NCBI GenBank assembly: GCA_947650155.1
Contig: CANSUS010000003.1
Span: 1-64,000, forward strand
Origin: an uncultured Lachnospiraceae bacterium
GTDB lineage: Bacteria > Bacillota > Clostridia > Lachnospirales > Lachnospiraceae
Reading direction: 5' to 3'
Length of the DNA stretch: 64,000 nt
Part shown: piece by piece, positions 1 through 64,000 of the stretch
Layout: each line of letters begins with the position of its first letter
How positions within the stretch are numbered: position 1 is the stretch's first letter
The notes under the pieces: generated by a model
Databases searched by the model: none
Seen by the model: only the letters and a program-made list of their open reading frames with translations
Told to the model about the DNA's origin: nothing
Made by a program: the position numbers and the translations under genes

Positions 1-231
1 TATTTCGTATTAAAATAGACTCCAAAAGATTATAGTGCTAAATCCGAAAGACGGGAAAATCTTAAATTGATAACACATATCTACCAGTTGTTTTAAAAAT
101 ATAAATATTGGCATACTGTCTCACATTCTCTTATCATCGTTTATTTTTTTCAATTTTATCAATTCCATACAATAATGTCAATCTGACCCGTTCCACGAAA
201 AGCTCCGTGAAAGATATTTTATGAATAATTC
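1..231. other. AT-rich non-coding left edge, no gene seen
   Basis: No open reading frame, RNA gene or convincing terminator was recognised here. The stretch is strongly AT-rich with homopolymer T runs and leads into the promoter of the MBOAT gene. It may be the intergenic tail of a gene lying to the left of the window. Confidence 0.5.
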
Positions 232-260
232 TTTTATTTTTCTATATTCAATGGTATACT
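232..260 (+). promoter_or_regulatory. Probable SigA promoter with extended -10 for the MBOAT/SGNH pair
   Basis: A TATACT -10 box lies at 255-260 and is preceded by TGG, giving an extended -10. The -35 position (about 232-237) is poor, which extended -10 promoters tolerate. A start near 267 would leave a leader of about 28 nt containing an AAAGGGG ribosome binding site six bases before the ATG at 295. Confidence 0.45.
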
Positions 261-294
261 AAGAGCGTTGATCTATTAAAGAAAGGGGCCTTTT

Positions 295-1728
295 ATGAGT
301 TTTATATCATTTCATTTTCTCGCTGTCGTACTCTGCCTTTTTTCTTTTTATTATATTCTTCCAAGAAAATTCCAGCCTTACCTCTTACTCCTGGGCAGTA
401 TATATTTTTATTACAGGAATTCCGGCAAAATGTTAGGACTTCTGATTATAACTGCATTGGCATGCTATATTTTCGGAATTTTATTAGGCAGAAAAGACGG
501 GAAAGGAAAGAAAATAATTCTTTCTGTTTCTATTCTCTGCATACTGACTCCCCTGTTTTTATTGAAATATTCCACATTTACCTTTGAACTGTTTGGCATA
601 ACCTTCTCCCATTCTTTTATCATTCCTATGGGTATTTCTTTCTATACGTTACAGTTAATCGGCTATTTGGTTGATATATTCAGAAAGGAACAGCTTCCGG
701 AAAAAAATTTTTTCCGATTTTTTTTGTTTGCTTCTTTTTTTCCGCAAATTTTACAAGGTCCCATTCCCCGTTTTGAACCGCTTAGCAGAACTTTATTTGC
801 AGAACACAATTTTGATGAGAAAAACATTATTTCAGGGCTGCAGAAAATACTATGGGGTCTCTTTTTCAAATTTATGATTGCCGCAAAAGCCGCCTTGTTT
901 GTAGACGATTTTTTTAACTCTCAGGAAAGTATCGCCGGCTCCCTGTACCTTATCGCCGGAATACTTTACAGCTTTCAGCTCTATGCTGATTTTCTTTCCT
1001 GCGTTTTATTGTCACAGGGCGTTTCCCTCCTGTTTGGAATAAAACTTGGAGAAAATTTTGCACAGCCCTATTTTTCTGTATCCATAAAAGATTTCTGGCA
1101 CAGATGGCATATTTCTTTGAGCTCCTGGCTTAAAGATTATATCTATATTCCGCTTGGCGGAAACCGTAAAGGAATCTTCCGCACTAATGCTAATCTGCTC
1201 TTCACTTTCCTCATTAGCGGTCTCTGGCATGGCGCCGGAATCAAATATATTTTTTGGGGATTATTGCACGGCATCTATCAGATCACAGGAAAATATACTT
1301 TACCCCTGCGTAATCGTATCTATGCGAAATTAACTGCCTTTAATAAAATCCGCCCGATCATTCAAAGAATTACTACTTTCTTTTTTGTAACGCTGGCATG
1401 GATCATTTTTCGGGCTGACTCATTGATTGCAGGTTTGCATGTTTATCATGCCATCCTGTTTGACTTTCGTATTACCGACTTGTTTCACAAAGATCTTTTC
1501 TTTAGAAGCCTCAATATGCCGGAGTTCATTTTGTTATTACTAACTATTATATTTTTACTGTACTGGGATTTTCTTATGGAACAGGAGAAAGGATTTATTT
1601 ATAAAATTTTAAAAAAGCGTACTGTTATAAGACTTGCTTATTCTATTTTACTTCTGCTTATTATTGCTGTATTCGGTACTTATGGCTATGGGTATGATGC
1701 AAGTACATTTATTTATGGAGGTTTCTGA
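295..1728 (+). CDS. MBOAT-family membrane O-acyltransferase (AlgI/DltB-like)
   Basis: A 477-residue polytopic membrane protein of the MBOAT family, whose members pass acyl groups across the membrane to a partner that acetylates an extracellular polysaccharide. About ten hydrophobic segments are visible. The conserved WHRWH stretch is near residues 268-272, and the GLWHG motif near 309-313 carries the expected active-site histidine (about His312). AAAGGGG at 282-288 supports the ATG. The stop overlaps the start of the next gene as TGATG, so the two are translationally coupled. The pair forms an acetyl-transfer module like AlgI with AlgX/AlgJ or DltB with DltD. Base composition is clearly more AT-rich than the sugar genes, so it may have a separate history. 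The acyl group and acceptor glycan are unknown. Confidence 0.9.
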   Translation: MSFISFHFLAVVLCLFSFYYILPRKFQPYLLLLGSIYFYYRNSGKMLGLLIITALACYIFGILLGRKDGKGKKIILSVSILCILTPLFLLKYSTFTFELFGITFSHSFIIPMGISFYTLQLIGYLVDIFRKEQLPEKNFFRFFLFASFFPQILQGPIPRFEPLSRTLFAEHNFDEKNIISGLQKILWGLFFKFMIAAKAALFVDDFFNSQESIAGSLYLIAGILYSFQLYADFLSCVLLSQGVSLLFGIKLGENFAQPYFSVSIKDFWHRWHISLSSWLKDYIYIPLGGNRKGIFRTNANLLFTFLISGLWHGAGIKYIFWGLLHGIYQITGKYTLPLRNRIYAKLTAFNKIRPIIQRITTFFFVTLAWIIFRADSLIAGLHVYHAILFDFRITDLFHKDLFFRSLNMPEFILLLLTIIFLLYWDFLMEQEKGFIYKILKKRTVIRLAYSILLLLIIAVFGTYGYGYDASTFIYGGF

Positions 1729-2780
1729 TGAAAAAAGTGATTTGTGCATTCAGTAAACTGGTACTCAGTTTTTTTATAATTTTTCTCTGTATCCTTATTC
1801 TTACGCCTGTTTTTATTCCAAAATATTTAGAAGAATTTCCTACTACTTTGGTGATCGACGGTTTTTATGCTCTTCCTGAAAATAACATTGATGTATTGAT
1901 TTTGGGAAGCAGCCAGGTCATGACTTCTGTTTCTCCCATGAGAATGTATGAACAATATGGATACACAAGCTATAATCTCGGTACGGAGCAGCAAAATATG
2001 GTAACATCTTATTACCTTTTAAAAGAAGCTCTAACGTACCAGTCACCACAGGTCGTTATATTAGACGTACGGTTTCTTTTCCCTTATGCTGAGGATTTTC
2101 CGCTTAATTCAACGGGAGAATTTGTCAGAAAGTCCATTGATCCTCTGAAATGGTCGGAGAATAAATGGGAGTTTATTCATACAGTATGCAATTTGGATGC
2201 CGAACAGGAATTGCTTTATTATCTCTTTCCGTTTTTTCGTTTTCACGCCCGTTGGTCAGACCTGTCTCTTCAGGATTTTACTTACCCTCTTCAGAATAAA
2301 AATAATCCATTAAGAGGTTTTTCCATCAGTCGGCAAATTGATACCGAAAATCAATTCGAGGGATTTCTTATAACAGATTCCTCCCTCACCGCAGCGCCGC
2401 TCCCAACTATGGAAGAATATTTATACAAAATCATTGACTTATGCAAGACTCATGATATCTCTTTAGTATTGATCAAAACCCCTATGTCAAACGGCGGTTT
2501 TCAAGAATCGGAACATAATACCGTCGAGAAAATTGCAGACAATGCAAATATAAAATTTATTGATTTTAATGAAAAGTCTGTCTATGACGCAGCCGCTTTC
2601 AACGCCTCGTCAGATTATAATGACGACACTCACATTAATTATAACGGTGCCTGTAAAATCACCGATTATCTTGCAGAATATATTGCTGACACTTACAGTC
2701 TGCCGGATTGCCGTTCCCTCTCCGCTTTCGATCATTGGAATCGTGATTTACAGATTTATAATCAAAAAATAAGCGAGTAA
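1728..2780 (+). CDS. SGNH-hydrolase-like partner of the MBOAT protein
   Basis: A 350-residue protein with one N-terminal membrane anchor (residues about 8-30) and an extracytoplasmic SGNH-type domain. A GSSQ motif at residues 60-63 fits the nucleophile block. A D-x-x-H pair (Asp299, His302 in DDTHIN) near the C-terminus fits the other catalytic residues. Such proteins receive the acyl group exported by the adjacent MBOAT protein and place it on a glycan outside the cell. The ATG overlaps the previous stop (TGATG). The terminator hairpin begins inside its last codons. It could also be called DltD/AlgX-like, but sequence identity to either looks low; the role rests on motif and pairing. Confidence 0.8.
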   Translation: MKKVICAFSKLVLSFFIIFLCILILTPVFIPKYLEEFPTTLVIDGFYALPENNIDVLILGSSQVMTSVSPMRMYEQYGYTSYNLGTEQQNMVTSYYLLKEALTYQSPQVVILDVRFLFPYAEDFPLNSTGEFVRKSIDPLKWSENKWEFIHTVCNLDAEQELLYYLFPFFRFHARWSDLSLQDFTYPLQNKNNPLRGFSISRQIDTENQFEGFLITDSSLTAAPLPTMEEYLYKIIDLCKTHDISLVLIKTPMSNGGFQESEHNTVEKIADNANIKFIDFNEKSVYDAAAFNASSDYNDDTHINYNGACKITDYLAEYIADTYSLPDCRSLSAFDHWNRDLQIYNQKISE

Positions 2781-2799
2781 AATTTACCCGCTTATTTTT
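2767..2799. terminator. Bidirectional Rho-independent terminator between convergent genes
   Basis: A 9-bp stem pairs AAATAAGCG (2767-2775) with CGCTTATTT (2789-2797), extended past one mismatch. T runs follow on the plus strand and, because of the A run on the left, on the minus strand. It overlaps the SGNH stop codon and would end both the MBOAT/SGNH transcript and the nonulosonate operon arriving from the right. Confidence 0.8.
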
Positions 2800-2843
2800 A
2801 TACCGGCCTGAAACGACATTACAGGCAAAAATACATCTATAAA

Positions 2844-3887
2844 CTATCTTTTCCCAATAAAAGAAAATATTTTCCGGTCTATAAAACGAAGTCCTGACGC
2901 AAATACAGTCAATAAAACACCGTTAAATACCATGCTTTCCATATCCTCTATCCGGTAAATAAACGGCAGGTGCAGCAAAAACAGCTCATAAGCGGCCTCA
3001 CCCGCTTTTTGTAAAAACAGATTGACAAACAAACGTTTCCATATCACACTGATAATCAGCACAGCGCATGCCAGTAACAGATCCACGATTAAATACAAAA
3101 TGTTAGATAACACATAGGGCAGCGCCTCTATAAATCCGCTCTGCGCCATTATCTGACCGGCGCCCCCGGCGGCGGCAAGTGTAAACGCTGTTGTTACAAG
3201 AATAAGCGTGCCATGTTTTTTCTCTTTTACCCGGTTCCATATTTCTATGATATCTTCTTTCCAGACGGCAATCCCAATGCCGAGCGGAAATGACAGCATC
3301 TGCCTTGCCTCCAGAAAAGGCATTCCTTTATTAGGAAAAAAGCAGCTCTCTATCACAAACCAGATCATAAATGCAATGGTAATCATTCCTGCCATTTTCT
3401 GATCCGATAATTTCTTTTCTTCACAAAACCGACGGATACACCAAAACAAAATATAACAAATAATAATATAAAGTACAAACCAGTTACTGCCTTTTAATAA
3501 AATACTGGCTATGAAGCGGCTCACGCTATAGTCTTTTTCATATACCTGCAATAAAAAATTAACAATCCAGCAGGGAACGATCACCCGTAACAGCCTTTTT
3601 CTCCAAAAAAACGAAAGTCCGCTCTTTTTGCAGGAACACATCAGTCCGTACCCGGAACAGACCAGAAACACCGCAACTCCTGCTCCCGCCACAAACTGGA
3701 TTCCTCCAACTCCCATATCCGCACCGCAGTGCGCCCATATGACCAAAAGAATCGCAAAGCCTTTCAAAGTGTTTGTATGTGCTCTGTCCCCGAATTGATA
3801 CGGCTGCTCCTTTTTGAGAAATGCCCCTAAATATCCTGCTGCATATATTACAATAAGAAAAATACAAAAAATGAAAAACATCTTCAT
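2844..3887 (-). CDS. Acyltransferase-3 family membrane protein
   Basis: A 347-residue polytopic membrane protein of the acyltransferase-3 (OafA/NodX) family, which O-acetylates surface glycans. The first hydrophobic helix is followed by an N-terminal block with TLKGFAILLVIWAH, in which the histidine after the helix is the expected active-site residue. About ten membrane segments follow. The reading frame is open further upstream, but the ATG at 3887 is preferred. It falls two bases after the TAG of the decarboxylase gene (3890-3892), implying translational coupling, and gives the hydrophobic N-terminus expected for the family. It is the last gene of the nonulosonate operon, so the acyl acceptor may be a nonulosonate or xylose residue (inference). 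Confidence 0.8.
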   Translation of the reverse strand: MKMFFIFCIFLIVIYAAGYLGAFLKKEQPYQFGDRAHTNTLKGFAILLVIWAHCGADMGVGGIQFVAGAGVAVFLVCSGYGLMCSCKKSGLSFFWRKRLLRVIVPCWIVNFLLQVYEKDYSVSRFIASILLKGSNWFVLYIIICYILFWCIRRFCEEKKLSDQKMAGMITIAFMIWFVIESCFFPNKGMPFLEARQMLSFPLGIGIAVWKEDIIEIWNRVKEKKHGTLILVTTAFTLAAAGGAGQIMAQSGFIEALPYVLSNILYLIVDLLLACAVLIISVIWKRLFVNLFLQKAGEAAYELFLLHLPFIYRIEDMESMVFNGVLLTVFASGLRFIDRKIFSFIGKR

Positions 3888-3889
3888 AA

Positions 3890-4822
3890 CTATACGATCG
3901 ACCTGAAATAATCTATCGTTTTCTTCAGCCCTTCCTCCAGCACTACCGTCGGTTCCCATCCCAGTTCCTGCTTTGCAAGCTCGATCACCGGCTTTCTCTG
4001 CATCGGATCATCCTGAGGCAGTTCCTTAAATATAATTTTGGACGTAGAACCGGTCAGCTCAATCACCTTCTCAGCAAGTTCTAACATTGTAAATTCTCCC
4101 GGATTTCCCATATTAACCGGCCCCGTAAAGCCTTCTCTGCTGTTCATCAACCGTACCATGCCTTCGATCAGATCATCCACATAGCAGAAACTTCTGGTCT
4201 GTTTTCCCGTACCATAAATAGTCACATCTTCATTTTTCAATGCCTGTACAATAAAATTGGATACTACCCTGCCGTCATTCGGATGCATCCGCGGCCCGTA
4301 AGTATTAAAAATACGCATCACCTTAATATCCACGCCATGCTGCCTGTGATAATCAAAAAATAAGGTTTCTGCCATCCTTTTGCCTTCATCATAGCATGAC
4401 CTGATTCCGATCGTATTCACACATCCTCTGTAACTCTCCGGCTGGGGATGAATTTCAGGGTCCCCATATACCTCGCTTGTACTTGCCTGCAATATTCTGG
4501 CATGTACACGTTTGGCAAGGCCTAACATATTCATAGCTCCGAACACACTGGTCTTTGCTGTTTTAATCGGATCATGCTGATAATGGATCGGACTTGCCGG
4601 ACAGGCAAGATTATAAATCTGATCCACTTCCACATAAAGCGGTTCCGTAATATCATGACGGATAAACTCAAAATACGGGTTTGTCATCAAATGTCTTATA
4701 TTATCTTTATTTCCGGTAAACAGATTATCTACGCATATAACGTCGTTTCCTTCCGCCAGCAGTCTCTCACATAAATGAGATCCTAAAAAACCTGCACCTC
4801 CCGTTACCAATACCCTGTTCAT
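3890..4822 (-). CDS. UDP-glucuronate decarboxylase (UDP-xylose synthase), SDR family
   Basis: A 310-residue extended short-chain dehydrogenase. The N-terminal [11 protein letters not shown] is the NAD-binding glycine motif. A YDEGKR block supplies the catalytic Tyr/Lys pair, and the block [12 protein letters not shown] with the late [12 protein letters not shown] are hallmarks of UDP-xylose synthases. These oxidise and decarboxylate UDP-glucuronate to UDP-xylose. The ATG at 4822 is chosen over upstream in-frame starts because GGGAG lies just before it and the glycine motif then sits at the expected distance. No UDP-glucose dehydrogenase specific for UDP-GlcA is seen in the window, so UDP-glucuronate must be supplied elsewhere. 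A hairpin shared with the leader at 55390-55419 lies just upstream. Confidence 0.88.
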
Positions 4823-4829
4823 ATTTGCT

Positions 4830-4859
4830 CCCATCCGCGCGCTTAAGCACACATACAAA
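4830..4859 (-). repeat. Leader hairpin block, copy 1 (partner at 55390-55419)
   Basis: On the minus strand this 30-nt block carries a 6-bp stem GTGTGC / GCGCGC around a TTAA loop (4837-4852), between the neuA-like stop and the decarboxylase start. A block matching at 24 of 30 positions lies before the GT4 gene at 54257-55378. The loop bases differ completely, while the one substitution in the stem keeps pairing (T-G versus T-A). Confidence 0.55.
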
Positions 4860-4867
4860 GTTTCAGC

Positions 4868-5563
4868 TTATTTTCGCTTTCTCAAATAATATTTTACTAC
4901 TTCCAGATCTTTCAGATCATCCACGTCCACTGCATGTTCCTCATCCATCACATAGGGAACGGGATTATCATTAAAACTGGTATTTTCATCTATCTCCTCT
5001 GTCGTATTAATATAAATGCTGCCATTAATACGATAATATGCCGGCATATCCTGCCGGCGCACAGTACTGCTGATCTGTAACAGCTTTTCCATACGTCCCT
5101 CATCCGTTAACCGCCTGATTAATACCGGAGAGTCTGTCACAGGTGAAATCCCCGCAAGGGCGCTGTACCCTTTTTCCATAAACTTTTCAAGCGCGCCATC
5201 CAGATCTTCTGTTGTCCGTAACGGAGAAGTGGGCTGCAAAAGCGCCAAAATATCAAACTTCTCTCCGCCTGCCTGTAACTCTTTCAGTGCATGAAGCACT
5301 GCGTCCAGCGTAGTGGATTGATCTGACGCATATTCCGCCGGCCTTAAAAACGGCACTCGCGCTCCCCATTTCTCAGACACACTTTTTATTTTTTCAGAAT
5401 CTGTCGTCACCACGACACTGTCCACATATTGACTGGAAAGAGCCGTATCTATCGTATAAGCGATCAGCGGCTTTCCCTCCACATCAATGATATTTTTATC
5501 TTTAATCCCTTTGCTTCCGCCTCTTGCCGGAATCAGTGCCAGAACCTTTTTACCGCCTATCAT
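4868..5563 (-). CDS. neuA: CMP-nonulosonate cytidylyltransferase (NeuA/LegF/PseF type)
   Basis: A 231-residue nucleotidyltransferase that activates a nonulosonic acid with CTP to give the CMP-sugar. The N-terminal LALIPARGGSKGIKDKN is the family nucleotide-binding signature. LLQPTSPLR around residue 100 is also diagnostic. The ATG at 5563 is preferred over 5584 because GGGAGA lies seven bases before it and the alternative would overlap the upstream gene. It sits directly after the PP-loop amidotransferase and NeuC and NeuB, so its substrate is the NeuB product. Sequence alone does not separate Neu5Ac from legionaminic or related acids, so the symbol is by family. Confidence 0.85.
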   Translation of the reverse strand: MIGGKKVLALIPARGGSKGIKDKNIIDVEGKPLIAYTIDTALSSQYVDSVVVTTDSEKIKSVSEKWGARVPFLRPAEYASDQSTTLDAVLHALKELQAGGEKFDILALLQPTSPLRTTEDLDGALEKFMEKGYSALAGISPVTDSPVLIRRLTDEGRMEKLLQISSTVRRQDMPAYYRINGSIYINTTEEIDENTSFNDNPVPYVMDEEHAVDVDDLKDLEVVKYYLRKRK

Positions 5564-5577
5564 CCGCTTTCTCCCGA

Positions 5578-6708
5578 TTACCACTTAGGATTACGCCGTT
5601 CCTCTATATATTCAGGTTTTAAGCGCCACTGTCCTAATGCGTTCTTTTCAAATAATTCTTTATTATATAGTTTTTCAAGTGCCTGATAAAATTCGGTAAT
5701 CGTCATACCTGTAAAATTGCAGAAATCTTCCACAATTTTCGGATCAAGGGCATGATCTCTTTCCTCTGCCAGAGAAACGGCCTGTTCTCTGCTAAGCATC
5801 CCGTACCTTGCCCATCTTGCGGCATAATCTGTCGCATAAGCATGACCGTACTTGGGATATTTCATCCAGGCATTTAAGAGATAACCGTAACTGTCAATCT
5901 GATTAAAGTTTTCGATATGATTTGTTCTGTCCCATTCATGGGTCAAATCCTTAAATCCTCTTGTCTTTGCAAATTCATAGTTTTTAACGGCATTCCACTC
6001 CACAAAATAACTCAGATAGATCGGATCGATCGAAGAAAGAAGCTCTCTGGAGGGCGCTTCCAAATATGCCAGTTCATCCTCCGGCACCCCGGCGCTCACA
6101 AATTCCGACAAATCGATGCCCGGCGCAACTCCGTTAAATACCTGCTCTCTGGCAGAATAGGTTTCCTTATCATCCACCCCGCCGTACTCATAAGAAACAT
6201 TTTCCCCATATACCAAAAGCGGAATATCCAGCTTTGCCGCATAATAAAGCGGAACTGTATAAAGAAGCCTGTCAACGTACCAAAGCGGTCTTCCGTAATT
6301 TTCAAACATATATCTTGAAATAATCTTTGCAGCACGTCTGTCCGGTTTAAAAGAAATCAAATTACATCCAAAAGCTTCGGATATATTTTTTATATTGTGT
6401 TTTCCGGCCTCCGTCATGGTAAAAAAGTCCTCTACTGTAATCAGCAGCGGATTCATGCCCATAAGTTCTTTCATCACATGGACCTGATAATGACTGTCTT
6501 TTCCTCCTGAAACTGCAATCAGGCAGTCATATTCTCCCGGTTTCTTTCTCCGATATTTGTCACAGAGAAGTTCCAGTTCATGATAACGCGCATCCCAGTC
6601 AACTTCCTTTTTTCTCTCATGATTCTGGCATGCAATACAAACGCCGTTCTGATCAAACGTTATCCCCGGACGGGTATCCGGCATAATGCACTTTGTACAA
6701 AATTTCAC
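5578..6708 (-). CDS. N-acetyl sugar amidotransferase (WbpG/PseA-like PP-loop enzyme)
   Basis: A 376-residue member of the N-acetyl sugar amidotransferase family. Such enzymes use ATP and ammonia to turn an acetamido group on a bacterial sugar into an acetamidino group; known cases act in Wbp/PseA pathways. The start FCTKCIMPDTRPG with paired cysteines and a second CxxC-type group (CIACQNH) forms a zinc-ribbon-like N-terminus. SGGKDS about 70 residues in is the PP-loop. The true start is GTG at 6708: a perfect AAAGGAGG site sits eight bases upstream. No glutaminase subunit (HisH-like) is seen beside it, so ammonia must come from elsewhere. Placement between neuC and neuA implies an acetamidino-nonulosonate (inference). 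Confidence 0.85.
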   Translation of the reverse strand: MKFCTKCIMPDTRPGITFDQNGVCIACQNHERKKEVDWDARYHELELLCDKYRRKKPGEYDCLIAVSGGKDSHYQVHVMKELMGMNPLLITVEDFFTMTEAGKHNIKNISEAFGCNLISFKPDRRAAKIISRYMFENYGRPLWYVDRLLYTVPLYYAAKLDIPLLVYGENVSYEYGGVDDKETYSAREQVFNGVAPGIDLSEFVSAGVPEDELAYLEAPSRELLSSIDPIYLSYFVEWNAVKNYEFAKTRGFKDLTHEWDRTNHIENFNQIDSYGYLLNAWMKYPKYGHAYATDYAARWARYGMLSREQAVSLAEERDHALDPKIVEDFCNFTGMTITEFYQALEKLYNKELFEKNALGQWRLKPEYIEERRNPKW

Positions 6709-6716
6709 TGCTGTTT

Positions 6717-6722
6717 CCTCCT
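6717..6722 (-). promoter_or_regulatory. Ribosome binding site fixing a GTG start at 6708
   Basis: AGGAGG on the minus strand, within AAAGGAGG, lies eight bases before GTG at 6708. No comparable site precedes the more upstream ATG at 6753, which would also overlap the neuC stop region. Confidence 0.8.
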
Positions 6723-6742
6723 TTAGCGCTCTGCGCCATCCT

Positions 6743-7876
6743 TTAATGGTCAATCGGCATATCTATAAAACTCTTCTGGATCTTAAAACTCCAGCTTTTC
6801 GGATCGTTCAAAATCTCCATAAATCTTTCCGTACTGTCCCCTCTTCCGTAGGAAAAACACTTTTTCCGGTAATTTTCCACATGGGAAATCGCATTTAATA
6901 TTTCTTCTTTCTTTTCTGAAACGTGCTGGATATTTGCATTCAGATTTGTATATCGTCCCGCCTGGCGGCTGCCAATATCAATGGCAGGAATCCCGTAAAT
7001 TCCGGTTTCCCTTATTCCCGCGCTGGAGTTTCCAATCATAAAGTCTGCATGCTGAAGCAGCACCAGAAAATATTCAAAACGTACCGACGGAAAAATCCTG
7101 AAATCGGAAGATCCTTTAAATCTTTCATATTCCGCAAGTATAATCTCTGAACCGTAATCATTGTTTGGATAAATGACCACATATTTTTTGCCGGAGTCGA
7201 TGACTGCCGACACAATCTGGCTGATTCTCTCTTTCATCCCTTCAAATTCTGTTGTGACCGGATGATACATTAACAGTGCATATTCCTCAAAAGAAATATC
7301 GTATCTTTCTTTTGTCTGCTCAATAGAAGGCAGAGAATCCGAAAGCATAATATCGATATCGGGAGAACCCACAATATGAATCCGTTCCTGCTCCTCTCCC
7401 AACTGGATCAGGCGCTGCTTTGCCTCCTGGTTGCACACTAAATGCAAATGGGCAAATTTCGTAATCGCATGCCGCATGGACTCATCGATCGTCCCGGAAA
7501 GTTCGCCGCCTTCAATGTGCGCCACCCGGATATTATTTAATGCGCCCACAATCGCCCCCGCCAGAGCGTCAATACGGTCTCCATGAACCACAATCATATC
7601 CGGGCATACTTTGCTTACATAGCCTGTCAGGTTGCAGATTACATTCCCCAGATCGTAACTCATAATTCCTCTGTTAGCCTGGGAAAAATCAACGTACACA
7701 TTACGATACCCGTCTTTTAGAACTTCCTCATATGTATTTCCGAATTTATCAATCAAATGCATGCCCGAGACAAAAATAAACGCCTCAAAATCCGCGCTTG
7801 CCTCCACTGCTTTGATCAATGATTTGATCTTTCCATAATCTGCTCTTGTCCCTGTAATAAACAATATCTTCTTCAC
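6743..7876 (-). CDS. neuC: Hydrolysing UDP-sugar 2-epimerase (NeuC/LegG type)
   Basis: A 377-residue GT-B-like enzyme of the UDP-GlcNAc 2-epimerase family. The hydrolysing branch releases UDP and gives ManNAc or its 2,4-diacetamido analogue, the precursor for Neu[16 protein letters not shown] at the N-terminus is typical of NeuC, as are [13 protein letters not shown] and [17 protein letters not shown]. The late [11 protein letters not shown] block binds the nucleotide. The start is GTG at 7876, overlapping the TGA of neuB as GTGA, so the two are coupled. Whether the substrate is UDP-GlcNAc or UDP-diacetamido-bacillosamine cannot be decided here; no LegB/LegC homologue is adjacent. Confidence 0.88.
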
Positions 7877-8913
7877 GATTCTATCATGCTGTAACTTACC
7901 TGCGTATCGTCAGGAATGTCACAAGCCGCCTTCTTTCCCAAAAGATTTTCATATTCCGCCGCCGGAATTTCTCCCGTTCCCGGTCTTTTCACCCAAAGAT
8001 TTTCTTTCGACAGGATCTCTCCCTTTTTGATTGGTTTAATGGAAACCACCGTTGCAAATGCAAAGTCTATTGTTACCTGCTCTTCTTTGATAGCCTCTTT
8101 GTGCCCGCCCTTCATAAGATGCACTTCTTTCGCGGCCAGAAGCAGTTCTCCAAGCTTCTCTTCATCCATCGAGCATACAATATCCGGCCCCACTCTGTCC
8201 ATCCGGTCCGTAAAATGCCTTTCTACCAAACAAGCGCCACGCGCCATTGCCGCAATACAGGCAGTATTATTTAATGTATGATCCGACAGCCCCACTGGAA
8301 TCCCGGGAAACGCATCCATCATTTCCTGCATGGCGCCCAGCCTCACCCATTCCGGTTTCGTCGGATAAAGGTTAGTGGTATGCATCAGCGCATACCCTAC
8401 CCCGTATTTTTCTAAAATATTGACTGCTTTTTCAATGCTTTTTAAATCGTTCATCCCTGTGGAAACGATCATGGGTTTTCCAAATTCAGCGATATGTTCG
8501 ATCAGCGGGTAATTATTTAATTCTCCCGAACCGATTTTATATGCCGAGACCCCGAAACGTTCCAGTCTGTCTGCTGCCGCCCTTGAAAACGGCGTACTTA
8601 AGAAAAACATCCCCAATGACTCTGTATAATCTTTCAATTCCCGTTCTTCTTCTTCCGACAATGCACCCTGCTCCATTACCTCATAAATAGATACGTCTGC
8701 ATTCCCCGGTTTTACCTTTTTAGCGGCTCCGCTCATTTCATCACTGCATACATGCGTCTGATGCTTAATCAGTCTGGCTCCTGCCCTGTGTGCCGCATCC
8801 ACCATCTCTTTTGCCACTTTTAAACTTCCCGCATGGTTGATTCCTATTTCCGGAATGACAAGACTTGGCACCTCTTCACTGATTTCGATCTTTCCTATAA
8901 ATAATTTCTTCAT
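7873..8913 (-). CDS. neuB: Nonulosonate synthase (NeuB/LegI type) with SAF domain
   Basis: A 346-residue synthase that condenses phosphoenolpyruvate with ManNAc or a 6-deoxy analogue to make a sialic-type acid. The TIM-barrel part runs to about residue 280: [12 protein letters not shown] at the start, STPFS and KIGSGEL in the middle, then GLSDHT and a metal-binding ERHFT block. Residues about 285-346 form the antifreeze-like SAF lid ([19 protein letters not shown]). AAGGAGGC sits just before the ATG at 8913. The gene follows a 244-bp gap that holds the large inverted repeat; neuC starts inside its stop. The 346-residue length fits the family. Confidence 0.92.
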
Positions 8914-8924
8914 ACTGCCTCCTT

Positions 8925-8952
8925 ATTATACTATACCCAAACAGGTTTGCAA
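8925..8952 (-). promoter_or_regulatory. Possible promoter TTGCAA-16-TATAAT just before neuB
   Basis: On the minus strand TTGCAA (8947-8952) and TATAAT (8925-8930) are 16 bases apart, the same boxes and spacing as the promoter at 20561-20588. The expected start near 8918 would fall on the ribosome binding site and leave almost no leader, so its use is doubtful. If real, it would restart transcription after the structured repeat. Confidence 0.3.
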
Positions 8953-8967
8953 AGAAAATATATCAGC

Positions 8968-9153
8968 GAACCCTTTTGAAGTAACCGTTCCGCCTTATGT
9001 CTGCCGCCGGATCAGGATTCTAACGTCACCGCGCTTTCGCTCTATTCCAGACGTAACAGTACTAGGCTCAAAAATACTTCGCCAAGTGCTGACGTCTTCC
9101 AAAGGGTTCCTTTTAGAATCCTGATCCGGCGGCAGACATAAGGCAGAACAGTT
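8968..9153 (-). repeat. Large structured inverted-repeat element
   Basis: Arms 8992-9023 and 9113-9144 are a perfect 32-bp inverted repeat. On the minus strand the stem extends nine more pairs (to 8983 and 9153) with two G-U pairs. The 89-base interior holds a small GCG/CGC hairpin (9031-9040) and a longer stem pairing 9049-9063 with about 9084-9097. A second inverted repeat, 8968-8981 with 9096-9109 (13 of 14), crosses the main stem, so the two folds exclude each other. There is no T run, so it is not a standard terminator. A MITE-like insertion, a structured RNA or an invertible segment are all possible. Confidence 0.7.
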
Positions 9154-9157
9154 TTCT

Positions 9158-10792
9158 TTAAGAAACCTCTGTAAAACCTGCCGTATAGTAATCTGAATGA
9201 TACAGCTCTTCTTCCGTTACATGCTCCATGATATAGGAAAGTACCTCTGAATTTAATTTTCCAATGTCTCCCTCATTCATATGGGCCGTATCCATTTTCC
9301 AGTTATATTCTATCATTTTTCTGGTAAAATCCTGCATTTTCACATCCGCTCTGCGGTTCTGGTAGGTAAAGATCAGTTTCGCTTTTCGCGTCTGTTCTTC
9401 GTTTAACGGTTCGATATCCTGTATCCGGTCTAAAACCTGCTCGTATTTTTCTCTGGTAAATGCATCCACTGTATACCCGAATCCTGAATACACTGCCTTC
9501 CCGGCCAGCACTACCGGTATTCCGAGGCAGCTGTACTCACAGCCGACCGTACCGTAAATCGTAATCACCACGTCCGCAAGCTGACCGATCAGCGCGCTGT
9601 TATATTCATTGGGAAATAAAAACATGTTATCGCTTTTATATTTGTCAAAAAGCCCTTTTATGATACCGGTTTCTCCATATTTCATTTCTGCAATCGGATG
9701 TTCTTTTATAATCCAGTTAGCATTCTCCTTATCCCGTACCATTTTCATGGTTTCTTCTACCCATGTATACGTATCTTCAAAGACCTGCTCATTGCAGCAG
9801 TGCGCGCATTCTGACAAAGTATGACAGCATACCACCACATTCTTTCTCCCTTTATGAAGATGCAAATATTGTTCCAGTTCTTCTTTGGAACCGTCTTTTT
9901 TCCCAATAAATGCGGCTTTACTGTCCCTCTCGTCCCCGTTTTTTGCCTGAAACCGTTCTAAAAGCAGTTCATCCGCCGCCTGTATATATTCTTCCTTCTC
10001 CTCTTTACTCATCTTTTTCAACTTTTCAACCAGCACGCCTCTGTCAAAGGCCGTCCAGGATATTTCCCCTACGCCCAGCTCCATATGCAGCGGCTGTCCG
10101 TTCAGTCCGCAGGAGCAGATTTCGACTCCCTTACTTTTTAACAGGGTAATCATCATGCCCTCATCAAAAACCAGATCGTCGTAAAAATAATATTTGGGGT
10201 TATATTTTTTACAGACTTTCGACAAAGTATGCAGCGTCCAGAAGCCTGTCCAGATTTTCTTGATGCAGGTTTTCGTTCTGGCGTTTCTGACCGTGTAAAT
10301 ATCCTTGTTAGTCCGTATAATCGTATCAAACATAAAATGCCCTACTTCCATACCCTGGTAGGTTAACTGCGCCATCTTTTTTCCGCTGCCGCCAAACAAA
10401 AAGAAGCCTGCCGCACGGAAAATGCCGTAAAGGCAGCCCGCCATATTTTGAAACATTTCCTGCTTCATGGAAAGATAGGAAATGCCGTAAGAAGCATAAA
10501 AATCAATCAGATCCTCATTGTATTCCCAATCCGTTACAACAGGCCGGCAGCCCGTCGCCTTTTCCAGTCCCTTTGCATAAAGCATTTTGGGCTGAAGCCA
10601 GGTGATCCATTTTTCCACCATGAAAAGCCCGATAAAAATAGTCCCCCTATCTTCGGCGGCATTTTCAGGTCCGGCAGCCAACTTGTCCCATATCTTTTTA
10701 TTTTTTTCACAAAAAAGCTTTAATGTCTTTTGATCGACTTCAAACCGCCCTACTAATTTTGCATTTATTTTCTGCTTTATCTTTTTAAACAA
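9158..10792 (-). CDS. KpsC/KpsS-like capsule glycosyltransferase, candidate nonulosonate transferase
   Basis: A 544-residue soluble protein. Its C-terminal half resembles the Capsule_synth (KpsC/KpsS) family, retaining transferases that use CMP-Kdo in Gram-negative bacteria. The visible signs are an IIKEHP motif near residue 365 and then a block with VITIYGTVGCEYSCLGIPVV followed by AGKAVYSGFGYT. The start is TTG at 10792, supported by GGAGG seven bases upstream. The gene opens the nonulosonate operon, with a strong promoter right before it. CMP-Kdo and CMP-nonulosonates are chemically alike, so transfer of the nonulosonate made by the following genes is a reasonable inference. No separate sialyltransferase is seen. 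The N-terminal 250 residues are not recognised. Confidence 0.65.
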   Translation of the reverse strand: MFKKIKQKINAKLVGRFEVDQKTLKLFCEKNKKIWDKLAAGPENAAEDRGTIFIGLFMVEKWITWLQPKMLYAKGLEKATGCRPVVTDWEYNEDLIDFYASYGISYLSMKQEMFQNMAGCLYGIFRAAGFFLFGGSGKKMAQLTYQGMEVGHFMFDTIIRTNKDIYTVRNARTKTCIKKIWTGFWTLHTLSKVCKKYNPKYYFYDDLVFDEGMMITLLKSKGVEICSCGLNGQPLHMELGVGEISWTAFDRGVLVEKLKKMSKEEKEEYIQAADELLLERFQAKNGDERDSKAAFIGKKDGSKEELEQYLHLHKGRKNVVVCCHTLSECAHCCNEQVFEDTYTWVEETMKMVRDKENANWIIKEHPIAEMKYGETGIIKGLFDKYKSDNMFLFPNEYNSALIGQLADVVITIYGTVGCEYSCLGIPVVLAGKAVYSGFGYTVDAFTREKYEQVLDRIQDIEPLNEEQTRKAKLIFTYQNRRADVKMQDFTRKMIEYNWKMDTAHMNEGDIGKLNSEVLSYIMEHVTEEELYHSDYYTAGFTEVS

Positions 10793-10845
10793 TTTTTTTC
10801 CTCCGCAATATTACCCGAATAAACGCCATTTTCCATTCGTTTCAC

Positions 10846-10874
10846 ATTTTAGCAACAAACACTGTCTCTGTCAA
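10846..10874 (-). promoter_or_regulatory. Consensus SigA promoter for the nonulosonate operon
   Basis: Minus strand TTGACA (10869-10874), a 17-base spacer and TAAAAT (10846-10851) form a near-perfect SigA promoter in the gap before the KpsS-like gene. The 11 bases ATTCGTTGACA and the GCTAAAAT end closely match the promoter at 20515-20543, so the two units may be co-regulated. Confidence 0.8.
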
Positions 10875-10880
10875 CGAATC

Positions 10881-11837
10881 TCACTTCCAGTAAGGCCCAT
10901 ACTCCACTCTGGATGCGCTTTTTGGCGTTTCACTGGCTTTCGGATAAGTCCAGTTATCATTATAGTATTTTGCAATATCTTCTCTCATTTTATGAGTTTC
11001 ACTGTTTGGCCCCGTTCCGTCCCATCGTTTTCCCATGATGCCGAACAAAATCTGTAAAACGCCGCCCATATGCACCGCCTGCTTTCCGTCCCTCTTTAAC
11101 TTTGCAGCCAAAGGAAAGCCATAGGCCCCGCATCCAAGAAGCGCCATATCAAAATCCAGTTTCCGGATTTCTTCGTACATATATTCCAGTGCCTCAAACC
11201 AGTCCGCAAACCGCTCATCCTTAAGATCGCCTGTCGTCTGCAGCGCCTTATAGGTAAGCAGCTCAAACTCCGGCAGAATCTCTGTTCCCTGAAACAACAA
11301 TTCCCGTACTGCATACTGTTCTCTTACGGATTCATCGAAAGGAGTAACCACCAATACTTTTTTCCCCTTAAGCGACGCCGACCAGGGATGTTCATAACGC
11401 CAGGGCTCCATCATATCGAAATGGACCGCGCCCGCAGCCTGTTTATTCATATACCGGTTCATAAAATAGTTTTCCGTAAGTTCTCCCGAACACGCCAGTA
11501 TGTCCACTTCTTTTACCGCTTCCTTCATTTCTTGCAAAAAGCGTTCACCCAATGACAGATCATTGGGGAAAAATCCGGCACAGTCATAGATCTGATTCAT
11601 CACGATTTCATATTTGTCCCGGTTTTTAAACTCGTAGGCACGCATGGCAGCCAGTTCAAAATACCCGAATCTTCCGGCAAAAAAGGGGGCGTCTGTACAA
11701 AGTTTCTCCCCCAATATACGATTTGCCTCTTCCAAAGAATACAGCTTCCTGTGGCTGTATGGCATTTTATAAATGCTGTTCCATTTCTTTCTGAGTACAT
11801 AATCTGTCCCGTACAAAAGCCAATCCAAACGTCTCAT
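10881..11837 (-). CDS. GT-D-fold glycosyltransferase-like protein
   Basis: A 318-residue soluble protein resembling the GT-D (DUF1792) glycosyltransferases, known from streptococcal serine-rich-protein glycosylation. Near residue 53 it reads FAGRFGYFELAAM, like the RFGDGE-type start of that fold. The later LLGCGAYGFPLAAKLK and HMGGVLQILFGIMGKRW blocks are typical of the large uncharacterised branch found in Firmicute polysaccharide loci. GGGAGAG lies before the ATG at 11837. It is the last gene of the 20451-10881 operon, 18 bp after the fucosyltransferase gene. Donor and acceptor are unknown. Confidence 0.65.
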   Translation of the reverse strand: MRRLDWLLYGTDYVLRKKWNSIYKMPYSHRKLYSLEEANRILGEKLCTDAPFFAGRFGYFELAAMRAYEFKNRDKYEIVMNQIYDCAGFFPNDLSLGERFLQEMKEAVKEVDILACSGELTENYFMNRYMNKQAAGAVHFDMMEPWRYEHPWSASLKGKKVLVVTPFDESVREQYAVRELLFQGTEILPEFELLTYKALQTTGDLKDERFADWFEALEYMYEEIRKLDFDMALLGCGAYGFPLAAKLKRDGKQAVHMGGVLQILFGIMGKRWDGTGPNSETHKMREDIAKYYNDNWTYPKASETPKSASRVEYGPYWK

Positions 11838-11855
11838 CCCGACTCTCCCAACCCT

Positions 11856-12758
11856 TTATTGCTGTACTGTTTCTATTTCCGGTTTACCGTTCATTGTAAA
11901 CGGAAGAGAAATCCATCCTTCCACAACCGTCTCCTGATTCCAGATAGTGTCTTCCCTGCATGGTATCACAATCTGTCTGTCCTGATTGCCATTCAGATAA
12001 GCGGCCCACCAGCTGTATGTGGAATTGGATATGATCTGATGTTTTCCCGCCGATAACAGCCGAAAGTCTTCCACTCCCTTATCCTCAGAATGATATTCGG
12101 GATAATGGATGGAAAAAGGAGCCTCCTTAAAAGCTTCCTCCGCCCATTGCAAATCTTCCGAAAAGCAGTAAAATTGTGGATTCTTTACCCTCTTTGCTAT
12201 TTCTTCCATTGCGCGGATATAATAATCCGGCTCCATTGCGACTCCTATTTTTACATAATCGCCTCGTCTGACATGTACCGTTACAGATGTTTCACACGAA
12301 CTGATCTCGTCATAAATTGATTTTGCCTCTTTTGACAATTCCTCTTTAAAGGTAAATAACGGCCTGATTTCATCGGAGACACTCTGAAACCATGATTCAT
12401 TCGCCCACGTTCCCCGTAAATAAATATCTCCTTTGATTTCTTTACAGTAGGCAATGGGATCGGAAAGTTTCTGTAAATCCGGTTCCTTTAACTCCTTCGT
12501 TTTCCATCCGATGCTCTGTCTGAACCACACTTTATTAAAAACCGCCCTGTCCAGGAATTTTCTTGTGATCGGATAAGTAACCCTTTTATCATACGTAATA
12601 TTCATTTTCAGGATATCGGGATTACGGAAAAACCACTCTGCATCCTGAATGGCCGTATCAATATAAAATTGGTCGTTCCTCGCCTTTGCCACCGCATAAC
12701 CAAATGCATAGGAAAATAATTGATTTCCAAATCCGCCGCTCAAATGCACGATTACCAT
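11856..12758 (-). CDS. GT11 alpha-1,2-fucosyltransferase
   Basis: A 300-residue family 11 glycosyltransferase. GGFGNQLFSYAFG at residues 8-20 is the family's first motif, VHVRRGDY near residue 160 binds the GDP part of GDP-fucose, and ISNSTYSWWAAYL near 240 is the third motif. Family members transfer L-fucose in alpha-1,2 linkage to galactose. It lies eight bases after the ABC flippase gene, and an equivalent GT11/flippase grouping recurs at 38544-43302. No GDP-fucose synthesis genes (Gmd, Fcl) are in the window, so the donor must be made elsewhere or the enzyme uses another GDP-sugar. Confidence 0.88.
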   Translation of the reverse strand: MVIVHLSGGFGNQLFSYAFGYAVAKARNDQFYIDTAIQDAEWFFRNPDILKMNITYDKRVTYPITRKFLDRAVFNKVWFRQSIGWKTKELKEPDLQKLSDPIAYCKEIKGDIYLRGTWANESWFQSVSDEIRPLFTFKEELSKEAKSIYDEISSCETSVTVHVRRGDYVKIGVAMEPDYYIRAMEEIAKRVKNPQFYCFSEDLQWAEEAFKEAPFSIHYPEYHSEDKGVEDFRLLSAGKHQIISNSTYSWWAAYLNGNQDRQIVIPCREDTIWNQETVVEGWISLPFTMNGKPEIETVQQ

Positions 12759-12766
12759 TTTGCTCG

Positions 12767-14494
12767 TTACCTTTCTCTGACAACTCTGCCGTTTTCTACT
12801 CTGTATACCATATCACAGTTTTCTATCGTAGACAGCCTGTGCGCGATCATAATCATTGTCTTATTTCCGTGCAGACTGTCGATGGCTCTCATCACTTCTT
12901 TTTCCGTCTCATTGTCCAACGCCGATGTCGCCTCGTCAAACACCAAAATATTGGGATTTCTGTACAACGCCCGGGCTATGCCTACCCTCTGTCTTTGTCC
13001 TCCCGAAATCCGTACGCCGCGCTCTCCCACTTCTGTTTCGATCCCTTTTTCCAATCCTTCCACAAACTCTTTTAACTGCGCTTCTTCTAACGCAGCCCAG
13101 ACTCTTGTCTCATCGATTTCTTTTTCCGGTATGCCAAAAGCAATATTGCTTTTGATAGAACCGTCTGTCAGATAAATGCTTTGCGGTATATAGCCGATCT
13201 GCTTTCTCCATGCCGCCAGGTGGGTACTGATCTTTTTTCCGTCAACCAGAATTTCTCCGCTGCACGGCGAAAGCAGCCCCAATATCAGATCCGCCGTGGT
13301 GGTCTTGCCTCCGCCGGACGCTCCTATAAAAGCGACCGACTTTCCTTTGGGGATTTCAATTTCAGCGTCGTTTATGACCATCTTCTCCTGCTCTTCATAC
13401 CCGAAGTCCACATGGGAAACCACAATTTTTTCGTGAAACTCTAACGTCTCCTCCTGATCCTTTGTACCGGCGGCGGTTTTCATCTCATCCACTTCTTTTA
13501 TATCATGATAGATCAGTTCTATCGAAGCACGATGATAAAAAATCGTATTCATATATGCATACAACGCATTTACGGACGGGAGCATTTTATACGCTGCCGC
13601 CACGAATACGGCAAGCTGCGGTATCAGTTCCATATAATTGGGATTATAAAGAATATTTACTGCCAGATACAGCATGATTCCTGTAATACACACGGTTTCT
13701 ATCATATATTTGGGGATCAGGTTGATCAGACTGAATTTTCGGACCACATCCGTCTGCTTTTGATAAGTATTGCTGTAAGTGTCGATAAAATAGGCCTCGT
13801 TATTCAGTACTTTAATCTCTTTTACACCCTCGAACGTCTGTTGCAGATATTTAATCAGAAAACCGGACAATGTCTGATTTTCCGATCCCAGCGCGCGGGT
13901 TTTTCTCTGCACGATAAATAAAATGACCACCGCGCAGACTCCTAACAGGGCGGCAACCATAAATGCCATGTACGGATTGGTTACGATCAGGGTGATCAGT
14001 AACACCAGCGATGTCAGCCCATTGGAAATGACTAACAGACAATTTACCACCACTTCATAAAAACGCCCGGTATCCTCATTCACGCTCCGGATCAGTTCCG
14101 ATGTATTTTTTTTCAGGAAAAAGGCATAGGGCTGTTCCAGATAGGCCTTCATCAGCCTGACCGCCATTCCTTTTCGGACCACTGCCGAAAACCGGTAAAG
14201 ATTGCTGTTCATCCAGGACAGGTAAAAACTCTTTAAAATATAAATGGCTATCGTTGCAAAAATCAGCACAAGCATAATCCGCTCTCTGCCCTCTATCCCG
14301 GTAATTCTGATCACCAGTTTACACCACATATTATTTTCAAAATCCGCATCTATTGCCAGATTCACAATCGGTAAAATAATGGCAACCCCGATCAGTTCCA
14401 CCAAAGAACCGATGAGAATCATCAACAAAATCCCGATCACACTGATTTTGGTTTTTCTGTCAAGCAAATATCTAAGCTTTTTTATCGTATCCAT
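12767..14494 (-). CDS. PglK-like ABC flippase for lipid-linked glycans, copy 1
   Basis: A 575-residue ABC half-transporter: a six-helix membrane domain in residues about 1-320 and an ATPase domain in about 345-575. Walker A reads GASGGGKTT, the signature VRISGGQRQR and Walker B ILVFDEATSALD. Domain order, length and the PSVNALYAYMNTI block match Campylobacter PglK, which flips undecaprenyl-pyrophosphate-linked oligosaccharides. AAAGGTG precedes the ATG. Since no Wzx-type flippase is seen anywhere in the window, this protein and its relative at 39598-41328 are the best candidates for moving the repeat units outward. It could instead export another substrate, but context argues for a flippase. 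Confidence 0.85.
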   Translation of the reverse strand: MDTIKKLRYLLDRKTKISVIGILLMILIGSLVELIGVAIILPIVNLAIDADFENNMWCKLVIRITGIEGRERIMLVLIFATIAIYILKSFYLSWMNSNLYRFSAVVRKGMAVRLMKAYLEQPYAFFLKKNTSELIRSVNEDTGRFYEVVVNCLLVISNGLTSLVLLITLIVTNPYMAFMVAALLGVCAVVILFIVQRKTRALGSENQTLSGFLIKYLQQTFEGVKEIKVLNNEAYFIDTYSNTYQKQTDVVRKFSLINLIPKYMIETVCITGIMLYLAVNILYNPNYMELIPQLAVFVAAAYKMLPSVNALYAYMNTIFYHRASIELIYHDIKEVDEMKTAAGTKDQEETLEFHEKIVVSHVDFGYEEQEKMVINDAEIEIPKGKSVAFIGASGGGKTTTADLILGLLSPCSGEILVDGKKISTHLAAWRKQIGYIPQSIYLTDGSIKSNIAFGIPEKEIDETRVWAALEEAQLKEFVEGLEKGIETEVGERGVRISGGQRQRVGIARALYRNPNILVFDEATSALDNETEKEVMRAIDSLHGNKTMIMIAHRLSTIENCDMVYRVENGRVVRER

Positions 14495-14506
14495 AAATTC
14501 ACACCT

Positions 14507-15547
14507 TTAATGCTTCCCGGTCCGCTTTTGTATTCTGCAGATCGACGCCCGTTGTTCTTCCCTTAATCCCTCTTCTTCGTCCACTACGATAAAGTCTTCA
14601 CTCTCCGGATAACCATGCCAGAAGTGAGCCGGACATAGTTTCAGTCCCGTTGACAAAAGCGCAGGCTTATAAGAAAAAGAGCTTTTACTTGTAAGCAGGA
14701 TATCCGCCCTCACCATATGCAGAAAAGACTCCTTTGCCGGCATATCCAGACAATAGACCACATTCGGAATTTCTTGTAATTCAGGGAAATCCGACTCTTT
14801 CCCCTGAGAAAATAAATAAACACAGTATACCGTATCCTCCGAAAAAAGTCCCAGGATCTCCCGAAGAAGCCGCACATAATAATCCGTTGTCAGCCAGCGC
14901 TTTGTCAGTTCTTCTTCCTGTGTCTCCTGTCCCGCCGTAATATCCCCTCTTCGGATATGTACCGCGATATTCAGGCAGTCTTTTTGATAGATCAGGCTCT
15001 CATTCTTTCTTGCAGGGGCACTGTAAAACTTTTGTCTTATATGTTCCATCGCTCCGTACTGCTTTTCATAAAACTGATCCAATTCCAGAAAAAAAACGAT
15101 CCTTTCCCCCCGGTAGGAATCTATCACTGCCTGTATGAGCTCCATATCTTCTGTGGAAGTTTCCTCGAAATAGGGCAGTTTCCTTTTTTTATACCCCTGC
15201 CGCAGCAATTCTTTTGCCGTAACTTCCCCTTCCCCAAATCCAAGAAACCTGTCCCATGCCGGATCGGGAAAAGAAGAATACGCATACTGAACTCCAAATC
15301 TTTTTGCAAACCAGTAACCGGCATTCCAGTTTCCCATCTGATGTCCAATCCCGGCGCCTTTATTGGGTTCCTGCGTCAGATAAAGCGGCGCCCCGCTTTC
15401 AGAAGTTTCCTTTTTATGTTCCCGGTTCCTGAAACGATAATGCCGCCAGGAACGGAAAAGCCACAGGCTCCATCTTCCCGGCTGAAGCTTATTCCAAAAC
15501 CAGTCATGCAGTTTTCGATAGATTTTATCCTGTAACGTCGTCTTCAT
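14507..15547 (-). CDS. Fucosyltransferase-like (GT11/GT23 superfamily) glycosyltransferase
   Basis: A 346-residue protein of the GDP-sugar fucosyltransferase superfamily. GIGHQMGNW near residue 66 replaces the GxGNQ motif, AVHIRRGD near residue 195 is the donor-binding motif, and SKSSFSYKPALLS near 285 is the C-terminal motif. Strict GT11 features are weaker than in the neighbour at 11856-12758, so the sugar is uncertain. The second ATG at 15547 is preferred: GAGG lies seven bases before it but directly abuts the first ATG. It is upstream of the flippase gene on the same strand, 12 bp apart, and begins opposite the divergent gene at 15726. Confidence 0.7.
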   Translation of the reverse strand: MKTTLQDKIYRKLHDWFWNKLQPGRWSLWLFRSWRHYRFRNREHKKETSESGAPLYLTQEPNKGAGIGHQMGNWNAGYWFAKRFGVQYAYSSFPDPAWDRFLGFGEGEVTAKELLRQGYKKRKLPYFEETSTEDMELIQAVIDSYRGERIVFFLELDQFYEKQYGAMEHIRQKFYSAPARKNESLIYQKDCLNIAVHIRRGDITAGQETQEEELTKRWLTTDYYVRLLREILGLFSEDTVYCVYLFSQGKESDFPELQEIPNVVYCLDMPAKESFLHMVRADILLTSKSSFSYKPALLSTGLKLCPAHFWHGYPESEDFIVVDEEEGLREEQRASICRIQKRTGKH

Positions 15548-15630
15548 AGTCATCCCTCAAATGGAAAATGTAACTTCCCGTCACAGTTTACCATATAACC
15601 ATGCCAAATTCCATTGTTTTCCTTAAAAAC

Positions 15631-15659
15631 TTGTTTTCCTGGTGCCTTACTGCTATACT
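15631..15659 (+). promoter_or_regulatory. SigA promoter for the single plus-strand GT4 gene
   Basis: TTGTTT (15631-15636), a 17-base spacer and TATACT (15654-15659). Transcription would begin near 15666, which rules out the in-frame ATG at 15642 and supports translation from 15726. Confidence 0.75.
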
Positions 15660-15725
15660 ATTTACAAAAAAATGGGCATTATACCATTTAGGCGCAGGTT
15701 CACCCGGGAAGAGAGGTCATATCAC

Positions 15726-16940
15726 ATGGATCAAAAATGGAACATATTAATTGTACACAATAAATATCAGTTCTCCGGCGGGGAAGATACCGTAGTGGAA
15801 CAGGATGCGAAGCTTTTATCTAAAAACGGACATACTGTGACACATTATTACCGTTCTAACAATGAACTGCATACGATGAATCCATTTCAAAAGCTCTTTC
15901 TGCCCTTTACTGCCTTTTTTTCTTTTCGTACCTGGCGCGATATCAGAAAACTGATCCAAGAAAAGCATATTGATATCGTACACGTACACAATACCCTGCC
16001 CCTGATCAGCTATTCTGTCTACTATGCCGCAAAAAAGAACCATTGTGCCCTTGTACAGACCATACACAATTTCCGGCTTGTATGCCCAAACGCGCTGCTA
16101 TTCAGGAACGGACATGTGTGTGAAGAGTGCCTGACTAAAGGATTGTTTTCTTCCGTCCGCCATTCCTGTTACCGCAATTCCAGACTACAGACATTTGTAG
16201 CCGCTTTTGCCTTAAAGCTGCATCGTCTGCTCCATACTTTTCATATGCCGGACGCCTATATTACCATGACAGAATTTAATAAAGAAAAACTGAGTTCCAT
16301 CATCCCTGCGGATCAGTTCTTTTTCAAAGCCAATTATCTGGAAGAAGAAATACTGCCGCAGCCTTCTGCAGAGTTGATGTCCTTTGCCCCTTATTTTGTT
16401 TATGCTTCCCGGGTTGAAACGGTAAAAGGAATCTTTACGGTTTTAGAAGCTTTTAAAGAACTCCGGGAGGAGCGCCTGATCGTAATAGGCAGCGGTCCTG
16501 AAGAAAAGGAAGCCGCTGCCTATCTTGAAAAAAATCATATGACCAATGTGAAAATGGCAGGCTACCTTCCCCATGACCAGACGGTTGCCCTCATCAAACA
16601 TGCAAAAGCGGCTATTTTCCCCTCCCTGCTCTATGAAGGCGGATTTCCGCTTACCATTATTGAAAGTTTTTCCGTTTCCACACCGGTAATTGTCAGTAAC
16701 TCGCCCAATATTTCCAGCAATGTAAAAGAAGGATACAACGGTTTTCTCTTTGAAACCGGTTCCTCCTCTTCCCTGCTTGACAAAATCAAAGCTTTTAACA
16801 GCCTGATACAGGATTCCAAAGCCGAAGCAGCTCTGAAGGAAAACGCCCGCCGCTGTTATGAAGAATCTTATACTGAAGAAGCCGTCTATCACCGCATGCA
16901 TGAAATCTATCAGACAGCCATACGGAACAGTAAATCTTAA
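15726..16940 (+). CDS. GT4 family glycosyltransferase
   Basis: A 404-residue GT-B glycosyltransferase of family 4. The N-terminal ILIVHNKYQFSGGEDTVVEQ is a GT4 acceptor-side motif. The donor-side half has ASRVETVKGIFTVLEAF, IGSGPEE and the E-x7-E type block FPSLLYEGGFPLTIIES near residue 300. A cysteine-rich stretch (residues about 125-150, CxxC-like) is common in this subgroup. GAGAGG lies nine bases before the ATG at 15726, and its own promoter sits at 15631-15659. The gene is alone on the plus strand within minus-strand polysaccharide genes. It ends six bases from the convergent gene at 16947 with no visible terminator, so the two transcripts probably overlap. Confidence 0.85.
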   Translation: MDQKWNILIVHNKYQFSGGEDTVVEQDAKLLSKNGHTVTHYYRSNNELHTMNPFQKLFLPFTAFFSFRTWRDIRKLIQEKHIDIVHVHNTLPLISYSVYYAAKKNHCALVQTIHNFRLVCPNALLFRNGHVCEECLTKGLFSSVRHSCYRNSRLQTFVAAFALKLHRLLHTFHMPDAYITMTEFNKEKLSSIIPADQFFFKANYLEEEILPQPSAELMSFAPYFVYASRVETVKGIFTVLEAFKELREERLIVIGSGPEEKEAAAYLEKNHMTNVKMAGYLPHDQTVALIKHAKAAIFPSLLYEGGFPLTIIESFSVSTPVIVSNSPNISSNVKEGYNGFLFETGSSSSLLDKIKAFNSLIQDSKAEAALKENARRCYEESYTEEAVYHRMHEIYQTAIRNSKS

Positions 16941-16946
16941 AACTAC

Positions 16947-17840
16947 CTATTTAATGATCTTATGAACCGCTCCATTGACCACACGTTTCATTCCATAGAT
17001 CGCTTTCGTATACGCTTTGTCATAGGAAAGATCCGCCTCAACCTTCTCCGGCGCCTTGATCGGAAAAGAAATGGTTCCATATTCCGCTATTTCTTTGGAA
17101 TTATCTTTCGTATGCGTTGCCTCCTCATGTCCGCAGCCAATATTATGGATCAGGTTGCCCTGGGGAACAACGCCGAAGCCGTTTTTCAAAATGCAAACCT
17201 GCCACTGCATGTCCCATGTGTCTACCAGTCCTGCATGGATGCGGGAAGCGTCTCTTGCAAATACTTTATATTCGATTCCATGAAAATAAGGCTTAAACTG
17301 ACCTTTTTCGTGAATTTCCGGCCAGTCCTTCATTTCTATATCATACAGATTCCATGCCCTTCTCCAGGTTGCCCATCCCCAGATACAGGGAAACCTTGAA
17401 AAGCAGATGCTTTGGGGAACGGTATAGGAAGGCACATTATTGGTTCCTGATACCATCATTATTTTTTCATCGTCTTTGTATCTTTCCAGCATCTCCTGAC
17501 AATATTCAAAAAACTCCGGTCTGGGCACACAATCGTCCTCTAATATAATTGCCTGCTCTTCGTTCTCAAACACCCAGCTGATTCCGCTGGCAACTCTTTT
17601 CTTGCACCCCATATTTTTAGGCGCATAATTTTGAAACACTTCGCATTCCCAATCGACGCCGTTTTCCACAAGGGCCCGGGTTTCATCCACTTTTTCCCGC
17701 TCCCCGGCCTTTCCCTCTCTTGCCTCGTCGGAAATAATATAAAGTTTCGGCGGTTTTGCCTTACGGATCGTTTCAAAAACCTGCGCCGTAGTGTCCGGTC
17801 TGTTAAAAATTATGATTGCCACTGCTGTTTTCATATCCAT
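16947..17840 (-). CDS. GT-A-fold glycosyltransferase-like protein
   Basis: A 297-residue GT-A-type protein. The start AVAIIIFNRPDTTAQVFETIR is the nucleotide-binding strand-helix, and IILEDDCVPRPEFFEY near residue 100 has the acidic EDD that would bind metal and nucleotide. FPCIWGWATWRRAW and the late HNIGCGHEEATHT block are typical of a family often labelled hemolytic-protein-like or GT2-like in polysaccharide loci. GGAGG lies six bases before the ATG. It follows the WbaP-type initiating transferase, so it may add an early sugar. The exact activity is not known. Confidence 0.75.
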   Translation of the reverse strand: MDMKTAVAIIIFNRPDTTAQVFETIRKAKPPKLYIISDEAREGKAGEREKVDETRALVENGVDWECEVFQNYAPKNMGCKKRVASGISWVFENEEQAIILEDDCVPRPEFFEYCQEMLERYKDDEKIMMVSGTNNVPSYTVPQSICFSRFPCIWGWATWRRAWNLYDIEMKDWPEIHEKGQFKPYFHGIEYKVFARDASRIHAGLVDTWDMQWQVCILKNGFGVVPQGNLIHNIGCGHEEATHTKDNSKEIAEYGTISFPIKAPEKVEADLSYDKAYTKAIYGMKRVVNGAVHKIIK

Positions 17841-17905
17841 TGTAATCCTCCATTCATCTGCTCACAAAATCTAAATTCGTGCGGAAAATGCCCGTACTCA
17901 GGCAT

Positions 17906-19327
17906 CTACTTGGCTCCTTTTCTAAATAAAACGCTGACCACCGTCTGCACAAGAATTTTAATATCCAATCCCAAAGACCAGTTGTCAATATATTCCAGAT
18001 CATACTTCACCACTTCGTCAAAATCCGTGACTTCACTTCTGCCGTTTACCTGCCACATCCCTGTCAGTCCCGGCGTAATGCTTAACCGCCTGCGATAATG
18101 GAGACTGTACTTTTCAAATTCATCTTCTGTGGGCGGTCTGGTTCCAACCAGACTCATCTGTCCGATCAGAATATTAAAAAACTGAGGCAGTTCATCAATA
18201 CTTGTTTTTCGTATAAATTTTCCGACCTTCGTCACCCTCGGATCATTTTCCATTTTAAACATTGGTCCTGAAAGTTCATTCTGTGATTCCAGCTCTTTTT
18301 TTCTCTCCTCGGCATCCAAATACATGGAACGGAATTTATAAATTTTAAAGCGCCTGCCGTTTTTACCGATCCTGATCTGCGAAAAGAAAACCGGCCCCTT
18401 GGACTCTATCTTAATCGCCGCCGCCACAAACGGCGTAAGAAATGCGGTAATGCATAATCCCACAATGCTTCCTAAAATATCCATAGCGCGTTTAATTAAA
18501 AGCCGCCTGAAATCAAAATATTTTAACGAATAAGACACCACCGTATACCCTGCAAAATTTTCAATCATCTTTTCCGATGAAGCAAGGCCTTCAAAATCAA
18601 AATTATAGTGGCTTACAATTCCCATATTTTCAAAAGACAAAATCATTTTCTCTATCTGCACGTTACTGTATCCCGGCAGACGAAGAAATACCCCGTCTAA
18701 CATCACCTGCCTTGCCGTCTCATAGAGGTTTTCACTATTGGCAATCACCGGAATCCCGCCAATGGTCTCTCCCGTCATGTCACAGTCCAGAACAGCAACG
18801 CTGGTCACCTGATAATTCCAGTCTTCCCCCTCTGTCAGACGTTTCACTATCTTCTCCGCCTCGCTCTTTAGTGTCACAATCATAATCTTATCGCTGTTAG
18901 AGCTCTTTTTATAATAAATCAACATATATTTTTTAAAAATAATATGGGCGGCATAAGTAAACAGGATATTTATCATGCCAAAAGAAAAGAAAATAAGCCT
19001 TGAAACACTTAAAATCTGTTTATTTACAAATAAAACCATCAGCCATACTACCAGGATGGATATTGTATATTTGGATACCGCTACAAATTCCACATAATAT
19101 CCCCGTGAAAAAAATCCACGGTTTCCTTCCACCAAAACACTGTATAAGACACAAAACAACGCCAAATATAAATATCCCATATAATGAATCTGAGTATCAT
19201 AATCATAGGGTCTCGCAATATTTCTTATAAACAATGCCAGCGTATAAGAAAGAAACACTACTACCAGATCAATCAGTATCAGACTGTATATTTCTATCAT
19301 TTTATTTTTCCGGTTAATATTCTGCAT
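17906..19327 (-). CDS. WbaP/EpsE-type undecaprenyl-phosphate sugar phosphotransferase
   Basis: A 473-residue polyisoprenyl-phosphate hexose-1-phosphate transferase that starts repeat-unit assembly. It has four N-terminal membrane helices (residues about 10-120), a central nucleotide-binding-like domain (about 140-260), a further membrane segment and the C-terminal catalytic domain. The latter shows KIESKGPVFFSQIRIGKNG, KFRSMYLDAEE, RKTSIDELPQFFNIL and VGTRPP, and GLTGMWQVNGRS near the end. The likely first sugar is a hexose phosphate such as Glc or Gal, but this is not decided by sequence. A shorter second initiating enzyme is at 55439-56056. It lies between the Wzy-like gene and the GT at 16947. 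Confidence 0.9.
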   Translation of the reverse strand: MQNINRKNKMIEIYSLILIDLVVVFLSYTLALFIRNIARPYDYDTQIHYMGYLYLALFCVLYSVLVEGNRGFFSRGYYVEFVAVSKYTISILVVWLMVLFVNKQILSVSRLIFFSFGMINILFTYAAHIIFKKYMLIYYKKSSNSDKIMIVTLKSEAEKIVKRLTEGEDWNYQVTSVAVLDCDMTGETIGGIPVIANSENLYETARQVMLDGVFLRLPGYSNVQIEKMILSFENMGIVSHYNFDFEGLASSEKMIENFAGYTVVSYSLKYFDFRRLLIKRAMDILGSIVGLCITAFLTPFVAAAIKIESKGPVFFSQIRIGKNGRRFKIYKFRSMYLDAEERKKELESQNELSGPMFKMENDPRVTKVGKFIRKTSIDELPQFFNILIGQMSLVGTRPPTEDEFEKYSLHYRRRLSITPGLTGMWQVNGRSEVTDFDEVVKYDLEYIDNWSLGLDIKILVQTVVSVLFRKGAK

Positions 19328-19335
19328 CTATATCC

Positions 19336-20451
19336 TTATTCCCCCTTCTTCCAAAGCGTCCCGACAATTCCTGTCCAAAATGCGCCTATCAGTAAAAGCA
19401 TATAGTTTCTTCCTATATATACCGAGATCAAATGTGCTTCCAAAACCGTATACGCCGTCAATATAATAAAAACAAGAAACGCCCTGCCGTCCTTTTTGTA
19501 AAAGCACTGCCTGATGCAAAGTCCGATTACGGTAAGATAAGTAAGCGCCGGAATAATCCCATACCAATAAAACATGCGCATCCATCCCATATCAAAATAA
19601 GATTCTCTTCCTTTTTCAGAAAAAAGCCGCCATGTCCTTACTCCGCCCTCCCAAAGTCCGATCTGCAGACGGCCGTTCACTTTTCTGTTGATCCATTTGA
19701 TCACGCCTATTTCTTCTCCGTAAAGTCCTGTAATAACAGTAAATACAATACAGAGGATACAAAAAACAATTCCCCCGATATATACTGCCTTCTTTTCTTC
19801 CAATTGGGGAACATATCTGAAAAGCGCAAATAATGCGATGGCGCCTGCCCCCGACAGAACTCCCGTTCTGGAATCCGTCAGATAAAACAGCCCGAAATTC
19901 GCAAGCAGAAGCAGGCAGTAATGCTGCCATTTGCATTTCTCATTATAAAGATACAGGCCTAACGTTAAGACCATAAAAAACATACAATGCAGTGCATTGG
20001 GATGTCCCATTCCCAGACAATATCTTGTTTCTTCCATACCGCCGCCCCTGTAATTTGCCGTTACATAAGCAGCGCCATAAATCCCTGTTAATGACAATAA
20101 AGCAATGATACCGCATCCTGCAGCTGTTTCATAAAAAGTAAGCTTTGCCGCCGTTTTGATATCGATTCCCTTACATGCCGCCACAAGCGCCGTTACTCTG
20201 ATCATTTCTTCCCTGTCGGTCACCAGAAAAGACAGGATACCAAGGAATCCAAAGAAAGCTATACAAATCCATTCTTTTTTCGTATATCTGGTGCACGCAA
20301 TCTTAAATACAAACAGGGCAAACGTAAAACGGAACAGCCATGTTTCATAAGGCAGAATATATTCACTCTTGTCAATCAGAACAAACAGCATCTCCAAAGC
20401 AAGCGCTGCATAAAAAGCAAGTTTTCCCGATTTTTCGATCTTCTGGCTCAT
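19336..20451 (-). CDS. Wzy-like polysaccharide polymerase candidate
   Basis: A 371-residue membrane protein with about ten hydrophobic segments and a larger external loop between residues about 245 and 295. Short motifs such as GMGHPNALHCMFFM and TDSRTGVLSG resemble those of streptococcal and Firmicute Wzy proteins, where an arginine next to a membrane segment is important. It is the first gene after a consensus promoter and is followed directly by the initiating transferase, a common Wzx/Wzy-type layout. Wzy proteins vary greatly in sequence, so the call rests on topology, motifs and position. Confidence 0.65.
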   Translation of the reverse strand: MSQKIEKSGKLAFYAALALEMLFVLIDKSEYILPYETWLFRFTFALFVFKIACTRYTKKEWICIAFFGFLGILSFLVTDREEMIRVTALVAACKGIDIKTAAKLTFYETAAGCGIIALLSLTGIYGAAYVTANYRGGGMEETRYCLGMGHPNALHCMFFMVLTLGLYLYNEKCKWQHYCLLLLANFGLFYLTDSRTGVLSGAGAIALFALFRYVPQLEEKKAVYIGGIVFCILCIVFTVITGLYGEEIGVIKWINRKVNGRLQIGLWEGGVRTWRLFSEKGRESYFDMGWMRMFYWYGIIPALTYLTVIGLCIRQCFYKKDGRAFLVFIILTAYTVLEAHLISVYIGRNYMLLLIGAFWTGIVGTLWKKGE

Positions 20452-20514
20452 TTTTTTCTACCTGTCACAACATAAATTGTTCCTTTCGTACCCGTAATTC
20501 CCTCACTGACTCAT

Positions 20515-20543
20515 ATTTTAGCAATATTCCCACATACTGTCAA
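20515..20543 (-). promoter_or_regulatory. Consensus SigA promoter for the minus-strand polysaccharide operon
   Basis: Minus strand TTGACA (20538-20543), 17 bases, TAAAAT (20515-20520). The leader then runs about 55 nt to the ATG at 20451. Upstream flanking ATTCATTGACA matches the promoter at 10846-10874. Confidence 0.8.
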
Positions 20544-20560
20544 TGAATGGCATTTTCCCT

Positions 20561-20588
20561 TTGCAAAGAGGGAAATATCTGCTATAAT
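20561..20588 (+). promoter_or_regulatory. SigA promoter for the VTC/DUF4956/CotH operon
   Basis: TTGCAA (20561-20566), a 16-base spacer and TATAAT (20583-20588). It stands back to back with the minus-strand promoter, the two -35 boxes being 17 bases apart. The AT-rich leader runs about 65 nt to the ATG at 20661, with AAAGGAAA as ribosome binding site. Confidence 0.8.
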
Positions 20589-20660
20589 CTGCCTAGTATT
20601 ATTTTTTGCAGTTATTTTGCAAAATAATAAAATATATTTTATTTCCCGAAAGGAAAAAAC

Positions 20661-21356
20661 ATGGAACCCATGTACCGTGTAGAGGACAAGTATTCCTGTG
20701 ATGAAAGGGCTATGACGTTAATACAGGCACGTTTAAAGTCTGTTCTGCGCCCGGATAAAAATCAGACGAAAGACGACGGTTACAAAATTACAAGCGTATA
20801 TTTTGACGATTACTATGATACCCATTTACACGAGACCGTGGACGGATACCGCCTGCGGCAAAAATACCGCGTCCGCATCTATAATGATTCTTTTCAGACC
20901 ATCAAACTGGAAGTCAAGTACAAAAAGGACAGCCGCGTCTTCAAAAAAGCGCAGAACATCACGACAGATCAGTTAAAACTTTTACTTGCCGGAGAATGCC
21001 TCCCCGATGAGCAGCCTTCTTTTGACAGCACTGTCACATTATTTAATCTTGCCATAGCAAATCGAGGGCTCGCCCCTAAAGTCATTGTAGAGTATGACCG
21101 TGCCGCCTATGTATTCGACGCCGGAAACGTACGGATTACTTTGGACAGGAATCTGCGGAGCAGTACGGATTTTGACGGCTTTGTCCAAGGCAATCAGGCG
21201 CACTATCTTCCGGTTCCTTCGTTTGACCGGGTTGTGGAAATCAAATATGACGAATTTTTACCCGGATTTATTGCCGGATTATTGGAAACCGGAAACATGA
21301 ATCAGACCTCTTATTCCAAGTACCGGATCTGTAGAGAGGCTGTTACTATATTTTAA
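20661..21356 (+). CDS. VTC-domain (polyphosphate polymerase-like) protein
   Basis: A 231-residue protein of the VTC family, whose tunnel-shaped fold makes polyphosphate in yeast vacuoles. Features expected of that triphosphate-tunnel fold are present: EDKY near residue 8, SVYFDD near 46, RLRQKYRVRIY near 64-74, KLEVKYKK near 81, VEYDR near 142 and VEIKYDEFLP near 195. The alternating Lys, Arg and Glu residues would line the tunnel. No membrane segment is visible, so it should be cytoplasmic and may dock on the next gene's membrane protein. This trio (VTC, DUF4956, CotH) recurs in Firmicutes. Whether the bacterial version makes polyphosphate or another phosphate polymer is not established by the sequence. 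Confidence 0.85.
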   Translation: MEPMYRVEDKYSCDERAMTLIQARLKSVLRPDKNQTKDDGYKITSVYFDDYYDTHLHETVDGYRLRQKYRVRIYNDSFQTIKLEVKYKKDSRVFKKAQNITTDQLKLLLAGECLPDEQPSFDSTVTLFNLAIANRGLAPKVIVEYDRAAYVFDAGNVRITLDRNLRSSTDFDGFVQGNQAHYLPVPSFDRVVEIKYDEFLPGFIAGLLETGNMNQTSYSKYRICREAVTIF

Positions 21357-21374
21357 ATATAATGGAGGATTCCT

Positions 21375-22055
21375 ATGTCTACAAAGGACGTTATCAAAAA
21401 CAGTGTATATGAAAGTCTTGCAGGAGGAGGGGACCTAACTCCCGGCGCTGTTTTCTTTATCTTAGGCGTTGCGGCGCTCATCGGCATTTACATCTTTTCC
21501 GTATATAAACTAACCAGCAAAGCAGGTTTTTATTCCAGAGACTTAAACGTCACCATTGCAGGCCTGCCCGTCATTATTGCCGCTATCATGATTGCCATGC
21601 AGTCCAACTTAATTGTTTCCCTTGGTATGGTCGGCGCACTTTCCATTGTACGTTTTCGTAATGCCGTAAAGAACCCTCTCGACCTGCTTTATCTGTTCTG
21701 GACAATCAGTGCGGGCATTATCTGCGGTGTGGGCTTACAGCTTCTGTCCGTTTTGCTCTGCGTCATTATGACGGTTTTGATTTTAGCAATGCAGTTTATT
21801 CCCAATTCCAAGGCCTCCGCTGTTTTAATTTTGCGAACCGGTGCAGATACGGTAGACTGGGACGAAATTCATGATATTATCAGCAAATACTGTAAAAACG
21901 TAAAGGAAAAGTCCAACAGCTTTCGTCATGGTGAAACGGAAGTGATTTATGAATTACGGACTAATGAAGAGGCAAAACTGCTCCGTGCTTTAAAAAATCA
22001 TGCGGAATTTCAACAGATTAATTTTCTTGCCCACGACGGGGAATATCGGATTTAG
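21375..22055 (+). CDS. DUF4956 membrane protein
   Basis: A 226-residue protein with about four membrane segments between residues 25 and 140 and a cytoplasmic C-terminal domain of about 80 residues. The block VSLGMVGALSIVRFRNAVKNP between the segments is the signature of DUF4956. GGAGG lies six bases before the ATG. Its stop overlaps the ribosome binding site of the CotH gene. The conserved pairing with a VTC protein suggests it is the membrane partner or channel of that enzyme (inference). No biochemical role is known to me. Confidence 0.85.
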   Translation: MSTKDVIKNSVYESLAGGGDLTPGAVFFILGVAALIGIYIFSVYKLTSKAGFYSRDLNVTIAGLPVIIAAIMIAMQSNLIVSLGMVGALSIVRFRNAVKNPLDLLYLFWTISAGIICGVGLQLLSVLLCVIMTVLILAMQFIPNSKASAVLILRTGADTVDWDEIHDIISKYCKNVKEKSNSFRHGETEVIYELRTNEEAKLLRALKNHAEFQQINFLAHDGEYRI

Positions 22056-22067
22056 GAGGCAGTTATC

Positions 22068-24326
22068 TTGCGTAAAACTTGGAAATTACTTGTTCTTCTT
22101 GCTTTGCTCATTGTATTTGGCTGTTTTCTCTTTTCCGGCCAGAACCGTACGGCCCGGTTTCTGGTCGACGAGCAGGGTAATCTGGCGCTTTCCTTAAAGA
22201 CGGATGATACGGAAAGAGTCCTTTATCCGTGGTTTAACGAAACAGATCATACCGCCTATTTTTTCCTTCCTTCTTTTGTACAGAATCATCATATCTATTG
22301 CGATCTGTTGGAAAATGGAACCCTTTTAGCAGACGGCGTTCCGCTTTCTAAACAGGACCGTTTTACATGGGAAAGCAAAACGCCTTATACCCTGTGTTTC
22401 ATGGGGCAGGAATACCGTGTTATTTTTATGAAATCCGCCAATCTCCCTTCCCTTTTTCTGGAGACGGAAAGCGGAAATATGGAATATGTCAACGCTGATA
22501 AAAATAACGAAGAACAGGGGTCTCTTGGCATCGTGGCAGTAACGGGAAATCAAGAGTATTCCGGGAATCTGAAACGAATCTCCGCCAGAGGCAATTCCAC
22601 CTTTGATACCGACAAAAAAGCCTATACTATTGTTTTGGACAAAGCCTCGCCTTTATGCGGGCTGGAATCCGGGAAAAAATGGAATCTGCTTGCGCTTTAC
22701 TACGAATATGACAAAATACACACGAAACTGATCTACGAAATGGCCGATTATCTTGATATGGAATACAATCCGGGCTGCACCTGGGTGGATCTGTACTGTA
22801 ACGGAGAGTATCAGGGACTGTATCTGCTGACGGAAGCTGTGACTGTCGCTGACGGAAGAGTGGAAATACACGACCTGGAAAAAGAAAACGAAAAATCAGA
22901 AAATCCCCCCAATATTTCAGGCGGTTATCTGATTGAACGGGAAGAAACCGAACGTTTAGAAGCAGGAGAGGCCTATTTTACTACTTCCTGCGGATATAAC
23001 TTTGCATTGAAAAGTCCAAAACTCCCCACCAAAGAAGAACTGGATTATATTCAGACCTACATTCAAAATATCGAAAATCTGTTACTGGAAAATGATACAT
23101 CCTATCATGATCTGCTGGATCTGGATTCCTTTGCCAAACAGTTTTTGATTGACAAGCTTTCCTTAAATCCTGACGCCATGCGGATGAGCGCGTTTTATTA
23201 TAAAGACCGGAACAGCGATATATTAAAAGCCGGTCCTTTATGGGACTATGACCGGGCTATGGGAACTTCCCTGCCGGATTATACCGCTCCCATAGAAGAC
23301 TATCCAAACAGCATGAACGACTGGTACATGACTTTATATGCCAACCCGGATTTTTATAACAGACTGACCGGTTATTACGAACAGCTTCTGCCCTTTTTAG
23401 AGGAAGTGCTGGAGCAGAAAATAGACGCTTACACGGAGCTGCTTTCTGCCTCCGTTGCTATGGACACAACAAGGCGGCCCTTTGAGACGGTGCAGTCCGC
23501 CTCTATGAGTTATATGGAATACGACAGTTATGTCAGATATTTAAAGTACTTTCTTGCAGGGCGGATCAATTATCTGAACCAAATATGGCATACGGACTCT
23601 CCTGCCTTTGACATTCCTCCCTCCACCGGGGAAACCCATACAGTTCGTTTCTTTACGGAAGACGGCGTTTTATTGGAAACCCGTTATGTGACGGACGGAG
23701 AATGTATGACAGACCTGCCTGCGCTGGATATGGAAGTTTACTCCGGCTGGCAGTATTTTCAGACCTGGAAATTATACCATGCCATGCAGCCGGTATATGA
23801 AGACCTGGATTTTTATCAGAAAGTGAGGTTTAACAGTGAAGAAGAAAAGGTTGAGTATAAACTCAGCCAGCTTCAAAATGAGACCGTATTAGAAAATTAT
23901 ATGACGTTGCTGGAAGATACCAATTTAAGTATTTGCATATATCTCCCCGCCGATTCCAGCTTGTACGGCCAGGAAGATTTTCTCGAAACGTTAGAAAGCC
24001 TTTGTATCTATCAGGCTCCTGAGAAGCTTGCTGCGGCAGCCGAGCGGAAACAGGACTATTTCCTTCTGATTGACAATGGCTGGCAGAGCATTTGGGAAAG
24101 TCTGAACGGAGAAACTTTGACAGAACTTGGCACCACCTTCGGACCGGTAACTTATCTGTCTGATGAAAAAGAGAAGAGGCACTTATACATCCAGGGGAAT
24201 GAAACGGATTACCTTGCCGACACAGACTTGCAGCCAGAGATCCGGTTTATCGTGATCAACCGTTTGACCGGCGGTATTGCGGATGTGGCAGCGTTTGCAG
24301 ATTCCATACGAATACAAGTACCATAA
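22068..24326 (+). CDS. CotH-family atypical protein kinase, exported
   Basis: A 752-residue protein with an N-terminal signal or anchor (residues about 5-22) followed by a CotH kinase-like domain. CotH of Bacillus is a secreted kinase that phosphorylates spore coat proteins. Motifs seen are RGNSTF near residue 178, KKWNLLALYYEYDKIHTKL near 204-222 and PLWDYDRAMG near 390, the last corresponding to the family's metal-binding DFD-type site. The C-terminal 250 residues are not recognised; an FFTEDGVLLETR stretch resembles small wall-protein repeat units. The start is TTG at 22068, set by AGGAGG at 22054-22059. The operon ends at the hairpin at 24337-24376. Its substrate may be a surface protein tied to the glycan (inference). 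Confidence 0.85.
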   Translation: MRKTWKLLVLLALLIVFGCFLFSGQNRTARFLVDEQGNLALSLKTDDTERVLYPWFNETDHTAYFFLPSFVQNHHIYCDLLENGTLLADGVPLSKQDRFTWESKTPYTLCFMGQEYRVIFMKSANLPSLFLETESGNMEYVNADKNNEEQGSLGIVAVTGNQEYSGNLKRISARGNSTFDTDKKAYTIVLDKASPLCGLESGKKWNLLALYYEYDKIHTKLIYEMADYLDMEYNPGCTWVDLYCNGEYQGLYLLTEAVTVADGRVEIHDLEKENEKSENPPNISGGYLIEREETERLEAGEAYFTTSCGYNFALKSPKLPTKEELDYIQTYIQNIENLLLENDTSYHDLLDLDSFAKQFLIDKLSLNPDAMRMSAFYYKDRNSDILKAGPLWDYDRAMGTSLPDYTAPIEDYPNSMNDWYMTLYANPDFYNRLTGYYEQLLPFLEEVLEQKIDAYTELLSASVAMDTTRRPFETVQSASMSYMEYDSYVRYLKYFLAGRINYLNQIWHTDSPAFDIPPSTGETHTVRFFTEDGVLLETRYVTDGECMTDLPALDMEVYSGWQYFQTWKLYHAMQPVYEDLDFYQKVRFNSEEEKVEYKLSQLQNETVLENYMTLLEDTNLSICIYLPADSSLYGQEDFLETLESLCIYQAPEKLAAAAERKQDYFLLIDNGWQSIWESLNGETLTELGTTFGPVTYLSDEKEKRHLYIQGNETDYLADTDLQPEIRFIVINRLTGGIADVAAFADSIRIQVP

Positions 24327-24336
24327 AGCACAAAAA

Positions 24337-24376
24337 ATATTGCACTGAAAAACGTTTCCTTTCTTCAGTGCAATAT
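24337..24376. terminator. Strong bidirectional Rho-independent terminator
   Basis: A perfect 13-bp stem pairs 24337-24349 with 24364-24376 around a 14-base loop. A T run follows on the plus strand, and an A run precedes it, giving a T run on the minus strand. It ends both the CotH operon and the long minus-strand operon coming from the right. Confidence 0.9.
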
Positions 24377-24380
24377 CTTT

Positions 24381-25124
24381 TTATGTAAATACTCTGTCAA
24401 TTTTCCTTTTTATATCTTCTGCAATTTTATCATTTCTAAAACCATGATATATATTTATTCTTGTATTGGGAAACTGATAGTATTTACCATTATACCTGGC
24501 ATAATAGCATCCATTCAGTTCGACCGCCATATTCAGTACTGCCTGTGCCTCATCATCCGGCAGATCCATGACGCTTACTTCCACTCCTTTTCGCATATAA
24601 GCACTCATACTGTGTTTAGGATTGGGCTCGTATATTCGGATTCCAAGCTCTGCAGCATACTCTTTATCTATATGCTGCCTTTCCGCTATATTCTTTATTT
24701 GAACATCGTTTTTGCCAATTCTGCCCTCTAACAGTTTTTTCCTGCATTCGTTCCAACTCTTTAAACTAATACAGATGCCTCCTGTTTTATAGGCATACGC
24801 ACATAAAACAGAACTCTCCTTCAATAGTGCAAAAGGGACGATGTCATTTTCTTCATCATTCAGGGCATCTGATGCCTGCAGCACTGTCAAAAGCAGCCTT
24901 TGATCCTCTTTATCTTTAAAATCCTGAAGCAATTGTATCCATTTATAGTCGGGCGCTGTTTCAAAATCTCGGTCAATATTGCCGGTCAATATCCCTGTAA
25001 CATTTTTTACTCTGTCGGATTTTAGATCCCGATAAACCTCCAGCCATTCTCTTACCGCGCTCATTGCCAGTTCTTTATTCTCAAATCGATATCTGAAAGA
25101 AATATCATTCATTACTAATTGCAT
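24381..25124 (-). CDS. Unknown protein, third gene of DUF262/ATPase trio
   Basis: A 247-residue soluble protein that I do not recognise. It is rich in charged residues, lacks membrane segments and has no clear nuclease or binding motif. A conserved-looking region near residues 85-125 (YAYKTGGICISLKSW) and a C-terminal block (YYARYNGKYYQFPNTRINIYHGF) are the best candidates for an active surface. The ATG at 25124 is chosen because GGAG lies five to six bases before it; another ATG at 25136 has no good site. It follows the ATPase gene by 34 bases and is the last gene before the terminator. AT-rich composition like its two partners suggests the three moved together. It could be the effector of a defence-type system, but nothing in the sequence proves this. 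Confidence 0.75.
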   Translation of the reverse strand: MQLVMNDISFRYRFENKELAMSAVREWLEVYRDLKSDRVKNVTGILTGNIDRDFETAPDYKWIQLLQDFKDKEDQRLLLTVLQASDALNDEENDIVPFALLKESSVLCAYAYKTGGICISLKSWNECRKKLLEGRIGKNDVQIKNIAERQHIDKEYAAELGIRIYEPNPKHSMSAYMRKGVEVSVMDLPDDEAQAVLNMAVELNGCYYARYNGKYYQFPNTRINIYHGFRNDKIAEDIKRKIDRVFT

Positions 25125-25158
25125 ATCCGACTCCATCCGTCTGTATTTTCTTTCGTGA

Positions 25159-26259
25159 TTAAACTAAATCCAACAATGCATTTTCCCATTCGTCAAAAAA
25201 ACCTTCCGGCCAATGATCGATTTTTCCATTATCCAAAATGTGAGGTATTTCACACTTATGCCTGTACCCATCTTCCTGATCCTTATAGAAATAGATCAGC
25301 TCCACCTGCTCTTTTGCAATACAATGATGTTTTACCGCTAACCGGACTCCGTTTAAAATATGATCACTATGGGTTTCCACAATAATCTGGGCGCCCGAAG
25401 CGCCTGCTCTCGCAATCAATTCTCCAAGCATTCTCTGCCCTTTCGGATGAATGTGCGCCTCCGGGTTTTCCAGTATGACAATATCTCCACATTCCGCAGA
25501 TACCAGAGCAATAATAATCGGTAAAACATAAGTAAGCCCGAATCCCACATTGATACATTTATAAAGATTCGTTGTGTTTTCGCCTTCCACAAATTCAAAG
25601 CGTAGTTCCGAGCGATTCATCAACTGATCCATTTCTATGTTTACCCTAACATCCGGCGATATCATCTGTAACCATTCATTCACCTGATTTGCTATGCTTT
25701 TTGGGGCCGGATCATCCATATTGTTTCTGAAAATATGACTGTTGACCACATCATCAGACCCATATTCCTTTAAGTACTGTAAAGAAAACTCACCGTTGTT
25801 TCCCCATGCATGTCTCTGAATATTCGCTTTATTTGTCATACCGTATATTTTCTGGGGTTCAATGCGAAACGCTGACAAATACGTGAATCTTTCCGCATAT
25901 ACAGGGCATTTCTCTGTTCCTTTCACATCACTGTCTATTAGAATCTGTTCATCTGATTTTGTGTCATATTCATATACATAACGGCTTTTTCCTCCTGTAT
26001 ATTCAAGCATAAATTCTATTTCTTCTCTGACTGCTTTTTCATACAAAACGTCCCTTCCTATGCCCAATTTTACATACTCGCCGTTCAATTTTAAATTAGA
26101 TGCCTTCCCTGACTCCGAAGACTGCCTCAATAACAGCAGCGACTGTATCACTGTCGACTTTCCCATACCATTTAATCCGGTAAGGATATTAACATTTTTT
26201 AATTCGCATTCCATTTTCTCAAAACACTTAAAGTTACTTAAGCTGACTTTTTGGATCAT
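25159..26259 (-). CDS. AAA/ABC-type ATPase with DUF3696-like C-terminus
   Basis: A 366-residue SMC/ABC-like ATPase of the AAA_21 class. Walker A is GLNGMGKST at residues 27-35. The ABC-type signature region is about NVGFGLTYVLPII, Walker B is GDIVILENPEAHIHPKGQ at about 255-272, and ETHSDHILNG gives the switch histidine. The C-terminal DNGKIDHWPEGFFDEWE is the DUF3696 mark. Such ATPases are found beside nucleases or DUF262 proteins in defence islands. The start at 26259 has GGAGG nine bases upstream and overlaps the DUF262 gene by 26 bases, so they are probably coupled. Confidence 0.85.
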   Translation of the reverse strand: MIQKVSLSNFKCFEKMECELKNVNILTGLNGMGKSTVIQSLLLLRQSSESGKASNLKLNGEYVKLGIGRDVLYEKAVREEIEFMLEYTGGKSRYVYEYDTKSDEQILIDSDVKGTEKCPVYAERFTYLSAFRIEPQKIYGMTNKANIQRHAWGNNGEFSLQYLKEYGSDDVVNSHIFRNNMDDPAPKSIANQVNEWLQMISPDVRVNIEMDQLMNRSELRFEFVEGENTTNLYKCINVGFGLTYVLPIIIALVSAECGDIVILENPEAHIHPKGQRMLGELIARAGASGAQIIVETHSDHILNGVRLAVKHHCIAKEQVELIYFYKDQEDGYRHKCEIPHILDNGKIDHWPEGFFDEWENALLDLV

Positions 26260-27556
26260 GTAATATTTCCTCCAACATACGTTTACTTGCACTCACCCGT
26301 AATTCCAATGAATATTTATCACCAGATTTAATCCATTTTGAAAACTCTTCCTGCAATAAAAGATTTTTAAACGATTCAAATACTATATCCTTCTGCCTGA
26401 CCAGTTCTTTTCGCTCCTTCAAAGTAAGCTCATGTAAACAAATACTCCATAATTCAAACAACGCCTTATTAATTGGTCCCCGCTTTCCATTTGAAGCGAC
26501 CCGGCGAAAAGCATACTTTCCAAAAATGGCGCTGCAAGTATTCATAATATTATAAAAATCTTTTTCGACTTTTTTCTGCTCTTCCTCATTGTATTGATGA
26601 ATCGTAGTCAGAGCTTTCACCAGAAAACTGTCAATATTCCCTTTATATTCCGTACAATAGTCCAGTTCTGTAAATGCCAGATATCGCGTAATATATTCTC
26701 TGTCCAGCATTCTACTGGTATCAATTACTCTCCCCGTCGCATTTAGAAAACTGTCGCTTGCTGCCATTCTGCCGATTAATTCCGTTGCATTTCCTCTGTA
26801 TAATGCGTGCCGCATTTCCTGTGGTTCCAACTTCATGCCTGAGGTATTGATTCTTTTAAAAATATTATAAATCACATCCGCTGGAGTCCCTTTTTCCACT
26901 GTATAAACATTGATCTGTGTCTCTTTTATTCTTCGATAATACTGTCTCGGCAGATCATCCATGCTACAGCCTTCAAATTCACGTAAATATTCCAATCCCT
27001 GCAATTCAAAATTCTTCTGTACCATAAAGTTATCGATTGTTATCAACCGCTGTAAACCATCGATAACCACCCAGTTTCCGTCATCGACCGCATCAAAATA
27101 AAAAGTAGGCAGCGGAATTTTAAGCATTAAAGATTCAATCAACTGGCTCTGTTTATCCACTCCCCATAAACCGCCTTTTCTCTGAAACTCCGGGTTTAAA
27201 TCAAATTCATGAAAAGTCAGTCTGTCTATCACATCCGATATTGTCATAACACGATGGGAAATATTGACCTGTGCCGGTATGTATTTCCAGGGTTCCACAG
27301 GCTTTTTACTATCCTTTTCATAATATGCTTCATTCCTATAATCATTCGCATAGTCTTCGTCCGCCTCACCCTGATCGATAATGATTCCGCTGTTTCCGAT
27401 TTCACGAATCATTTCCGCTATTTTTTCCCCTGAAATATCATTATTTTTATCCATTAAAATATCTAAAATTATATTATAGCTGATATGCATATCTCTATTA
27501 TTTGCATATTCAATTATTTGATTCATTTTATCTTTATATTTCGTAATATCACTCAT
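26234..27556 (-). CDS. DUF262 protein with N-terminal sigma-70 region 1.1-like domain
   Basis: A 440-residue soluble protein. Residues about 95-260 are a DUF262 (ParB/GmrS-like) domain with NPEFQRKGGLWGVDKQSQLIESL and IDGLQRLITI near 163; the usual DGQQR is DGLQR here. DUF262 domains occur in modified-DNA restriction enzymes (GmrSD, SspE, BrxU) and often in defence loci. The remaining C-terminal part is helical and unassigned. Residues 10-70 resemble sigma-70 region 1.1: a helical start, ISYNIILDILM, then ISGEKIAEMIREIGNSGIIID and an acidic tail. AAGAAGG lies before the ATG. The 43-base gap to the preceding DUF6056 gene shows no terminator, and no clear promoter was found. Confidence 0.8.
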   Translation of the reverse strand: MSDITKYKDKMNQIIEYANNRDMHISYNIILDILMDKNNDISGEKIAEMIREIGNSGIIIDQGEADEDYANDYRNEAYYEKDSKKPVEPWKYIPAQVNISHRVMTISDVIDRLTFHEFDLNPEFQRKGGLWGVDKQSQLIESLMLKIPLPTFYFDAVDDGNWVVIDGLQRLITIDNFMVQKNFELQGLEYLREFEGCSMDDLPRQYYRRIKETQINVYTVEKGTPADVIYNIFKRINTSGMKLEPQEMRHALYRGNATELIGRMAASDSFLNATGRVIDTSRMLDREYITRYLAFTELDYCTEYKGNIDSFLVKALTTIHQYNEEEQKKVEKDFYNIMNTCSAIFGKYAFRRVASNGKRGPINKALFELWSICLHELTLKERKELVRQKDIVFESFKNLLLQEEFSKWIKSGDKYSLELRVSASKRMLEEILHDPKSQLK

Positions 27557-27599
27557 GCAAATACCTTCTTTCCATGCATTTCAAAACGGATATTCTTTC

Positions 27600-28943
27600 T
27601 TAATATTCCGTCCACTCCTCCAAAGGCACTGCCCGGATAGAATCCACCTCATAATATTTTTCCGCCATTCCATTTACCCAATAACCGCTGTCCACGCCAA
27701 AATCCGTATCATAACCAAAACTGTACTTTGTCTCAAAACCTTCCTGAATAAGCGGAACGACGATCTCTGTCTTCCCTGCTGCCTTCTGCTCCCATATATA
27801 GGCGTCTCTCCGCTCATAATCCCGGCAGATTCGCGCCACATTCACCACACTGTCCACATAAGTAAATCCCATATACAAAAGCATTCCATATACAAAACTC
27901 TGCTTCAGGGCGCGAATTGCCGCTTCTTTCTCCGTGATCAGCACAAAGCATTGTACACAGGCAACTGTCAGAAAAATGCCTGCCCCGAAATAAGCGCGCG
28001 CCACCGGCGTTGGCACCATGATAAGGGCATAGCAGGTAGCTATCGCCGCCACAAAATAGATCCCCGTACTCTCCAGTTCCTTCCATTCACACTTCTGTGC
28101 TTTTGCTAAAATCACCAAAACCAGTAAAAGCAGTAAAAGAGCAAATAAATTCTCTTCCACCGAAAGCGTAACTTTATAAAACCGGGCAATGTATTTTACA
28201 ATTCCTCCATAATTATCTTCTGTAAAAGAAGCTCTCACCCAGTTTCCGGGAGACAAAAACATAATCATAAATCCGATGACCATCCCCGCCGGTCCTGCAT
28301 AAACCCACGGCCTGATTTTCTGCTTTTTATACCAGGCGCTTCCTATCAATAAAAGCATCAAAAGAATACCGCCGCCGGAAGTATTCTCATTGCACCATCC
28401 TCCGATGATACCGGTCAAAAACAATAAGATTCCCCACAAATACGGATTTTTCAGCTTTTCTCCGTTTTTCAGCGCAAACCGTACCAAAGTAACAGCGCCT
28501 AAAATATTGGTGGTTCCCCATAAATAATTACAGGAACCCGTTTCCCAGAGTATGGTCTCTCCAAAGCGGATGCCAAAAATCCATAAAAGCATCTGAATCA
28601 GCACAAACACCGTCACATCATATTTTTTTCTTTTCTCTATATTGGCATAAATTAACAGCGAAAGCCCTATAAAGTTCAGACTGTTGCACAAATTAAAAAC
28701 CCATTTGTCCCCGCTTAAAAAACATTTCAAAATAAAATGCGCCACATTCCTTCCGGTATGTCCCATATAATTTTCATATTCACTGACAAGAATCCCCCAG
28801 AGATTCCCTGCATCTCTTGCAACCGCTCCATAGAAATAATCATCCGACATGGTCGGCGTTAGAAAGTTCATAAGAAGGACTGCCAGAAATGCAATCCCTG
28901 CCGCTATATAAAATAAATACTTTCTACTTCTATCCCTGTTCAT
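27600..28943 (-). CDS. DUF6056 polytopic membrane protein
   Basis: A 447-residue membrane protein with about twelve hydrophobic segments. The early SDDYFYG block, the GR..AHF pattern around residue 65 and the WETGSCNYLWG block near 130 are marks of DUF6056, a family common in capsule loci and topologically like GT-C glycosyltransferases that use polyprenyl-phosphate sugars. The first acidic pair (Asp34, Asp35) would be the catalytic base by analogy (inference). GAGAGGAG lies seven bases before the ATG, and the first 14 bases overlap the end of the SGNH gene. Confidence 0.75.
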   Translation of the reverse strand: MNRDRSRKYLFYIAAGIAFLAVLLMNFLTPTMSDDYFYGAVARDAGNLWGILVSEYENYMGHTGRNVAHFILKCFLSGDKWVFNLCNSLNFIGLSLLIYANIEKRKKYDVTVFVLIQMLLWIFGIRFGETILWETGSCNYLWGTTNILGAVTLVRFALKNGEKLKNPYLWGILLFLTGIIGGWCNENTSGGGILLMLLLIGSAWYKKQKIRPWVYAGPAGMVIGFMIMFLSPGNWVRASFTEDNYGGIVKYIARFYKVTLSVEENLFALLLLLLVLVILAKAQKCEWKELESTGIYFVAAIATCYALIMVPTPVARAYFGAGIFLTVACVQCFVLITEKEAAIRALKQSFVYGMLLYMGFTYVDSVVNVARICRDYERRDAYIWEQKAAGKTEIVVPLIQEGFETKYSFGYDTDFGVDSGYWVNGMAEKYYEVDSIRAVPLEEWTEY

Positions 28944-30039
28944 CTGCCAACTCCTCTCCCGTACTTTCCTTCATCTGCATAGAATAAAACGCTTCATAAT
29001 CAAAATTCAGATAAAACTGCCTCATAAACGCCATATGCGCTTCTTTATTTTCTCTGGTAATTTCATAGTTTCCCCGGCTCATCTGATCCAATATATAAGA
29101 ATTTATCTCACTAATATAGTGTTCTTTATCCCGGTAATTGTCAAGATTACAAATCAGTTCCGTATTTTCAAAAAAACTGAACAGTCTCACATTATCATAG
29201 GAAAGCAGCAGATCCGTAACCATCTCCTCCGCTTCTAACTGCGCTTTCAGCGTTCCGTCTCTATCTAATGAGTCCCAATATAAAATACTGTAGGGCGGAT
29301 AGAAAAAATAAAATTCCGTATCAGGGTACTGCTCTATCACAGGCAGAAGATTGCGTTCTATATTCTTTCGTACCCTTTCCTTTTCCTCTTCTGACAGTCC
29401 CGACGCCATTTCCCCCTTTTCTTCCAGTCTTTCATAGCTCTCCATGATTTGAGCAAACCCGTAGGGAGCCGCCCATGCCGAATATTCATCAAAAGTCGTT
29501 CCTTCTTCGCCTGTCAGCGTCAGATAGATCGTATTAAACAGTCCCCTGTAAAGAATCGCCTTATTGAGTACATAAGCCGTATCATTAAAAACATTCTCAT
29601 CATAAAGATATTCAGGATAATCTTCATACTGTTTCCAGTCATACTCTCTGTTAAATCCATAGTAGTCCAGACACATCAGAACAGTTTTCAGATTTTCATT
29701 ATAAGAAAGCGCCCGTCCCAGATTTTCTGAAAGTTCTTCAAAACCTGCCCCGGAAAAAGGCTCCTTCACAGATTTTACACCAAACAATTCATCAAATTCA
29801 CTTGTCTTAAAATTCTGTGTCATACTTGTTCCGGTAATCATGGCATCATAATCAAAATGTCTGGAGATACCGTCATTAATATATCTTTCTTCATAAAGTC
29901 TGTAAGAAATACCGGGCAGAGGCTTATGATAATGAAAATACGGATCCACAAGGACCATCGAAAGAATAATGAATATAAGAATACTCACCTGTATTATGAA
30001 AAAGGTAAAAAACCATTTTTTTGCATTCTGTTCTCTCAC
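28930..30039 (-). CDS. SGNH-like partner of the second MBOAT protein
   Basis: A 369-residue protein with one N-terminal anchor (residues about 8-30) and an extracytoplasmic domain. ITGTSM near residue 68 fits the SGNH nucleophile block and DKEHY near 312 the D-x-x-H pair. The arrangement matches the pair at 295-2780, but the two SGNH proteins are not closely similar. The start is GTG at 30039 with TAGGAG before it. It lies 42 bases after the MBOAT gene and overlaps the DUF6056 gene by 14 bases. Confidence 0.75.
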   Translation of the reverse strand: MREQNAKKWFFTFFIIQVSILIFIILSMVLVDPYFHYHKPLPGISYRLYEERYINDGISRHFDYDAMITGTSMTQNFKTSEFDELFGVKSVKEPFSGAGFEELSENLGRALSYNENLKTVLMCLDYYGFNREYDWKQYEDYPEYLYDENVFNDTAYVLNKAILYRGLFNTIYLTLTGEEGTTFDEYSAWAAPYGFAQIMESYERLEEKGEMASGLSEEEKERVRKNIERNLLPVIEQYPDTEFYFFYPPYSILYWDSLDRDGTLKAQLEAEEMVTDLLLSYDNVRLFSFFENTELICNLDNYRDKEHYISEINSYILDQMSRGNYEITRENKEAHMAFMRQFYLNFDYEAFYSMQMKESTGEELADEQG

Positions 30040-30081
30040 ATTCGCTCCTATCTGCTTTGCACGAACTGATTTTCAGGCGTC

Positions 30082-31560
30082 CTAAAAATTAAAATAAATA
30101 AACTCACTGATATTTGACAACGACAAAATACTCCATGTTAACAGTAAAACCGCCTCCGCCATTTTCCATCCATACCGTTTCGTATTCTCAAACTGAAGCG
30201 CGGCAGTCTGCTCTTCTGTATTTTTAAAAAACCATACGGCAAGCAGTAATACCGCCAGAAAAGCCAGCAGCAATACCGCCGGATAGGCGTCTATTATTCC
30301 CTGAATCCCCAGTCTTCCCAAAAGCCTCACTTCGGTCAGCTCATTAAAATACTCCACAAACGTCTGGTTCACAGGTCCAAACTGCCACTGCCCTATCTGC
30401 TTTAAAAGAAGCTTTTCATGCGCCACTTCAGGCACTCTGAAAATACTCCATAAGAAAACCACAATAATAAATGTCACGCCTCTTCGTACCGCCTTAGGAA
30501 TCTTTTGCAGCGCGGACTTAAAAATACGCTCCAGCACCATCAAAACACCATTTAAAATTCCCCACAAAACAAAAGTCCAATTTGCACCATGCCATAATCC
30601 GCTTATAAAAAAAACAAACAGCGTATTCAGATAAGTTCTGATCTTTCCTTTTCTGCTTCCCCCAAGAGGAATATAAATATATTTTGTAAAAAACTTTGTG
30701 AGTGTGATATGCCACCTGTCCCAAAAATCCGAAATGGATTCCGCTTTATAAGGAGAGTAGAAATTAAACGGCAGTTCGATACCAAACATCTGACCGATAC
30801 CGTATGCCATATCACAATACCCGCTGAAATCAAAATAAATCTGGAGCGTATAACACAGCATTGCAATGAATATACTCCCTGTATCATAGGCGTATGGCCG
30901 TGGAAACACCAAATCTGCAATCGGGGCAAGGGTATCTGCCAACAGCACTTTTTTTGCCATTCCCCTTGCAAATGCATAAATCCCTTTACTCAAGTTTACA
31001 TAATTTACTTTTTTCCGCTTTTCATCCCGGAACTGTGCTATCACTTTATCATGAGACGCAATGGGCCCCTGAATGATCAGGGGAAAAAACAGTGCATATG
31101 CCATATACTCCAAAAAAGGATACGGCTCTGCCTCTTCCCTGTAACAGTCTGCCACATATGCAAGCTGACGGAATGTATAAAAACTGATGCCCACCGGCAG
31201 TCCCAGCTGCAATAACTCTAAATCTGTTTTGCATACCGCATTGAGATTTTCTATAAAAAAATTGCTGTATTTGTAATACACTAAAAGACCAATATCAAAA
31301 AGGACTATAGAAATAAGCAAAAGCCGCTTTCGTGACGAAGAAGAAATTTTTCCCATCCACCGCACTCCCGCCTGATTGATCCCGATACTGCATAAAAAAA
31401 GCAGCAGATATTTCACACTGAACGCGCCGTAAAACCAGCAGGACATCCCGATCAGCCACAACAATCCCAGCTTATATTTTCCTGTCTTATTCATTCCATA
31501 ATACCCTGCCACTGCTATGGGCAGAAACAAAAGAATAAATATATAAGAATGAAACAGCAT
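30082..31560 (-). CDS. MBOAT-family membrane O-acyltransferase, second copy
   Basis: A 492-residue AlgI-like membrane protein. WDRWHITLTKFF near residue 278 and GLWHGANWTFVLWG near 315-330 are the MBOAT signature; the histidine in LWHGA is the expected catalytic residue. It begins with MLFHSYIFILLFLPIAV, typical of AlgI-type proteins. GAGG lies five bases before the ATG. It should pass an acyl (probably acetyl) group to the SGNH partner made from the next gene. Composition is closer to the surrounding sugar genes than that of the copy at 295-1728. Confidence 0.9.
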   Translation of the reverse strand: MLFHSYIFILLFLPIAVAGYYGMNKTGKYKLGLLWLIGMSCWFYGAFSVKYLLLFLCSIGINQAGVRWMGKISSSSRKRLLLISIVLFDIGLLVYYKYSNFFIENLNAVCKTDLELLQLGLPVGISFYTFRQLAYVADCYREEAEPYPFLEYMAYALFFPLIIQGPIASHDKVIAQFRDEKRKKVNYVNLSKGIYAFARGMAKKVLLADTLAPIADLVFPRPYAYDTGSIFIAMLCYTLQIYFDFSGYCDMAYGIGQMFGIELPFNFYSPYKAESISDFWDRWHITLTKFFTKYIYIPLGGSRKGKIRTYLNTLFVFFISGLWHGANWTFVLWGILNGVLMVLERIFKSALQKIPKAVRRGVTFIIVVFLWSIFRVPEVAHEKLLLKQIGQWQFGPVNQTFVEYFNELTEVRLLGRLGIQGIIDAYPAVLLLAFLAVLLLAVWFFKNTEEQTAALQFENTKRYGWKMAEAVLLLTWSILSLSNISEFIYFNF

Positions 31561-31588
31561 AACTTTCCTCTTTTCTGTCAGTCCTTAC

Positions 31589-32527
31589 TTACCGGCCAAA
31601 GATCCTCTTTACCCTGCGGCCGCATCCCATTACGAATCTGCGCAGCTTCGCCTGAAAATGGCGGCGTTTTTTTTCATACTCGGATTCATCGTTTAAAATA
31701 AAATGTTGATATTCTTTCTGATGCTCTCTTAAATATTGCGGAAAACTTTCATCTATCTCAACTTTGACAAATTCCGCGTCTCTTCCGAAAATATCTTTTC
31801 CGTCTTTTATTTTATCTTCCACTTCCGATAATACGGAACGGCTGTTATACTCCTGATGAGCAGCGGATACTACCTTTTCTTTCACCCGCTTTTTCATGTC
31901 CGTTTCTCCAAATCCGCCCATGTATCCAAAATGCCATCCGCCATCCGCTACCCGGACGCCAATTTCCTTCCACTCAGGATAACGCAGTTCCCCAAACCGG
32001 ATATTTTTTTCCTTCATCAGTTTATAACTGCACATCTTCGTACCGATCCATTGTTTCTTTTCTACGCCTTCAAATTCTCCTGCATAGGAAAGCAGACTTC
32101 CTGATACTTCCTCCATATTCATATAACAATAGAACAGTCTCTGTGCAAAATGATAAATCTTATCCTCCTGAAACTTCTCTAATACTGCCCGGATCGCCTT
32201 CGGATTTGGAATTTCATCCAAATCGCTGAATAAAATAATATCTTCATCCTTACAGCCGGCAAGTCCTTTTGTACCGCCGTTTTTCTGATAAGTATCCCTC
32301 TCGTGCGTAGTCCCTTGCGGCGTATCCGAAACCACCACATGAATAATCCTGTCTTTAAATTCCGCAAACATTTCTTTATTTTCTTCATAATATAACGGTT
32401 TGGGCAGACCGGAAAAGGTCTCCGTCGCTTCACTGATTACAAACTTATCTACTACCGGCGAAAGTATCTTTAACCTTAATTTTAATAAATCCAGCTCATT
32501 AAAAAATTGAAAACAGTCGTATATCAT
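31589..32527 (-). CDS. GT17-family glycosyltransferase
   Basis: A 312-residue protein of glycosyltransferase family 17, otherwise known from beta-1,4-N-acetylglucosaminyltransferase III of animals. The start MIYDCFQFFNELDLLKLRLKI, SEATETFSGLPKPLYYEEN near residue 40 and DIILFSDLDEIPNPKAI near 95 (with the metal-binding acidic cluster) are the family marks. The second ATG, at 32527, is chosen: AGGG lies at proper distance before it and it gives the family N-terminus. Bacterial members occur in capsule loci with unknown donors. Confidence 0.8.
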   Translation of the reverse strand: MIYDCFQFFNELDLLKLRLKILSPVVDKFVISEATETFSGLPKPLYYEENKEMFAEFKDRIIHVVVSDTPQGTTHERDTYQKNGGTKGLAGCKDEDIILFSDLDEIPNPKAIRAVLEKFQEDKIYHFAQRLFYCYMNMEEVSGSLLSYAGEFEGVEKKQWIGTKMCSYKLMKEKNIRFGELRYPEWKEIGVRVADGGWHFGYMGGFGETDMKKRVKEKVVSAAHQEYNSRSVLSEVEDKIKDGKDIFGRDAEFVKVEIDESFPQYLREHQKEYQHFILNDESEYEKKRRHFQAKLRRFVMGCGRRVKRIFGR

Positions 32528-32560
32528 ATTCATCCCTATCTGCCTGCTTTAACAGGCTCC

Positions 32561-33331
32561 CTATTTCTCTTTTTCCGCCTTTTTACTCTTCAGATAAAGA
32601 TCCAATTTCTCATGCATCCTTCCAAGAAAAGGACGAATCAGTTTTTTTCTTCTGAAATCAGGATATTCAGCGTTCGTTCCACCCCATTTGTGAAAAATAA
32701 ACGGACGGATTCCCTGCACTTCCGGTATCATCTTTTCATGCCCGAAATACTTTGCCACCTCCACCGGCGCAATACGCATCCCCGCTTCCTCAAACAAATG
32801 CTTATTCTTACAGCAGATAAAAATATCCTCATTATAATATCCGTCCACCTGCACCCAGGGAATCTTTGCTTTTTTAGGGAACTCCATCAGCCTTTTGCTG
32901 CGGATCGAAACACTGTTTCCCACCCTGCTCGGATTCCCGTAAGCATCCCAGTAAGACGTCCCGTCCCCTTTATGAGGTTCCGGCCAGGGCGAACCGATAT
33001 AATCATATTCTAAAAATTCATCCCTCCACATATCAGGATTTACCACAAATCCGTCATAATGCACAAGCAGGGCAAACTCCGTATCAATATAGTCCCCCAT
33101 ATTATATACGGTTTCATAATTAAACCGGTCAATATTATCCAGTATGTCAATATGCTTGTATTTGATATTTTTCGGCAGATACCAGGGTTTTTTATGCGTA
33201 ATCAAAACCGCGTCGCCAAATGTAATCTCTCTCATGCTGTATTGCATTGCTTTTATCGTTTCCCGCACCAGCACACTGGTCATTGCAACAAGCGTCACAT
33301 TGGGAAGATATAATTTCTGTTTTGTTTCCAT
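32561..33331 (-). CDS. DUF5672 glycosyltransferase-like protein
   Basis: A 256-residue soluble protein of the DUF5672 family, thought to be glycosyltransferases of the GT-A type and frequent in surface-polysaccharide loci. Marks are LPNVTLVAMTSV at the start, LLVHYDGFVVNPDMW near residue 90, YDYIGSPWP near 110 and VGNSVSIRSKRLM near 138; the first resembles a nucleotide-binding strand and the second carries an acidic residue suited to metal binding. AGAGG lies five bases before the ATG. It lies 33 bases after the rhamnosidase gene. Donor and acceptor unknown. Confidence 0.75.
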   Translation of the reverse strand: METKQKLYLPNVTLVAMTSVLVRETIKAMQYSMREITFGDAVLITHKKPWYLPKNIKYKHIDILDNIDRFNYETVYNMGDYIDTEFALLVHYDGFVVNPDMWRDEFLEYDYIGSPWPEPHKGDGTSYWDAYGNPSRVGNSVSIRSKRLMEFPKKAKIPWVQVDGYYNEDIFICCKNKHLFEEAGMRIAPVEVAKYFGHEKMIPEVQGIRPFIFHKWGGTNAEYPDFRRKKLIRPFLGRMHEKLDLYLKSKKAEKEK

Positions 33332-33364
33332 TTAAACCTCTTTACTTTTCATAAACTTAATCAC

Positions 33365-36300
33365 TTATTCTGCTGCCGTTTTGTCCCCGAATTGTATGGT
33401 ATGTTCCCCTGATTCAAGCTCCCTTGTCTCCCCGTTCGGGAAGATCAAAGAGGCCGATGTATTGGCAGGGATTACGGCATGATAGGTAACGCTGCCATCT
33501 TCCGCTCTTTCCCATTCGCTGATAATGGTTCCATAGATACTCTCATAATGCCCTTTTGCATAGGTCAGGCTGCCTCCGATTGTCGGCTGTAAAATAAAAT
33601 GCTGGAATCCCGGCTCATTTTCATCCGCCTCTATCCCAAGAACATAGCGGAATAAAAATTCATTCACACTGCCCAGACCGCAGTGGTTCAAAGACCCCTG
33701 CAAAAAATAAGTTCCGTCTTCCTGCTCTTCATAACTGTTCCACCGCTCATAAACCGTTGTACCCCCGCTTCGTACCATATAAAGCCAGGACGGGTATGTG
33801 GTCTGCTCCAATACGGTGTAGGCCTGTTCGCTCATTCCGTTATCAGAAAGTGCAGGAAGGACAAACTGCGTTCCTATATATCCTGTGTTCAAATGGTTTT
33901 CCGTATAGGACACACAGGTTGACAAATGCTCCGCCGCCATCTGCCTTTTCTCGTCAAACAAATCAAACGTCAGACCTAATGTATAAGCCGTCTGTGTCCA
34001 GCATTCAATAGAACCGTTCTCCTTTACAAACGCTTTCTGCCAGGCGCTCTTATATTTGTTGTAGATTTCCTCAAAATAAGCGGCGTCTTCTTTTTCTCCA
34101 ATCTCGTCAGCCATCTTTCTCAGTAACCCTGATACATAAGCGCATAGAGCAGTATTCGTCACTTCCTGCGGCGTATCGGAAATGGGATTGTGATCGCCGT
34201 AAGCCTGCCTTGTCCTGATAAACTCTTCACTGGTATTTACAAGATAATCCACATACCGGCACATTGCCTCATAATTATCCAGTATAATCCGTTTATCGCC
34301 ATATTGCAAATAGTGATACCATGTTATGGTAATTCCCGCATCCGCCCAGCCGTTATTTCCATAACCGCATTCCCTGTTCGGTACAATATCCGCATAGGCT
34401 CCTTCTTCATTCTGGCTTTCCCGCAAATAGTATAAGTAATTGTCCATAAAATGATACAAATCGCCGTTGTAAGCGCCGCTGCGCGCAAAAATCTGAGCGT
34501 CCCCGCTCCATCCAAGCCTTTCATCCCTTTGCGGGCAGTCTGAAGGAATGTCCAGATAATTACTGCGCTGGGTCCACAAAATATTCTTATAGAGCTGATT
34601 CAAATCTTCATTAGAAGTAGTAAAAGAACCGGTTTCCTTTTTGATGCCGGAAAGTACATATGCTTTTATATTCGTGGGCTCCAAAGGCTCTGACAGTCCT
34701 TCTATCTGCACATAACGAAAGGCCCGGCATACAAAGGAAGGCGTATATGCCCCGGTATCTCCATCCATAATATAATAGTCCGCATTCTGAGCCATCAGTA
34801 AATTATCACGCCAGACCGTCCCGTCCGCGCCATCCTTTCCTGACAGATTTTCCTCATTCAAAGCTTCCCCATAAAGAATGGTTACACAGTCTCCGCTCTT
34901 TCCTTTTAACTCCGACAAAGATACGATACCTGTAAATTCCTGTCCGAAGTCAAATACATAAACTCCTTCTTCCGGTTCCGTCCGGGAAATGGGAGCAAGT
35001 GTTTCTATACATGTCACTCCTTCCATACGGTTCGGAACAAGTTCCATATCCGGCTCGTCTATGATATCGCAGGCTGCATTCCGCCACCCGCCTGCATCAA
35101 AATCAGGCTGATTCCATCCCTCCTGTTCCTTTGCAGCATCATAAATTTCCCCATTATACATATCATCATTACGAACCGGACCGTCTGTATAGCACTGCCA
35201 TGATTCATCCGTACCTATTACCTGCGTGCTGCCATCCGTGTAACGGATCACAAGCTGCGCTTTTGCGCCCAAATTTCCGGTATGGCTGTAACCTCCTCTG
35301 TCATACCAGCCGTGTCCCAAAGAAAATCCAATGACATTTTTACCTTCTTTAAGACTGTCCGTCACTTCATAAGAATCATACTTTATCTCTTCCCGGAAAG
35401 CCTGTCTGCCGGATGCAAAATAGCGGTCCCCTATTTTTTCTCCATTTAAATACGGCTCATAGATTCCTACAGAAGCTGCATACAGCCAGGCTCTTTCCAC
35501 TTCTTTTTCTATCATAAATTCCTGCCTGAAAAGCGGCGCCGGACTATCCTGTATCTGTGCCAGTACAGATTGATGCCTTACTTTCAGCCTGCCGTCTTCC
35601 ACTGTAATATGATAAGGCGCAAAAACCGTATGTTCAGGATCTTCAAAATCCTCCTGTACCAGACTCCTGCCACGACTGTCTTCGATCGCCAGATCGTCAA
35701 AATAAACCGTAATCCCGCTTCTGTCCTGATAAAATCCATATCCCTGCAGAGTGCATCCGTCTATCCCGCACCGAAAAGCTTCTTCTCCATCCAAATGCAC
35801 CGACACCTGATCCTGCTCCACATAAATGTCCACAGCCACATCCTGCAGGACAAACTCTTCCGATTTTCTCTCCAGCTTTGTCTCTTCCTGCCAGACAACC
35901 TGCTTTTTATCCTCAAACAACACCCTGCATATTACAAACTCTTCCGAAGTATCCAGTTCCATCCGGTACTTTTTCCCATATTCTCCCTGATCTGCGCCCC
36001 AGATAAAAGAAGCGCGCCCGTATTCCATACAGGTCTGGTAAGAAATATGAAATTCTTCCGCTTCTGTTTCCTGCACCGGCGCTGCAGGCGCGCTGATCCA
36101 CTTGATATCCTGCCACGAGTCTTCTCCTGCGCAGGTGTCAAAACAGGCAGGTTCCGTCTCTTTTATCAGCTTCCCGTTCTCATCCCAAACCTGTACATTC
36201 CAGTAATACCGCATGGAATGATCCAATGCTTCTCCTTCATAAGGAATATACGCCGACACGTTCGTTTCCACCCTGCCGCTGTCCCACAAATATTCTTTTC

Positions 36301-36559
36301 TCTCAAGATCCTTCTTTGTTCCGGCAACAACAATTCTGTATGCACTCTGCTTTTTCCCATTTTCCGTACTGTACATCTGCCATCCGAAAACAACGTCGTC
36401 AGGATTTACCCCTACCGGATTCTCTTTTCTGTCCACGGTAAGCATTTGCACTGACGAAACGGCCCTATCCTCTCTTCGTAAATAAAGAAACACCCCTGCG
36501 CCTGCTGCCGCCAAAAGAAAACACAGGGCTGCGGCTGCATTTATCCATCTTTTTTTCAA
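33365..36559 (-). CDS. GH78 alpha-L-rhamnosidase, membrane-anchored or exported
   Basis: A 1064-residue glycoside hydrolase of family 78. An N-terminal hydrophobic segment (residues about 8-27) anchors or exports it. A fibronectin-like N-terminal domain follows, then a concanavalin-like insertion (about 170-340), the Bac_rhamnosid N domain and the catalytic (alpha/alpha)6 barrel. DCPQRDERLGWSGDAQ near residue 675 has the family's acidic residues, and SLNHCGLGSVNEFLFRY near 955-970 carries the expected general base glutamate. The start is TTG at 36559, supported by GGGAGAAG. An exported rhamnosidase inside a synthesis operon is unusual: it may trim the cell's own polymer or release rhamnose from host and plant glycans. 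Confidence 0.88.
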   Translation of the reverse strand: MKKRWINAAAALCFLLAAAGAGVFLYLRREDRAVSSVQMLTVDRKENPVGVNPDDVVFGWQMYSTENGKKQSAYRIVVAGTKKDLERKEYLWDSGRVETNVSAYIPYEGEALDHSMRYYWNVQVWDENGKLIKETEPACFDTCAGEDSWQDIKWISAPAAPVQETEAEEFHISYQTCMEYGRASFIWGADQGEYGKKYRMELDTSEEFVICRVLFEDKKQVVWQEETKLERKSEEFVLQDVAVDIYVEQDQVSVHLDGEEAFRCGIDGCTLQGYGFYQDRSGITVYFDDLAIEDSRGRSLVQEDFEDPEHTVFAPYHITVEDGRLKVRHQSVLAQIQDSPAPLFRQEFMIEKEVERAWLYAASVGIYEPYLNGEKIGDRYFASGRQAFREEIKYDSYEVTDSLKEGKNVIGFSLGHGWYDRGGYSHTGNLGAKAQLVIRYTDGSTQVIGTDESWQCYTDGPVRNDDMYNGEIYDAAKEQEGWNQPDFDAGGWRNAACDIIDEPDMELVPNRMEGVTCIETLAPISRTEPEEGVYVFDFGQEFTGIVSLSELKGKSGDCVTILYGEALNEENLSGKDGADGTVWRDNLLMAQNADYYIMDGDTGAYTPSFVCRAFRYVQIEGLSEPLEPTNIKAYVLSGIKKETGSFTTSNEDLNQLYKNILWTQRSNYLDIPSDCPQRDERLGWSGDAQIFARSGAYNGDLYHFMDNYLYYLRESQNEEGAYADIVPNRECGYGNNGWADAGITITWYHYLQYGDKRIILDNYEAMCRYVDYLVNTSEEFIRTRQAYGDHNPISDTPQEVTNTALCAYVSGLLRKMADEIGEKEDAAYFEEIYNKYKSAWQKAFVKENGSIECWTQTAYTLGLTFDLFDEKRQMAAEHLSTCVSYTENHLNTGYIGTQFVLPALSDNGMSEQAYTVLEQTTYPSWLYMVRSGGTTVYERWNSYEEQEDGTYFLQGSLNHCGLGSVNEFLFRYVLGIEADENEPGFQHFILQPTIGGSLTYAKGHYESIYGTIISEWERAEDGSVTYHAVIPANTSASLIFPNGETRELESGEHTIQFGDKTAAE

Positions 36560-36574
36560 TCCGCTTCTCCCATC

Positions 36575-38485
36575 TCACACTGTTCCGTCAGACTTTTTAA
36601 GTCTATATCCCGTATTTTGCTCCGCCATCCATTCCTGAAACATCAGAATGTACCAAATCTGAATCCGCCAGATATCTCTTTCTGTAAAGTCCCTCCAAAT
36701 CTTTTCCACCACATCCGGGTTTAAAATACCCTGTTGTTCTATTGTTTTTTTGTCTAACAGCGCTTCTGCCCAGCTCTTAAGTTCCGGCTCTTTCAGCCAT
36801 TTCATAATAGGAATCGAAAATCCCTTCTTGGGCCGTTCCATCATCTCTTTTGGCACGTAACGGTACAGTACGTCCCTCAGTACCTTTTTGCTCACACCGT
36901 CTTTCTTTTTATAATCGATGGGCAATGTCCAGGCAAACTCTACCACATCCTTATCCAGCATGGGAACCCTTGTCTCCAGAGAGACAGCCATCGCCGCCCG
37001 GTCCACCTTCACCAGAATATCGTCCGGATGATACATAACCATATCCATTAACATGATATTATGCTGTAAATCCTCGATGGAACCATATTGATATTCACTG
37101 TGTTTGTATGGACAAAAGTCTGTATTTTTACTGACCTGCAGGGAAAGAGGTTCTTCCTGGTTAGACAGTTCATAAAGATTGACCGGATTCTTTGCCCCAA
37201 GCAGCATTCCCTTCGTCTGATGGACCTTATCTTTTATAAGCGGATTGTGTATGATGAGTTCACTGCACAGTTTCCTGACCGGATAAGGGACGGCCTTCAT
37301 TTTATTCCAGATCCTGTTAATGGAGTCGTACGTTACATAGCCGCAGAACAGCTCGTCCCCTCCGTCTCCGCTCAAAGATACCGTCACATGCTCCCTTGTC
37401 ATCTTGCTGACAAGATAAGTCGGTATCTGGGAACTGTCTGCAAAAGGTTCTCCAAACATCCCTGCCAGAGACGGAATGACCTTTTTCGCATCCTGATCGG
37501 TAATATAAAGTTCCGTATGCTCCGTCCCCAGATGTTTTGCAATTTCCTTTGCAAAAACGGCCTCGTTAAACGCTTTATCTTCCATCCCGATCGTAAAGCT
37601 TTTGACTTTTCTGCTGCTTAAAGACTGCATCAGGGCAACAATCGTAGAACTGTCAATTCCCGCAGACAAAAACGCCCCCACCGGAACGTCCGCTGCCATC
37701 TGCTCTTTGATGGAATCCTTTAACAGCCTTTCCAGTTCATCCGCCGCCTCTTTTTCACTTCCTCGAAACAGGTGGTTCTGTCCATAAACCGCCGTCTCCG
37801 CCATAGACCAGTAGGGACTGATTTTTATATTTTTATAGGGCGCCCCCAGTTCCAAAATACAGCCCGGCTCCAACTTATAAATATCTTTATAGATCGTGTA
37901 CGGCGCCGGAATATAACCGTGTACAAAATAAAGGTTCAGCACCTTCTCCTCAATCGGATTTGCAAAACCCTCCAGTACCCGTATGCTGGAAAGATCGGAA
38001 GCAAATACAAATTCACCGTCTACAAATCCATAATAGAGCGGTTTTTCTCCCACCCTGTCGCGTAAAAGATATAATTTTCTTGTTTCATTATCAAACAGTG
38101 CAATGGCAAACATCCCTTTACATTGTTTGATTGTCTCTGCAACCCCATAATGCTCGAATGCTTCCAACAATACCTCCGTATCGGAAGAACCACGGAATTT
38201 CGTCACTTTTCCCTCATCAAGCAGCTTCTTTGCCAGTTTTTTATAATTATAAATTTCTCCGTTATAGCAGATGGTAAACCTTCCGCTTCCGCTCGTCATA
38301 GGCTGCGCGCCATTTTCAGACAGATCCACAATGGACAGTCTCCTGTGCCCAAATACCACGCTTTCCCCTGCGCTGCTCCAAACGCCGCCTGCATCCGGTC
38401 CTCTGTGAATCATCCGCTGATTCATATTTTCAATGTCCTTTTGCCAGTTGCCTTTTCGGTTACAAAATCCCGCGATACCGCACAT
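36575..38485 (-). CDS. asnB: Asparagine synthase (glutamine-hydrolysing) homologue, copy 1
   Basis: A 636-residue class II amidotransferase. Cys2 of MCGIAGFCN is the glutaminase nucleophile and the first 210 residues are that domain. SAGIDSSTI near residue 265 is the PP-loop of the ATP-dependent synthetase domain, and SGDGGDELFCGY near 375 is also typical. GGAGG precedes the ATG. In polysaccharide loci such proteins are thought to amidate uronic acids, as proposed for WbpS and WbtH with GalNAcA. A dehydrogenase/epimerase pair able to give UDP-GalNAcA is in the same operon. A second copy lies at 44458-46344. Ordinary asparagine synthesis cannot be excluded. Confidence 0.85.
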   Translation of the reverse strand: MCGIAGFCNRKGNWQKDIENMNQRMIHRGPDAGGVWSSAGESVVFGHRRLSIVDLSENGAQPMTSGSGRFTICYNGEIYNYKKLAKKLLDEGKVTKFRGSSDTEVLLEAFEHYGVAETIKQCKGMFAIALFDNETRKLYLLRDRVGEKPLYYGFVDGEFVFASDLSSIRVLEGFANPIEEKVLNLYFVHGYIPAPYTIYKDIYKLEPGCILELGAPYKNIKISPYWSMAETAVYGQNHLFRGSEKEAADELERLLKDSIKEQMAADVPVGAFLSAGIDSSTIVALMQSLSSRKVKSFTIGMEDKAFNEAVFAKEIAKHLGTEHTELYITDQDAKKVIPSLAGMFGEPFADSSQIPTYLVSKMTREHVTVSLSGDGGDELFCGYVTYDSINRIWNKMKAVPYPVRKLCSELIIHNPLIKDKVHQTKGMLLGAKNPVNLYELSNQEEPLSLQVSKNTDFCPYKHSEYQYGSIEDLQHNIMLMDMVMYHPDDILVKVDRAAMAVSLETRVPMLDKDVVEFAWTLPIDYKKKDGVSKKVLRDVLYRYVPKEMMERPKKGFSIPIMKWLKEPELKSWAEALLDKKTIEQQGILNPDVVEKIWRDFTERDIWRIQIWYILMFQEWMAEQNTGYRLKKSDGTV

Positions 38486-38543
38486 AAAGCTGCCCTCCTG
38501 TCCTTATTTGACATTGCCCTTTCAAAAACTTTGAGCATATTTC

Positions 38544-39566
38544 TCATGCCAGTTTCAGTCTTCTCTTGACCCCTCTTCCGATTTTTCCCAGATAGGCTTT
38601 CCCGTAAATCCATTTTGCCCTGCATTTTGCCAGAAATAACCGCACCCCTTCCGGTCTGTGGTTCAGACGCTTATAAGCCCCCGAACGTTTTTTATACTCT
38701 TCCAGCTCTTTCCTGCATTCCTGCGGGCTAAACAGCCTCCCCTTTCTGTCCTGATAGGTGAAACCGCTGTAAATATTCTGTTCGGACGCCCAGTATCCAT
38801 CGGAAACATTGTGCCTTGCCCAGTATTTAGGCGCAATAACCTGTTTTACAGTATCGCTTGTAAACACGGGGAAATAAGCAAATGAAGAATTGGCAAGTAA
38901 GAGATACTTTGCATTTTTAATAATGGCATAGTCCTTTGCCAGATCAAAATTGTACGCCGGAATACCCGGAAGCAGTTTTCCCGCTTCCTTCACATCATTC
39001 GTAATAATCATAAATTCCATATCAGGATTGATCTTTTTCATATTTTTCATGCCTTGCAGCCAATATTTCTTTCGTAAAAAAAGTTCGGGAGAACCTGTAT
39101 AATCCGTACACCGCAAATGCAGAATGCACAGATTATCCCTGCTGTACTCCATACAGTCATACTCTTTCTTCACACGCAGCCACTGCTTGATTTCGTCCTT
39201 ATGCCGGATATAGTAGTCCTCCGACTGCATATTTCCGATCAATAATGTTCCGTCTTTTACGTCAAACATCTGCCTGTCCGTACCCGCCACATAAGCCCCA
39301 TGCGTCAGATCATGTACAGAATTTCCGATAAAAAGCCGGTCTTCCCTTTCCTCATATACTTCGGAAAAATCTTCCCGTTTTGCAGTTTTTCCAAGTTCCA
39401 GATCCATAAAATACAATCCGCAGTCGCTGTGAATATTATTTGCAAAATTATCTGCGTCAATCAAACCAAATTCGTATCCCAGATCTTCCGCCAGGCATCT
39501 GGTCGTAACATAAAAAAATAATTGATTCCCAAGTCCGGCGCCTTTGAATATTTCTGTTCCCAGCAT
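38544..39566 (-). CDS. GT11-like glycosyltransferase with altered donor motif
   Basis: A 340-residue protein of the alpha-1,2-fucosyltransferase-like superfamily. GAGLGNQLFFY near residue 10 is the GT11 start motif and LLANSSFAYFPVF near 230 the third motif. At the donor site, the usual HxRRGDY reads LHLRCTDY, so the second arginine and the glycine are replaced. This suggests a different donor or weaker binding. GGAGG lies seven bases before the ATG. It follows the ABC flippase gene (39598) and has a basic C-terminal tail that may bind membranes. Confidence 0.72.
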   Translation of the reverse strand: MLGTEIFKGAGLGNQLFFYVTTRCLAEDLGYEFGLIDADNFANNIHSDCGLYFMDLELGKTAKREDFSEVYEEREDRLFIGNSVHDLTHGAYVAGTDRQMFDVKDGTLLIGNMQSEDYYIRHKDEIKQWLRVKKEYDCMEYSRDNLCILHLRCTDYTGSPELFLRKKYWLQGMKNMKKINPDMEFMIITNDVKEAGKLLPGIPAYNFDLAKDYAIIKNAKYLLLANSSFAYFPVFTSDTVKQVIAPKYWARHNVSDGYWASEQNIYSGFTYQDRKGRLFSPQECRKELEEYKKRSGAYKRLNHRPEGVRLFLAKCRAKWIYGKAYLGKIGRGVKRRLKLA

Positions 39567-39597
39567 GAATTGCCTCCTAAACCATTAAACTTTTTTC

Positions 39598-41328
39598 TTA
39601 AAGTGTCGTTTCATATATTTTTCCATTCTCTACCCTGTAGATCATATCACACTGTTCGATGGTGTTCAATCTGTGCGCTATGATGATCATAGTTTTCCGC
39701 CCATGAAAACCGTTAATCGCTTCCATCAGCACCCTTTCCGTCTCATTATCAAGCGCTGATGTCGCCTCATCAAATACCAGTATCTCAGGATCATGGTAGA
39801 GCGCTCTTGCAATCCCCAGCCGCTGCCTTTGTCCGCCTGACAGCCTGACGCCCCTGTCGCCAATCGTGGTATCCAGCCCCTGCGGCAGAGATTCTACAAA
39901 TTCTTTCAACTGTGCTTCCTCCAACACTTCCCAGATTCTGTCATCCGAAATTTCATCATCTGCAATACCGAAGGCAATATTATTCCGAATCGGCTCATCC
40001 ACAAGATAGATGCTCTGCGGAATATATCCGATCATGGCAAGCCAGGAAGGATAATTATCGAAAATATCCTTTCCATCACAGGTTATTCTGCCCTTCTTTA
40101 CCGTTAAAAGTCCCAAAAGAATATCCACAATAGTCGATTTTCCGGCGCCGGAAGTTCCCATGATTCCCACGGACTTTCCTTTGGGAATTACCATATCTGC
40201 ACCCGAAAAAATCTCTTTATCCGTGTTGGGGTAGGCATATTCAATCCCCTGCAGCCTGATTTCTTTTGTCAGGGACAAAGCAGGCGCATTCCATTCCTTT
40301 TTATTTGTTTTGGAATTTGCAAGCGCCAGTTTATTCATATCCAGATTCTCATACAGAAAATCCAGACAGGGCTGCTCATATGCGGCATTTGTCATATAAG
40401 TATTGATCCTGCTTACGCTTGGAAGCAGTCTGGAGGCTGCCACCGCCAGTGCTGACAGCTGTGGAACAAGAGCCACCACATCAGCGCCGTTTGCGATGAC
40501 AATTGCAAGATACCCCAAAATGCTGACCAAAAAGACCATTTCCATTAAGATCTTCGGCAATGCGTTCAGAATGGCATATTTCTTTGCAATCACCGCGCCG
40601 ATTTCCCCGGTTTTTTCATAATTATCTGCAAAGAAGCTCTCCCTGTGAAGTACTTTAACATCCTTAATCCCGTAAATTGCCTCAATACGCCACTTTGCAA
40701 TTCTGGACTGTACTTTCAAGTTCTTCTCACCGTATTTTCTCAGATTGGGTTTTATGACCTTCATAATAATCAGCGTCATAAACAATAATACGATAATCAT
40801 AAAACAGGTAATCTGAAAACTGACAACTAACGACACGACCCCTAAGCATACCGCCACTACGGATTCTGTCGTCATCAGGATCAGATTTAACAGCATGGAA
40901 AAGACCTGCGGAATATCCGCGTCGGTAATACGGAACACAGTGGGAATATCCGCATCCAGATAAAATTCGTAGGGCCGGTTTAAAAATTCCCTGAGTACCC
41001 TGCTGATCATCCGGTTTCTGTTATTTGCAATAAAACGGTTCTGCACATATTGTAAAAATATCATATAAACGCTTTTTATCACAAACAGAAACATCAAAAC
41101 AATTAGCAGCAGCACAATTAAAGTCGTCGTATCTTCAATACCGAGTATATCCCCGATTACCGCCACATAAGCTGTTTCCGGGTCAATAATCGCCTGTGCC
41201 ACCGGCAGGATTGCCGTTACTCCTACCGCCTCCAAAATGCCGCCAATCAAAATCAGCACCGCCAGAACCGCAAGATGCGACTTTTGTTTTTTATCCAAAA
41301 TGTAATTCAATTCTTTTACAAGCTTCAT
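39598..41328 (-). CDS. PglK-like ABC flippase for lipid-linked glycans, copy 2
   Basis: A 576-residue ABC half-transporter, paralogous in layout to the one at 12767-14494. Membrane domain residues about 1-320; ATPase domain with Walker A GTSGAGKST, signature VRLSGGQRQR and Walker B ILVFDEATSALD. PSVSRINTYMTNA matches the PglK block before the ATPase domain. It is surrounded by GT11, GT2 and GT4 genes of the right-hand operon, so it probably flips that operon's repeat unit. Confidence 0.85.
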   Translation of the reverse strand: MKLVKELNYILDKKQKSHLAVLAVLILIGGILEAVGVTAILPVAQAIIDPETAYVAVIGDILGIEDTTTLIVLLLIVLMFLFVIKSVYMIFLQYVQNRFIANNRNRMISRVLREFLNRPYEFYLDADIPTVFRITDADIPQVFSMLLNLILMTTESVVAVCLGVVSLVVSFQITCFMIIVLLFMTLIIMKVIKPNLRKYGEKNLKVQSRIAKWRIEAIYGIKDVKVLHRESFFADNYEKTGEIGAVIAKKYAILNALPKILMEMVFLVSILGYLAIVIANGADVVALVPQLSALAVAASRLLPSVSRINTYMTNAAYEQPCLDFLYENLDMNKLALANSKTNKKEWNAPALSLTKEIRLQGIEYAYPNTDKEIFSGADMVIPKGKSVGIMGTSGAGKSTIVDILLGLLTVKKGRITCDGKDIFDNYPSWLAMIGYIPQSIYLVDEPIRNNIAFGIADDEISDDRIWEVLEEAQLKEFVESLPQGLDTTIGDRGVRLSGGQRQRLGIARALYHDPEILVFDEATSALDNETERVLMEAINGFHGRKTMIIIAHRLNTIEQCDMIYRVENGKIYETTL

Positions 41329-41351
41329 CCCTTAACCATACCTTTCGTGTC

Positions 41352-42344
41352 CTATCGTTTCCTTCTGTCGTGCAGCAGCACAAAACGATAATAGATTGCC
41401 GGAAACCAGACATACAACAGCATTCTGTACCTGTCCGTTTTTTTCACAAAGTCTCCTTTTAATGATTGCAGTATTCTTTTCCGGTTCTTTACCGTATATC
41501 TCTTCACCAAAAGTGCCTCTTTTTTTAACATCTTATCACGAAATGCCAGATAAAAATACAAAAGTCTTTTTCCGAAGCAAAAATATGCCAGTTCTGCCTC
41601 CTCCTTATAACCATTTTGTTCTATGATCCGTATCTGCTCTGCTAAAAGAGGAATTTCCTTTTCTATCGTATGTTCTGCATCTGTATGATGCATCAGACTG
41701 TCTTTCCTGTCATCACAATAATGGTAAAACGCCTCAGGAAGGTACACACACTGCTCTGCCTCACAAAAAATCTCTGTGGAGAAAAGAAGTTCCTCCGTGC
41801 GTTTTATTAACGGAAACCGCTTGGTTCCAATGATCTGTCTTGTAAATAGTTTTCCCCATACGCTGTGAGGGATTCTGATTGTTTCATCCTCCAGAAGGTA
41901 ATAGTTCAATACTTCCTTCGCGGAAAGACGCCTTTCCTGTTCCGCTTTTTTCCTTTCGTCTTCCATTGCCCTTTTATAGTCACAGATCACAAGAGGAACC
42001 TGATGTCTGACTGCGGAAAATACCATTTTCTCTATCATCCGGGTTTCTATCCAGTCGTCGCTGTCCACAAATACCACATATTCTCCCTGTGCCTGTTTCA
42101 TACCTTCGTTCCGCGCACTGGAAACTCCGCCATTTTCTTTGTGTATCACCCGGATTCTTTTATCTTCTTGTGACGCCCTGTCGCAAAGTACCGCGGAGGC
42201 ATCCGTAGAGCCGTCGTCTATTAATAAGATTTCCAGATTTTCATAGGACTGATTACAGATAGAATGAATGCATCTTTCCAGTTCCTTTTCTGTATTATAA
42301 ACCGGGACTATCACAGAAACTTTCTTTGTCTCTCCTTTTATCAT
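41352..42344 (-). CDS. GT2 family glycosyltransferase
   Basis: A 330-residue inverting GT-A enzyme. VSVIVPVYNTEKELERCI at residues 9-26, LLIDDGSTDASA near 40 and YVVFVDSDDWIE near 92 (the DxD metal site) are clear GT2 marks. A basic C-terminal stretch could associate with the membrane. GGAGG is some ten bases before the ATG. The donor is unknown; the subgroup resembles EpsH/EpsJ-like capsule enzymes. It lies between the flippase and a GT11 fucosyltransferase. Confidence 0.9.
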   Translation of the reverse strand: MIKGETKKVSVIVPVYNTEKELERCIHSICNQSYENLEILLIDDGSTDASAVLCDRASQEDKRIRVIHKENGGVSSARNEGMKQAQGEYVVFVDSDDWIETRMIEKMVFSAVRHQVPLVICDYKRAMEDERKKAEQERRLSAKEVLNYYLLEDETIRIPHSVWGKLFTRQIIGTKRFPLIKRTEELLFSTEIFCEAEQCVYLPEAFYHYCDDRKDSLMHHTDAEHTIEKEIPLLAEQIRIIEQNGYKEEAELAYFCFGKRLLYFYLAFRDKMLKKEALLVKRYTVKNRKRILQSLKGDFVKKTDRYRMLLYVWFPAIYYRFVLLHDRRKR

Positions 42345-42369
42345 CTCTGTTCATCCTCCATGTACAGAT

Positions 42370-43302
42370 CTATTTCCATACCGTCCCTTCCCCGTCGATC
42401 AATACCCATGCTTTCCATTCTTCCGCTGCTTCCCTGGGTGTAATCTTCTGATAGCGGTCAAAATACAGCGGCCGAATCATTACTTTATCCTGCCTTACAG
42501 AAAGCCTGGCCGCCCACATGCTGAACGTAGAATTGGCGCAGATATGATATTTACACAGACTCATCAGCATGCAGTCATAAAAACTGTCTCTTCCCTGATT
42601 CCAGTCCACAATTTCTCCCCCCAGATCCTGATATGCCTCCTTCGCATAATCAGGATCGTCAGAAAAAATATATAATTTCAACTCCGCATCTTTTTTAACC
42701 GATCCGTTATTTTTCCGTTGTTCATGCATCTTTTTCACATAAGAAAAAGCGCGGCGGTAATACTTCTCCGTACAGATATCCCGGTATCTGTCGATGCAGG
42801 AAGGATCTAAATAATCGCTTCTTCTGATATGCAGAAATACCGATTCTTCGTTTTTTATTTTTTCTGCATAAATCCTGTTTTTTTCCAGACTGCTTACCGG
42901 AAACTGAATCTTTTCCTGCAAAAGCGCAGTGATATCCGAAAAATAAGCTTCACTGTTCCAATAACCATCCAGATATACCTCATCCAGATCAAACACTTTT
43001 TCATCAAACCGGTCGTTCTCTCTGTAAATTTTCGCTTTAGAGCCCAACAGTTTCCGGCGCACACGGCAAAAAAAAGCGCGGCTGTCGTCTGTCAGGGCAA
43101 ACCGTTCTTTCGGCGTACAGATTTCATAGGAAAGATTTTTCAAAAGCGGCAGTTCCAGCGCGCGCTTCTCCGGTTCCCTTGCTCCCGGCAGGTAATCCCC
43201 AATATCTAATTTCACTTCTTTTCCAAGACTTTTGAACTTTTCATAAAGGGCATAACAATAAAGTTGATTGCCAAACCCGCCCACTACATGTATGATAACC
43301 AT
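42370..43302 (-). CDS. GT11 alpha-1,2-fucosyltransferase, second
   Basis: A 310-residue GT11 protein. VVGGFGNQLYCYALY at residues 6-20, FLHIRRSDYLDP near 158 (HxRR-SDY, serine replacing glycine as in several bacterial members) and CANSTFSMWAARLS near 256 are the three family motifs. Expected activity is transfer of L-fucose from GDP-fucose. With the genes at 11856 and the variants at 14507 and 38544, the window has four enzymes of this superfamily. AGGG lies about eight bases before the ATG. Confidence 0.87.
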   Translation of the reverse strand: MVIIHVVGGFGNQLYCYALYEKFKSLGKEVKLDIGDYLPGAREPEKRALELPLLKNLSYEICTPKERFALTDDSRAFFCRVRRKLLGSKAKIYRENDRFDEKVFDLDEVYLDGYWNSEAYFSDITALLQEKIQFPVSSLEKNRIYAEKIKNEESVFLHIRRSDYLDPSCIDRYRDICTEKYYRRAFSYVKKMHEQRKNNGSVKKDAELKLYIFSDDPDYAKEAYQDLGGEIVDWNQGRDSFYDCMLMSLCKYHICANSTFSMWAARLSVRQDKVMIRPLYFDRYQKITPREAAEEWKAWVLIDGEGTVWK

Positions 43303-43321
43303 AGTTTTTCCCTGTCTGCTC

Positions 43322-44404
43322 CTATAATCCGCACAGATATTCTTCCCAAAGCCTGCACACTTTTTCAGGTTCCATCTGTTTTTGTATCAAAAACGCCTGA
43401 TCTCCCAATTTTTTCTCCAACGAAGGGGAAAGAAGAATCTGTCTGAATGCTTCCGCCAGCGCTCTTTCGTCCCCCACCGGCACTAACAGCCCGTTTTCTC
43501 CGTTTCGGATCAGTTCTGCCGGACCTCCGCATGGGCAGTCCGTGGAAACCACCGGTATCCCCAGGCACATCGCCTCTATAATGGAATTCGGCATTCCTTC
43601 CGTATGGGATGTCAGCGTAAAAATCCTGACCTTCTCTATATGAGCCGCCACATCCGACACACTGCCGGGCAGACTTACTTTCTCTTTCAGATTCTTTTCT
43701 TCCATCAGCTTTTCCAGCTTTTCCCTGCTGTCTCCTTCCCCGTAAATCACTAACTTCATCTCCGGGAACTCTTTCTCGATCAGGGAAAAGGCCCGTATCA
43801 GCATGGCGTGATTTTTATTCTCATCCAGCCTTCCTGCAGCCGCAATCACATTTTCCCTTCTGCCTTCATACCTTTCCCTCAAAAACACCGGATTGAGGGG
43901 ATTCGGCAAAATAACCGCCCTTTTTTGCACGCCCTTCGGGAAAAAGGCAAGCGCCTGCCTCGTCTGCAAAATCACCCCGTCTGCAAAACGGAAAAGAAAT
44001 CTGGTAAGCGCCTGCATCTTCCTTCCTTCATACTCCATCGTCGGCTCTCCTCTTACCGATACCGCCGTTTTCACAGGCAGAAATGCAGACGTCAAAACAG
44101 CCATCAAATTATTTTTTCCCAAAAAAGACAGAATCACATCCGGTTTATAAGTTTTCCAGATCCTTCGCAGCGTACCGAACCGCACTGCAAAATTATGAAT
44201 CCTTCCTCCCTGCAGACGTTCCTCTTCCGGTTCCGAAAACACCCGCTTTATTCCTTCGGTCAAGTCGTATTCTACTTCTTTCTTATATTGAGTGACCAAT
44301 ATCACTTCATACTGTTTTCTGTGAAAATACTCCGCAAGATTGACTATAACACGCTCAGAACCGCCCTTTTGCAGGGAATTGATAAACAACGCTATCTTTT
44401 TCAT
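43322..44404 (-). CDS. GT4 family glycosyltransferase
   Basis: A 360-residue GT-B enzyme. LFINSLQKGGSERVIVNLAE at the start is the GT4 acceptor motif; AAGRLDENKNHAMLIRAF and the E-x7-E block (HTEGMPNSIIEAM) near residue 280 are the donor motifs. The ATG at 44404 is chosen because GGAGG lies five bases before it and because the motif begins immediately after; an upstream in-frame ATG at 44512 would overlap the asparagine synthase gene. It resembles the GT4 at 46290-47444, and the two flank asparagine synthase copy 2. Confidence 0.88.
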   Translation of the reverse strand: MKKIALFINSLQKGGSERVIVNLAEYFHRKQYEVILVTQYKKEVEYDLTEGIKRVFSEPEEERLQGGRIHNFAVRFGTLRRIWKTYKPDVILSFLGKNNLMAVLTSAFLPVKTAVSVRGEPTMEYEGRKMQALTRFLFRFADGVILQTRQALAFFPKGVQKRAVILPNPLNPVFLRERYEGRRENVIAAAGRLDENKNHAMLIRAFSLIEKEFPEMKLVIYGEGDSREKLEKLMEEKNLKEKVSLPGSVSDVAAHIEKVRIFTLTSHTEGMPNSIIEAMCLGIPVVSTDCPCGGPAELIRNGENGLLVPVGDERALAEAFRQILLSPSLEKKLGDQAFLIQKQMEPEKVCRLWEEYLCGL

Positions 44405-44457
44405 CCCAACCTCCAAAGTTCTGCTTTGCGGCATCCTATCTACCCCGCATGCAGGCC

Positions 44458-46344
44458 CTATGCCCTTTCCATATATTCCTGATACCATTGCTGAAATACG
44501 AAAAACGACCATGCTGTTTTGGAAAAATTATTTCCTGACGCCGGCCCTTTATCCCCGGTACGCAGATATTCCGCGATAAATCGGTTTACATAATCCGCAT
44601 CAAATATCCCCTGTTTTCTCAAATACGCCGCGTCGCACATTGCCGAAAGCTGTTCTTTTAACGGACCTCTCATCCACTGGTCAAGGGGCACGCCAAATCC
44701 TACTTTGGGCCTGTCTAACAGCTCTTTTGGAATATAGTCATACGCAATATCTTTCAGTATCCTCTTTTTTACTCCCTTTGCATACTTATAAGAATGGGGC
44801 AGCCTGTACGAATATTCCATCACATTTACATCCAAAATCGGACATCTGGATTCCAAAGAATATTTCATGGAAGCCCTGTCCACTTTGCAAAGAATATCCC
44901 CCGGCAGATACGTCTCCTGATCCAGAAGCATCCTTCTCTCCTGCCAGTTTTTCTCCTCATATTTTAATTCCTGTTCAAACTTAAAGGGAATGCCGGTCTC
45001 CGGCAGCATCCGGTCGATGGCGTTACTGTAAGTCCCCCCGCCAAGCTGAGTTTTTGTCTCTTTATTCCGGTTGGATGCAATGACCTGAACTTTAAAAGGC
45101 AGCTTCTCCAATATTCCCGCCCTTTTTAAAAACGGCAGATTACAAAAGCCATAGGTCAGCCCGCCTAACGCATCCAGTTTCTGCGCCTGCGCCACATAGT
45201 CATAAATATTATATCCGCAGAAAAATTCATCTCCCCCGTCTCCCGTTAATACCACTGACACCTCTTTTGAAGCAAGAGAGGATACAAGCATGGAGGGAAT
45301 CTGGGAACTGTCTGCAAAAGGTTCATCATAATATCTGGGGATACTTTCTACCATATCAAACATTTCTTTTTCGTCGATATACAACTCCGTATGCTCCGTT
45401 CCCAGATACTCTGCCACCTGCTTTGCATATTCCGCCTCGTTATAACGTTTTTCATGAAAACCGATGGAAAATGTCTTAACGGGCGTTTCGCTGATTTCCT
45501 GTGCAAGAGCAGTGACTAACGACGAATCAAACCCCCCGCTTAAAAAAGCGCCAAGTGGTACATCCGCAATCATACGTTTTTCCACCGCTTCTTTTAACAG
45601 TTCTTTTAGTTCTTCCTTGGCTTCTTCATAAGAAGGCGCTTTTTCTTCCCTTTTTTTCTTCGCTGTCTGCGCCACATCCCAATATTTCCATTTGCGGATC
45701 TGCCCGGACTTAAAATTTACAATCTGTCCCGGTTCTACTTTATAAACATCCTCAAAAACAGAATAAGGCTCATTGATACACTGCTGAAACAGATATCGTT
45801 TGATCACATCCCGGCGGATATTTTTAGGAAATCCCGGATATGCCATAATCGGCTTTAATTCGGACGCAAAAACCAGATTCGCTCCGTCTTCCCAATAATA
45901 CAGCGGTTTTTTTCCTATTCTGTCACGGACAAGGAAAAGTTCCTTTGTCTCTTTGTCATAGAGGGCAATTGCAAACATTCCCCGGAACCTGTCCACACAG
46001 GAAATTCCCCATTTCAAATACGCTGCAAGAATCACTTCTGTATCACATTTTGACCGGAAAGGATACTCTTTCAATTCCTCCCGTAATTCCAGAAAATTAT
46101 ATATTTCACCGTTATACACAATTACAAGCCTGTCGTCCGCCGAATGCATGGGCTGATGTCCCAGACTGGACAAATCCAAAATTGACAGTCTTCTCTGCGC
46201 CAGGCCGACCAGATATCCGCCCGATGCTTCAAAGATCTCTTCCCCGCTGTCATTCGGTCCTCTGTGATACATCTGATCGTTCATTTCCTTTAACTGTTCT
46301 GATCTGATGCTTTTTTTCGAGATGAATCCGCATATTCCGCACAT
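44458..46344 (-). CDS. asnB: Asparagine synthase (glutamine-hydrolysing) homologue, copy 2
   Basis: A 628-residue relative of the protein at 36575-38485. MCGICGFIS gives the N-terminal cysteine, which must follow the initiator Met directly; this and GGAGG right before it fix the start at 46344 rather than 46368. SGGFDSSLV near residue 265 is the PP-loop, followed by TGDGGDEFFCGY. The start lies 54 bases inside the end of the upstream GT4 gene. Two copies within 10 kb beside many glycosyltransferases favour sugar amidation over amino-acid supply (inference). Confidence 0.87.
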   Translation of the reverse strand: MCGICGFISKKSIRSEQLKEMNDQMYHRGPNDSGEEIFEASGGYLVGLAQRRLSILDLSSLGHQPMHSADDRLVIVYNGEIYNFLELREELKEYPFRSKCDTEVILAAYLKWGISCVDRFRGMFAIALYDKETKELFLVRDRIGKKPLYYWEDGANLVFASELKPIMAYPGFPKNIRRDVIKRYLFQQCINEPYSVFEDVYKVEPGQIVNFKSGQIRKWKYWDVAQTAKKKREEKAPSYEEAKEELKELLKEAVEKRMIADVPLGAFLSGGFDSSLVTALAQEISETPVKTFSIGFHEKRYNEAEYAKQVAEYLGTEHTELYIDEKEMFDMVESIPRYYDEPFADSSQIPSMLVSSLASKEVSVVLTGDGGDEFFCGYNIYDYVAQAQKLDALGGLTYGFCNLPFLKRAGILEKLPFKVQVIASNRNKETKTQLGGGTYSNAIDRMLPETGIPFKFEQELKYEEKNWQERRMLLDQETYLPGDILCKVDRASMKYSLESRCPILDVNVMEYSYRLPHSYKYAKGVKKRILKDIAYDYIPKELLDRPKVGFGVPLDQWMRGPLKEQLSAMCDAAYLRKQGIFDADYVNRFIAEYLRTGDKGPASGNNFSKTAWSFFVFQQWYQEYMERA

Positions 46345-47444
46345 ATTTCCTCCATATACTGTTTCCATTTTGCAGCGATCACTTCCACGCCCGCTCTTTT
46401 CCCAATCTCAGCCGCCTGCCGTCCAAGCTTCTCTGCAAATTCCGGCTGCTCGATCAGACGGTTCATGGCCTCCGCCAACGCCTTTGGATCTCCTACCGGC
46501 ACTAACAGTCCGTTTTCTTCCGGCGTAATCACCATTGCCGGCCCTCCCGGCGGACAATCCGTGGCCGCCACCGGCAGTCCTAAAGCCATTGCCTCCAGCA
46601 TTGCGTTGGGCATCCCTTCATAATCCGATGAGAAAGCCGCCAATGCTCCATGTATCATATCCTTTTCCAACCTATCGCTGGCTCCCATAAGAAACACATA
46701 TTCCCCGGCCCCTCTCTCTTCGATCAGCTTCTCCAGTTTCTCCTTTGTTCCGTCAAAGGAATCCGGACCGAAGATTTTTAAAATATAATCAGGATGCTTT
46801 TCATGAACCATACAGAATGCTTCTATCAACATGAGCTGGTTTTTAAAGTCCACCAGCCTCCCGGAATGCACCACCGTTTTTTCTCTTTTTTCCGGTATCG
46901 GATTTCCAAGAAACTTGGGGTTGATCGGATTGAGTATGACTTTGGATTTCTTTGTAATATAGTCAGGAAAGAAGTCTCTTTGATCCGTCGTCTGAAAGAC
47001 GCAGCCTGCTGCCCGCCTGAACAAAATGGGAATTTGTATCCGATCCGACAGAAAATCATAATATCCGACCGGGTTAATCCGAACCGAAATCAACACCGGC
47101 ATCTTCAAACCGATGGTTGACGTCAGCGCCCTGTAATTCGCTTTTCTTGCAAAAGCAATGACAATATCCGGTCTTGTTTTTTTTAAAAATCGGCGAAGAT
47201 TAAAGATTCTTGCGACAAACTTACCGATCCTTCCATACTTTTCCTGCTTTCCCAAAAGCCCCACATGCACTCTCTTAATCCGACTGTCTATCACATACTC
47301 GTCTTCTCCCTGCCATTCCGTGGCAATATAGACTTCATTGCCCCATTCCGCAAACTGTCCTGCCAGGACGGACACCACTCTCTCCGCCCCGCCCCGCTCC
47401 AGACAATTCAAATGAAATACAATTTTTTTCCCTTTTTCCTTCAT
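46290..47444 (-). CDS. GT4 family glycosyltransferase
   Basis: A 384-residue GT-B enzyme. IVFHLNCLERGGAERVVSVL at the start and SSDYEGMPNAMLEAMALGLPVAA near residue 285 are GT4 marks. The second ATG (47444) is better placed than the first (47450), since GAGG lies seven bases before it. Its end overlaps the asparagine synthase gene by 55 bases. It is similar in length and motifs to the enzyme at 43322-44404, suggesting duplication. Confidence 0.88.
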   Translation of the reverse strand: MKEKGKKIVFHLNCLERGGAERVVSVLAGQFAEWGNEVYIATEWQGEDEYVIDSRIKRVHVGLLGKQEKYGRIGKFVARIFNLRRFLKKTRPDIVIAFARKANYRALTSTIGLKMPVLISVRINPVGYYDFLSDRIQIPILFRRAAGCVFQTTDQRDFFPDYITKKSKVILNPINPKFLGNPIPEKREKTVVHSGRLVDFKNQLMLIEAFCMVHEKHPDYILKIFGPDSFDGTKEKLEKLIEERGAGEYVFLMGASDRLEKDMIHGALAAFSSDYEGMPNAMLEAMALGLPVAATDCPPGGPAMVITPEENGLLVPVGDPKALAEAMNRLIEQPEFAEKLGRQAAEIGKRAGVEVIAAKWKQYMEEICAEYADSSRKKASDQNS

Positions 47445-47482
47445 ATCCATGCCTCATGCCCGTTTATAAAAGCAGCCCTGAA

Positions 47483-48664
47483 CTAAACTGTTTCCAGCAA
47501 TTTTTCCAGGCTCGCCCTATAGGCTTCCACGCTAAACTCCTGCGCCCGTTTTTGTGCCTTCTCTTTATAGCTTTCCGACAGTTTTTCGTCTGTCAGCATT
47601 CTTTTCAGTTCCGCCGCATATATTTCTTCTTCTTTTGTAAATTCCCCTGCATTTACATTCTTTTCTCCTGTAAAAACGGGGGTAATGATTCCATAATCCC
47701 CCAGATATACTTCCTGTTTACCGGCACACTCTCTGTAATCTTCGTTCAGTATTTCCGCCGGTCCGGTCTTGCAGTTTACACTGACACAGGGAACGCCGCA
47801 TGCCATTGCCTCAATTAATGCGTTGGGAAATCCTTCGCTTTCCGAAGTCAGCGCATAGACATCCGCTTTTTCAAGCAGTGGAAAAGGATTCTTCCTGACT
47901 CCGGTAAAGAGAACGTCCGCTTTTATCCCTAAATCTTCCGCCAGTTTACGGTACTCTGCATATTCCCCTTCTCCGATAATCATCAGTTTCACATCCGGCA
48001 GGTCCTTTTTTACCAGATAAAAGCTTTTGATCAGATGCCAGAATCCCTTTAAATCATCCTCACGCCCCATAGAAACCACCAGTTTTCCCGGTCTGTTCAA
48101 AAAGCTGCCAATCCAGCCTTCCTCGGCCGCGCCATTTTCTTCCCGTTTACTGAACTCTCTGATCTCGTTAACATTACAGGGATTGTACAGTACCGCGGAA
48201 GATTTTGTCCCAAAGATCCGGTTAATGTCTTCTTCCATCACTTTGGTGCAGCTTACCACCCTGTCAGCCCTCCTGCAGATCAGCTGCATTTTCCTCTTTT
48301 CCTGTAATACGCCGTATCCGCGTATGCCTGCCCACACTCTGCCCTGACCTTTGGACAAGACGTTTGCCAGATTGGCTGTCACCCCAAAACTGTAGCTGAT
48401 ATCGATATTTAACGCCTTTTTTAATTTTTTCAGACGACGTATTCTTTTCAGAAGATTACTTACTTTTCCCAGTTTCCCTTCTACTGCCCCGAGATTCAGA
48501 TCCACCAGTTTCAAACCCGATACGTCGTAAATCATATCCTGTGAACTGAAAATCACCAGATAAACGTCATGGCTGTCATTTAAAAGTTTTGCCGTCAGCG
48601 CACAGATTCTTTCAAATCCTCCCTGATGCAGCATAGGAACGATCAGCATCACTCTTTTTCTCAT
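47483..48664 (-). CDS. GT4 family glycosyltransferase
   Basis: A 393-residue GT-B enzyme. LIVPMLHQGGFERICALTAK at the start, VSMGREDDLKGFWHLIKSF in the linker and ALTSESEGFPNALIEAMACG near residue 275 mark family 4. The ATG overlaps the stop of the upstream GT4 gene (ATGA), implying coupling. Donor and acceptor unknown. Confidence 0.88.
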   Translation of the reverse strand: MRKRVMLIVPMLHQGGFERICALTAKLLNDSHDVYLVIFSSQDMIYDVSGLKLVDLNLGAVEGKLGKVSNLLKRIRRLKKLKKALNIDISYSFGVTANLANVLSKGQGRVWAGIRGYGVLQEKRKMQLICRRADRVVSCTKVMEEDINRIFGTKSSAVLYNPCNVNEIREFSKREENGAAEEGWIGSFLNRPGKLVVSMGREDDLKGFWHLIKSFYLVKKDLPDVKLMIIGEGEYAEYRKLAEDLGIKADVLFTGVRKNPFPLLEKADVYALTSESEGFPNALIEAMACGVPCVSVNCKTGPAEILNEDYRECAGKQEVYLGDYGIITPVFTGEKNVNAGEFTKEEEIYAAELKRMLTDEKLSESYKEKAQKRAQEFSVEAYRASLEKLLETV

Positions 48665-49782
48665 AAACAGTCTTCCTCTCCGGTCATGTAAAACTGCTCG
48701 TAGCGTTTTGCCTGCAGCCTCACGTCAAACCCTGCCGCCGCGATCTGTTCGTACATATCTTCTCTCGTATAATCCTCATTTGCAAGCACATAGTCCGCCC
48801 ATTCTTCCGGTTTGGCGGAAATACTTTTATAGGTCACAAGATCGGTGATACCAACCTCTTTTGCAATCGTATCCGATATCAGACACCGCAGACCTGCGCT
48901 CTGTGCCTCTACCACTGTTCCCGGCAGACCTTCATACCGGGACGGAAATACAAAGAAATCCATTGCATGATAATAGTCCCAGGTATCTTTCTGATTTCCG
49001 AAAAAATATACTTTATCGTCGATTCCAAGCGAAACCGCCGTAATTTTCATTTCCTCCATCAGGCTTCCTTCTCCTAATAAGAACAGTACGGCGTTTTCCT
49101 GTTTTTTGGCAATCAGAGCAAAAACTTTCAGCAGATATTCATGGTTTTTCGCATAATGGAATCTGCCGGCATGCCCGATCACAAACTTATTCTCTACCTC
49201 TAATGCGCTCCGCATTCTGTCCCGCACTCTTTTTCTGTATCGGAAGGGCGCCACATCAATCGCATTGGGTATGATTCTGACTTTACCGGATAACGTATTT
49301 TTTCTTCCAAATACTGCTTCCGCCGCCAGTCCGGAACATGCAAACATATAATCGCATCTGCGTTTGAGCGGTCTTCTGATCCAGACTGTAATTCTCCCTT
49401 TCAGTCCTTTCTCCACACCGGCGCTTCTTGCATGGGCAATCGTCATGGAAACGCCGCTTTTTTTTGCAATCGGCAGATAAATTGCCGCCGTACTTGTCAT
49501 ATGCCCGTGTACAGCCTTAAACTCATGATGTTCGGCAAAGAAAGCCTGAAGCGCTTTCTTATATGCCCCTATATTATATAACTTAAAGCGGGGAACATGA
49601 TAGATCCGTCCCCCCATCGCCTTGATCTCATCGTCATAATATCCCTTTTTATCCTGATGTACCAAAAAATCAAACTCTATCTTTCCCCTGTCAATATTTC
49701 GGTATATGTCCATGATCCGGCTCTCGGCGCCGCCCAAATTGGTACTTCCAAGCACATGTAATATCCGTATTGGTTCCGACAT
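48661..49782 (-). CDS. GT4 family glycosyltransferase (EpsF-like)
   Basis: A 373-residue GT-B enzyme. RILHVLGSTNLGGAESRIMD is the start typical of EpsF/CapM-like enzymes of Firmicute capsule loci; GHAGRFHYAKNHEYLLKVF and FVFPSRYEGLPGTVVEAQSAG are the donor-side motifs. The ribosome binding site is unusually distant (AAAGGGG about 13 bases before the ATG), so translation may rely on the preceding gene. Its end overlaps the next GT4 start. Confidence 0.88.
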   Translation of the reverse strand: MSEPIRILHVLGSTNLGGAESRIMDIYRNIDRGKIEFDFLVHQDKKGYYDDEIKAMGGRIYHVPRFKLYNIGAYKKALQAFFAEHHEFKAVHGHMTSTAAIYLPIAKKSGVSMTIAHARSAGVEKGLKGRITVWIRRPLKRRCDYMFACSGLAAEAVFGRKNTLSGKVRIIPNAIDVAPFRYRKRVRDRMRSALEVENKFVIGHAGRFHYAKNHEYLLKVFALIAKKQENAVLFLLGEGSLMEEMKITAVSLGIDDKVYFFGNQKDTWDYYHAMDFFVFPSRYEGLPGTVVEAQSAGLRCLISDTIAKEVGITDLVTYKSISAKPEEWADYVLANEDYTREDMYEQIAAAGFDVRLQAKRYEQFYMTGEEDCL

Positions 49783-49812
49783 TTTATCTTGATGCCCCTT
49801 TCCCTGTTTTCT

Positions 49813-50553
49813 CTATCTGTTTCTAAGCGATGTGAGTAAAAACTTGATCTGCGCTGCAGCATACTCCCACATTCTTCCCAAAACAGTTCTTGCAACAGGC
49901 GTCTCCTCTAAATATTCTGAATAAGAGATCATATCTTCCCCATATTCTCTGAATATTCTCCGATACCGTTTTTTATCCGCCTCAGTGACTGTATTTGCAT
50001 GAATTACCATCGTTGTCATGCCCTTTTTCTTTTTCAGGCTGCTGCTCAGGCGGAAAGAAATCGGATAGAAGACCATCCCCCTGCTTCTGTACGGTTTCTT
50101 TCCAAATCCATCCGTCATTCTGTCAAATCCAAGTTCTTTTAAAGCTTTCAAAGTATTTTTATCATAGGAATGCGCAGGAGCCATAAAAATATCTGTTTCA
50201 ATGCCATACTCTTTCAGTTTTTCCTTTCCAAATGCAAGCATCTTCCTTTGCTTTTCAAACGAGTGTCCCGCAAACTCCGAAAAATGATTCAATGGAAAAC
50301 TTCCGCCGCATTTCGTCGTATAAAGATGAAAACAACCGTGCATGGCAAAGCAATAGCCTTTTTGTTTCAGTTCATCCATGATTCTGTAAAAATCTTTGTG
50401 GGGCGCTTCACATTTTAAATTTTCATCCCTGTTTTCAGGAACGATTCCCAGTAATGGTGTGATTCCAGCCTCTTCAAACAGATTTAGGAAAAAATAAAAG
50501 TTCTCCCAATTCATATCCGGCGTAATATCATCCATGCGGACCGCTATTTTCAT
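49813..50553 (-). CDS. DUF2334 polysaccharide-deacetylase-like protein
   Basis: A 246-residue protein of the DUF2334 branch of the carbohydrate esterase 4 (NodB-like) superfamily. RMDDITP at residues 6-12 gives the paired aspartates and MHGCFH near residue 95 gives histidines for the metal site; FMAPAHSYD near 145 resembles the later motif. There is no signal peptide, so it should act in the cytoplasm, perhaps removing an acetyl group from a nucleotide sugar or lipid-linked intermediate (inference). The ATG overlaps the stop of the epimerase gene (ATGA). Confidence 0.78.
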   Translation of the reverse strand: MKIAVRMDDITPDMNWENFYFFLNLFEEAGITPLLGIVPENRDENLKCEAPHKDFYRIMDELKQKGYCFAMHGCFHLYTTKCGGSFPLNHFSEFAGHSFEKQRKMLAFGKEKLKEYGIETDIFMAPAHSYDKNTLKALKELGFDRMTDGFGKKPYRSRGMVFYPISFRLSSSLKKKKGMTTMVIHANTVTEADKKRYRRIFREYGEDMISYSEYLEETPVARTVLGRMWEYAAAQIKFLLTSLRNR

Positions 50554-51527
50554 GAAAGATTCTCCTTATACCACTCAATCGCAAGCGCAATCCCCTTTTT
50601 GAAATCATATTCCGGTTCATAACCTAAAAGCTTCCTTGCCTTTGAGATATCCGCATTGGAATGTTTGATATCTCCCGCCCGATCGGGTCCGAACTTCGGC
50701 TCTATCTTCTTCCCAAGCGCACTGCACAGGTCATAATAAATATCGATCAGATATTCTCTGCCGCCGTAAGCAATATTAAATGCATTTCCGGCTGCTTCAC
50801 CGGGCGCAAGACAGGCCTTTAAGTTTGCCTGAATTACATTGTCAATATACGTGAAATCCCTGGACTGCTTCCCATCTCCGTTGATCGTAGGCGCTTCGTC
50901 ATTTAAAAGCTGCTTAATAAACTTCGGAAGGACGGCCGCATAAGCGCCGTCAGGATCCTGCCTCCTGCCAAATACGTTAAAATACCGCATTCCATATGTG
51001 TCCAGACCATACAGTTTTTTATACAGTTTTCCATATTCCTCATCCACTCTTTTTGTCAGCGCGTAAGGAGAAAGCAGATTCCCTTCCTGGCCTTCCACCT
51101 TGGGAAGTACCGGATGATCTCCATAAACGGAAGAACTGGAAGCATACACAAACTTCTTTACCTTATTCTGCCTTGCCGCCTCCATCATGTTTAAAGTACC
51201 TCTGATATTGATTTCTTCGTATAAAAGCGGCATCTCAATACTTCTGGGCACGCTTCCCCATGCCGCCTGGTTCAGCACATAATCCACGCCCTCACAGGCT
51301 TTCATACAGGTGTCTAAGTCCCTGATATCCCCTTTGATAAACGTATAATTTTCCCTGTCCAGAAACAGATCCACATTTTCCTGTTTTCCTGTAGATAAAT
51401 TGTCCAGACAGCGAACCTGATAACCCATATCCGTCAACGCTTCACACAGGTTCGACCCGATAAAACCTGCGCCGCCCGTTACTAAAAATACACTGTCTTT
51501 CTCAAATTTCAAATCCTGATAACTCAT
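50550..51527 (-). CDS. UDP-N-acetylglucosamine/uronate 4-epimerase (TviC/WbpP type)
   Basis: A 325-residue extended SDR. VTGGAGFIGSNLCEAL is the NAD motif, SSSSVYGDHP and SPYALTK contain the catalytic Ser and Tyr-Lys, and LNQAAWGSVPRSIE with DPDGAYAAVLPKF are marks of the TviC/WbpP group that accept N-acetylated UDP-sugars. The start at 51527 has GGAGG five bases upstream and overlaps the previous stop (ATGA); the earlier ATG at 51539 is less well placed. Together with the dehydrogenase at 52938-54254 it could give UDP-GalNAc-uronate, as in Vi-antigen synthesis. Confidence 0.85.
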   Translation of the reverse strand: MSYQDLKFEKDSVFLVTGGAGFIGSNLCEALTDMGYQVRCLDNLSTGKQENVDLFLDRENYTFIKGDIRDLDTCMKACEGVDYVLNQAAWGSVPRSIEMPLLYEEINIRGTLNMMEAARQNKVKKFVYASSSSVYGDHPVLPKVEGQEGNLLSPYALTKRVDEEYGKLYKKLYGLDTYGMRYFNVFGRRQDPDGAYAAVLPKFIKQLLNDEAPTINGDGKQSRDFTYIDNVIQANLKACLAPGEAAGNAFNIAYGGREYLIDIYYDLCSALGKKIEPKFGPDRAGDIKHSNADISKARKLLGYEPEYDFKKGIALAIEWYKENLS

Positions 51528-52906
51528 TTCCGCCTCCATTTTTCAATCCATATTTCTATCAATAATAAAAACGCCGTCACATAAAGAAGCGCCGTATTAT
51601 AAATCATATATCTGGAAAGACACATGATCGTAAGCGATACTGCCGCCACGTTTCCCGCCGTCAAAAGGGCAGTCAGCAAAAGCAGCTTTACCGCCCTGCT
51701 TTCTTTCTTTTTGCGATAACAGTAAATCCCCATTCCTGTCAAAACAAAATACCCTAGCAATGCTGGAATATTGAAAAGAGGATGTACAAAAGCCGCCGTC
51801 CTGATCAGTCCCACCGCTGCATTTCTTATATAATGGGAAAACCACCGTAAAAAGGATTCCGAAAGCAGCTCTCTGTACATGGTTCCCGCAATTTCATCCA
51901 CTCTTACGGATTTTTCCATGTAGTCATCTATACCCTCTTCCCTTTGTACATAATCCTGCAAAACTGGAAAGATGGCAAAGTCCTTAATATCGTCGTGCAT
52001 ATCCGAATAAAATACCGCTTCCTCCGAAAAGGCCGAAGGGGCATTTTTGAAAAGCATCTGTCCGTCTTCTGCAATCCCGTATATTTCATAAAAAAGTTCC
52101 CGAAACCGCTCCTTGGAAACGGCCTGTCCGTCTTCCCTGTCCGCCACGTAAATGACATTGGAAAGAATCGTAACCGGACCGTAAGTTGTTCCTGCAAATG
52201 TACCGTTTACAAGCAGGTTATAACTGCAGGTCCCCACTGTCCGGCATACAAGCACAAGTAGAAACAGACAAATACTCGCAAGAATTTTCTTTTTATTTCT
52301 GAAATTGACAACCAACGCCACAATCAGCCATGCGATCAGAGTAACTGCCATCTGTCCCCTCGTAATAAGCAGAAATGCAGATAACAAAAGCGATATCAAA
52401 AAATAATTCCGCTGCTTCTCCTCTTCCCAAACTGCCTTTAGCAAAAACAGGAAAAATAAATGATACAAAGGCAGGGTAACTCCCTCCGAAATCATGGCAT
52501 TCGTTAACAGAATCCCGGAAGAAGCAAAAAGCGGCGTCATCACATAGGGGAAAACCATACAGACTGCCGTTACAGGCATTACATAATTTCCCCGATACTT
52601 ACTGCCGATATAGCAGGAAAACTGATAAATAGAAAATACTGCCAGCGCATTCTGTAAAAAAGCGAGGACCGTAAATCCAAATCCGCCAAAGCAGAACTTC
52701 ATTACATTCAGCAGTAACGCATATCCCGGTTCCCGAAACGGCGCCATATTCAGATAACTTTCCGTATCCGGATATGTTTTTACCCCTCCTGCCAGAAAAA
52801 TAACCGCAAATATTACGATAAGGAACAGTAATACTGCCCCTTTACCATAGCCCTCTTTTTTTTGTTTTCCGCCCTGTGGTATTTTTGCTCCGCTCTCCAT
52901 AATCAT
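51524..52906 (-). CDS. Polytopic membrane protein, GT-C-like, unassigned
   Basis: A 460-residue membrane protein with about ten hydrophobic segments, a soluble stretch at residues about 245-345 and a conserved-looking YPDTESYLNMAPFREPGYALLL near residue 45. The acidic residues in the first external loop fit GT-C-type glycosyltransferases that use polyprenyl-phosphate sugars, but no family can be named with confidence. It is placed between the dehydrogenase and epimerase genes, which otherwise act as a pair. Confidence 0.6.
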   Translation of the reverse strand: MIMESGAKIPQGGKQKKEGYGKGAVLLFLIVIFAVIFLAGGVKTYPDTESYLNMAPFREPGYALLLNVMKFCFGGFGFTVLAFLQNALAVFSIYQFSCYIGSKYRGNYVMPVTAVCMVFPYVMTPLFASSGILLTNAMISEGVTLPLYHLFFLFLLKAVWEEEKQRNYFLISLLLSAFLLITRGQMAVTLIAWLIVALVVNFRNKKKILASICLFLLVLVCRTVGTCSYNLLVNGTFAGTTYGPVTILSNVIYVADREDGQAVSKERFRELFYEIYGIAEDGQMLFKNAPSAFSEEAVFYSDMHDDIKDFAIFPVLQDYVQREEGIDDYMEKSVRVDEIAGTMYRELLSESFLRWFSHYIRNAAVGLIRTAAFVHPLFNIPALLGYFVLTGMGIYCYRKKKESRAVKLLLLTALLTAGNVAAVSLTIMCLSRYMIYNTALLYVTAFLLLIEIWIEKWRRK

Positions 52907-52937
52907 CCTGTTCTGTCATTGTCATATTTTTAGGAAA

Positions 52938-54254
52938 TTACAGTCTCCAGTACAAATAACTGCCGTCTTCAAATTCCTTACGATCCAATAATCCTTTAAT
53001 ATCCAGAAGAACCTTCCTGGCATTTTCCGCTTTATAAAAACGGTCAATTTCTGTTTTTCCAAGTTCTTTAAATTCTTCATGGGCAACGGCAAGGATCACT
53101 GCATCCATATCCTTTATACTGCTTCGTCCGACAAATTCTATACCATATAAACGCTTCGCTTCTTCCGCATCCGCCGCCTCGTCCGTGATGAGCGGATCAA
53201 TGCCATATTCCTTTAATTCATTCACAATGTCAATGATCTTTGTATTTCTGGTGTCCGGGCAGTTTTCCTTAAAGGTAAAACCTAAAATGGCAACCCTGGC
53301 GCCTTTCACCGGAATGTCAGCCCTGATCAGATTTTTCACAAGACTTTCCGCCACATATTTTCCCATGTCGTCATTGATTCTTCGCCCGGAAAGAATGATC
53401 TGAGAATGATATCCCAGCTGCTCCGCCTTATAAGTAAGATAATACGGGTCTACGCCAATACAGTGGCCTCCCACTAAGCCCGGATAAAAATTCAGGAAAT
53501 TCCATTTTGTTCCCGCCGCCTTTAATACGGACTGGGTGTCAATTCCCATTTTATTAAAAATAATGGATAATTCATTCATGAATGCGATATTAATATCCCT
53601 TTGGCTGTTCTCAATCACTTTAGCCGCTTCCGCAACTTTAATGGACTCGGCACGATGTACGCCTGCTTCCACTACCAGTTCATATACCTTTGCCACTTCC
53701 TCCAGCGTTTCTTCGTCCATACCGGATACAATTTTGGTTATCGTCTCCAGCCGGTGTACTTTATCGCCGGGATTGATTCGTTCGGGAGAATAACCGATTT
53801 TAAAGTCCGTACCGCATTTTAAACCGGATTCTTTTTCCAGAATCGGTACACAGATCTCTTCCGTTACTCCCGGATATACGGTGGACTCAAATACGACGAT
53901 AGAACCTTTCTTTAAATTCTGTCCCAAAATACGGCTTGCTCCTTCCACCGGAGTCAGATCCGGCGTATGATCGGCATTGACCGGCGTAGGGACGGCAACA
54001 ATATGGAATTTCGCGTCCTTTAATTTCTCTGCGTCGGAAGTAAATTCCACCGTCGTACTTCCGATCACTTCGTCCCCCACTTCTTTTGTAGGATCGATTC
54101 CTTTTTTGTAAAGCGCTATTTTTTCCGCATTCAGATCGAATCCCACTACTTTCACTTTCTTTGCAAAAGCGACGGCAATCGGCATTCCTACATAGCCCAG
54201 ACCGACAAGTGAAATTTTTTCTTCGCCTTTTACTATTTTTTCATATAAGCTCAT
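52938..54254 (-). CDS. UDP-N-acetylhexosamine 6-dehydrogenase (TviB/WbpA/WbpO type)
   Basis: A 438-residue nucleotide-sugar dehydrogenase that oxidises C6 of a UDP-HexNAc to the uronic acid using [22 protein letters not shown] is the NAD motif; [11 protein letters not shown] and SPERINPGD are family blocks; [20 protein letters not shown] near residue 270 has the catalytic cysteine and is the form found in TviB/VipA rather than UDP-glucose dehydrogenases. It is two bases upstream of the GT4 at 54257. The likely product is UDP-GlcNAcA or, with the epimerase, UDP-GalNAcA. Confidence 0.88.
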
Positions 54255-54256
54255 CT

Positions 54257-55378
54257 TTATAAACCCGTCCCTTCCTTATCATATGAATCAGTAATTTTTT
54301 TGATTTCCTCCATATATTTCAGTACAACATTTTTTCTGTTGAACTCTTTTCGCATCTTCATCCTTCCATTTTCCCCCATCTGCATTTTCTTATTATAACG
54401 CAGATTTAAAAATTGTTCCACTGCCCTGACCAAATCCGGCGTGTTTCCCGGTTCTACCAGAAAACCTGTTATCCCTTCTTCCACAATTTCCCTGCAGCCG
54501 CTTATATTACTTGCAATCACAACCCTTCCTGCCGCGGCAGCTTCCATGCATACATTGGACATGCCTTCATGAAAAGAAGGATGCACCAGACACTGACATC
54601 TCCCCAGTACGGGACGGATATCCTGCAGCATGCCGTGATAGCAGATCACTCCCTTTTTTGTCAGTTCTTCCAGTCTGGCTTTGTAATCTTCTTCACAAAA
54701 CCCCAGAATATGAAATACCGTATCAGGATATTTTTTTCTGATCTGTTCCGCCATTTCCAGAAAATGATCGATCCCCTTCGCTTTCTGCACTCTGGAAATA
54801 AAAACGAACTCCACCGGTTTTTCAGCATCCGGAAAGGAAATGCGGTTGAACTCCTCAATGTTGACGCCGGAGCCGTTTACCAGCTCATACCTGCCTCTGC
54901 CGATTCCGGCTTCTTCAAATACTTTCCTGTTCTCCGCGTTTTGAAAAAATACTTTTTCCACTCTGAAAAGACCCGTTTTATACAGCATAAGAGAAATCTT
55001 TTTTAAGATTCCCCCGCCCTCAATTGCTACGCCAAGACCCGTAATCGTACAAATATACGGTATTTTCAGACTGCCCGCAGCCAGCCCGCCGTACACATTG
55101 GGCTTGATCGTATAGGTTAGCACCACATCCGGCCGGATCTTTTTCACAATCTTACGATAGGTCAGAAAAAGTTTGAAATCGTGAACCGGATTGGTTCCCC
55201 GCCTTTCCACCGGCACGTCGATCACTTCACACCCAAGATCCGCAATCTTTTTTGTTTCCTCTGTCACCGGAAGTATAACAACAACCCGGTAGCCTTCCTC
55301 AATCAGACGTTCCACCAGTTCCTTACGGAAATTGTAGATTGTCATATTATGATTTACAATAACTAATACTGTCTTCAT
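54257..55378 (-). CDS. GT4 family glycosyltransferase (early-step candidate)
   Basis: A 373-residue GT-B enzyme. [22 protein letters not shown] at the start, [17 protein letters not shown] and [12 protein letters not shown] are typical of the GT4 group that adds the second sugar onto undecaprenyl-PP-sugars (PglA-like). [21 protein letters not shown] near residue 280 is the donor motif. The ATG at 55378 is chosen on the N-terminal motif. The site upstream is modest (GGCAGG). It directly follows the small initiating transferase, fitting a second-step role (inference). A shared hairpin lies in its leader. Confidence 0.87.
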
Positions 55379-55389
55379 ACCTGCCTGTC

Positions 55390-55419
55390 CCCATCTGCGT
55401 GCGCTGGCACACATACAAA
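55390..55419 (-). repeat. Leader hairpin block, copy 2 (partner at 4830-4859)
   Basis: On the minus strand a 6-bp stem GTGTGC / GCACGC encloses a CAGC loop (55397-55412), followed by GATGGG as in copy 1. It lies between the small initiating transferase stop and the GT4 start. Relative to the downstream genes the two copies are in different reading frames, so RNA-level rather than protein-level conservation is likely. Confidence 0.55.
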
Positions 55420-55438
55420 TCAGGAAGTTTTTCCCGTC

Positions 55439-56056
55439 CTAATCCTGATCTTTCTCCTGCTCGTGCAGGGTTCCGGTTCCTCCCTCCACAACTCCCTCAT
55501 GATTCCATACGCTTGTCACTGTCTTAACGATACACTTCAGATCAAAGAAAAAACTCATCCGTTTTACATATTCTCCATCCAGCCTTGCCTTCTCTTCAAT
55601 TTCCAATTCGTCCCTGCCGTTGATCTGCGCCCATCCGGTAAGTCCCGGTAAAATAGCATTTGCGCCGTACTTATCCCTTTCGGCGATCAGGTCGTACTGA
55701 TTCCACAGCGCCGGTCTCGGTCCTACGATTGCCATATCCCCTTTCAGAATATTCATAATCTGGGGCAGCTCATCCAGGCTGGTTTTCCGTAAAAATTTTC
55801 CTACTTTCGTAATATACTGTTCCGGATTTTCCAGAAGATGAGTCGGCACATCCCCCGGAGTATCCGTCCGCATCGTGCGGAATTTATAAATATAAAAATA
55901 AGACTTGCCTATTCCCACTCTTTTCTGTTTGAAAAGAATCGGACCTCTGGAATCTATTTTAATTGCAATGACAAGGATCAAAAACACCCAGGATAAAATC
56001 ACAAGTCCCAAAAAAGAAACGACAGTGTCGATGACTCTCTTTATTTTCCGGTACAT
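55439..56056 (-). CDS. Small initiating sugar phosphotransferase (PglC/CapM-like)
   Basis: A 205-residue monotopic phosphoglycosyl transferase. A reentrant N-terminal hydrophobic segment (residues about 8-32) precedes the catalytic part: KIDSRGPILFKQKRVG, YKFRTMRTDTP, RKTSLDELPQIMNIL, VGPRPAL and GLTGWAQINGRDE. It would move a sugar-1-phosphate to undecaprenyl phosphate. The preceding 4,6-dehydratase suggests a 6-deoxy amino sugar such as those used by PglC (inference). The ATG at 56056 follows the dehydratase stop by four bases, with AGAGGTG before it. Second initiating enzyme of the window. Confidence 0.9.
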   Translation of the reverse strand: MYRKIKRVIDTVVSFLGLVILSWVFLILVIAIKIDSRGPILFKQKRVGIGKSYFYIYKFRTMRTDTPGDVPTHLLENPEQYITKVGKFLRKTSLDELPQIMNILKGDMAIVGPRPALWNQYDLIAERDKYGANAILPGLTGWAQINGRDELEIEEKARLDGEYVKRMSFFFDLKCIVKTVTSVWNHEGVVEGGTGTLHEQEKDQD

Positions 56057-56060
56057 CCCT

Positions 56061-57935
56061 TCACCTCTTCCCATACCGTTCTTCATACACATAGGTTGGC
56101 ACAATTTCCTTAATCAGCTGTTTAATATTATCATTTTCCAGTTCCGTTGCCTGCTTTAATCCGTGAAGCTGTTTGAAAAATTCCTCTTCGTCCAGTTCGA
56201 TCGGCTTCCCGATATGAATCATGGCATTCGCCGTATCCTGCATGCCTTCCTCGTCCATCAGAAGTTCCTCATACAGTTTTTCTCCCGGACGCAGCCCTGT
56301 AAACTCAATTTTAATATCCTCGTCCACTTTATAACCGGACAGACGGATCAGATTTTTGGCAAGATCCAGTATCCTTACCGGTTCTCCCATATCCAGTACA
56401 AAAATCTCGCCTCCCTTTGCATAAGCACCTGCCTGCAATACAAGGGATACTGCCTCCGGTATAGTCATAAAGTACCGGATAATGTCAGGATGTGTCACTG
56501 TCACCGGTCCTCCCGCCGCAATCTGCTTTCTGAAGAGCGGAATCACACTTCCGTTGCTCCCAAGCACATTACCAAACCGTACCGCCACAAATTCCGTATC
56601 ATAATGTTTGTTAAAAGTCTGGATAATCATTTCACAGATCCGCTTGCTCGCACCCATAATATTCGTGGGATTTACCGCCTTATCCGTTGAAATCATAACA
56701 AACCGCTTCGCGCCCGCCTGCGCCGCCGCCTGCGCCGTTTTGAAGGTTCCGAATACATTATTTTTGATCGCCTCGTTGGGACTTTCTTCCATTAACGGCA
56801 CATGCTTGTGAGCCGCCGCATGATAGACAATATCCGGGTGGTACTCGTCAAAAATGGCGTTCATCCGGTTGGTATTACGCACCGAAGCGATCAATACAAC
56901 CAGATCCAGATTTTCATGCTTCGCCAGAAGTTCCTGTTGAATGTCATAGGCATTATTTTCATAAATATCCACAATAATCAATTGTTTCGGTTGATGTGTG
57001 GCAATCTGCCTGCACAGCTCGCTTCCGATCGAACCGCCGCCGCCGGTCACCAGAATCACCTTCCCTTTGACATAGCCCAAAATGGAATCCAGATCTACCT
57101 TGATGGGATCACGGCCAAGCAGATCTTCCACCTCCACATCCCGCAGCTTGCTCACGTCCACTTCCCCGTTGACCAATTGATAGATTCCGGGAAGAGAGCG
57201 CAGTTTACAGGTTGTTTCCTGACAGATCTGTAAAATATCCCTGATGACCGTTCGGGGAGCGGAGGGAATCGCCACGAAAATCTCATCTATGGAATAAAGA
57301 TCCACCGCCTCTATAATTTTATTTCTGCCGCCGATTACCTTGATCCCCTGAATATAACGTCCCCATTTATTCGGATCGTCGTCTATGATGCATTTAATGA
57401 CCATTGTACTGTAGTTGCTGGAAACAATCTCTTTTATAATGGCATTCCCTGCCTCTCCCGCGCCGATAATCATAACAGCCGTATCATTTTTCTTATTCTG
57501 GCTCTTATGCTTTAATCCCCTGAAAAACCGGTAAGAAAACCGGCTCGCAAAGGTAAACGCCACTAAAAGAAACGCATACATAAAATAATAACTTTTCGGA
57601 ATCGGCATATGGAATATCACCATGACAACCGCCATAATCGTTGCCGAACAAAAAGAACCCACGACCACGTTCTGAAGTTCATTCACGCCCGCAAATGCCC
57701 AAAGACTGTGATAAAGCCGGAAAATATAAAAGCATAAAAGAGTAATCAGTATATTGACCGGCAGCATCCTTGAAACCGTATCTAAAAAATAATCCGGTAT
57801 CGCGCTCATGCCTTCATCCAGGAAGCGAAGCACAATAGCAAGTCCGCTGGCGAGACAGACGCTCAGAATGTCATAAATCACCAGGCAGGTCCTTCGATAT
57901 AATAATTGATAATTAAAGGGTTTCCTTTTTTTCAT
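56061..57935 (-). CDS. Membrane UDP-GlcNAc 4,6-dehydratase (PglF/WbpM/CapD-like)
   Basis: A 624-residue protein: four N-terminal membrane helices (residues about 10-145), a nucleotide-binding-like domain (about 145-290) and a C-terminal SDR domain. VTGGGGSIGSELCRQ is its NAD motif, HAAAHKHVPLMEESPNEAI a family block, and MISTDKAVNPTNIMGASKR carries the altered Met-Lys type active site of these dehydratases. It makes UDP-4-keto-6-deoxy-GlcNAc, precursor for QuiNAc, FucNAc or bacillosamine. No PglE/LegC-type aminotransferase is seen in the window. The ATG at 57935 has GGGAA before it and gives the expected N-terminus. Confidence 0.9.
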   Translation of the reverse strand: MKKRKPFNYQLLYRRTCLVIYDILSVCLASGLAIVLRFLDEGMSAIPDYFLDTVSRMLPVNILITLLCFYIFRLYHSLWAFAGVNELQNVVVGSFCSATIMAVVMVIFHMPIPKSYYFMYAFLLVAFTFASRFSYRFFRGLKHKSQNKKNDTAVMIIGAGEAGNAIIKEIVSSNYSTMVIKCIIDDDPNKWGRYIQGIKVIGGRNKIIEAVDLYSIDEIFVAIPSAPRTVIRDILQICQETTCKLRSLPGIYQLVNGEVDVSKLRDVEVEDLLGRDPIKVDLDSILGYVKGKVILVTGGGGSIGSELCRQIATHQPKQLIIVDIYENNAYDIQQELLAKHENLDLVVLIASVRNTNRMNAIFDEYHPDIVYHAAAHKHVPLMEESPNEAIKNNVFGTFKTAQAAAQAGAKRFVMISTDKAVNPTNIMGASKRICEMIIQTFNKHYDTEFVAVRFGNVLGSNGSVIPLFRKQIAAGGPVTVTHPDIIRYFMTIPEAVSLVLQAGAYAKGGEIFVLDMGEPVRILDLAKNLIRLSGYKVDEDIKIEFTGLRPGEKLYEELLMDEEGMQDTANAMIHIGKPIELDEEEFFKQLHGLKQATELENDNIKQLIKEIVPTYVYEERYGKR

Positions 57936-57954
57936 ATCTATTTCCCAATTCCCT

Positions 57955-60393
57955 TCACACTCTGCTCTTATTTTTGTCAAATAATAACGGTGCCATAGTA
58001 AGAAGCCAGATAAATCCAAACGGGTTACAAGGATGGAAATTCCATTCTACGATACCTGCTACAAGAAACGCGCTCATTATGGCAAGCGGCAATTCTGCGC
58101 AGGCAACTTTCTTTTTTCGATAAAACAAATAGGCAAAAACGACCGATGCAATATTCACAACCGCCAGCATAATTCCCGCTGCAATTCCATTGTCATAAGC
58201 TGTCTGTAAATATATATTATGTGCATGCATGACCTTTCCATCCACACTCATCACATCATGTCCTGTAAAATTCAGATTTTCAAAATATTTTTGGTAAATT
58301 TCAAAACGGCCGTTGGAAATATCCTCTGTGGAAAACATGGAATCCCCCGCTTCCCCGCCGATCCCTGCCGTCCCGTCCGCAGAGGCTACAAGCAGATAGT
58401 CCTGTTTCATCATGGAAATATAACCCGGATCATCTGAACCAAAGATCATCGCCGATTTATCGTCCATCCCCAGAATACGCATATTAAACGCCCACACAAA
58501 TCTGGCGACAGTCATATAACGGGGCGAATCCGGCTTATCTCCCTTAACAATAGAATCCACAAACACTTCAATATCATAGATATACGGTTCATTCACAACT
58601 GCCGGTATGGTCCGTGTCGCTGTAAAAACAACCGGAACTCCTATGATTACTGTGAGAATCAGCGCAAACATCCTTTTTCCGACCCTGAAAAACCATTCTT
58701 TTCCTTTTCCCTTTGTCGTAATAAATAAAAGGACTGCACCTGTAAAAAGAATCGCCACATAGCCTGTTCTTGACAGTGTCATAATCAGATAGCCAGCCGC
58801 AGCTCCCACAAGGAGCAGCTCTTTCCACGTATCCGCCAGACGGTCGGAATATTTTGTCTTGGAAAAATATCTGGCAAGCGCCGCACAAAGTACTGCGGTC
58901 AGATAAACTGCCGTTGTAGTCGAAGTATGAAACCACATCGGATAACGTACGTACATAAAATAATGATAAGGCCTGTGTAAAAGAGATTGTATCAGTACTG
59001 CCGCGAAACTGAGCAGAATCCCGTTTGTTAAATTAGCTAAAAAGATCCCTTTTCTCTGCCACGCTCCAAACCGTAAAAAGCAGATCAGAAACATGACAGT
59101 CATAACAATGGGCCATGCCCACTTATGCCGGAAAATAATCATAAGCGCAGAAAGCGCAGAAAGAAGCAGCGCATAAACGATATTCACACGCGCAATCTGC
59201 TTCTTTATAAAACTGCGGACTACCTGAATGACCACAATCCCGCCTGCCGCCGTCACGCCGACCGTAAGCGTCATAAGAGATTCCTCTTCTAAGACGCCCG
59301 GAAAATTCAATTTATAAACAACGCCCGCAATCAAAACAATTACCAGATATACTGCATTTGCAATGTTCAAGAGTTCCTTTTTGGTAAACGTCACAATCAT
59401 AGCCAGTGACAGCCATATCAAAACACGGCGGAACGCCTCATAATGCATATAATTGGATAGTCCGTTCACATAGGCAGTACAGTACCAGACAGCCTCCGCA
59501 ATACAGACCGACTGCAAAATATCCGTCACTCTGTATGCCGGAAGTTTCTCTTTTATCTCATCATATTTTTCATCCCTTTTATGATTCAGACCGTAAAAAA
59601 GAACGGCGGCAAAAAGCAGAATACCGCTTTCATATACCACAATATCAAGCGGTCTTTTGCTGAAAAGCTTTACCGGCCATACCGCCGCCATACTGACAAC
59701 AGTCAGAATCACTAAAACAGGATTCCCGATCCTTTTTGCCCATTTCCCAACCAGAATCTCTTTTTCTTCCGGTTTCTTCTCAGACAGTTTTCCGGTCAGG
59801 AAAATAAGCGCCGCGCAAATAAGCGCCATTCCGATACAGTAGGCGCTTTTGCGCTTAAAGGAAAGCGCAGCAATATAATCATAACGGGTAATGAGATTTA
59901 CCTCCGGGACTTCCTCCCCGTTATAATAATAAGTTCCGTTTGTGGTCACCCCTGAAAAAAAATCTTCTTCCAGCGCAAGCAGCGCCTCTTCTCCAAGGCT
60001 CTCTACAGTATAATAATACTCCTGTCCGATCTGTACCGGTAAATTTACTTCAAAAGAAACAAATCCGGGCTCCTGCATATTACTGATATCCGCCTGCACT
60101 ACTTTCAAATCGTTAAAAGCCGCATCTTTAACGCGGAGTTGTAAAATGGTATTTATATTTTCACTGCATACATATATCTGCAGATTTTCAATTTCCTCAC
60201 ACTGCGGAACAAACATCTGCATCACCGGCCTGTCCACACTGACAGGTTCCGTCGTTCCTGCAATAATCTCTGTACTTTTTAATGTAAGATGATGTTTGAC
60301 CAGTCCGAGAGGACCTGTAATAAGAATGATAAATACTGCCAGAAATGCGGTCATATATTGTATCATTCTGCTTAATTTTATTGTTTTGTTCAT
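57955..60393 (-). CDS. Large O-antigen-ligase/Wzy-like membrane polymerase
   Basis: An 812-residue membrane protein with an N-terminal anchor, an external beta-rich domain of about 140 residues and then about twelve membrane segments. A large external loop near residues 590-720 and the HAHNIYLQTAYDNGIAAG block near 730 are marks of the Wzy_C/O-antigen ligase superfamily, which polymerise or transfer lipid-linked glycans outside the membrane. Its size is above that of most Wzy proteins because of the N-terminal domain. It directly precedes the dehydratase gene. Confidence 0.8.
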   Translation of the reverse strand: MNKTIKLSRMIQYMTAFLAVFIILITGPLGLVKHHLTLKSTEIIAGTTEPVSVDRPVMQMFVPQCEEIENLQIYVCSENINTILQLRVKDAAFNDLKVVQADISNMQEPGFVSFEVNLPVQIGQEYYYTVESLGEEALLALEEDFFSGVTTNGTYYYNGEEVPEVNLITRYDYIAALSFKRKSAYCIGMALICAALIFLTGKLSEKKPEEKEILVGKWAKRIGNPVLVILTVVSMAAVWPVKLFSKRPLDIVVYESGILLFAAVLFYGLNHKRDEKYDEIKEKLPAYRVTDILQSVCIAEAVWYCTAYVNGLSNYMHYEAFRRVLIWLSLAMIVTFTKKELLNIANAVYLVIVLIAGVVYKLNFPGVLEEESLMTLTVGVTAAGGIVVIQVVRSFIKKQIARVNIVYALLLSALSALMIIFRHKWAWPIVMTVMFLICFLRFGAWQRKGIFLANLTNGILLSFAAVLIQSLLHRPYHYFMYVRYPMWFHTSTTTAVYLTAVLCAALARYFSKTKYSDRLADTWKELLLVGAAAGYLIMTLSRTGYVAILFTGAVLLFITTKGKGKEWFFRVGKRMFALILTVIIGVPVVFTATRTIPAVVNEPYIYDIEVFVDSIVKGDKPDSPRYMTVARFVWAFNMRILGMDDKSAMIFGSDDPGYISMMKQDYLLVASADGTAGIGGEAGDSMFSTEDISNGRFEIYQKYFENLNFTGHDVMSVDGKVMHAHNIYLQTAYDNGIAAGIMLAVVNIASVVFAYLFYRKKKVACAELPLAIMSAFLVAGIVEWNFHPCNPFGFIWLLTMAPLLFDKNKSRV

Positions 60394-60468
60394 TCCCGCC
60401 TAATCCATTCCTTATGCACTGTGCAAAATCATGCTCTCTGCTTCAACACAACAACCGATAGTAGTATA

Positions 60469-62229
60469 TCACAGCAGCCTGTAAATAACAAATCTAACTT
60501 CTCCGTTTACGACAATTTCTTCCATTTCTTCTATCTCACAGTTATACCCTTTCTCTTCATAGTACGCCTTCAGCCATTCCACATCACGATTGACTTTGGA
60601 TACAAAAAATACATGGTCTTTCTCTAACAGATCCTGTTGTATATTCCCGATCCCTCTTTGCGCTGTCTTTTTCTCATAAAGCGGACTTTTGGCAGTCCAT
60701 CCGCCGCACAGATCAAAATTTCTGTAGGAATGATCCACATCCGTAAACATTTTTTCTGTATAATCCACTGTAGAATAGACATCCACAAAATAGAAATGAT
60801 CCTGATTTTCTTTAAAATAATCCTGCAATACCATCCACTCTTTATTCACACTGCTTCTATGCGCATACTCTTCCGCTGTCTTTTTCAGGATTCCGGGAAA
60901 ACTTAAAAGCACAATCATGCAGGCAATTGCACTGACCGTAATCCTGCTCGCCTTCTTTTTCTTCCATTCGCCGGCTAAAAGTGCGAATAAAAGCACCGTC
61001 TCCATTAAGAACAGTCCATGCGTGATCCTCTCCGGCGTCCGGTTTCTCAAAATAATATACATCCAGCAGACGCTCCTTGCCAAAAGAAGCATCGGAATCT
61101 TCCAGAAATAATTTTTATCCCTGTTGTCAATTGCCGCAAGCACAAGCAGAAAATACACAAACAGCACAAGCGCGTTATAGGGCATATACTCCGCCGACAA
61201 AAGACTGTGCCGGTAAAGCCATACTGCCGTCCTAGAGTCTGTCAGAAATAATGTGTTCCCATTTCGCTTCTCCTTCTGATAAAGCACCATTTTTTCCATG
61301 ACACTGTCATCTATTTTGTCATCCAATGCAAAATTATAATTTTCTATCAGATGAACCTCTTCCGGCTTAAGCCCAGCCTCCTCATAAAATTCTTCATTGT
61401 CTTCAAACTTAGGATAACCTAAAAAATCATAAATTTCCGTCCGTTCCTCAAAAAAATGGTTAAATCTTTCCCATTCCTCTGAACTATATGCCAGTTTATT
61501 GATAAAAAGTGCAATCCCCATACACAAAAGTGTACTTCCGATCACTCCAAAATACTGAATACAGTTTTTCTTTGTTACTATTTTATCCTCTTTTGTCCAT
61601 TTAAAAAGTCCGGCCGCAAGAAGAAACGGAAAAAGAAGCAGCGCCATTTCCGTCCTGATCATAAATGCAAGTACTGTCAGCACAATACTGAGTACATTTC
61701 TTTTAAGAAACTGCGCAGCGCTTCCGGTATGTTCACTCGTATAAAACCAGAATACAGCCGCCGCCATAAGAATTGCAGAAGTCATCGTATACTGTACATA
61801 AACCAGTTCGTATAAAAGCACGCCCCCTGCAAAAAGAACCGTCAAAACGGCAAGCGCTGCTTTTTTCCACAGCGCTTCCACAAAATCCGTCACACGCCGG
61901 CAGATCAGAAAAACCGCCCCAAACTGACAGCCGCATAAAAACAAGCCATACCAAGGTATGTCGCATCCTGACAACCGGGGAAACAGCTTATAAAACAGGG
62001 CAATCAGCGCGCCAATCGGATACAGCATCTGTATATTTCTTCCTTCCGGCGTTCCCGTATAGCTGCCGCATAAAATATCACGCATCGTTGTATCATCATT
62101 CATACAGTAATAATAATCAAAAAACACTGCAAGAAGAATCATCAGACTTCCGACCGCTGCTGCCGCAGTTATACACCCCTGTACCTTTGGCGACTTCATT
62201 CGTTTATTTAACCATTCGTTTTTTTCCAT
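60469..62229 (-). CDS. Polytopic membrane protein, GT-C-like, unassigned
   Basis: A 586-residue membrane protein with about eleven hydrophobic segments and a soluble C-terminal domain of about 110 residues. YYYCMNDDTTMRDILCGSY near residue 42 places an acidic pair in the first external loop, as in GT-C glycosyltransferases; a similar early acidic loop occurs in the DUF6056 protein at 27600-28943. AAGG precedes the ATG, and the first 26 bases overlap the acyltransferase gene. A role as polyprenyl-phosphate-dependent glycosyltransferase is inferred. Confidence 0.6.
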   Translation of the reverse strand: MEKNEWLNKRMKSPKVQGCITAAAAVGSLMILLAVFFDYYYCMNDDTTMRDILCGSYTGTPEGRNIQMLYPIGALIALFYKLFPRLSGCDIPWYGLFLCGCQFGAVFLICRRVTDFVEALWKKAALAVLTVLFAGGVLLYELVYVQYTMTSAILMAAAVFWFYTSEHTGSAAQFLKRNVLSIVLTVLAFMIRTEMALLLFPFLLAAGLFKWTKEDKIVTKKNCIQYFGVIGSTLLCMGIALFINKLAYSSEEWERFNHFFEERTEIYDFLGYPKFEDNEEFYEEAGLKPEEVHLIENYNFALDDKIDDSVMEKMVLYQKEKRNGNTLFLTDSRTAVWLYRHSLLSAEYMPYNALVLFVYFLLVLAAIDNRDKNYFWKIPMLLLARSVCWMYIILRNRTPERITHGLFLMETVLLFALLAGEWKKKKASRITVSAIACMIVLLSFPGILKKTAEEYAHRSSVNKEWMVLQDYFKENQDHFYFVDVYSTVDYTEKMFTDVDHSYRNFDLCGGWTAKSPLYEKKTAQRGIGNIQQDLLEKDHVFFVSKVNRDVEWLKAYYEEKGYNCEIEEMEEIVVNGEVRFVIYRLL

Positions 62230-63277
62230 ACTGTAACCTTCCGCCTACTTTCAAAAACAACTGTTGTCTGCAAAGCTCAATGCCTGCACATACGAAATAA
62301 ACTAACGCCAGACTCCCCGTCATCCATAAAACAAATCCCGGCGACTGCGACTGTTTCTCTGCCAAAAGCCACCCGGGCCATACATAACGCAGATCTATGT
62401 GTTCATGAATCAGGTAAACGCCAAAAGAAGCGCTGCCAAGAACGCCTGTTACTTTTCCTGCCGTTTCCGAATTGATCCTGATCCGGGAAAAGGCAGCAAG
62501 CAGACCGACTGCCGCCAGATAGCACAAAATATGATTGTAGCTGTAGGCATAGGTCACAATGTCTTTCAAATGTCCGGTCCGTAAACATACCATCCTTAAT
62601 ACAAAAGCGCTCATGAAAATACCTGTGACCGAAAGAAGATACAACAGGAATCCCCTCCCTTTTCCGGACAAAAAAGCAAATCCAAACCGCCGGAAGTACG
62701 CCCCCGTCATATAAAGGCAGAGAAACCACAAAATATCATATCCGCTTTTATCCACTGCAAAAGGAAGCGGCAGAATTGATTTTGCCAGACTGAAAATACC
62801 GATCAAAACAAGCAGCAGATTCCTCATCTTTTTTTGTTCCATTGTAGACAGAACCGGATTGATCACAGGCAAAAGCAGATACAAAATCACATAATCGGTC
62901 ACGAACCAGTAATGTTCTGTCAGAATCGGAAAGACATAGTAAGCGCCTTTGTAAAGATCTATTTCTTCTGTTCCTGTAAGTCCGGCACAAACCGCCGCCA
63001 TTCCAAGCAGAACGGAATAAAAAAATACCTGTCCCCACAACCGGAGTAGTTTTGAAAACCGGAACTCCTTCTCTATCAGGAAATAACCGCTGATCAGTAC
63101 ATAGACATTCACTGCCGGATAAAAAAAAGCTTCAAAAATCCATGCAAGATATTCGTTCGTTCCATGCATGTCCATAAAATCGGAAAGGACATTTCCCTTA
63201 TCCAGATAATGCAGGCCAATAATCATGCACATGGCAAGTATACGTAAAAGCTCAAAATTCATTTCCCGCTTCTTCAT
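62204..63277 (-). CDS. Acyltransferase-3 family membrane protein
   Basis: A 357-residue membrane protein with ten or so segments. NFELLRILAMCMIIGLHY at the start is the acyltransferase-3 motif, with the conserved Arg and His; NVYVLISGYFLIEKEF near residue 55 is also typical. It resembles WecH/OafA-type sugar O-acetyltransferases. AAAGGAG lies before the ATG. It follows the pseG-like gene, so the acceptor could be a pseudaminic-type sugar or another residue (inference). Second of this family in the window. Confidence 0.85.
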   Translation of the reverse strand: MKKREMNFELLRILAMCMIIGLHYLDKGNVLSDFMDMHGTNEYLAWIFEAFFYPAVNVYVLISGYFLIEKEFRFSKLLRLWGQVFFYSVLLGMAAVCAGLTGTEEIDLYKGAYYVFPILTEHYWFVTDYVILYLLLPVINPVLSTMEQKKMRNLLLVLIGIFSLAKSILPLPFAVDKSGYDILWFLCLYMTGAYFRRFGFAFLSGKGRGFLLYLLSVTGIFMSAFVLRMVCLRTGHLKDIVTYAYSYNHILCYLAAVGLLAAFSRIRINSETAGKVTGVLGSASFGVYLIHEHIDLRYVWPGWLLAEKQSQSPGFVLWMTGSLALVYFVCAGIELCRQQLFLKVGGRLQYGKKRMVK

Positions 63278-63300
63278 GAACGCTCCTTTCTTAAAACCGG

Positions 63301-64000
63301 TCAGAAAATCTCCGCAATGATTCTTTCGCTTCCCCTGCCGTCTGTTACGCTGCGCAGGTTTTCACTGATCTTCTCTCTCTCTGTTTTTGTCATATGCATA
63401 AGCGCTTCCAGCCTGTGTTCAATCCGTCCGAACATTCCCTCTTTGTTTTCCCTGTAGTCACCGGCATAAGTCATCATTGTCTTTTCCCCAAAGGTTTTTC
63501 CCGGTAGAATCTGGTTCTCTGCAAAAGCGAAGCAGACAGCGGGAACGCCTATGGCGCACAGTTCATAAAGCGTAGTGCCTGACGCCGAAACAGCCGCATC
63601 ACATTCCGCCATCAGTTCCCAAATCCGTTTCACATCACTGTACACTTTCAGGTTAGGATAAGTATCCGCCATGCAAAGAAGCGATTCCAGACTTTCCGAA
63701 AATCTGCCGCACACCACATGAAACATCCATTCTTCCTTTGTATGCAGCCTTCCCACCAATTCCAAAGCAATTCTGTAAGGGTCGCTCCCTCCCGTAGTAA
63801 TCAGGACATTCCTGCATACTTCCCTGATCTGGCAGGGCTGCATGGTAAATTCTTTCCGAAGCGGCATATACCGACATCCGGTTAAAGCCCTCCCCGCATT
63901 TTTTTCATATGAAAAATCATTACCGTAAATATTATAATTGATCACAATGTCGGCAGGATACGAAGGATCTCCGTAGTCCTCCAACAGGATAAGCGCCGCC
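63301..64000 (-). CDS. pseG: PseG-like UDP-sugar hydrolase, cut by the window edge
   Basis: The C-terminal 232 residues of a PseG/SpsG-type protein; the frame is open to the window edge, so the N-terminus lies outside. PADIVINYNIYG, then LITTGGSDPYRIALELVGRL, and late ASGTTLYELCAIGVPAVCFAFAENQ match the GT-B C-terminal half of PseG. PseG removes UDP from the 2,4-diacetamido-trideoxy-altrose intermediate of pseudaminic acid synthesis. The other pse genes would be expected just to the right. SpsG-like spore coat proteins are the alternative. Confidence 0.72.
   Translation of the reverse strand, partial: AALILLEDYGDPSYPADIVINYNIYGNDFSYEKNAGRALTGCRYMPLRKEFTMQPCQIREVCRNVLITTGGSDPYRIALELVGRLHTKEEWMFHVVCGRFSESLESLLCMADTYPNLKVYSDVKRIWELMAECDAAVSASGTTLYELCAIGVPAVCFAFAENQILPGKTFGEKTMMTYAGDYRENKEGMFGRIEHRLEALMHMTKTEREKISENLRSVTDGRGSERIIAEIF

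Follow-up and report, generated by a model that had tools for sequence, protein, structure and literature searches.

A palindromic repeat with a Shine-Dalgarno-like tail, probably mobile, located before start codons in Lachnospiraceae

Hairpin units in the window

The DNA under study, hereafter the window, is the whole analysed stretch of 64,000 nucleotides from an uncultured Lachnospiraceae bacterium. Two genes on its minus strand are each preceded by a short hairpin. One codes for an NAD-dependent sugar epimerase/dehydratase (3890-4822; PF01370/PF16363), the ATG at 4822 being its likely start codon as judged from the sequence, and the other for a glycosyltransferase of the group 1/family-4 type (54257-55378; PF00534/PF13692), likely to start at the ATG at 55378. 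The sequence-only reading had described two matching 30-nt blocks at these places, and the description holds: 24 of the 30 positions are identical between block 1 (minus strand, 4859 down to 4830, TTTGTATGTGTGC-TTAA-GCGCGC-G-GATGGG) and block 2 (minus strand, 55419 down to 55390, TTTGTATGTGTGC-CAGC-GCACGC-A-GATGGG). In each, the stem has six base pairs and the loop four bases. None of the loop bases is shared, the single stem change (T-G to T-A) keeps the pair, and one further base differs directly after the stem. The reported spacing was likewise reproduced, the first G of GATGGG being located 14 bases from the start codon at 4822-4820 and 18 bases from that at 55378-55376. A joint pattern with up to three mismatches identified only these two blocks in the window, and nothing in 100 shuffles of it.

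Scanning with covariance model R2 gave 43.5 bits (E 1.3e-9, filters off) for the 41-nt core of copy 1 (4823-4863, minus strand), in which the stem arms are at 4852-4847 and 4842-4837, the loop at 4846-4843 and GATGGGAG at 4835-4828. The 41-nt core of copy 2, with its CTGATTTG box (55383-55423, minus strand), scored 38.4 bits (E 3.9e-8); its stem arms are at 55412-55407 and 55402-55397 and GATGGG at 55395-55390, and a second in-frame ATG of the glycosyltransferase gene falls inside this copy. The same model detected a third copy, absent from the sequence-only reading, at 32528-32568 (minus strand; 26.3 bits, E 1e-4), with the stem GCCTGT-TAAA-GCAGGC and the tail AGATAGGG, at the start of an ORF at 31589-32533. 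A possible decayed copy at 30040-30089 (minus strand; 12.9 bits, E 0.62, R2) retains the tail GCAGATAGGAGCGAAT before a GTG start and has no visible 6-bp stem.

Copy number and architecture of the unit

A 26-nt form of the pattern, allowing three mismatches at most, matched 13 places in the 4.0-Mb host genome (G000) and none for the reversed control, indicating that the blocks are far beyond chance. Covariance model R1, built from these 13 matches, gave 119 matches in the host genome at E ≤ 10, of which 97 were examined (the 21 weaker ones and C34:28788, located outside the fetched stretches, were set aside). A search with the left half only added 15 places belonging to a young subfamily overlooked by R1; 13 of these were viewed, and the other two, on C109, are known as pattern matches only. 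The total for the host genome is about 112 copies, that is, the 97 examined R1 matches plus the 15 young ones. The covariance-model scan of the genome and its relatives, suggested beforehand, has yielded a large family, with more copies in other Lachnospiraceae.

The full unit of about 61-67 nt consists of a first hairpin (H1, present in about one-third of the copies), the CTGATTTG box, a 6-bp hairpin (H2) and the tail AGATGGGAG, followed after about 5 nt by the start codon; shorter copies comprise H2 and the tail. The examined copies of the host genome read roughly (C)CTGATTTG, NNN, a 6-bp stem with a 4-nt loop, RGAYRGGAG, about 5 nt and ATG, the stem letters being variable. The tail looks like a Shine-Dalgarno sequence. 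H1, often TGAAA...TTTCA, precedes the CTGATTTG box in 34 of the 97 own copies and in 35 of 78 foreign ones, for which 6.1 and 3.4, respectively, are expected from shuffles.

A known Rfam family for the unit was rejected: Rfam covariance models gave no match at gathering in the window, and none of the nine matches at E ≤ 5 in seven loci overlaps a unit. No recognisable account of this hairpin repeat was met among the titles and abstract openings searched, which does not imply its absence from print.

Base pairing of the H2 hairpin

Pairing was examined in an alignment of 137 copies, 78 foreign and 59 own. The foreign copies, many of them from the same few genomes, were collected with a pattern requiring GATGGGAG and ATG and are uninformative on placement; R1 was trained on own copies, and pair counts of the latter are therefore biased to the stem. 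In the whole set, 97.2% of the H2 cells are paired, all six pairs show changes on both sides, and the covariation score was reached by none of 500 shuffles. The one stem position left free in the pattern is paired in 77 of 81 matches of a multi-species scan (see below). On the sense strand, G-U cells outnumber A-C cells by 47 to 11 (15 to 5 among the 78 copies chosen independently of R1), as expected of a sense-strand RNA or a single strand. As proposed, the hairpin is conserved as RNA, outside the reading frame, and stands before start codons; this applies far more generally than to the two genes for which it was suggested. In addition, UUUG is conserved 3 nt before the H2 stem.

The Shine-Dalgarno accessibility estimated by folding was 0.47; shuffling of the hairpin gave 0.44 (P 0.048), and the value for other genes was 0.50. 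The idea that H2 improves exposure of this site was dropped for hardly any effect. An outer helix TTTG/CAAA, spotted by eye, was also dropped, as it was not predicted on the 137 copies.

Location of copies relative to genes

Most copies are co-oriented with a gene, whose start codon lies about 5 nt beyond the end of the unit. Directly behind 87 of the 97 own copies comes an ORF of 60 codons or more, with ATG as the first codon in 84 cases; random places in the same loci and on the same strand would give 27.4, and six were found on the opposite strand at the 5' side of the copy. A pattern without tail or ATG detected 25 places, all already in the R1 list. At 22 of them, an ORF of 60 or more codons follows, and at the other three a shorter frame of 46 (at a contig end), 57 or 59 codons. 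The location at start codons is therefore not an artefact of including the tail in the model. With no ATG required, 51 of 63 arrays in genome G113 run up to an ORF of 60 codons or more (30 or more for those running off the stretch), and some of the other 12 continue into a unit of another type. For 76 of the 97 own copies, the 200 nt upstream contain the end of a co-directional ORF (70 codons or longer), a count taken with no control; many own copies look intercistronic, as in the window.

Families were searched for 30 of the 87 downstream proteins. At the thresholds applied, matches were obtained for 22, including carbamate kinase, NrdR, NrdD, PurM, DnaB helicase, a histidine kinase, alpha-L-fucosidase, a type I restriction specificity subunit and a MetH-like protein, and none for the other eight. 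No shared function or pathway is evident among the 22 matched proteins of the 30 scanned, and a pathway regulon was rejected on account of their many kinds.

The gene behind one copy (L102 4130-4170, corresponding to G000 C48:20794-20834) codes for a putative RNase with NYN and OST-HTH/LOTUS domains.

Distribution among genomes

When a single genome from each of 84,980 species was scanned with a pattern, at least 112 stretches matched. Among the 80 loci listed, 73 are titled Lachnospiraceae or its genera, family membership being confirmed for six of those genera, with Roseburia as a further genus of Lachnospiraceae; two belong to Clostridium sp. KNHs205 (Clostridiaceae), three to metagenome-assembled genomes titled only "bacterium" or "Bacillota", and the remaining two, from Myceligenerans and a Phycisphaerae metagenome-assembled genome, look like chance matches. 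As far as these sequence matches go, the repeat family appears to occur almost only in Lachnospiraceae.

Within Lachnospiraceae, matches at E ≤ 0.001 were found in at least 18 of 250 genomes, a lower bound with 26 candidates scored per genome; most carry one to five, and a few carry many. The copy-rich genomes are the host (G000), G113, G244, G274, G132 and G095. At E ≤ 0.01, at least 153 matches were counted in G113 and 37 in G244, and at E ≤ 0.1, 44 in G274 and three in G273. In G001 and G002, two sister species of the host, 14 and nine weak matches were obtained at E ≤ 1, the best one at 2.7e-4. Some of these look real; the presence of the repeat in sister species speaks against the mobile reading.

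Presence and absence of the unit at individual sites

Presence and absence at orthologous sites were compared between species only. Seven genes with aligned starts and 77-93% identity in G001 all lack the hairpin, as judged by eye; their leaders mostly carry a plain GGAG-type site, and that of nrdR keeps a GCAGATGGG tail. At the best-aligned site, the host reads stop codon, 100 nt and ATG, and G001 reads TAA-TGGAGGAATGAGCT-ATG; the native 14-nt site is replaced by the 100 nt and not simply split, which counts against mobility. The region around C17:26993 is collinear with G001, which has no unit there, with flanks that align less well. The two stretches of G274 that match element-led genes of the host (at least 75%) also carry no copy there, although G274 has 44. 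The unit is present before homologous genes of two genomes in three cases, C115/L199 (96% identity), C4:31204/L202 (56%) and C3:69613/L301 (48.5%); L199, L202 and L301 were fetched because they bear a unit. In the C115/L199 pair, H2 is common to both, and H1 is absent from L199.

In the nrdR leaders of three genomes (L027, L256 and L328), a tail of the GGCAG(A)TGGG or GCAGATGGG type follows a short possible hairpin of other letters; this tail may be an old shared site.

The 65-nt cores of the 13 young copies are 97.5% identical on average, and 21 of the 78 pairs are identical. No pair among their flanks (100-300 nt upstream and 5-305 nt downstream) was detected by blastn at 1e-5. Eight of the 13 precede ORFs of at least 60 codons, and four are at an ORF end, before an apparently decayed gene or near no gene. 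The remaining young copy, L383, lies in frame inside a 285-codon ORF (975-1832). Two full-length homologues were found, in G211 and G242, and about 21 residues are missing from both at the site of the copy. Units of 61-67 nt form tandem arrays, the longest in G113 comprising five units; an array of three is present in Anaerocolumna sp. AGMB13025 (L202). Three L409 matches were left out as repeats of L446.

No enzyme moving the unit was found in a search confined to Y1_Tnp. A phage or plasmid vehicle was dropped after blastn of the young unit against phage and plasmid records gave no match and a pattern search gave one match among viral contigs.

Discussion

The family is probably a mobile palindromic repeat of Lachnospiraceae that carries its own Shine-Dalgarno sequence and is tolerated by replacing the ribosome-binding site of the gene behind it. 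This reading draws on the copy number, structure, covariation, position and patchiness of the units, and on the tandem arrays, element-free sites and one in-frame insertion in a gene, as observed above. Both blocks noted at first are probably old copies of this dispersed mobile repeat, among the approximately 112 in the genome. Of the two outcomes named beforehand as speaking against the RNA element, a lack of further copies and of covariation has proved false, and a mere remnant of recombination comes closer to the truth, given that the blocks are copies of a dispersed repeat.

The unit would move as DNA, via an enzyme or by recombination, and may prefer places just 3' of a Shine-Dalgarno-like sequence and before TGAA. 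It would enter near a native Shine-Dalgarno sequence, and its own GGGAG would then serve the start codon, allowing the gene to survive the insertion; on this account, the tail of the unit would be used for translation initiation. H2 may be retained for movement, in the form of single-stranded hairpins, or for protection or processing of mRNA.

The flanks give some indications of such a preference. For eight single copies (seven young ones and L370), the best Shine-Dalgarno-like pairing of the left flank averages -6.6 kcal, against -3.5 kcal at random (P 0.0002 for the mean, with one strong outlier; 0.50 against 0.28 at ≤ -5 kcal), and the copy inside a gene, one of the eight, has a left-flank pairing of -7.3. 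The signal is weak for the 34 H1-bearing copies, many of them in tandem (P 0.036; 0.24 against 0.18 at ≤ -6). Furthermore, NTGAA is located at the start of 40 of the 87 element-led genes, against 25 of 98 in the background (P 0.005), and the H1 unit often begins with TTGAA; on these grounds a TGAA repeat at both ends of the unit is possible. The Shine-Dalgarno-like left flanks and TGAA are leads, not proof. A stronger version, in which the element aims at initiation sites, entering between Shine-Dalgarno sequence and start codon at TGAA and swapping in a structured site, with the translation of about 3% of the genes of one species rewired (from about 112 copies, with about one gene per kb assumed), can be put forward only tentatively.

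Small bacterial repeats are usually regarded as intergenic debris or terminators. In Rickettsia, palindromic elements are inserted in frame in coding genes, adding residues; the L383 ORF is the one such case here and an exception, since the usual site of the present unit is just before the start codon. The BOX, RUP and SPRITE repeats of Streptococcus pneumoniae are likewise dispersed stem-loop repeats of a Firmicute, BOX having tandem modules; they are deemed parasitic by the authors of their description (PMC3049150) and sometimes overlap coding genes. They are over-represented between convergent genes (PMC3049150), however, whereas the present units stand before starts and carry a likely ribosome-binding site.

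A different interpretation is that the unit is a functional cis-regulatory RNA, in which a trans-acting factor binds H2 beside the Shine-Dalgarno sequence, with a large regulon or more stable mRNAs as the outcome; in a variant, H2 flags the conserved UUUG for processing by RNase Y or a similar enzyme, a proposal based on the cleavage preference of RNase Y. The strong covariation, the excess of G-U over A-C cells (47 to 11), the close location before starts, the stem pairing kept in old copies and the UUUG 3 nt before the stem are what such an RNA would show, and the three homologous genes with a unit in different genomes point the same way. On the other hand, the 22 family-matched downstream proteins of the 30 scanned, ranging from DnaB helicase to a restriction specificity subunit, have no common function, seven orthologues in the sister species are without the hairpin, the distribution across genera is patchy, one copy lies inside a coding gene, and the gain in Shine-Dalgarno accessibility by folding is almost nil (0.47 against 0.44). 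A cis-regulatory role, the processing variant included, is rather unlikely as the explanation of the family.

There is a small chance that the units are classical REP elements moved by a Y1 transposase of the RAYT/IS200 type. The GTAG/CGTC super-families of REP share with the present units the small palindromes with alternative complementary stems, G-T pairs, a high and uneven copy number, clusters or dimers and units within genes, according to the REP paper cited here (PMC3733652), whose text does not contain the words "Firmicutes" and "Clostridi-". The high copy number of a short palindrome is indeed found here, with about 112 copies in the host and at least 153 in G113 at E ≤ 0.01. The units nevertheless have no GTAG/CGTC tag, GTAG being beside the stem in two and CGTC in five of the 137 copies, and they are located at start codons with a Shine-Dalgarno-like tail. 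A Y1 transposase as the mover was rejected, as Y1_Tnp (PF01797) has no match at E ≤ 0.001 in four of the six copy-rich genomes (G000, G113, G095 and G274); the other two have two (G244) and 13 (G132).

Slim, too, is the prospect that the unit acts as a translational attenuator, with H1 spanning the frame of a short leader peptide (TTG/GTG AAA ... TGA) by which initiation at the H2 tail is controlled. By eye, several subfamilies do read TTG or GTG AAA and a stop just before H2, often with Shine-Dalgarno-like left flanks, but the frames are not conserved and the leader peptide was rejected: some copies run through H2 or have no start, and a unit of the Anaerocolumna array has lost one base in each H1 arm, which keeps the pairing and changes the frame (also by eye). 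Moreover, most copies lack H1 altogether, its count being 34 among the 97 own copies and 35 among the 78 foreign ones.

The antiterminator hairpin proposed in the sequence-only reading, bound by the NusG paralogue LoaP for antitermination of polysaccharide operons, was not supported and is extremely unlikely, on account of the loop type and co-occurrence. Both noted copies do precede sugar-metabolism genes of a polysaccharide cluster, and a LoaP-family tandem pair, both at or above the NCBIfam cut-off, is present in the host genome (G000 C101:6818-7814); the pair lies on contig C101, not on that of the window, in a draft assembly. Like the present unit, the LoaP-dependent dfn hairpin is a small RNA hairpin in a leader, but the part of its description cited here (PMC12691694) gives it a UNCG loop and a position in a 5' leader with a downstream terminator, and contains no mention of a Shine-Dalgarno tail, which the present units have. 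A UNCG loop is found in one of the 137 copies. Among the copy-rich genomes, G000 and G095 have LoaP at or above the curated cut-off and the other four (G113, G244, G132 and G274) have none above it. Conversely, G014 has LoaP and two weak R1 matches (best E 6e-4), with none at E ≤ 0.001 for R2. Copies are also located between genes or before unrelated ones.

If the family is a mobile repeat carrying its own ribosome-binding site, it repeatedly takes over this site of unrelated genes, core ones such as those for DnaB helicase and PurM included, in a lineage-specific manner. It would then supply Lachnospiraceae with a natural route to rapid change in translation, and some hundred leaders would be at hand for comparison, the puzzle being what moves the unit and how start codons are found. 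For annotation, caution is advisable, in that start codons called inside units may be wrong.

Other repeats were observed in the vicinity of some units. A sister subfamily of the same plan with other boxes, e.g., GATTGTTTG, the hairpin TGCCGC..GGCGGCA and the tail TGTTTGGAAGG, stands upstream of some units (L389, L096, L078 and L079). A second dispersed inverted repeat of about 65 nt, GTGTGAGAAGTACTTC ... GAAGTACTAAGTCTCACAC, adjoins several units of the host genome; it was found near position 1540 of L016, L017 and L024 (G000 C19, C28 and C34) and, in addition, on the upstream side of those at C8:5758 and C71:9100.

Follow-up and report, generated by a model that had tools for sequence, protein, structure and literature searches.

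What is a long inverted repeat doing in the gap between a KpsS-like gene and neuB? The original prediction placed perfect 32-bp arms at 8992-9023 and 9113-9144 of the window, the whole 64-kb stretch of DNA analysed. It offered three readings, namely a structured RNA or switch setting nonulosonate gene expression, a MITE-like insertion, or an invertible segment, and named a search for further copies and an analysis of covariance as checks. The arms are present as described. They lie between two minus-strand genes that Pfam assigns to NeuB (7873-8913) and to Capsule_synth / KpsS-like (9158-10792), and they form the perfect part of a repeat whose arms reach 41 nt each (8983-9023 with 9113-9153) at 95% complementarity. 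The two arm mismatches become G-U pairs when the minus strand is read, as foreseen; the gap to the upstream stop codon had been put at seven bases, whereas this stem, P1, starts 4 nt beyond the TAA of the KpsS-like gene at 9160-9158. Fold z-scores are −11.2 on the minus strand and −13.5 on the plus strand, with 0 of 200 shuffles equally stable. The runner-up among short-range inverted repeats in the window measures only 21 nt at 90%; it occupies 24332-24381 with an 8-nt loop and is terminator-like.

A second inverted repeat crosses the first, pairing 8968-8981 with 9096-9109, and had been read as the basis for two mutually exclusive folds. Its 13 of 14 pairs are there, and the loop is matched at 13/14 by none of ~300 random 42-mers from the window. 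The repeat is peculiar to the neu copy, other full-length copies tested reaching 8-12 of 14, and all but the last base of its left arm falls beyond the element, to which the repeat thus does not belong. Being external and unique to this copy, it no longer provides a basis for a switch.

Ends, copies and frameworks of the element

The neu inverted repeat is one copy of a MITE-like mobile element and no device of the neu locus. The CM match in the window covers 8997-9145 on the minus strand with 133 bits, and the element delimited by its terminal repeats (Table 1) has a length that recurs exactly, 175 bp between the ends, in four other copies (L003, L007, L009 and L144). It is short, multicopy and without a transposase gene, and terminal inverted repeats of the form GTAACAGTTCAGCC stand at both ends. 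The target duplication of the neu copy is eroded to 5 matching positions of 8. Across ten other copies and hairpins, 8-bp target duplications match at 59/80 positions (permutation p < 5e-5); in a test of duplication length with 20,000 permutations, the value for 8 bp was never reached, while 7 bp gave p = 0.003 and 9 bp p = 0.04. Dispersed copies, terminal repeats and 8-bp duplications are the defining features of a MITE, and the prediction of a MITE-like insertion is borne out.

Table 1. Features of the neu copy and its flanks in window coordinates
Feature	Coordinates	Strand	Remarks
Whole mobile element	8981..9155	- (strand of the conserved RNA fold)	175 bp; window coordinates from TIR alignment
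Left terminal inverted repeat	8981..8994	+	GTAACCGTTCCGCC; family form GTAACAGTTCAGCC
Right terminal inverted repeat	9142..9155	-	degenerate, AAAACTGTTCTGCC as read on minus
Left flank, site of the target duplication	8973..8980	.	CTTTTGAA; matches right side 5/8
Right flank, site of the target duplication	9156..9163	.	CTTTAAGA; includes KpsS-like stop codon 9160-9158
P1 long closing stem, 5' arm	9113..9153	-	
P1 long closing stem, 3' arm	8983..9023	-	
Inner extension of P1, 5' side	9105..9110	-	GGAACC, partner ~9025-9030; alignments A1, A3
P2, 5' strand	9081..9104	-	one GGA of the symmetric GGA/GGA internal loop at 9098-9100
P2, 3' strand	9042..9067	-	second GGA at 9046-9048
P3 hairpin	9033..9040	-	GC-GAAA-GC, GNRA tetraloop 9035-9038
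Crossing repeat arm	8968..8981	+	only last base inside the element; outside the conserved structure

The genome to which the window belongs (G000) holds ~10 copies, the majority with cores that are 95-100% identical, plus fragments. Aligned in one orientation, these copies show a constant core between arms that vary from copy to copy and are still complementary. A search of the same genome for GTAACAGTTCAGCC ends returned 30 places, among them core-less hairpins of 36-69 bp with the same ends and 8-bp duplications (L142, L145, L153, L154 and L126), which may be either truncated forms of the element or hosts that carry no core. As to an autonomous element sharing these ends, no two ends among the matches listed lie 1-3 kb apart. 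At two half-elements, L125 (G000 C2:12522) and L131 (G000 C18:47318), GGCTGAACTGTTAC appears to supply the TGA stop of the adjacent gene, the stop being read by eye as GGC TGA from the terminal repeat.

The related genome G018 shows that a common core is carried by two or more MITE frameworks, which differ in their ends and in the length of their duplications. Its type A copies are asymmetric and ~314 bp long, end in TAGGTAATTGCGAAA and are flanked by 10-bp duplications (65/90 positions, p < 2e-4, neighbouring lengths not significant). Its type B copies end in GTAACAGTT, as in the window's own genome, and two of them are flanked by perfect 8-bp duplications, TATCCGTG and TATTATAA. The flanks upstream of P1 in this genome are AT-rich.

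How the arms turn over is illustrated by two copies in genome G610, 91% identical over 146 nt, that occupy adjacent gaps of an apparent fatty-acid operon (L203 1501-3701). They have the core and inner stem in common, while their outer arms are unrelated yet each complementary; judging from this pair, insertion seems to bring about replacement or fresh formation of the stem ends. In sister species the corresponding gaps are short and lack the element. A different structured-looking insert, AGCTCTTAGTGTTGCTTAGCGAG...CGAGCGGTGCAACA..., sits at the place of the G610 element in the fabH-like/fabK-like gap of two sister species (L206 1320-1515 in G600 and L208 1360-1515 in G570), and may represent a relative that has diverged, or else a second family.

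The conserved fold

The consensus fold of the minus strand consists of P1, a three-way junction, the mismatch-bearing P2 with its GGA/GGA loop, and the GNRA hairpin P3. Inner hairpins had been proposed at 9031-9040 and about 9049-9097; both are real and conserved, and they correspond to P3 and P2, respectively. The inner extension of P1 is made of tandem G-A pairs in the neu copy and of A-U pairs in relatives. Core identity in related genomes of the host family ranges from 71 to 81%.

Pairing is maintained through extensive sequence change. Alignment A1, with 29 copies in the orientation of the window's minus strand, was not fitted to a structure model; it has 90.8% of its cells paired and 30 of 44 pairs changing on both sides, with a covariation score of 0.380 against 0.150 for shuffled and at most 0.140 for slid controls. 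In 109 distinct copies from many genera, an alignment that was fitted to the model and whose counts therefore lean towards the fold, 96.0% of cells are paired, the score is 0.819 (0.198 shuffled, at most 0.115 slid) and double-sided changes number 1518 (392 shuffled, at most 331 slid). The analysis of covariance thus answers in favour of a structure, with 43 of 44 pairs changing on both sides and pairing kept. All four Watson-Crick types occur along P1, whose sequences are wholly different between copies while the arms remain complementary; in this stem only pairing seems to matter.

The strand that folds can be read from the asymmetry of these changes. Among wobble or near-wobble cells in the paired columns, the minus-type strand shows 111 G-T against 35 A-C. 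Of 112 aligned copies, nearly all have a P3 loop of the GNRA type, as GAAA, GAGA, GGGA, GCAA, GGAA or GCGA; its closing pair covaries from C-G to U-A, and junction residues are conserved too. The G-T excess and the GNRA loop point to the minus-type strand as the folding strand. RNA is favoured but not proved as the folding molecule over single-stranded DNA, which would leave a similar trace in the sequences, and covariation together with strand asymmetry suggests that the element is transcribed. The motif CCCCUUGGAAGAC may resemble the 3' end of 23S rRNA. A role as terminator was considered and rejected: by eye, no conserved U-run follows the stem on either strand.

The prediction of a structured RNA therefore stood, carried by massive covariation, while its extension to a nonulosonate switch fell with the unrelated genes that flank other copies and with the crossing fold found in this copy only. 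Scatter with target duplications had been expected to refute a functional RNA; the scatter was found, and MITE and structured RNA proved to be both true rather than alternatives. Neither the window nor ten other loci matched Rfam 15 at the gathering threshold, nor did the neu copy at E up to 10, and a literature search that covered few subscription journals returned no description of the element.

Distribution, neighbours and candidate enzymes

The element is widespread within one bacterial family and was seen in no other in the order- and class-wide samples. Scanned with model R1, a sample of the host family, Lachnospiraceae, contained it in 154 of 397 genomes and 136 of 334 genera. Matches in an order-wide sample (29/295 genomes) all fell in the host family, as did those in a class-wide sample scanned with model R2 (11/391). 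In genome G018, contigs selected by number and totalling 240 kb yielded 48 matches, which corresponds to ~600 copies per genome. Phage collections, plasmid collections and exact-pattern scans of viral contigs gave no match.

Copies are mostly intergenic, and the neighbouring genes are unrelated and differ from copy to copy. Distances and orientations are approximate, as genes were called by a simple ORF rule. When a gene end lies opposite the 3' end of the element, as read on the minus-type strand, the two are separated by a median of 24 bp family-wide and 81 bp in G018; for the other arrangements the family-wide median is 109-110 bp. Between co-directional neighbours, the minus-type strand is antisense to both 52 times and sense 30 times, so that the neu copy, in sense orientation, represents the rarer arrangement.

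Of 33 pairs of copies less than 700 bp apart, 31 are divergent, whether the genes around them run in tandem, converge or diverge. Such close pairs occur at L105-L119 and L247-L266 in G018 and also at L088, L096, L099, L104, L170-L174 and L183. This is the inverted doublet arrangement of REPINs, and single copies are common too. A composite transposon was considered and rejected, as the intervals inspected between divergent copies hold unrelated genes (RmlD-like and deacetylase-like, names given by eye) or none. One such interval, L120 9029-9835 (G013 C85), contains tandem repeats of ~148 bp that encode repeated KRHKKQVGNLPG-like peptides.

Three candidate enzyme families were compared between carriers and non-carriers of the element, and none tracks its presence. 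The ends of IS66 begin with GTAA and its duplications are 8 bp, and GTAA ends are seen in the host family's IS66 copies. The likeness stops there: the IS66 ends of the host family read GTAAGCGTCAAATAA, not GTAACAGTTCAGCC, the presence of IS66 is unlinked to the element (10/40 carriers, 9/34 non-carriers), and the gene was not found in G018 and several other carriers. An IS66-mobilised MITE was rejected on these grounds. Y1 transposases occur in 21/40 carriers and 20/34 non-carriers, and a Y1_Tnp match at E <= 1e-5 is absent from 19/40 carriers, the window's own genome included. Reverse transcriptase occurs in 19/40 carriers and 21/34 non-carriers; its gene was not found in about half of the carriers, several many-copy ones included.

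Explanations, parallels and significance

The element is probably a MITE-like transposon, non-autonomous, in which a structured RNA module absent from Rfam makes up the body. Its DNA would be moved in trans, by a resident transposase that works on the terminal repeats, and the module would be kept since the element could persist only if the minus-strand form folds. It would most likely act as RNA upon read-through, protecting, processing or insulating the host transcript, and insertions near gene ends would thereby be tolerated and able to spread. At the neu locus, insertion would have taken place at the KpsS-like stop codon, and the element, lying between the KpsS-like gene and neuB, is probably co-transcribed in a functional sense. 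Its 41-pair stem would there lend itself to RNase III-type processing or to stability of the kps-neu transcript, by analogy with Correia elements and ERIC. The excess of antisense over sense placements, 52 to 30, fits a simple read-through role poorly. A wider reading is put forward tentatively: that one large bacterial family hosts a new class of selfish structured RNAs, with a core of junction and GNRA hairpin and a closing stem of free sequence, which several unrelated MITE frameworks have taken up, which often occurs as divergent doublets, and in which the folded RNA rather than the ends is selected.

In the strongest rival, selection would act on the fold of single-stranded DNA: one strand would fold during replication or transposition and be recognised by a transposase or recombinase, as in attC or REP/REPIN. 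Strand-specific covariation would fit a folded single DNA strand equally, GAAA loops of the GNRA type and G-A pairs are stable in DNA too, and both the divergence of 31 of 33 close copies regardless of gene context, which recalls REP doublets, and the position near gene ends are consistent with it. We nevertheless regard it as unlikely: Y1 transposases, the partner family of REP, do not track presence, the whole range of GNRA variants and the strong excess of G-T over A-C look more like RNA than DNA, and the module resides in MITEs with quite different ends, so that its recognition by a single transposase is not needed. Considerably less probable is a selfish element driven by its RNA, which would serve as a ribozyme or as a template for copying back into the genome, the MITE ends being secondary. 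The conserved junction residues and GNRA hairpin, a sequence-free closing stem like that of several ribozyme families, and a core that is near-identical while outer arms vary between copies all agree with such an element; the patchy occurrence of reverse transcriptase among carriers does not, fixed-length duplications and terminal repeats point to a DNA transposase, and no known Rfam ribozyme was matched.

A riboswitch or attenuator setting nonulosonate gene expression would account for the position in the KpsS-like/neuB gap, the sense orientation and the strong fold. It is very improbable given that the element lies beside many unrelated genes, in up to hundreds of copies per genome, with no association to one regulon, that the alternative fold is unique to the neu copy, and that the sequence has no built-in terminator-like end. 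To an invertible segment flanked by recombination sites, suggested by the long perfect inverted repeat around 89 bp, we give almost no credence: the core faces the same way relative to the arms in 20 of 20 informative type A ends of G018 (0/20 inverted), and the arm sequences, unlike recombination sites, are not conserved. The preferred reading remains the MITE-like transposon with a structured RNA body.

The element belongs among bacterial MITEs, and its conserved RNA module is, to our knowledge and by Rfam, undescribed so far. QMITE1 and QMITE2 of Coxiella burnetii have 7-9 bp duplications, 23-29 bp TIRs, a core of 113-145 bp and a very stable fold, and are a source of small RNAs, according to the portion of PMC10969869 consulted; they are confined to one species, and that portion describes no cross-genus covarying fold. 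BOX, RUP and SPRITE of Streptococcus pneumoniae are MITE-like repeats of Firmicutes that fold stably and are transcribed with operons as extensions at the 5' and 3' ends (PMC3049150). Compared by description, they differ in being limited to a few streptococci and, in layout, by the modular boxA-B-C. The Correia elements or NEMIS of Neisseria are likewise small and intergenic, with terminal repeats and long hairpins in mRNA, and RNase III cleaves their transcripts at the repeats (summarised in PMC10969869). Sequence and host group are different. We know of no three-way junction with a GNRA hairpin kept by cross-genus covariation in these elements, nor of a closing stem of free sequence.

ERIC or IRU elements, ~127 bp in length, share the intergenic position, the palindromic form and the high multiplicity. 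ERIC is a sequence-conserved repeat, whereas the present stem, compared by description, is conserved in pairing only. Insertion of ERIC at gene 3' ends can alter transcript levels in an orientation-dependent manner (PMC10969869, PMC3049150). The nearest parallel to the divergent doublets is provided by REPINs, non-autonomous inverted pairs of short hairpin-forming repeats in high copy number, whose REP units measure 20-40 bp (PMC3733652). The present single units, in contrast, are 175-314 bp with target duplications, and Y1 does not track their presence. REP units are tied to RAYT (Y1) transposases.

Bacterial MITEs usually pass for relics of DNA, with hairpins that simply follow from their ends. 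In the present element, compensatory change has kept an internal RNA fold across many genera despite total turnover of its stem, riding in MITEs with different ends, which raises a testable question: is structured RNA the selected cargo of MITE spread, or its driver? The element adds an RNA family that was missing from Rfam and that reaches about one copy per 5 kb in one species, a density likely to affect transcript ends and genome assembly.
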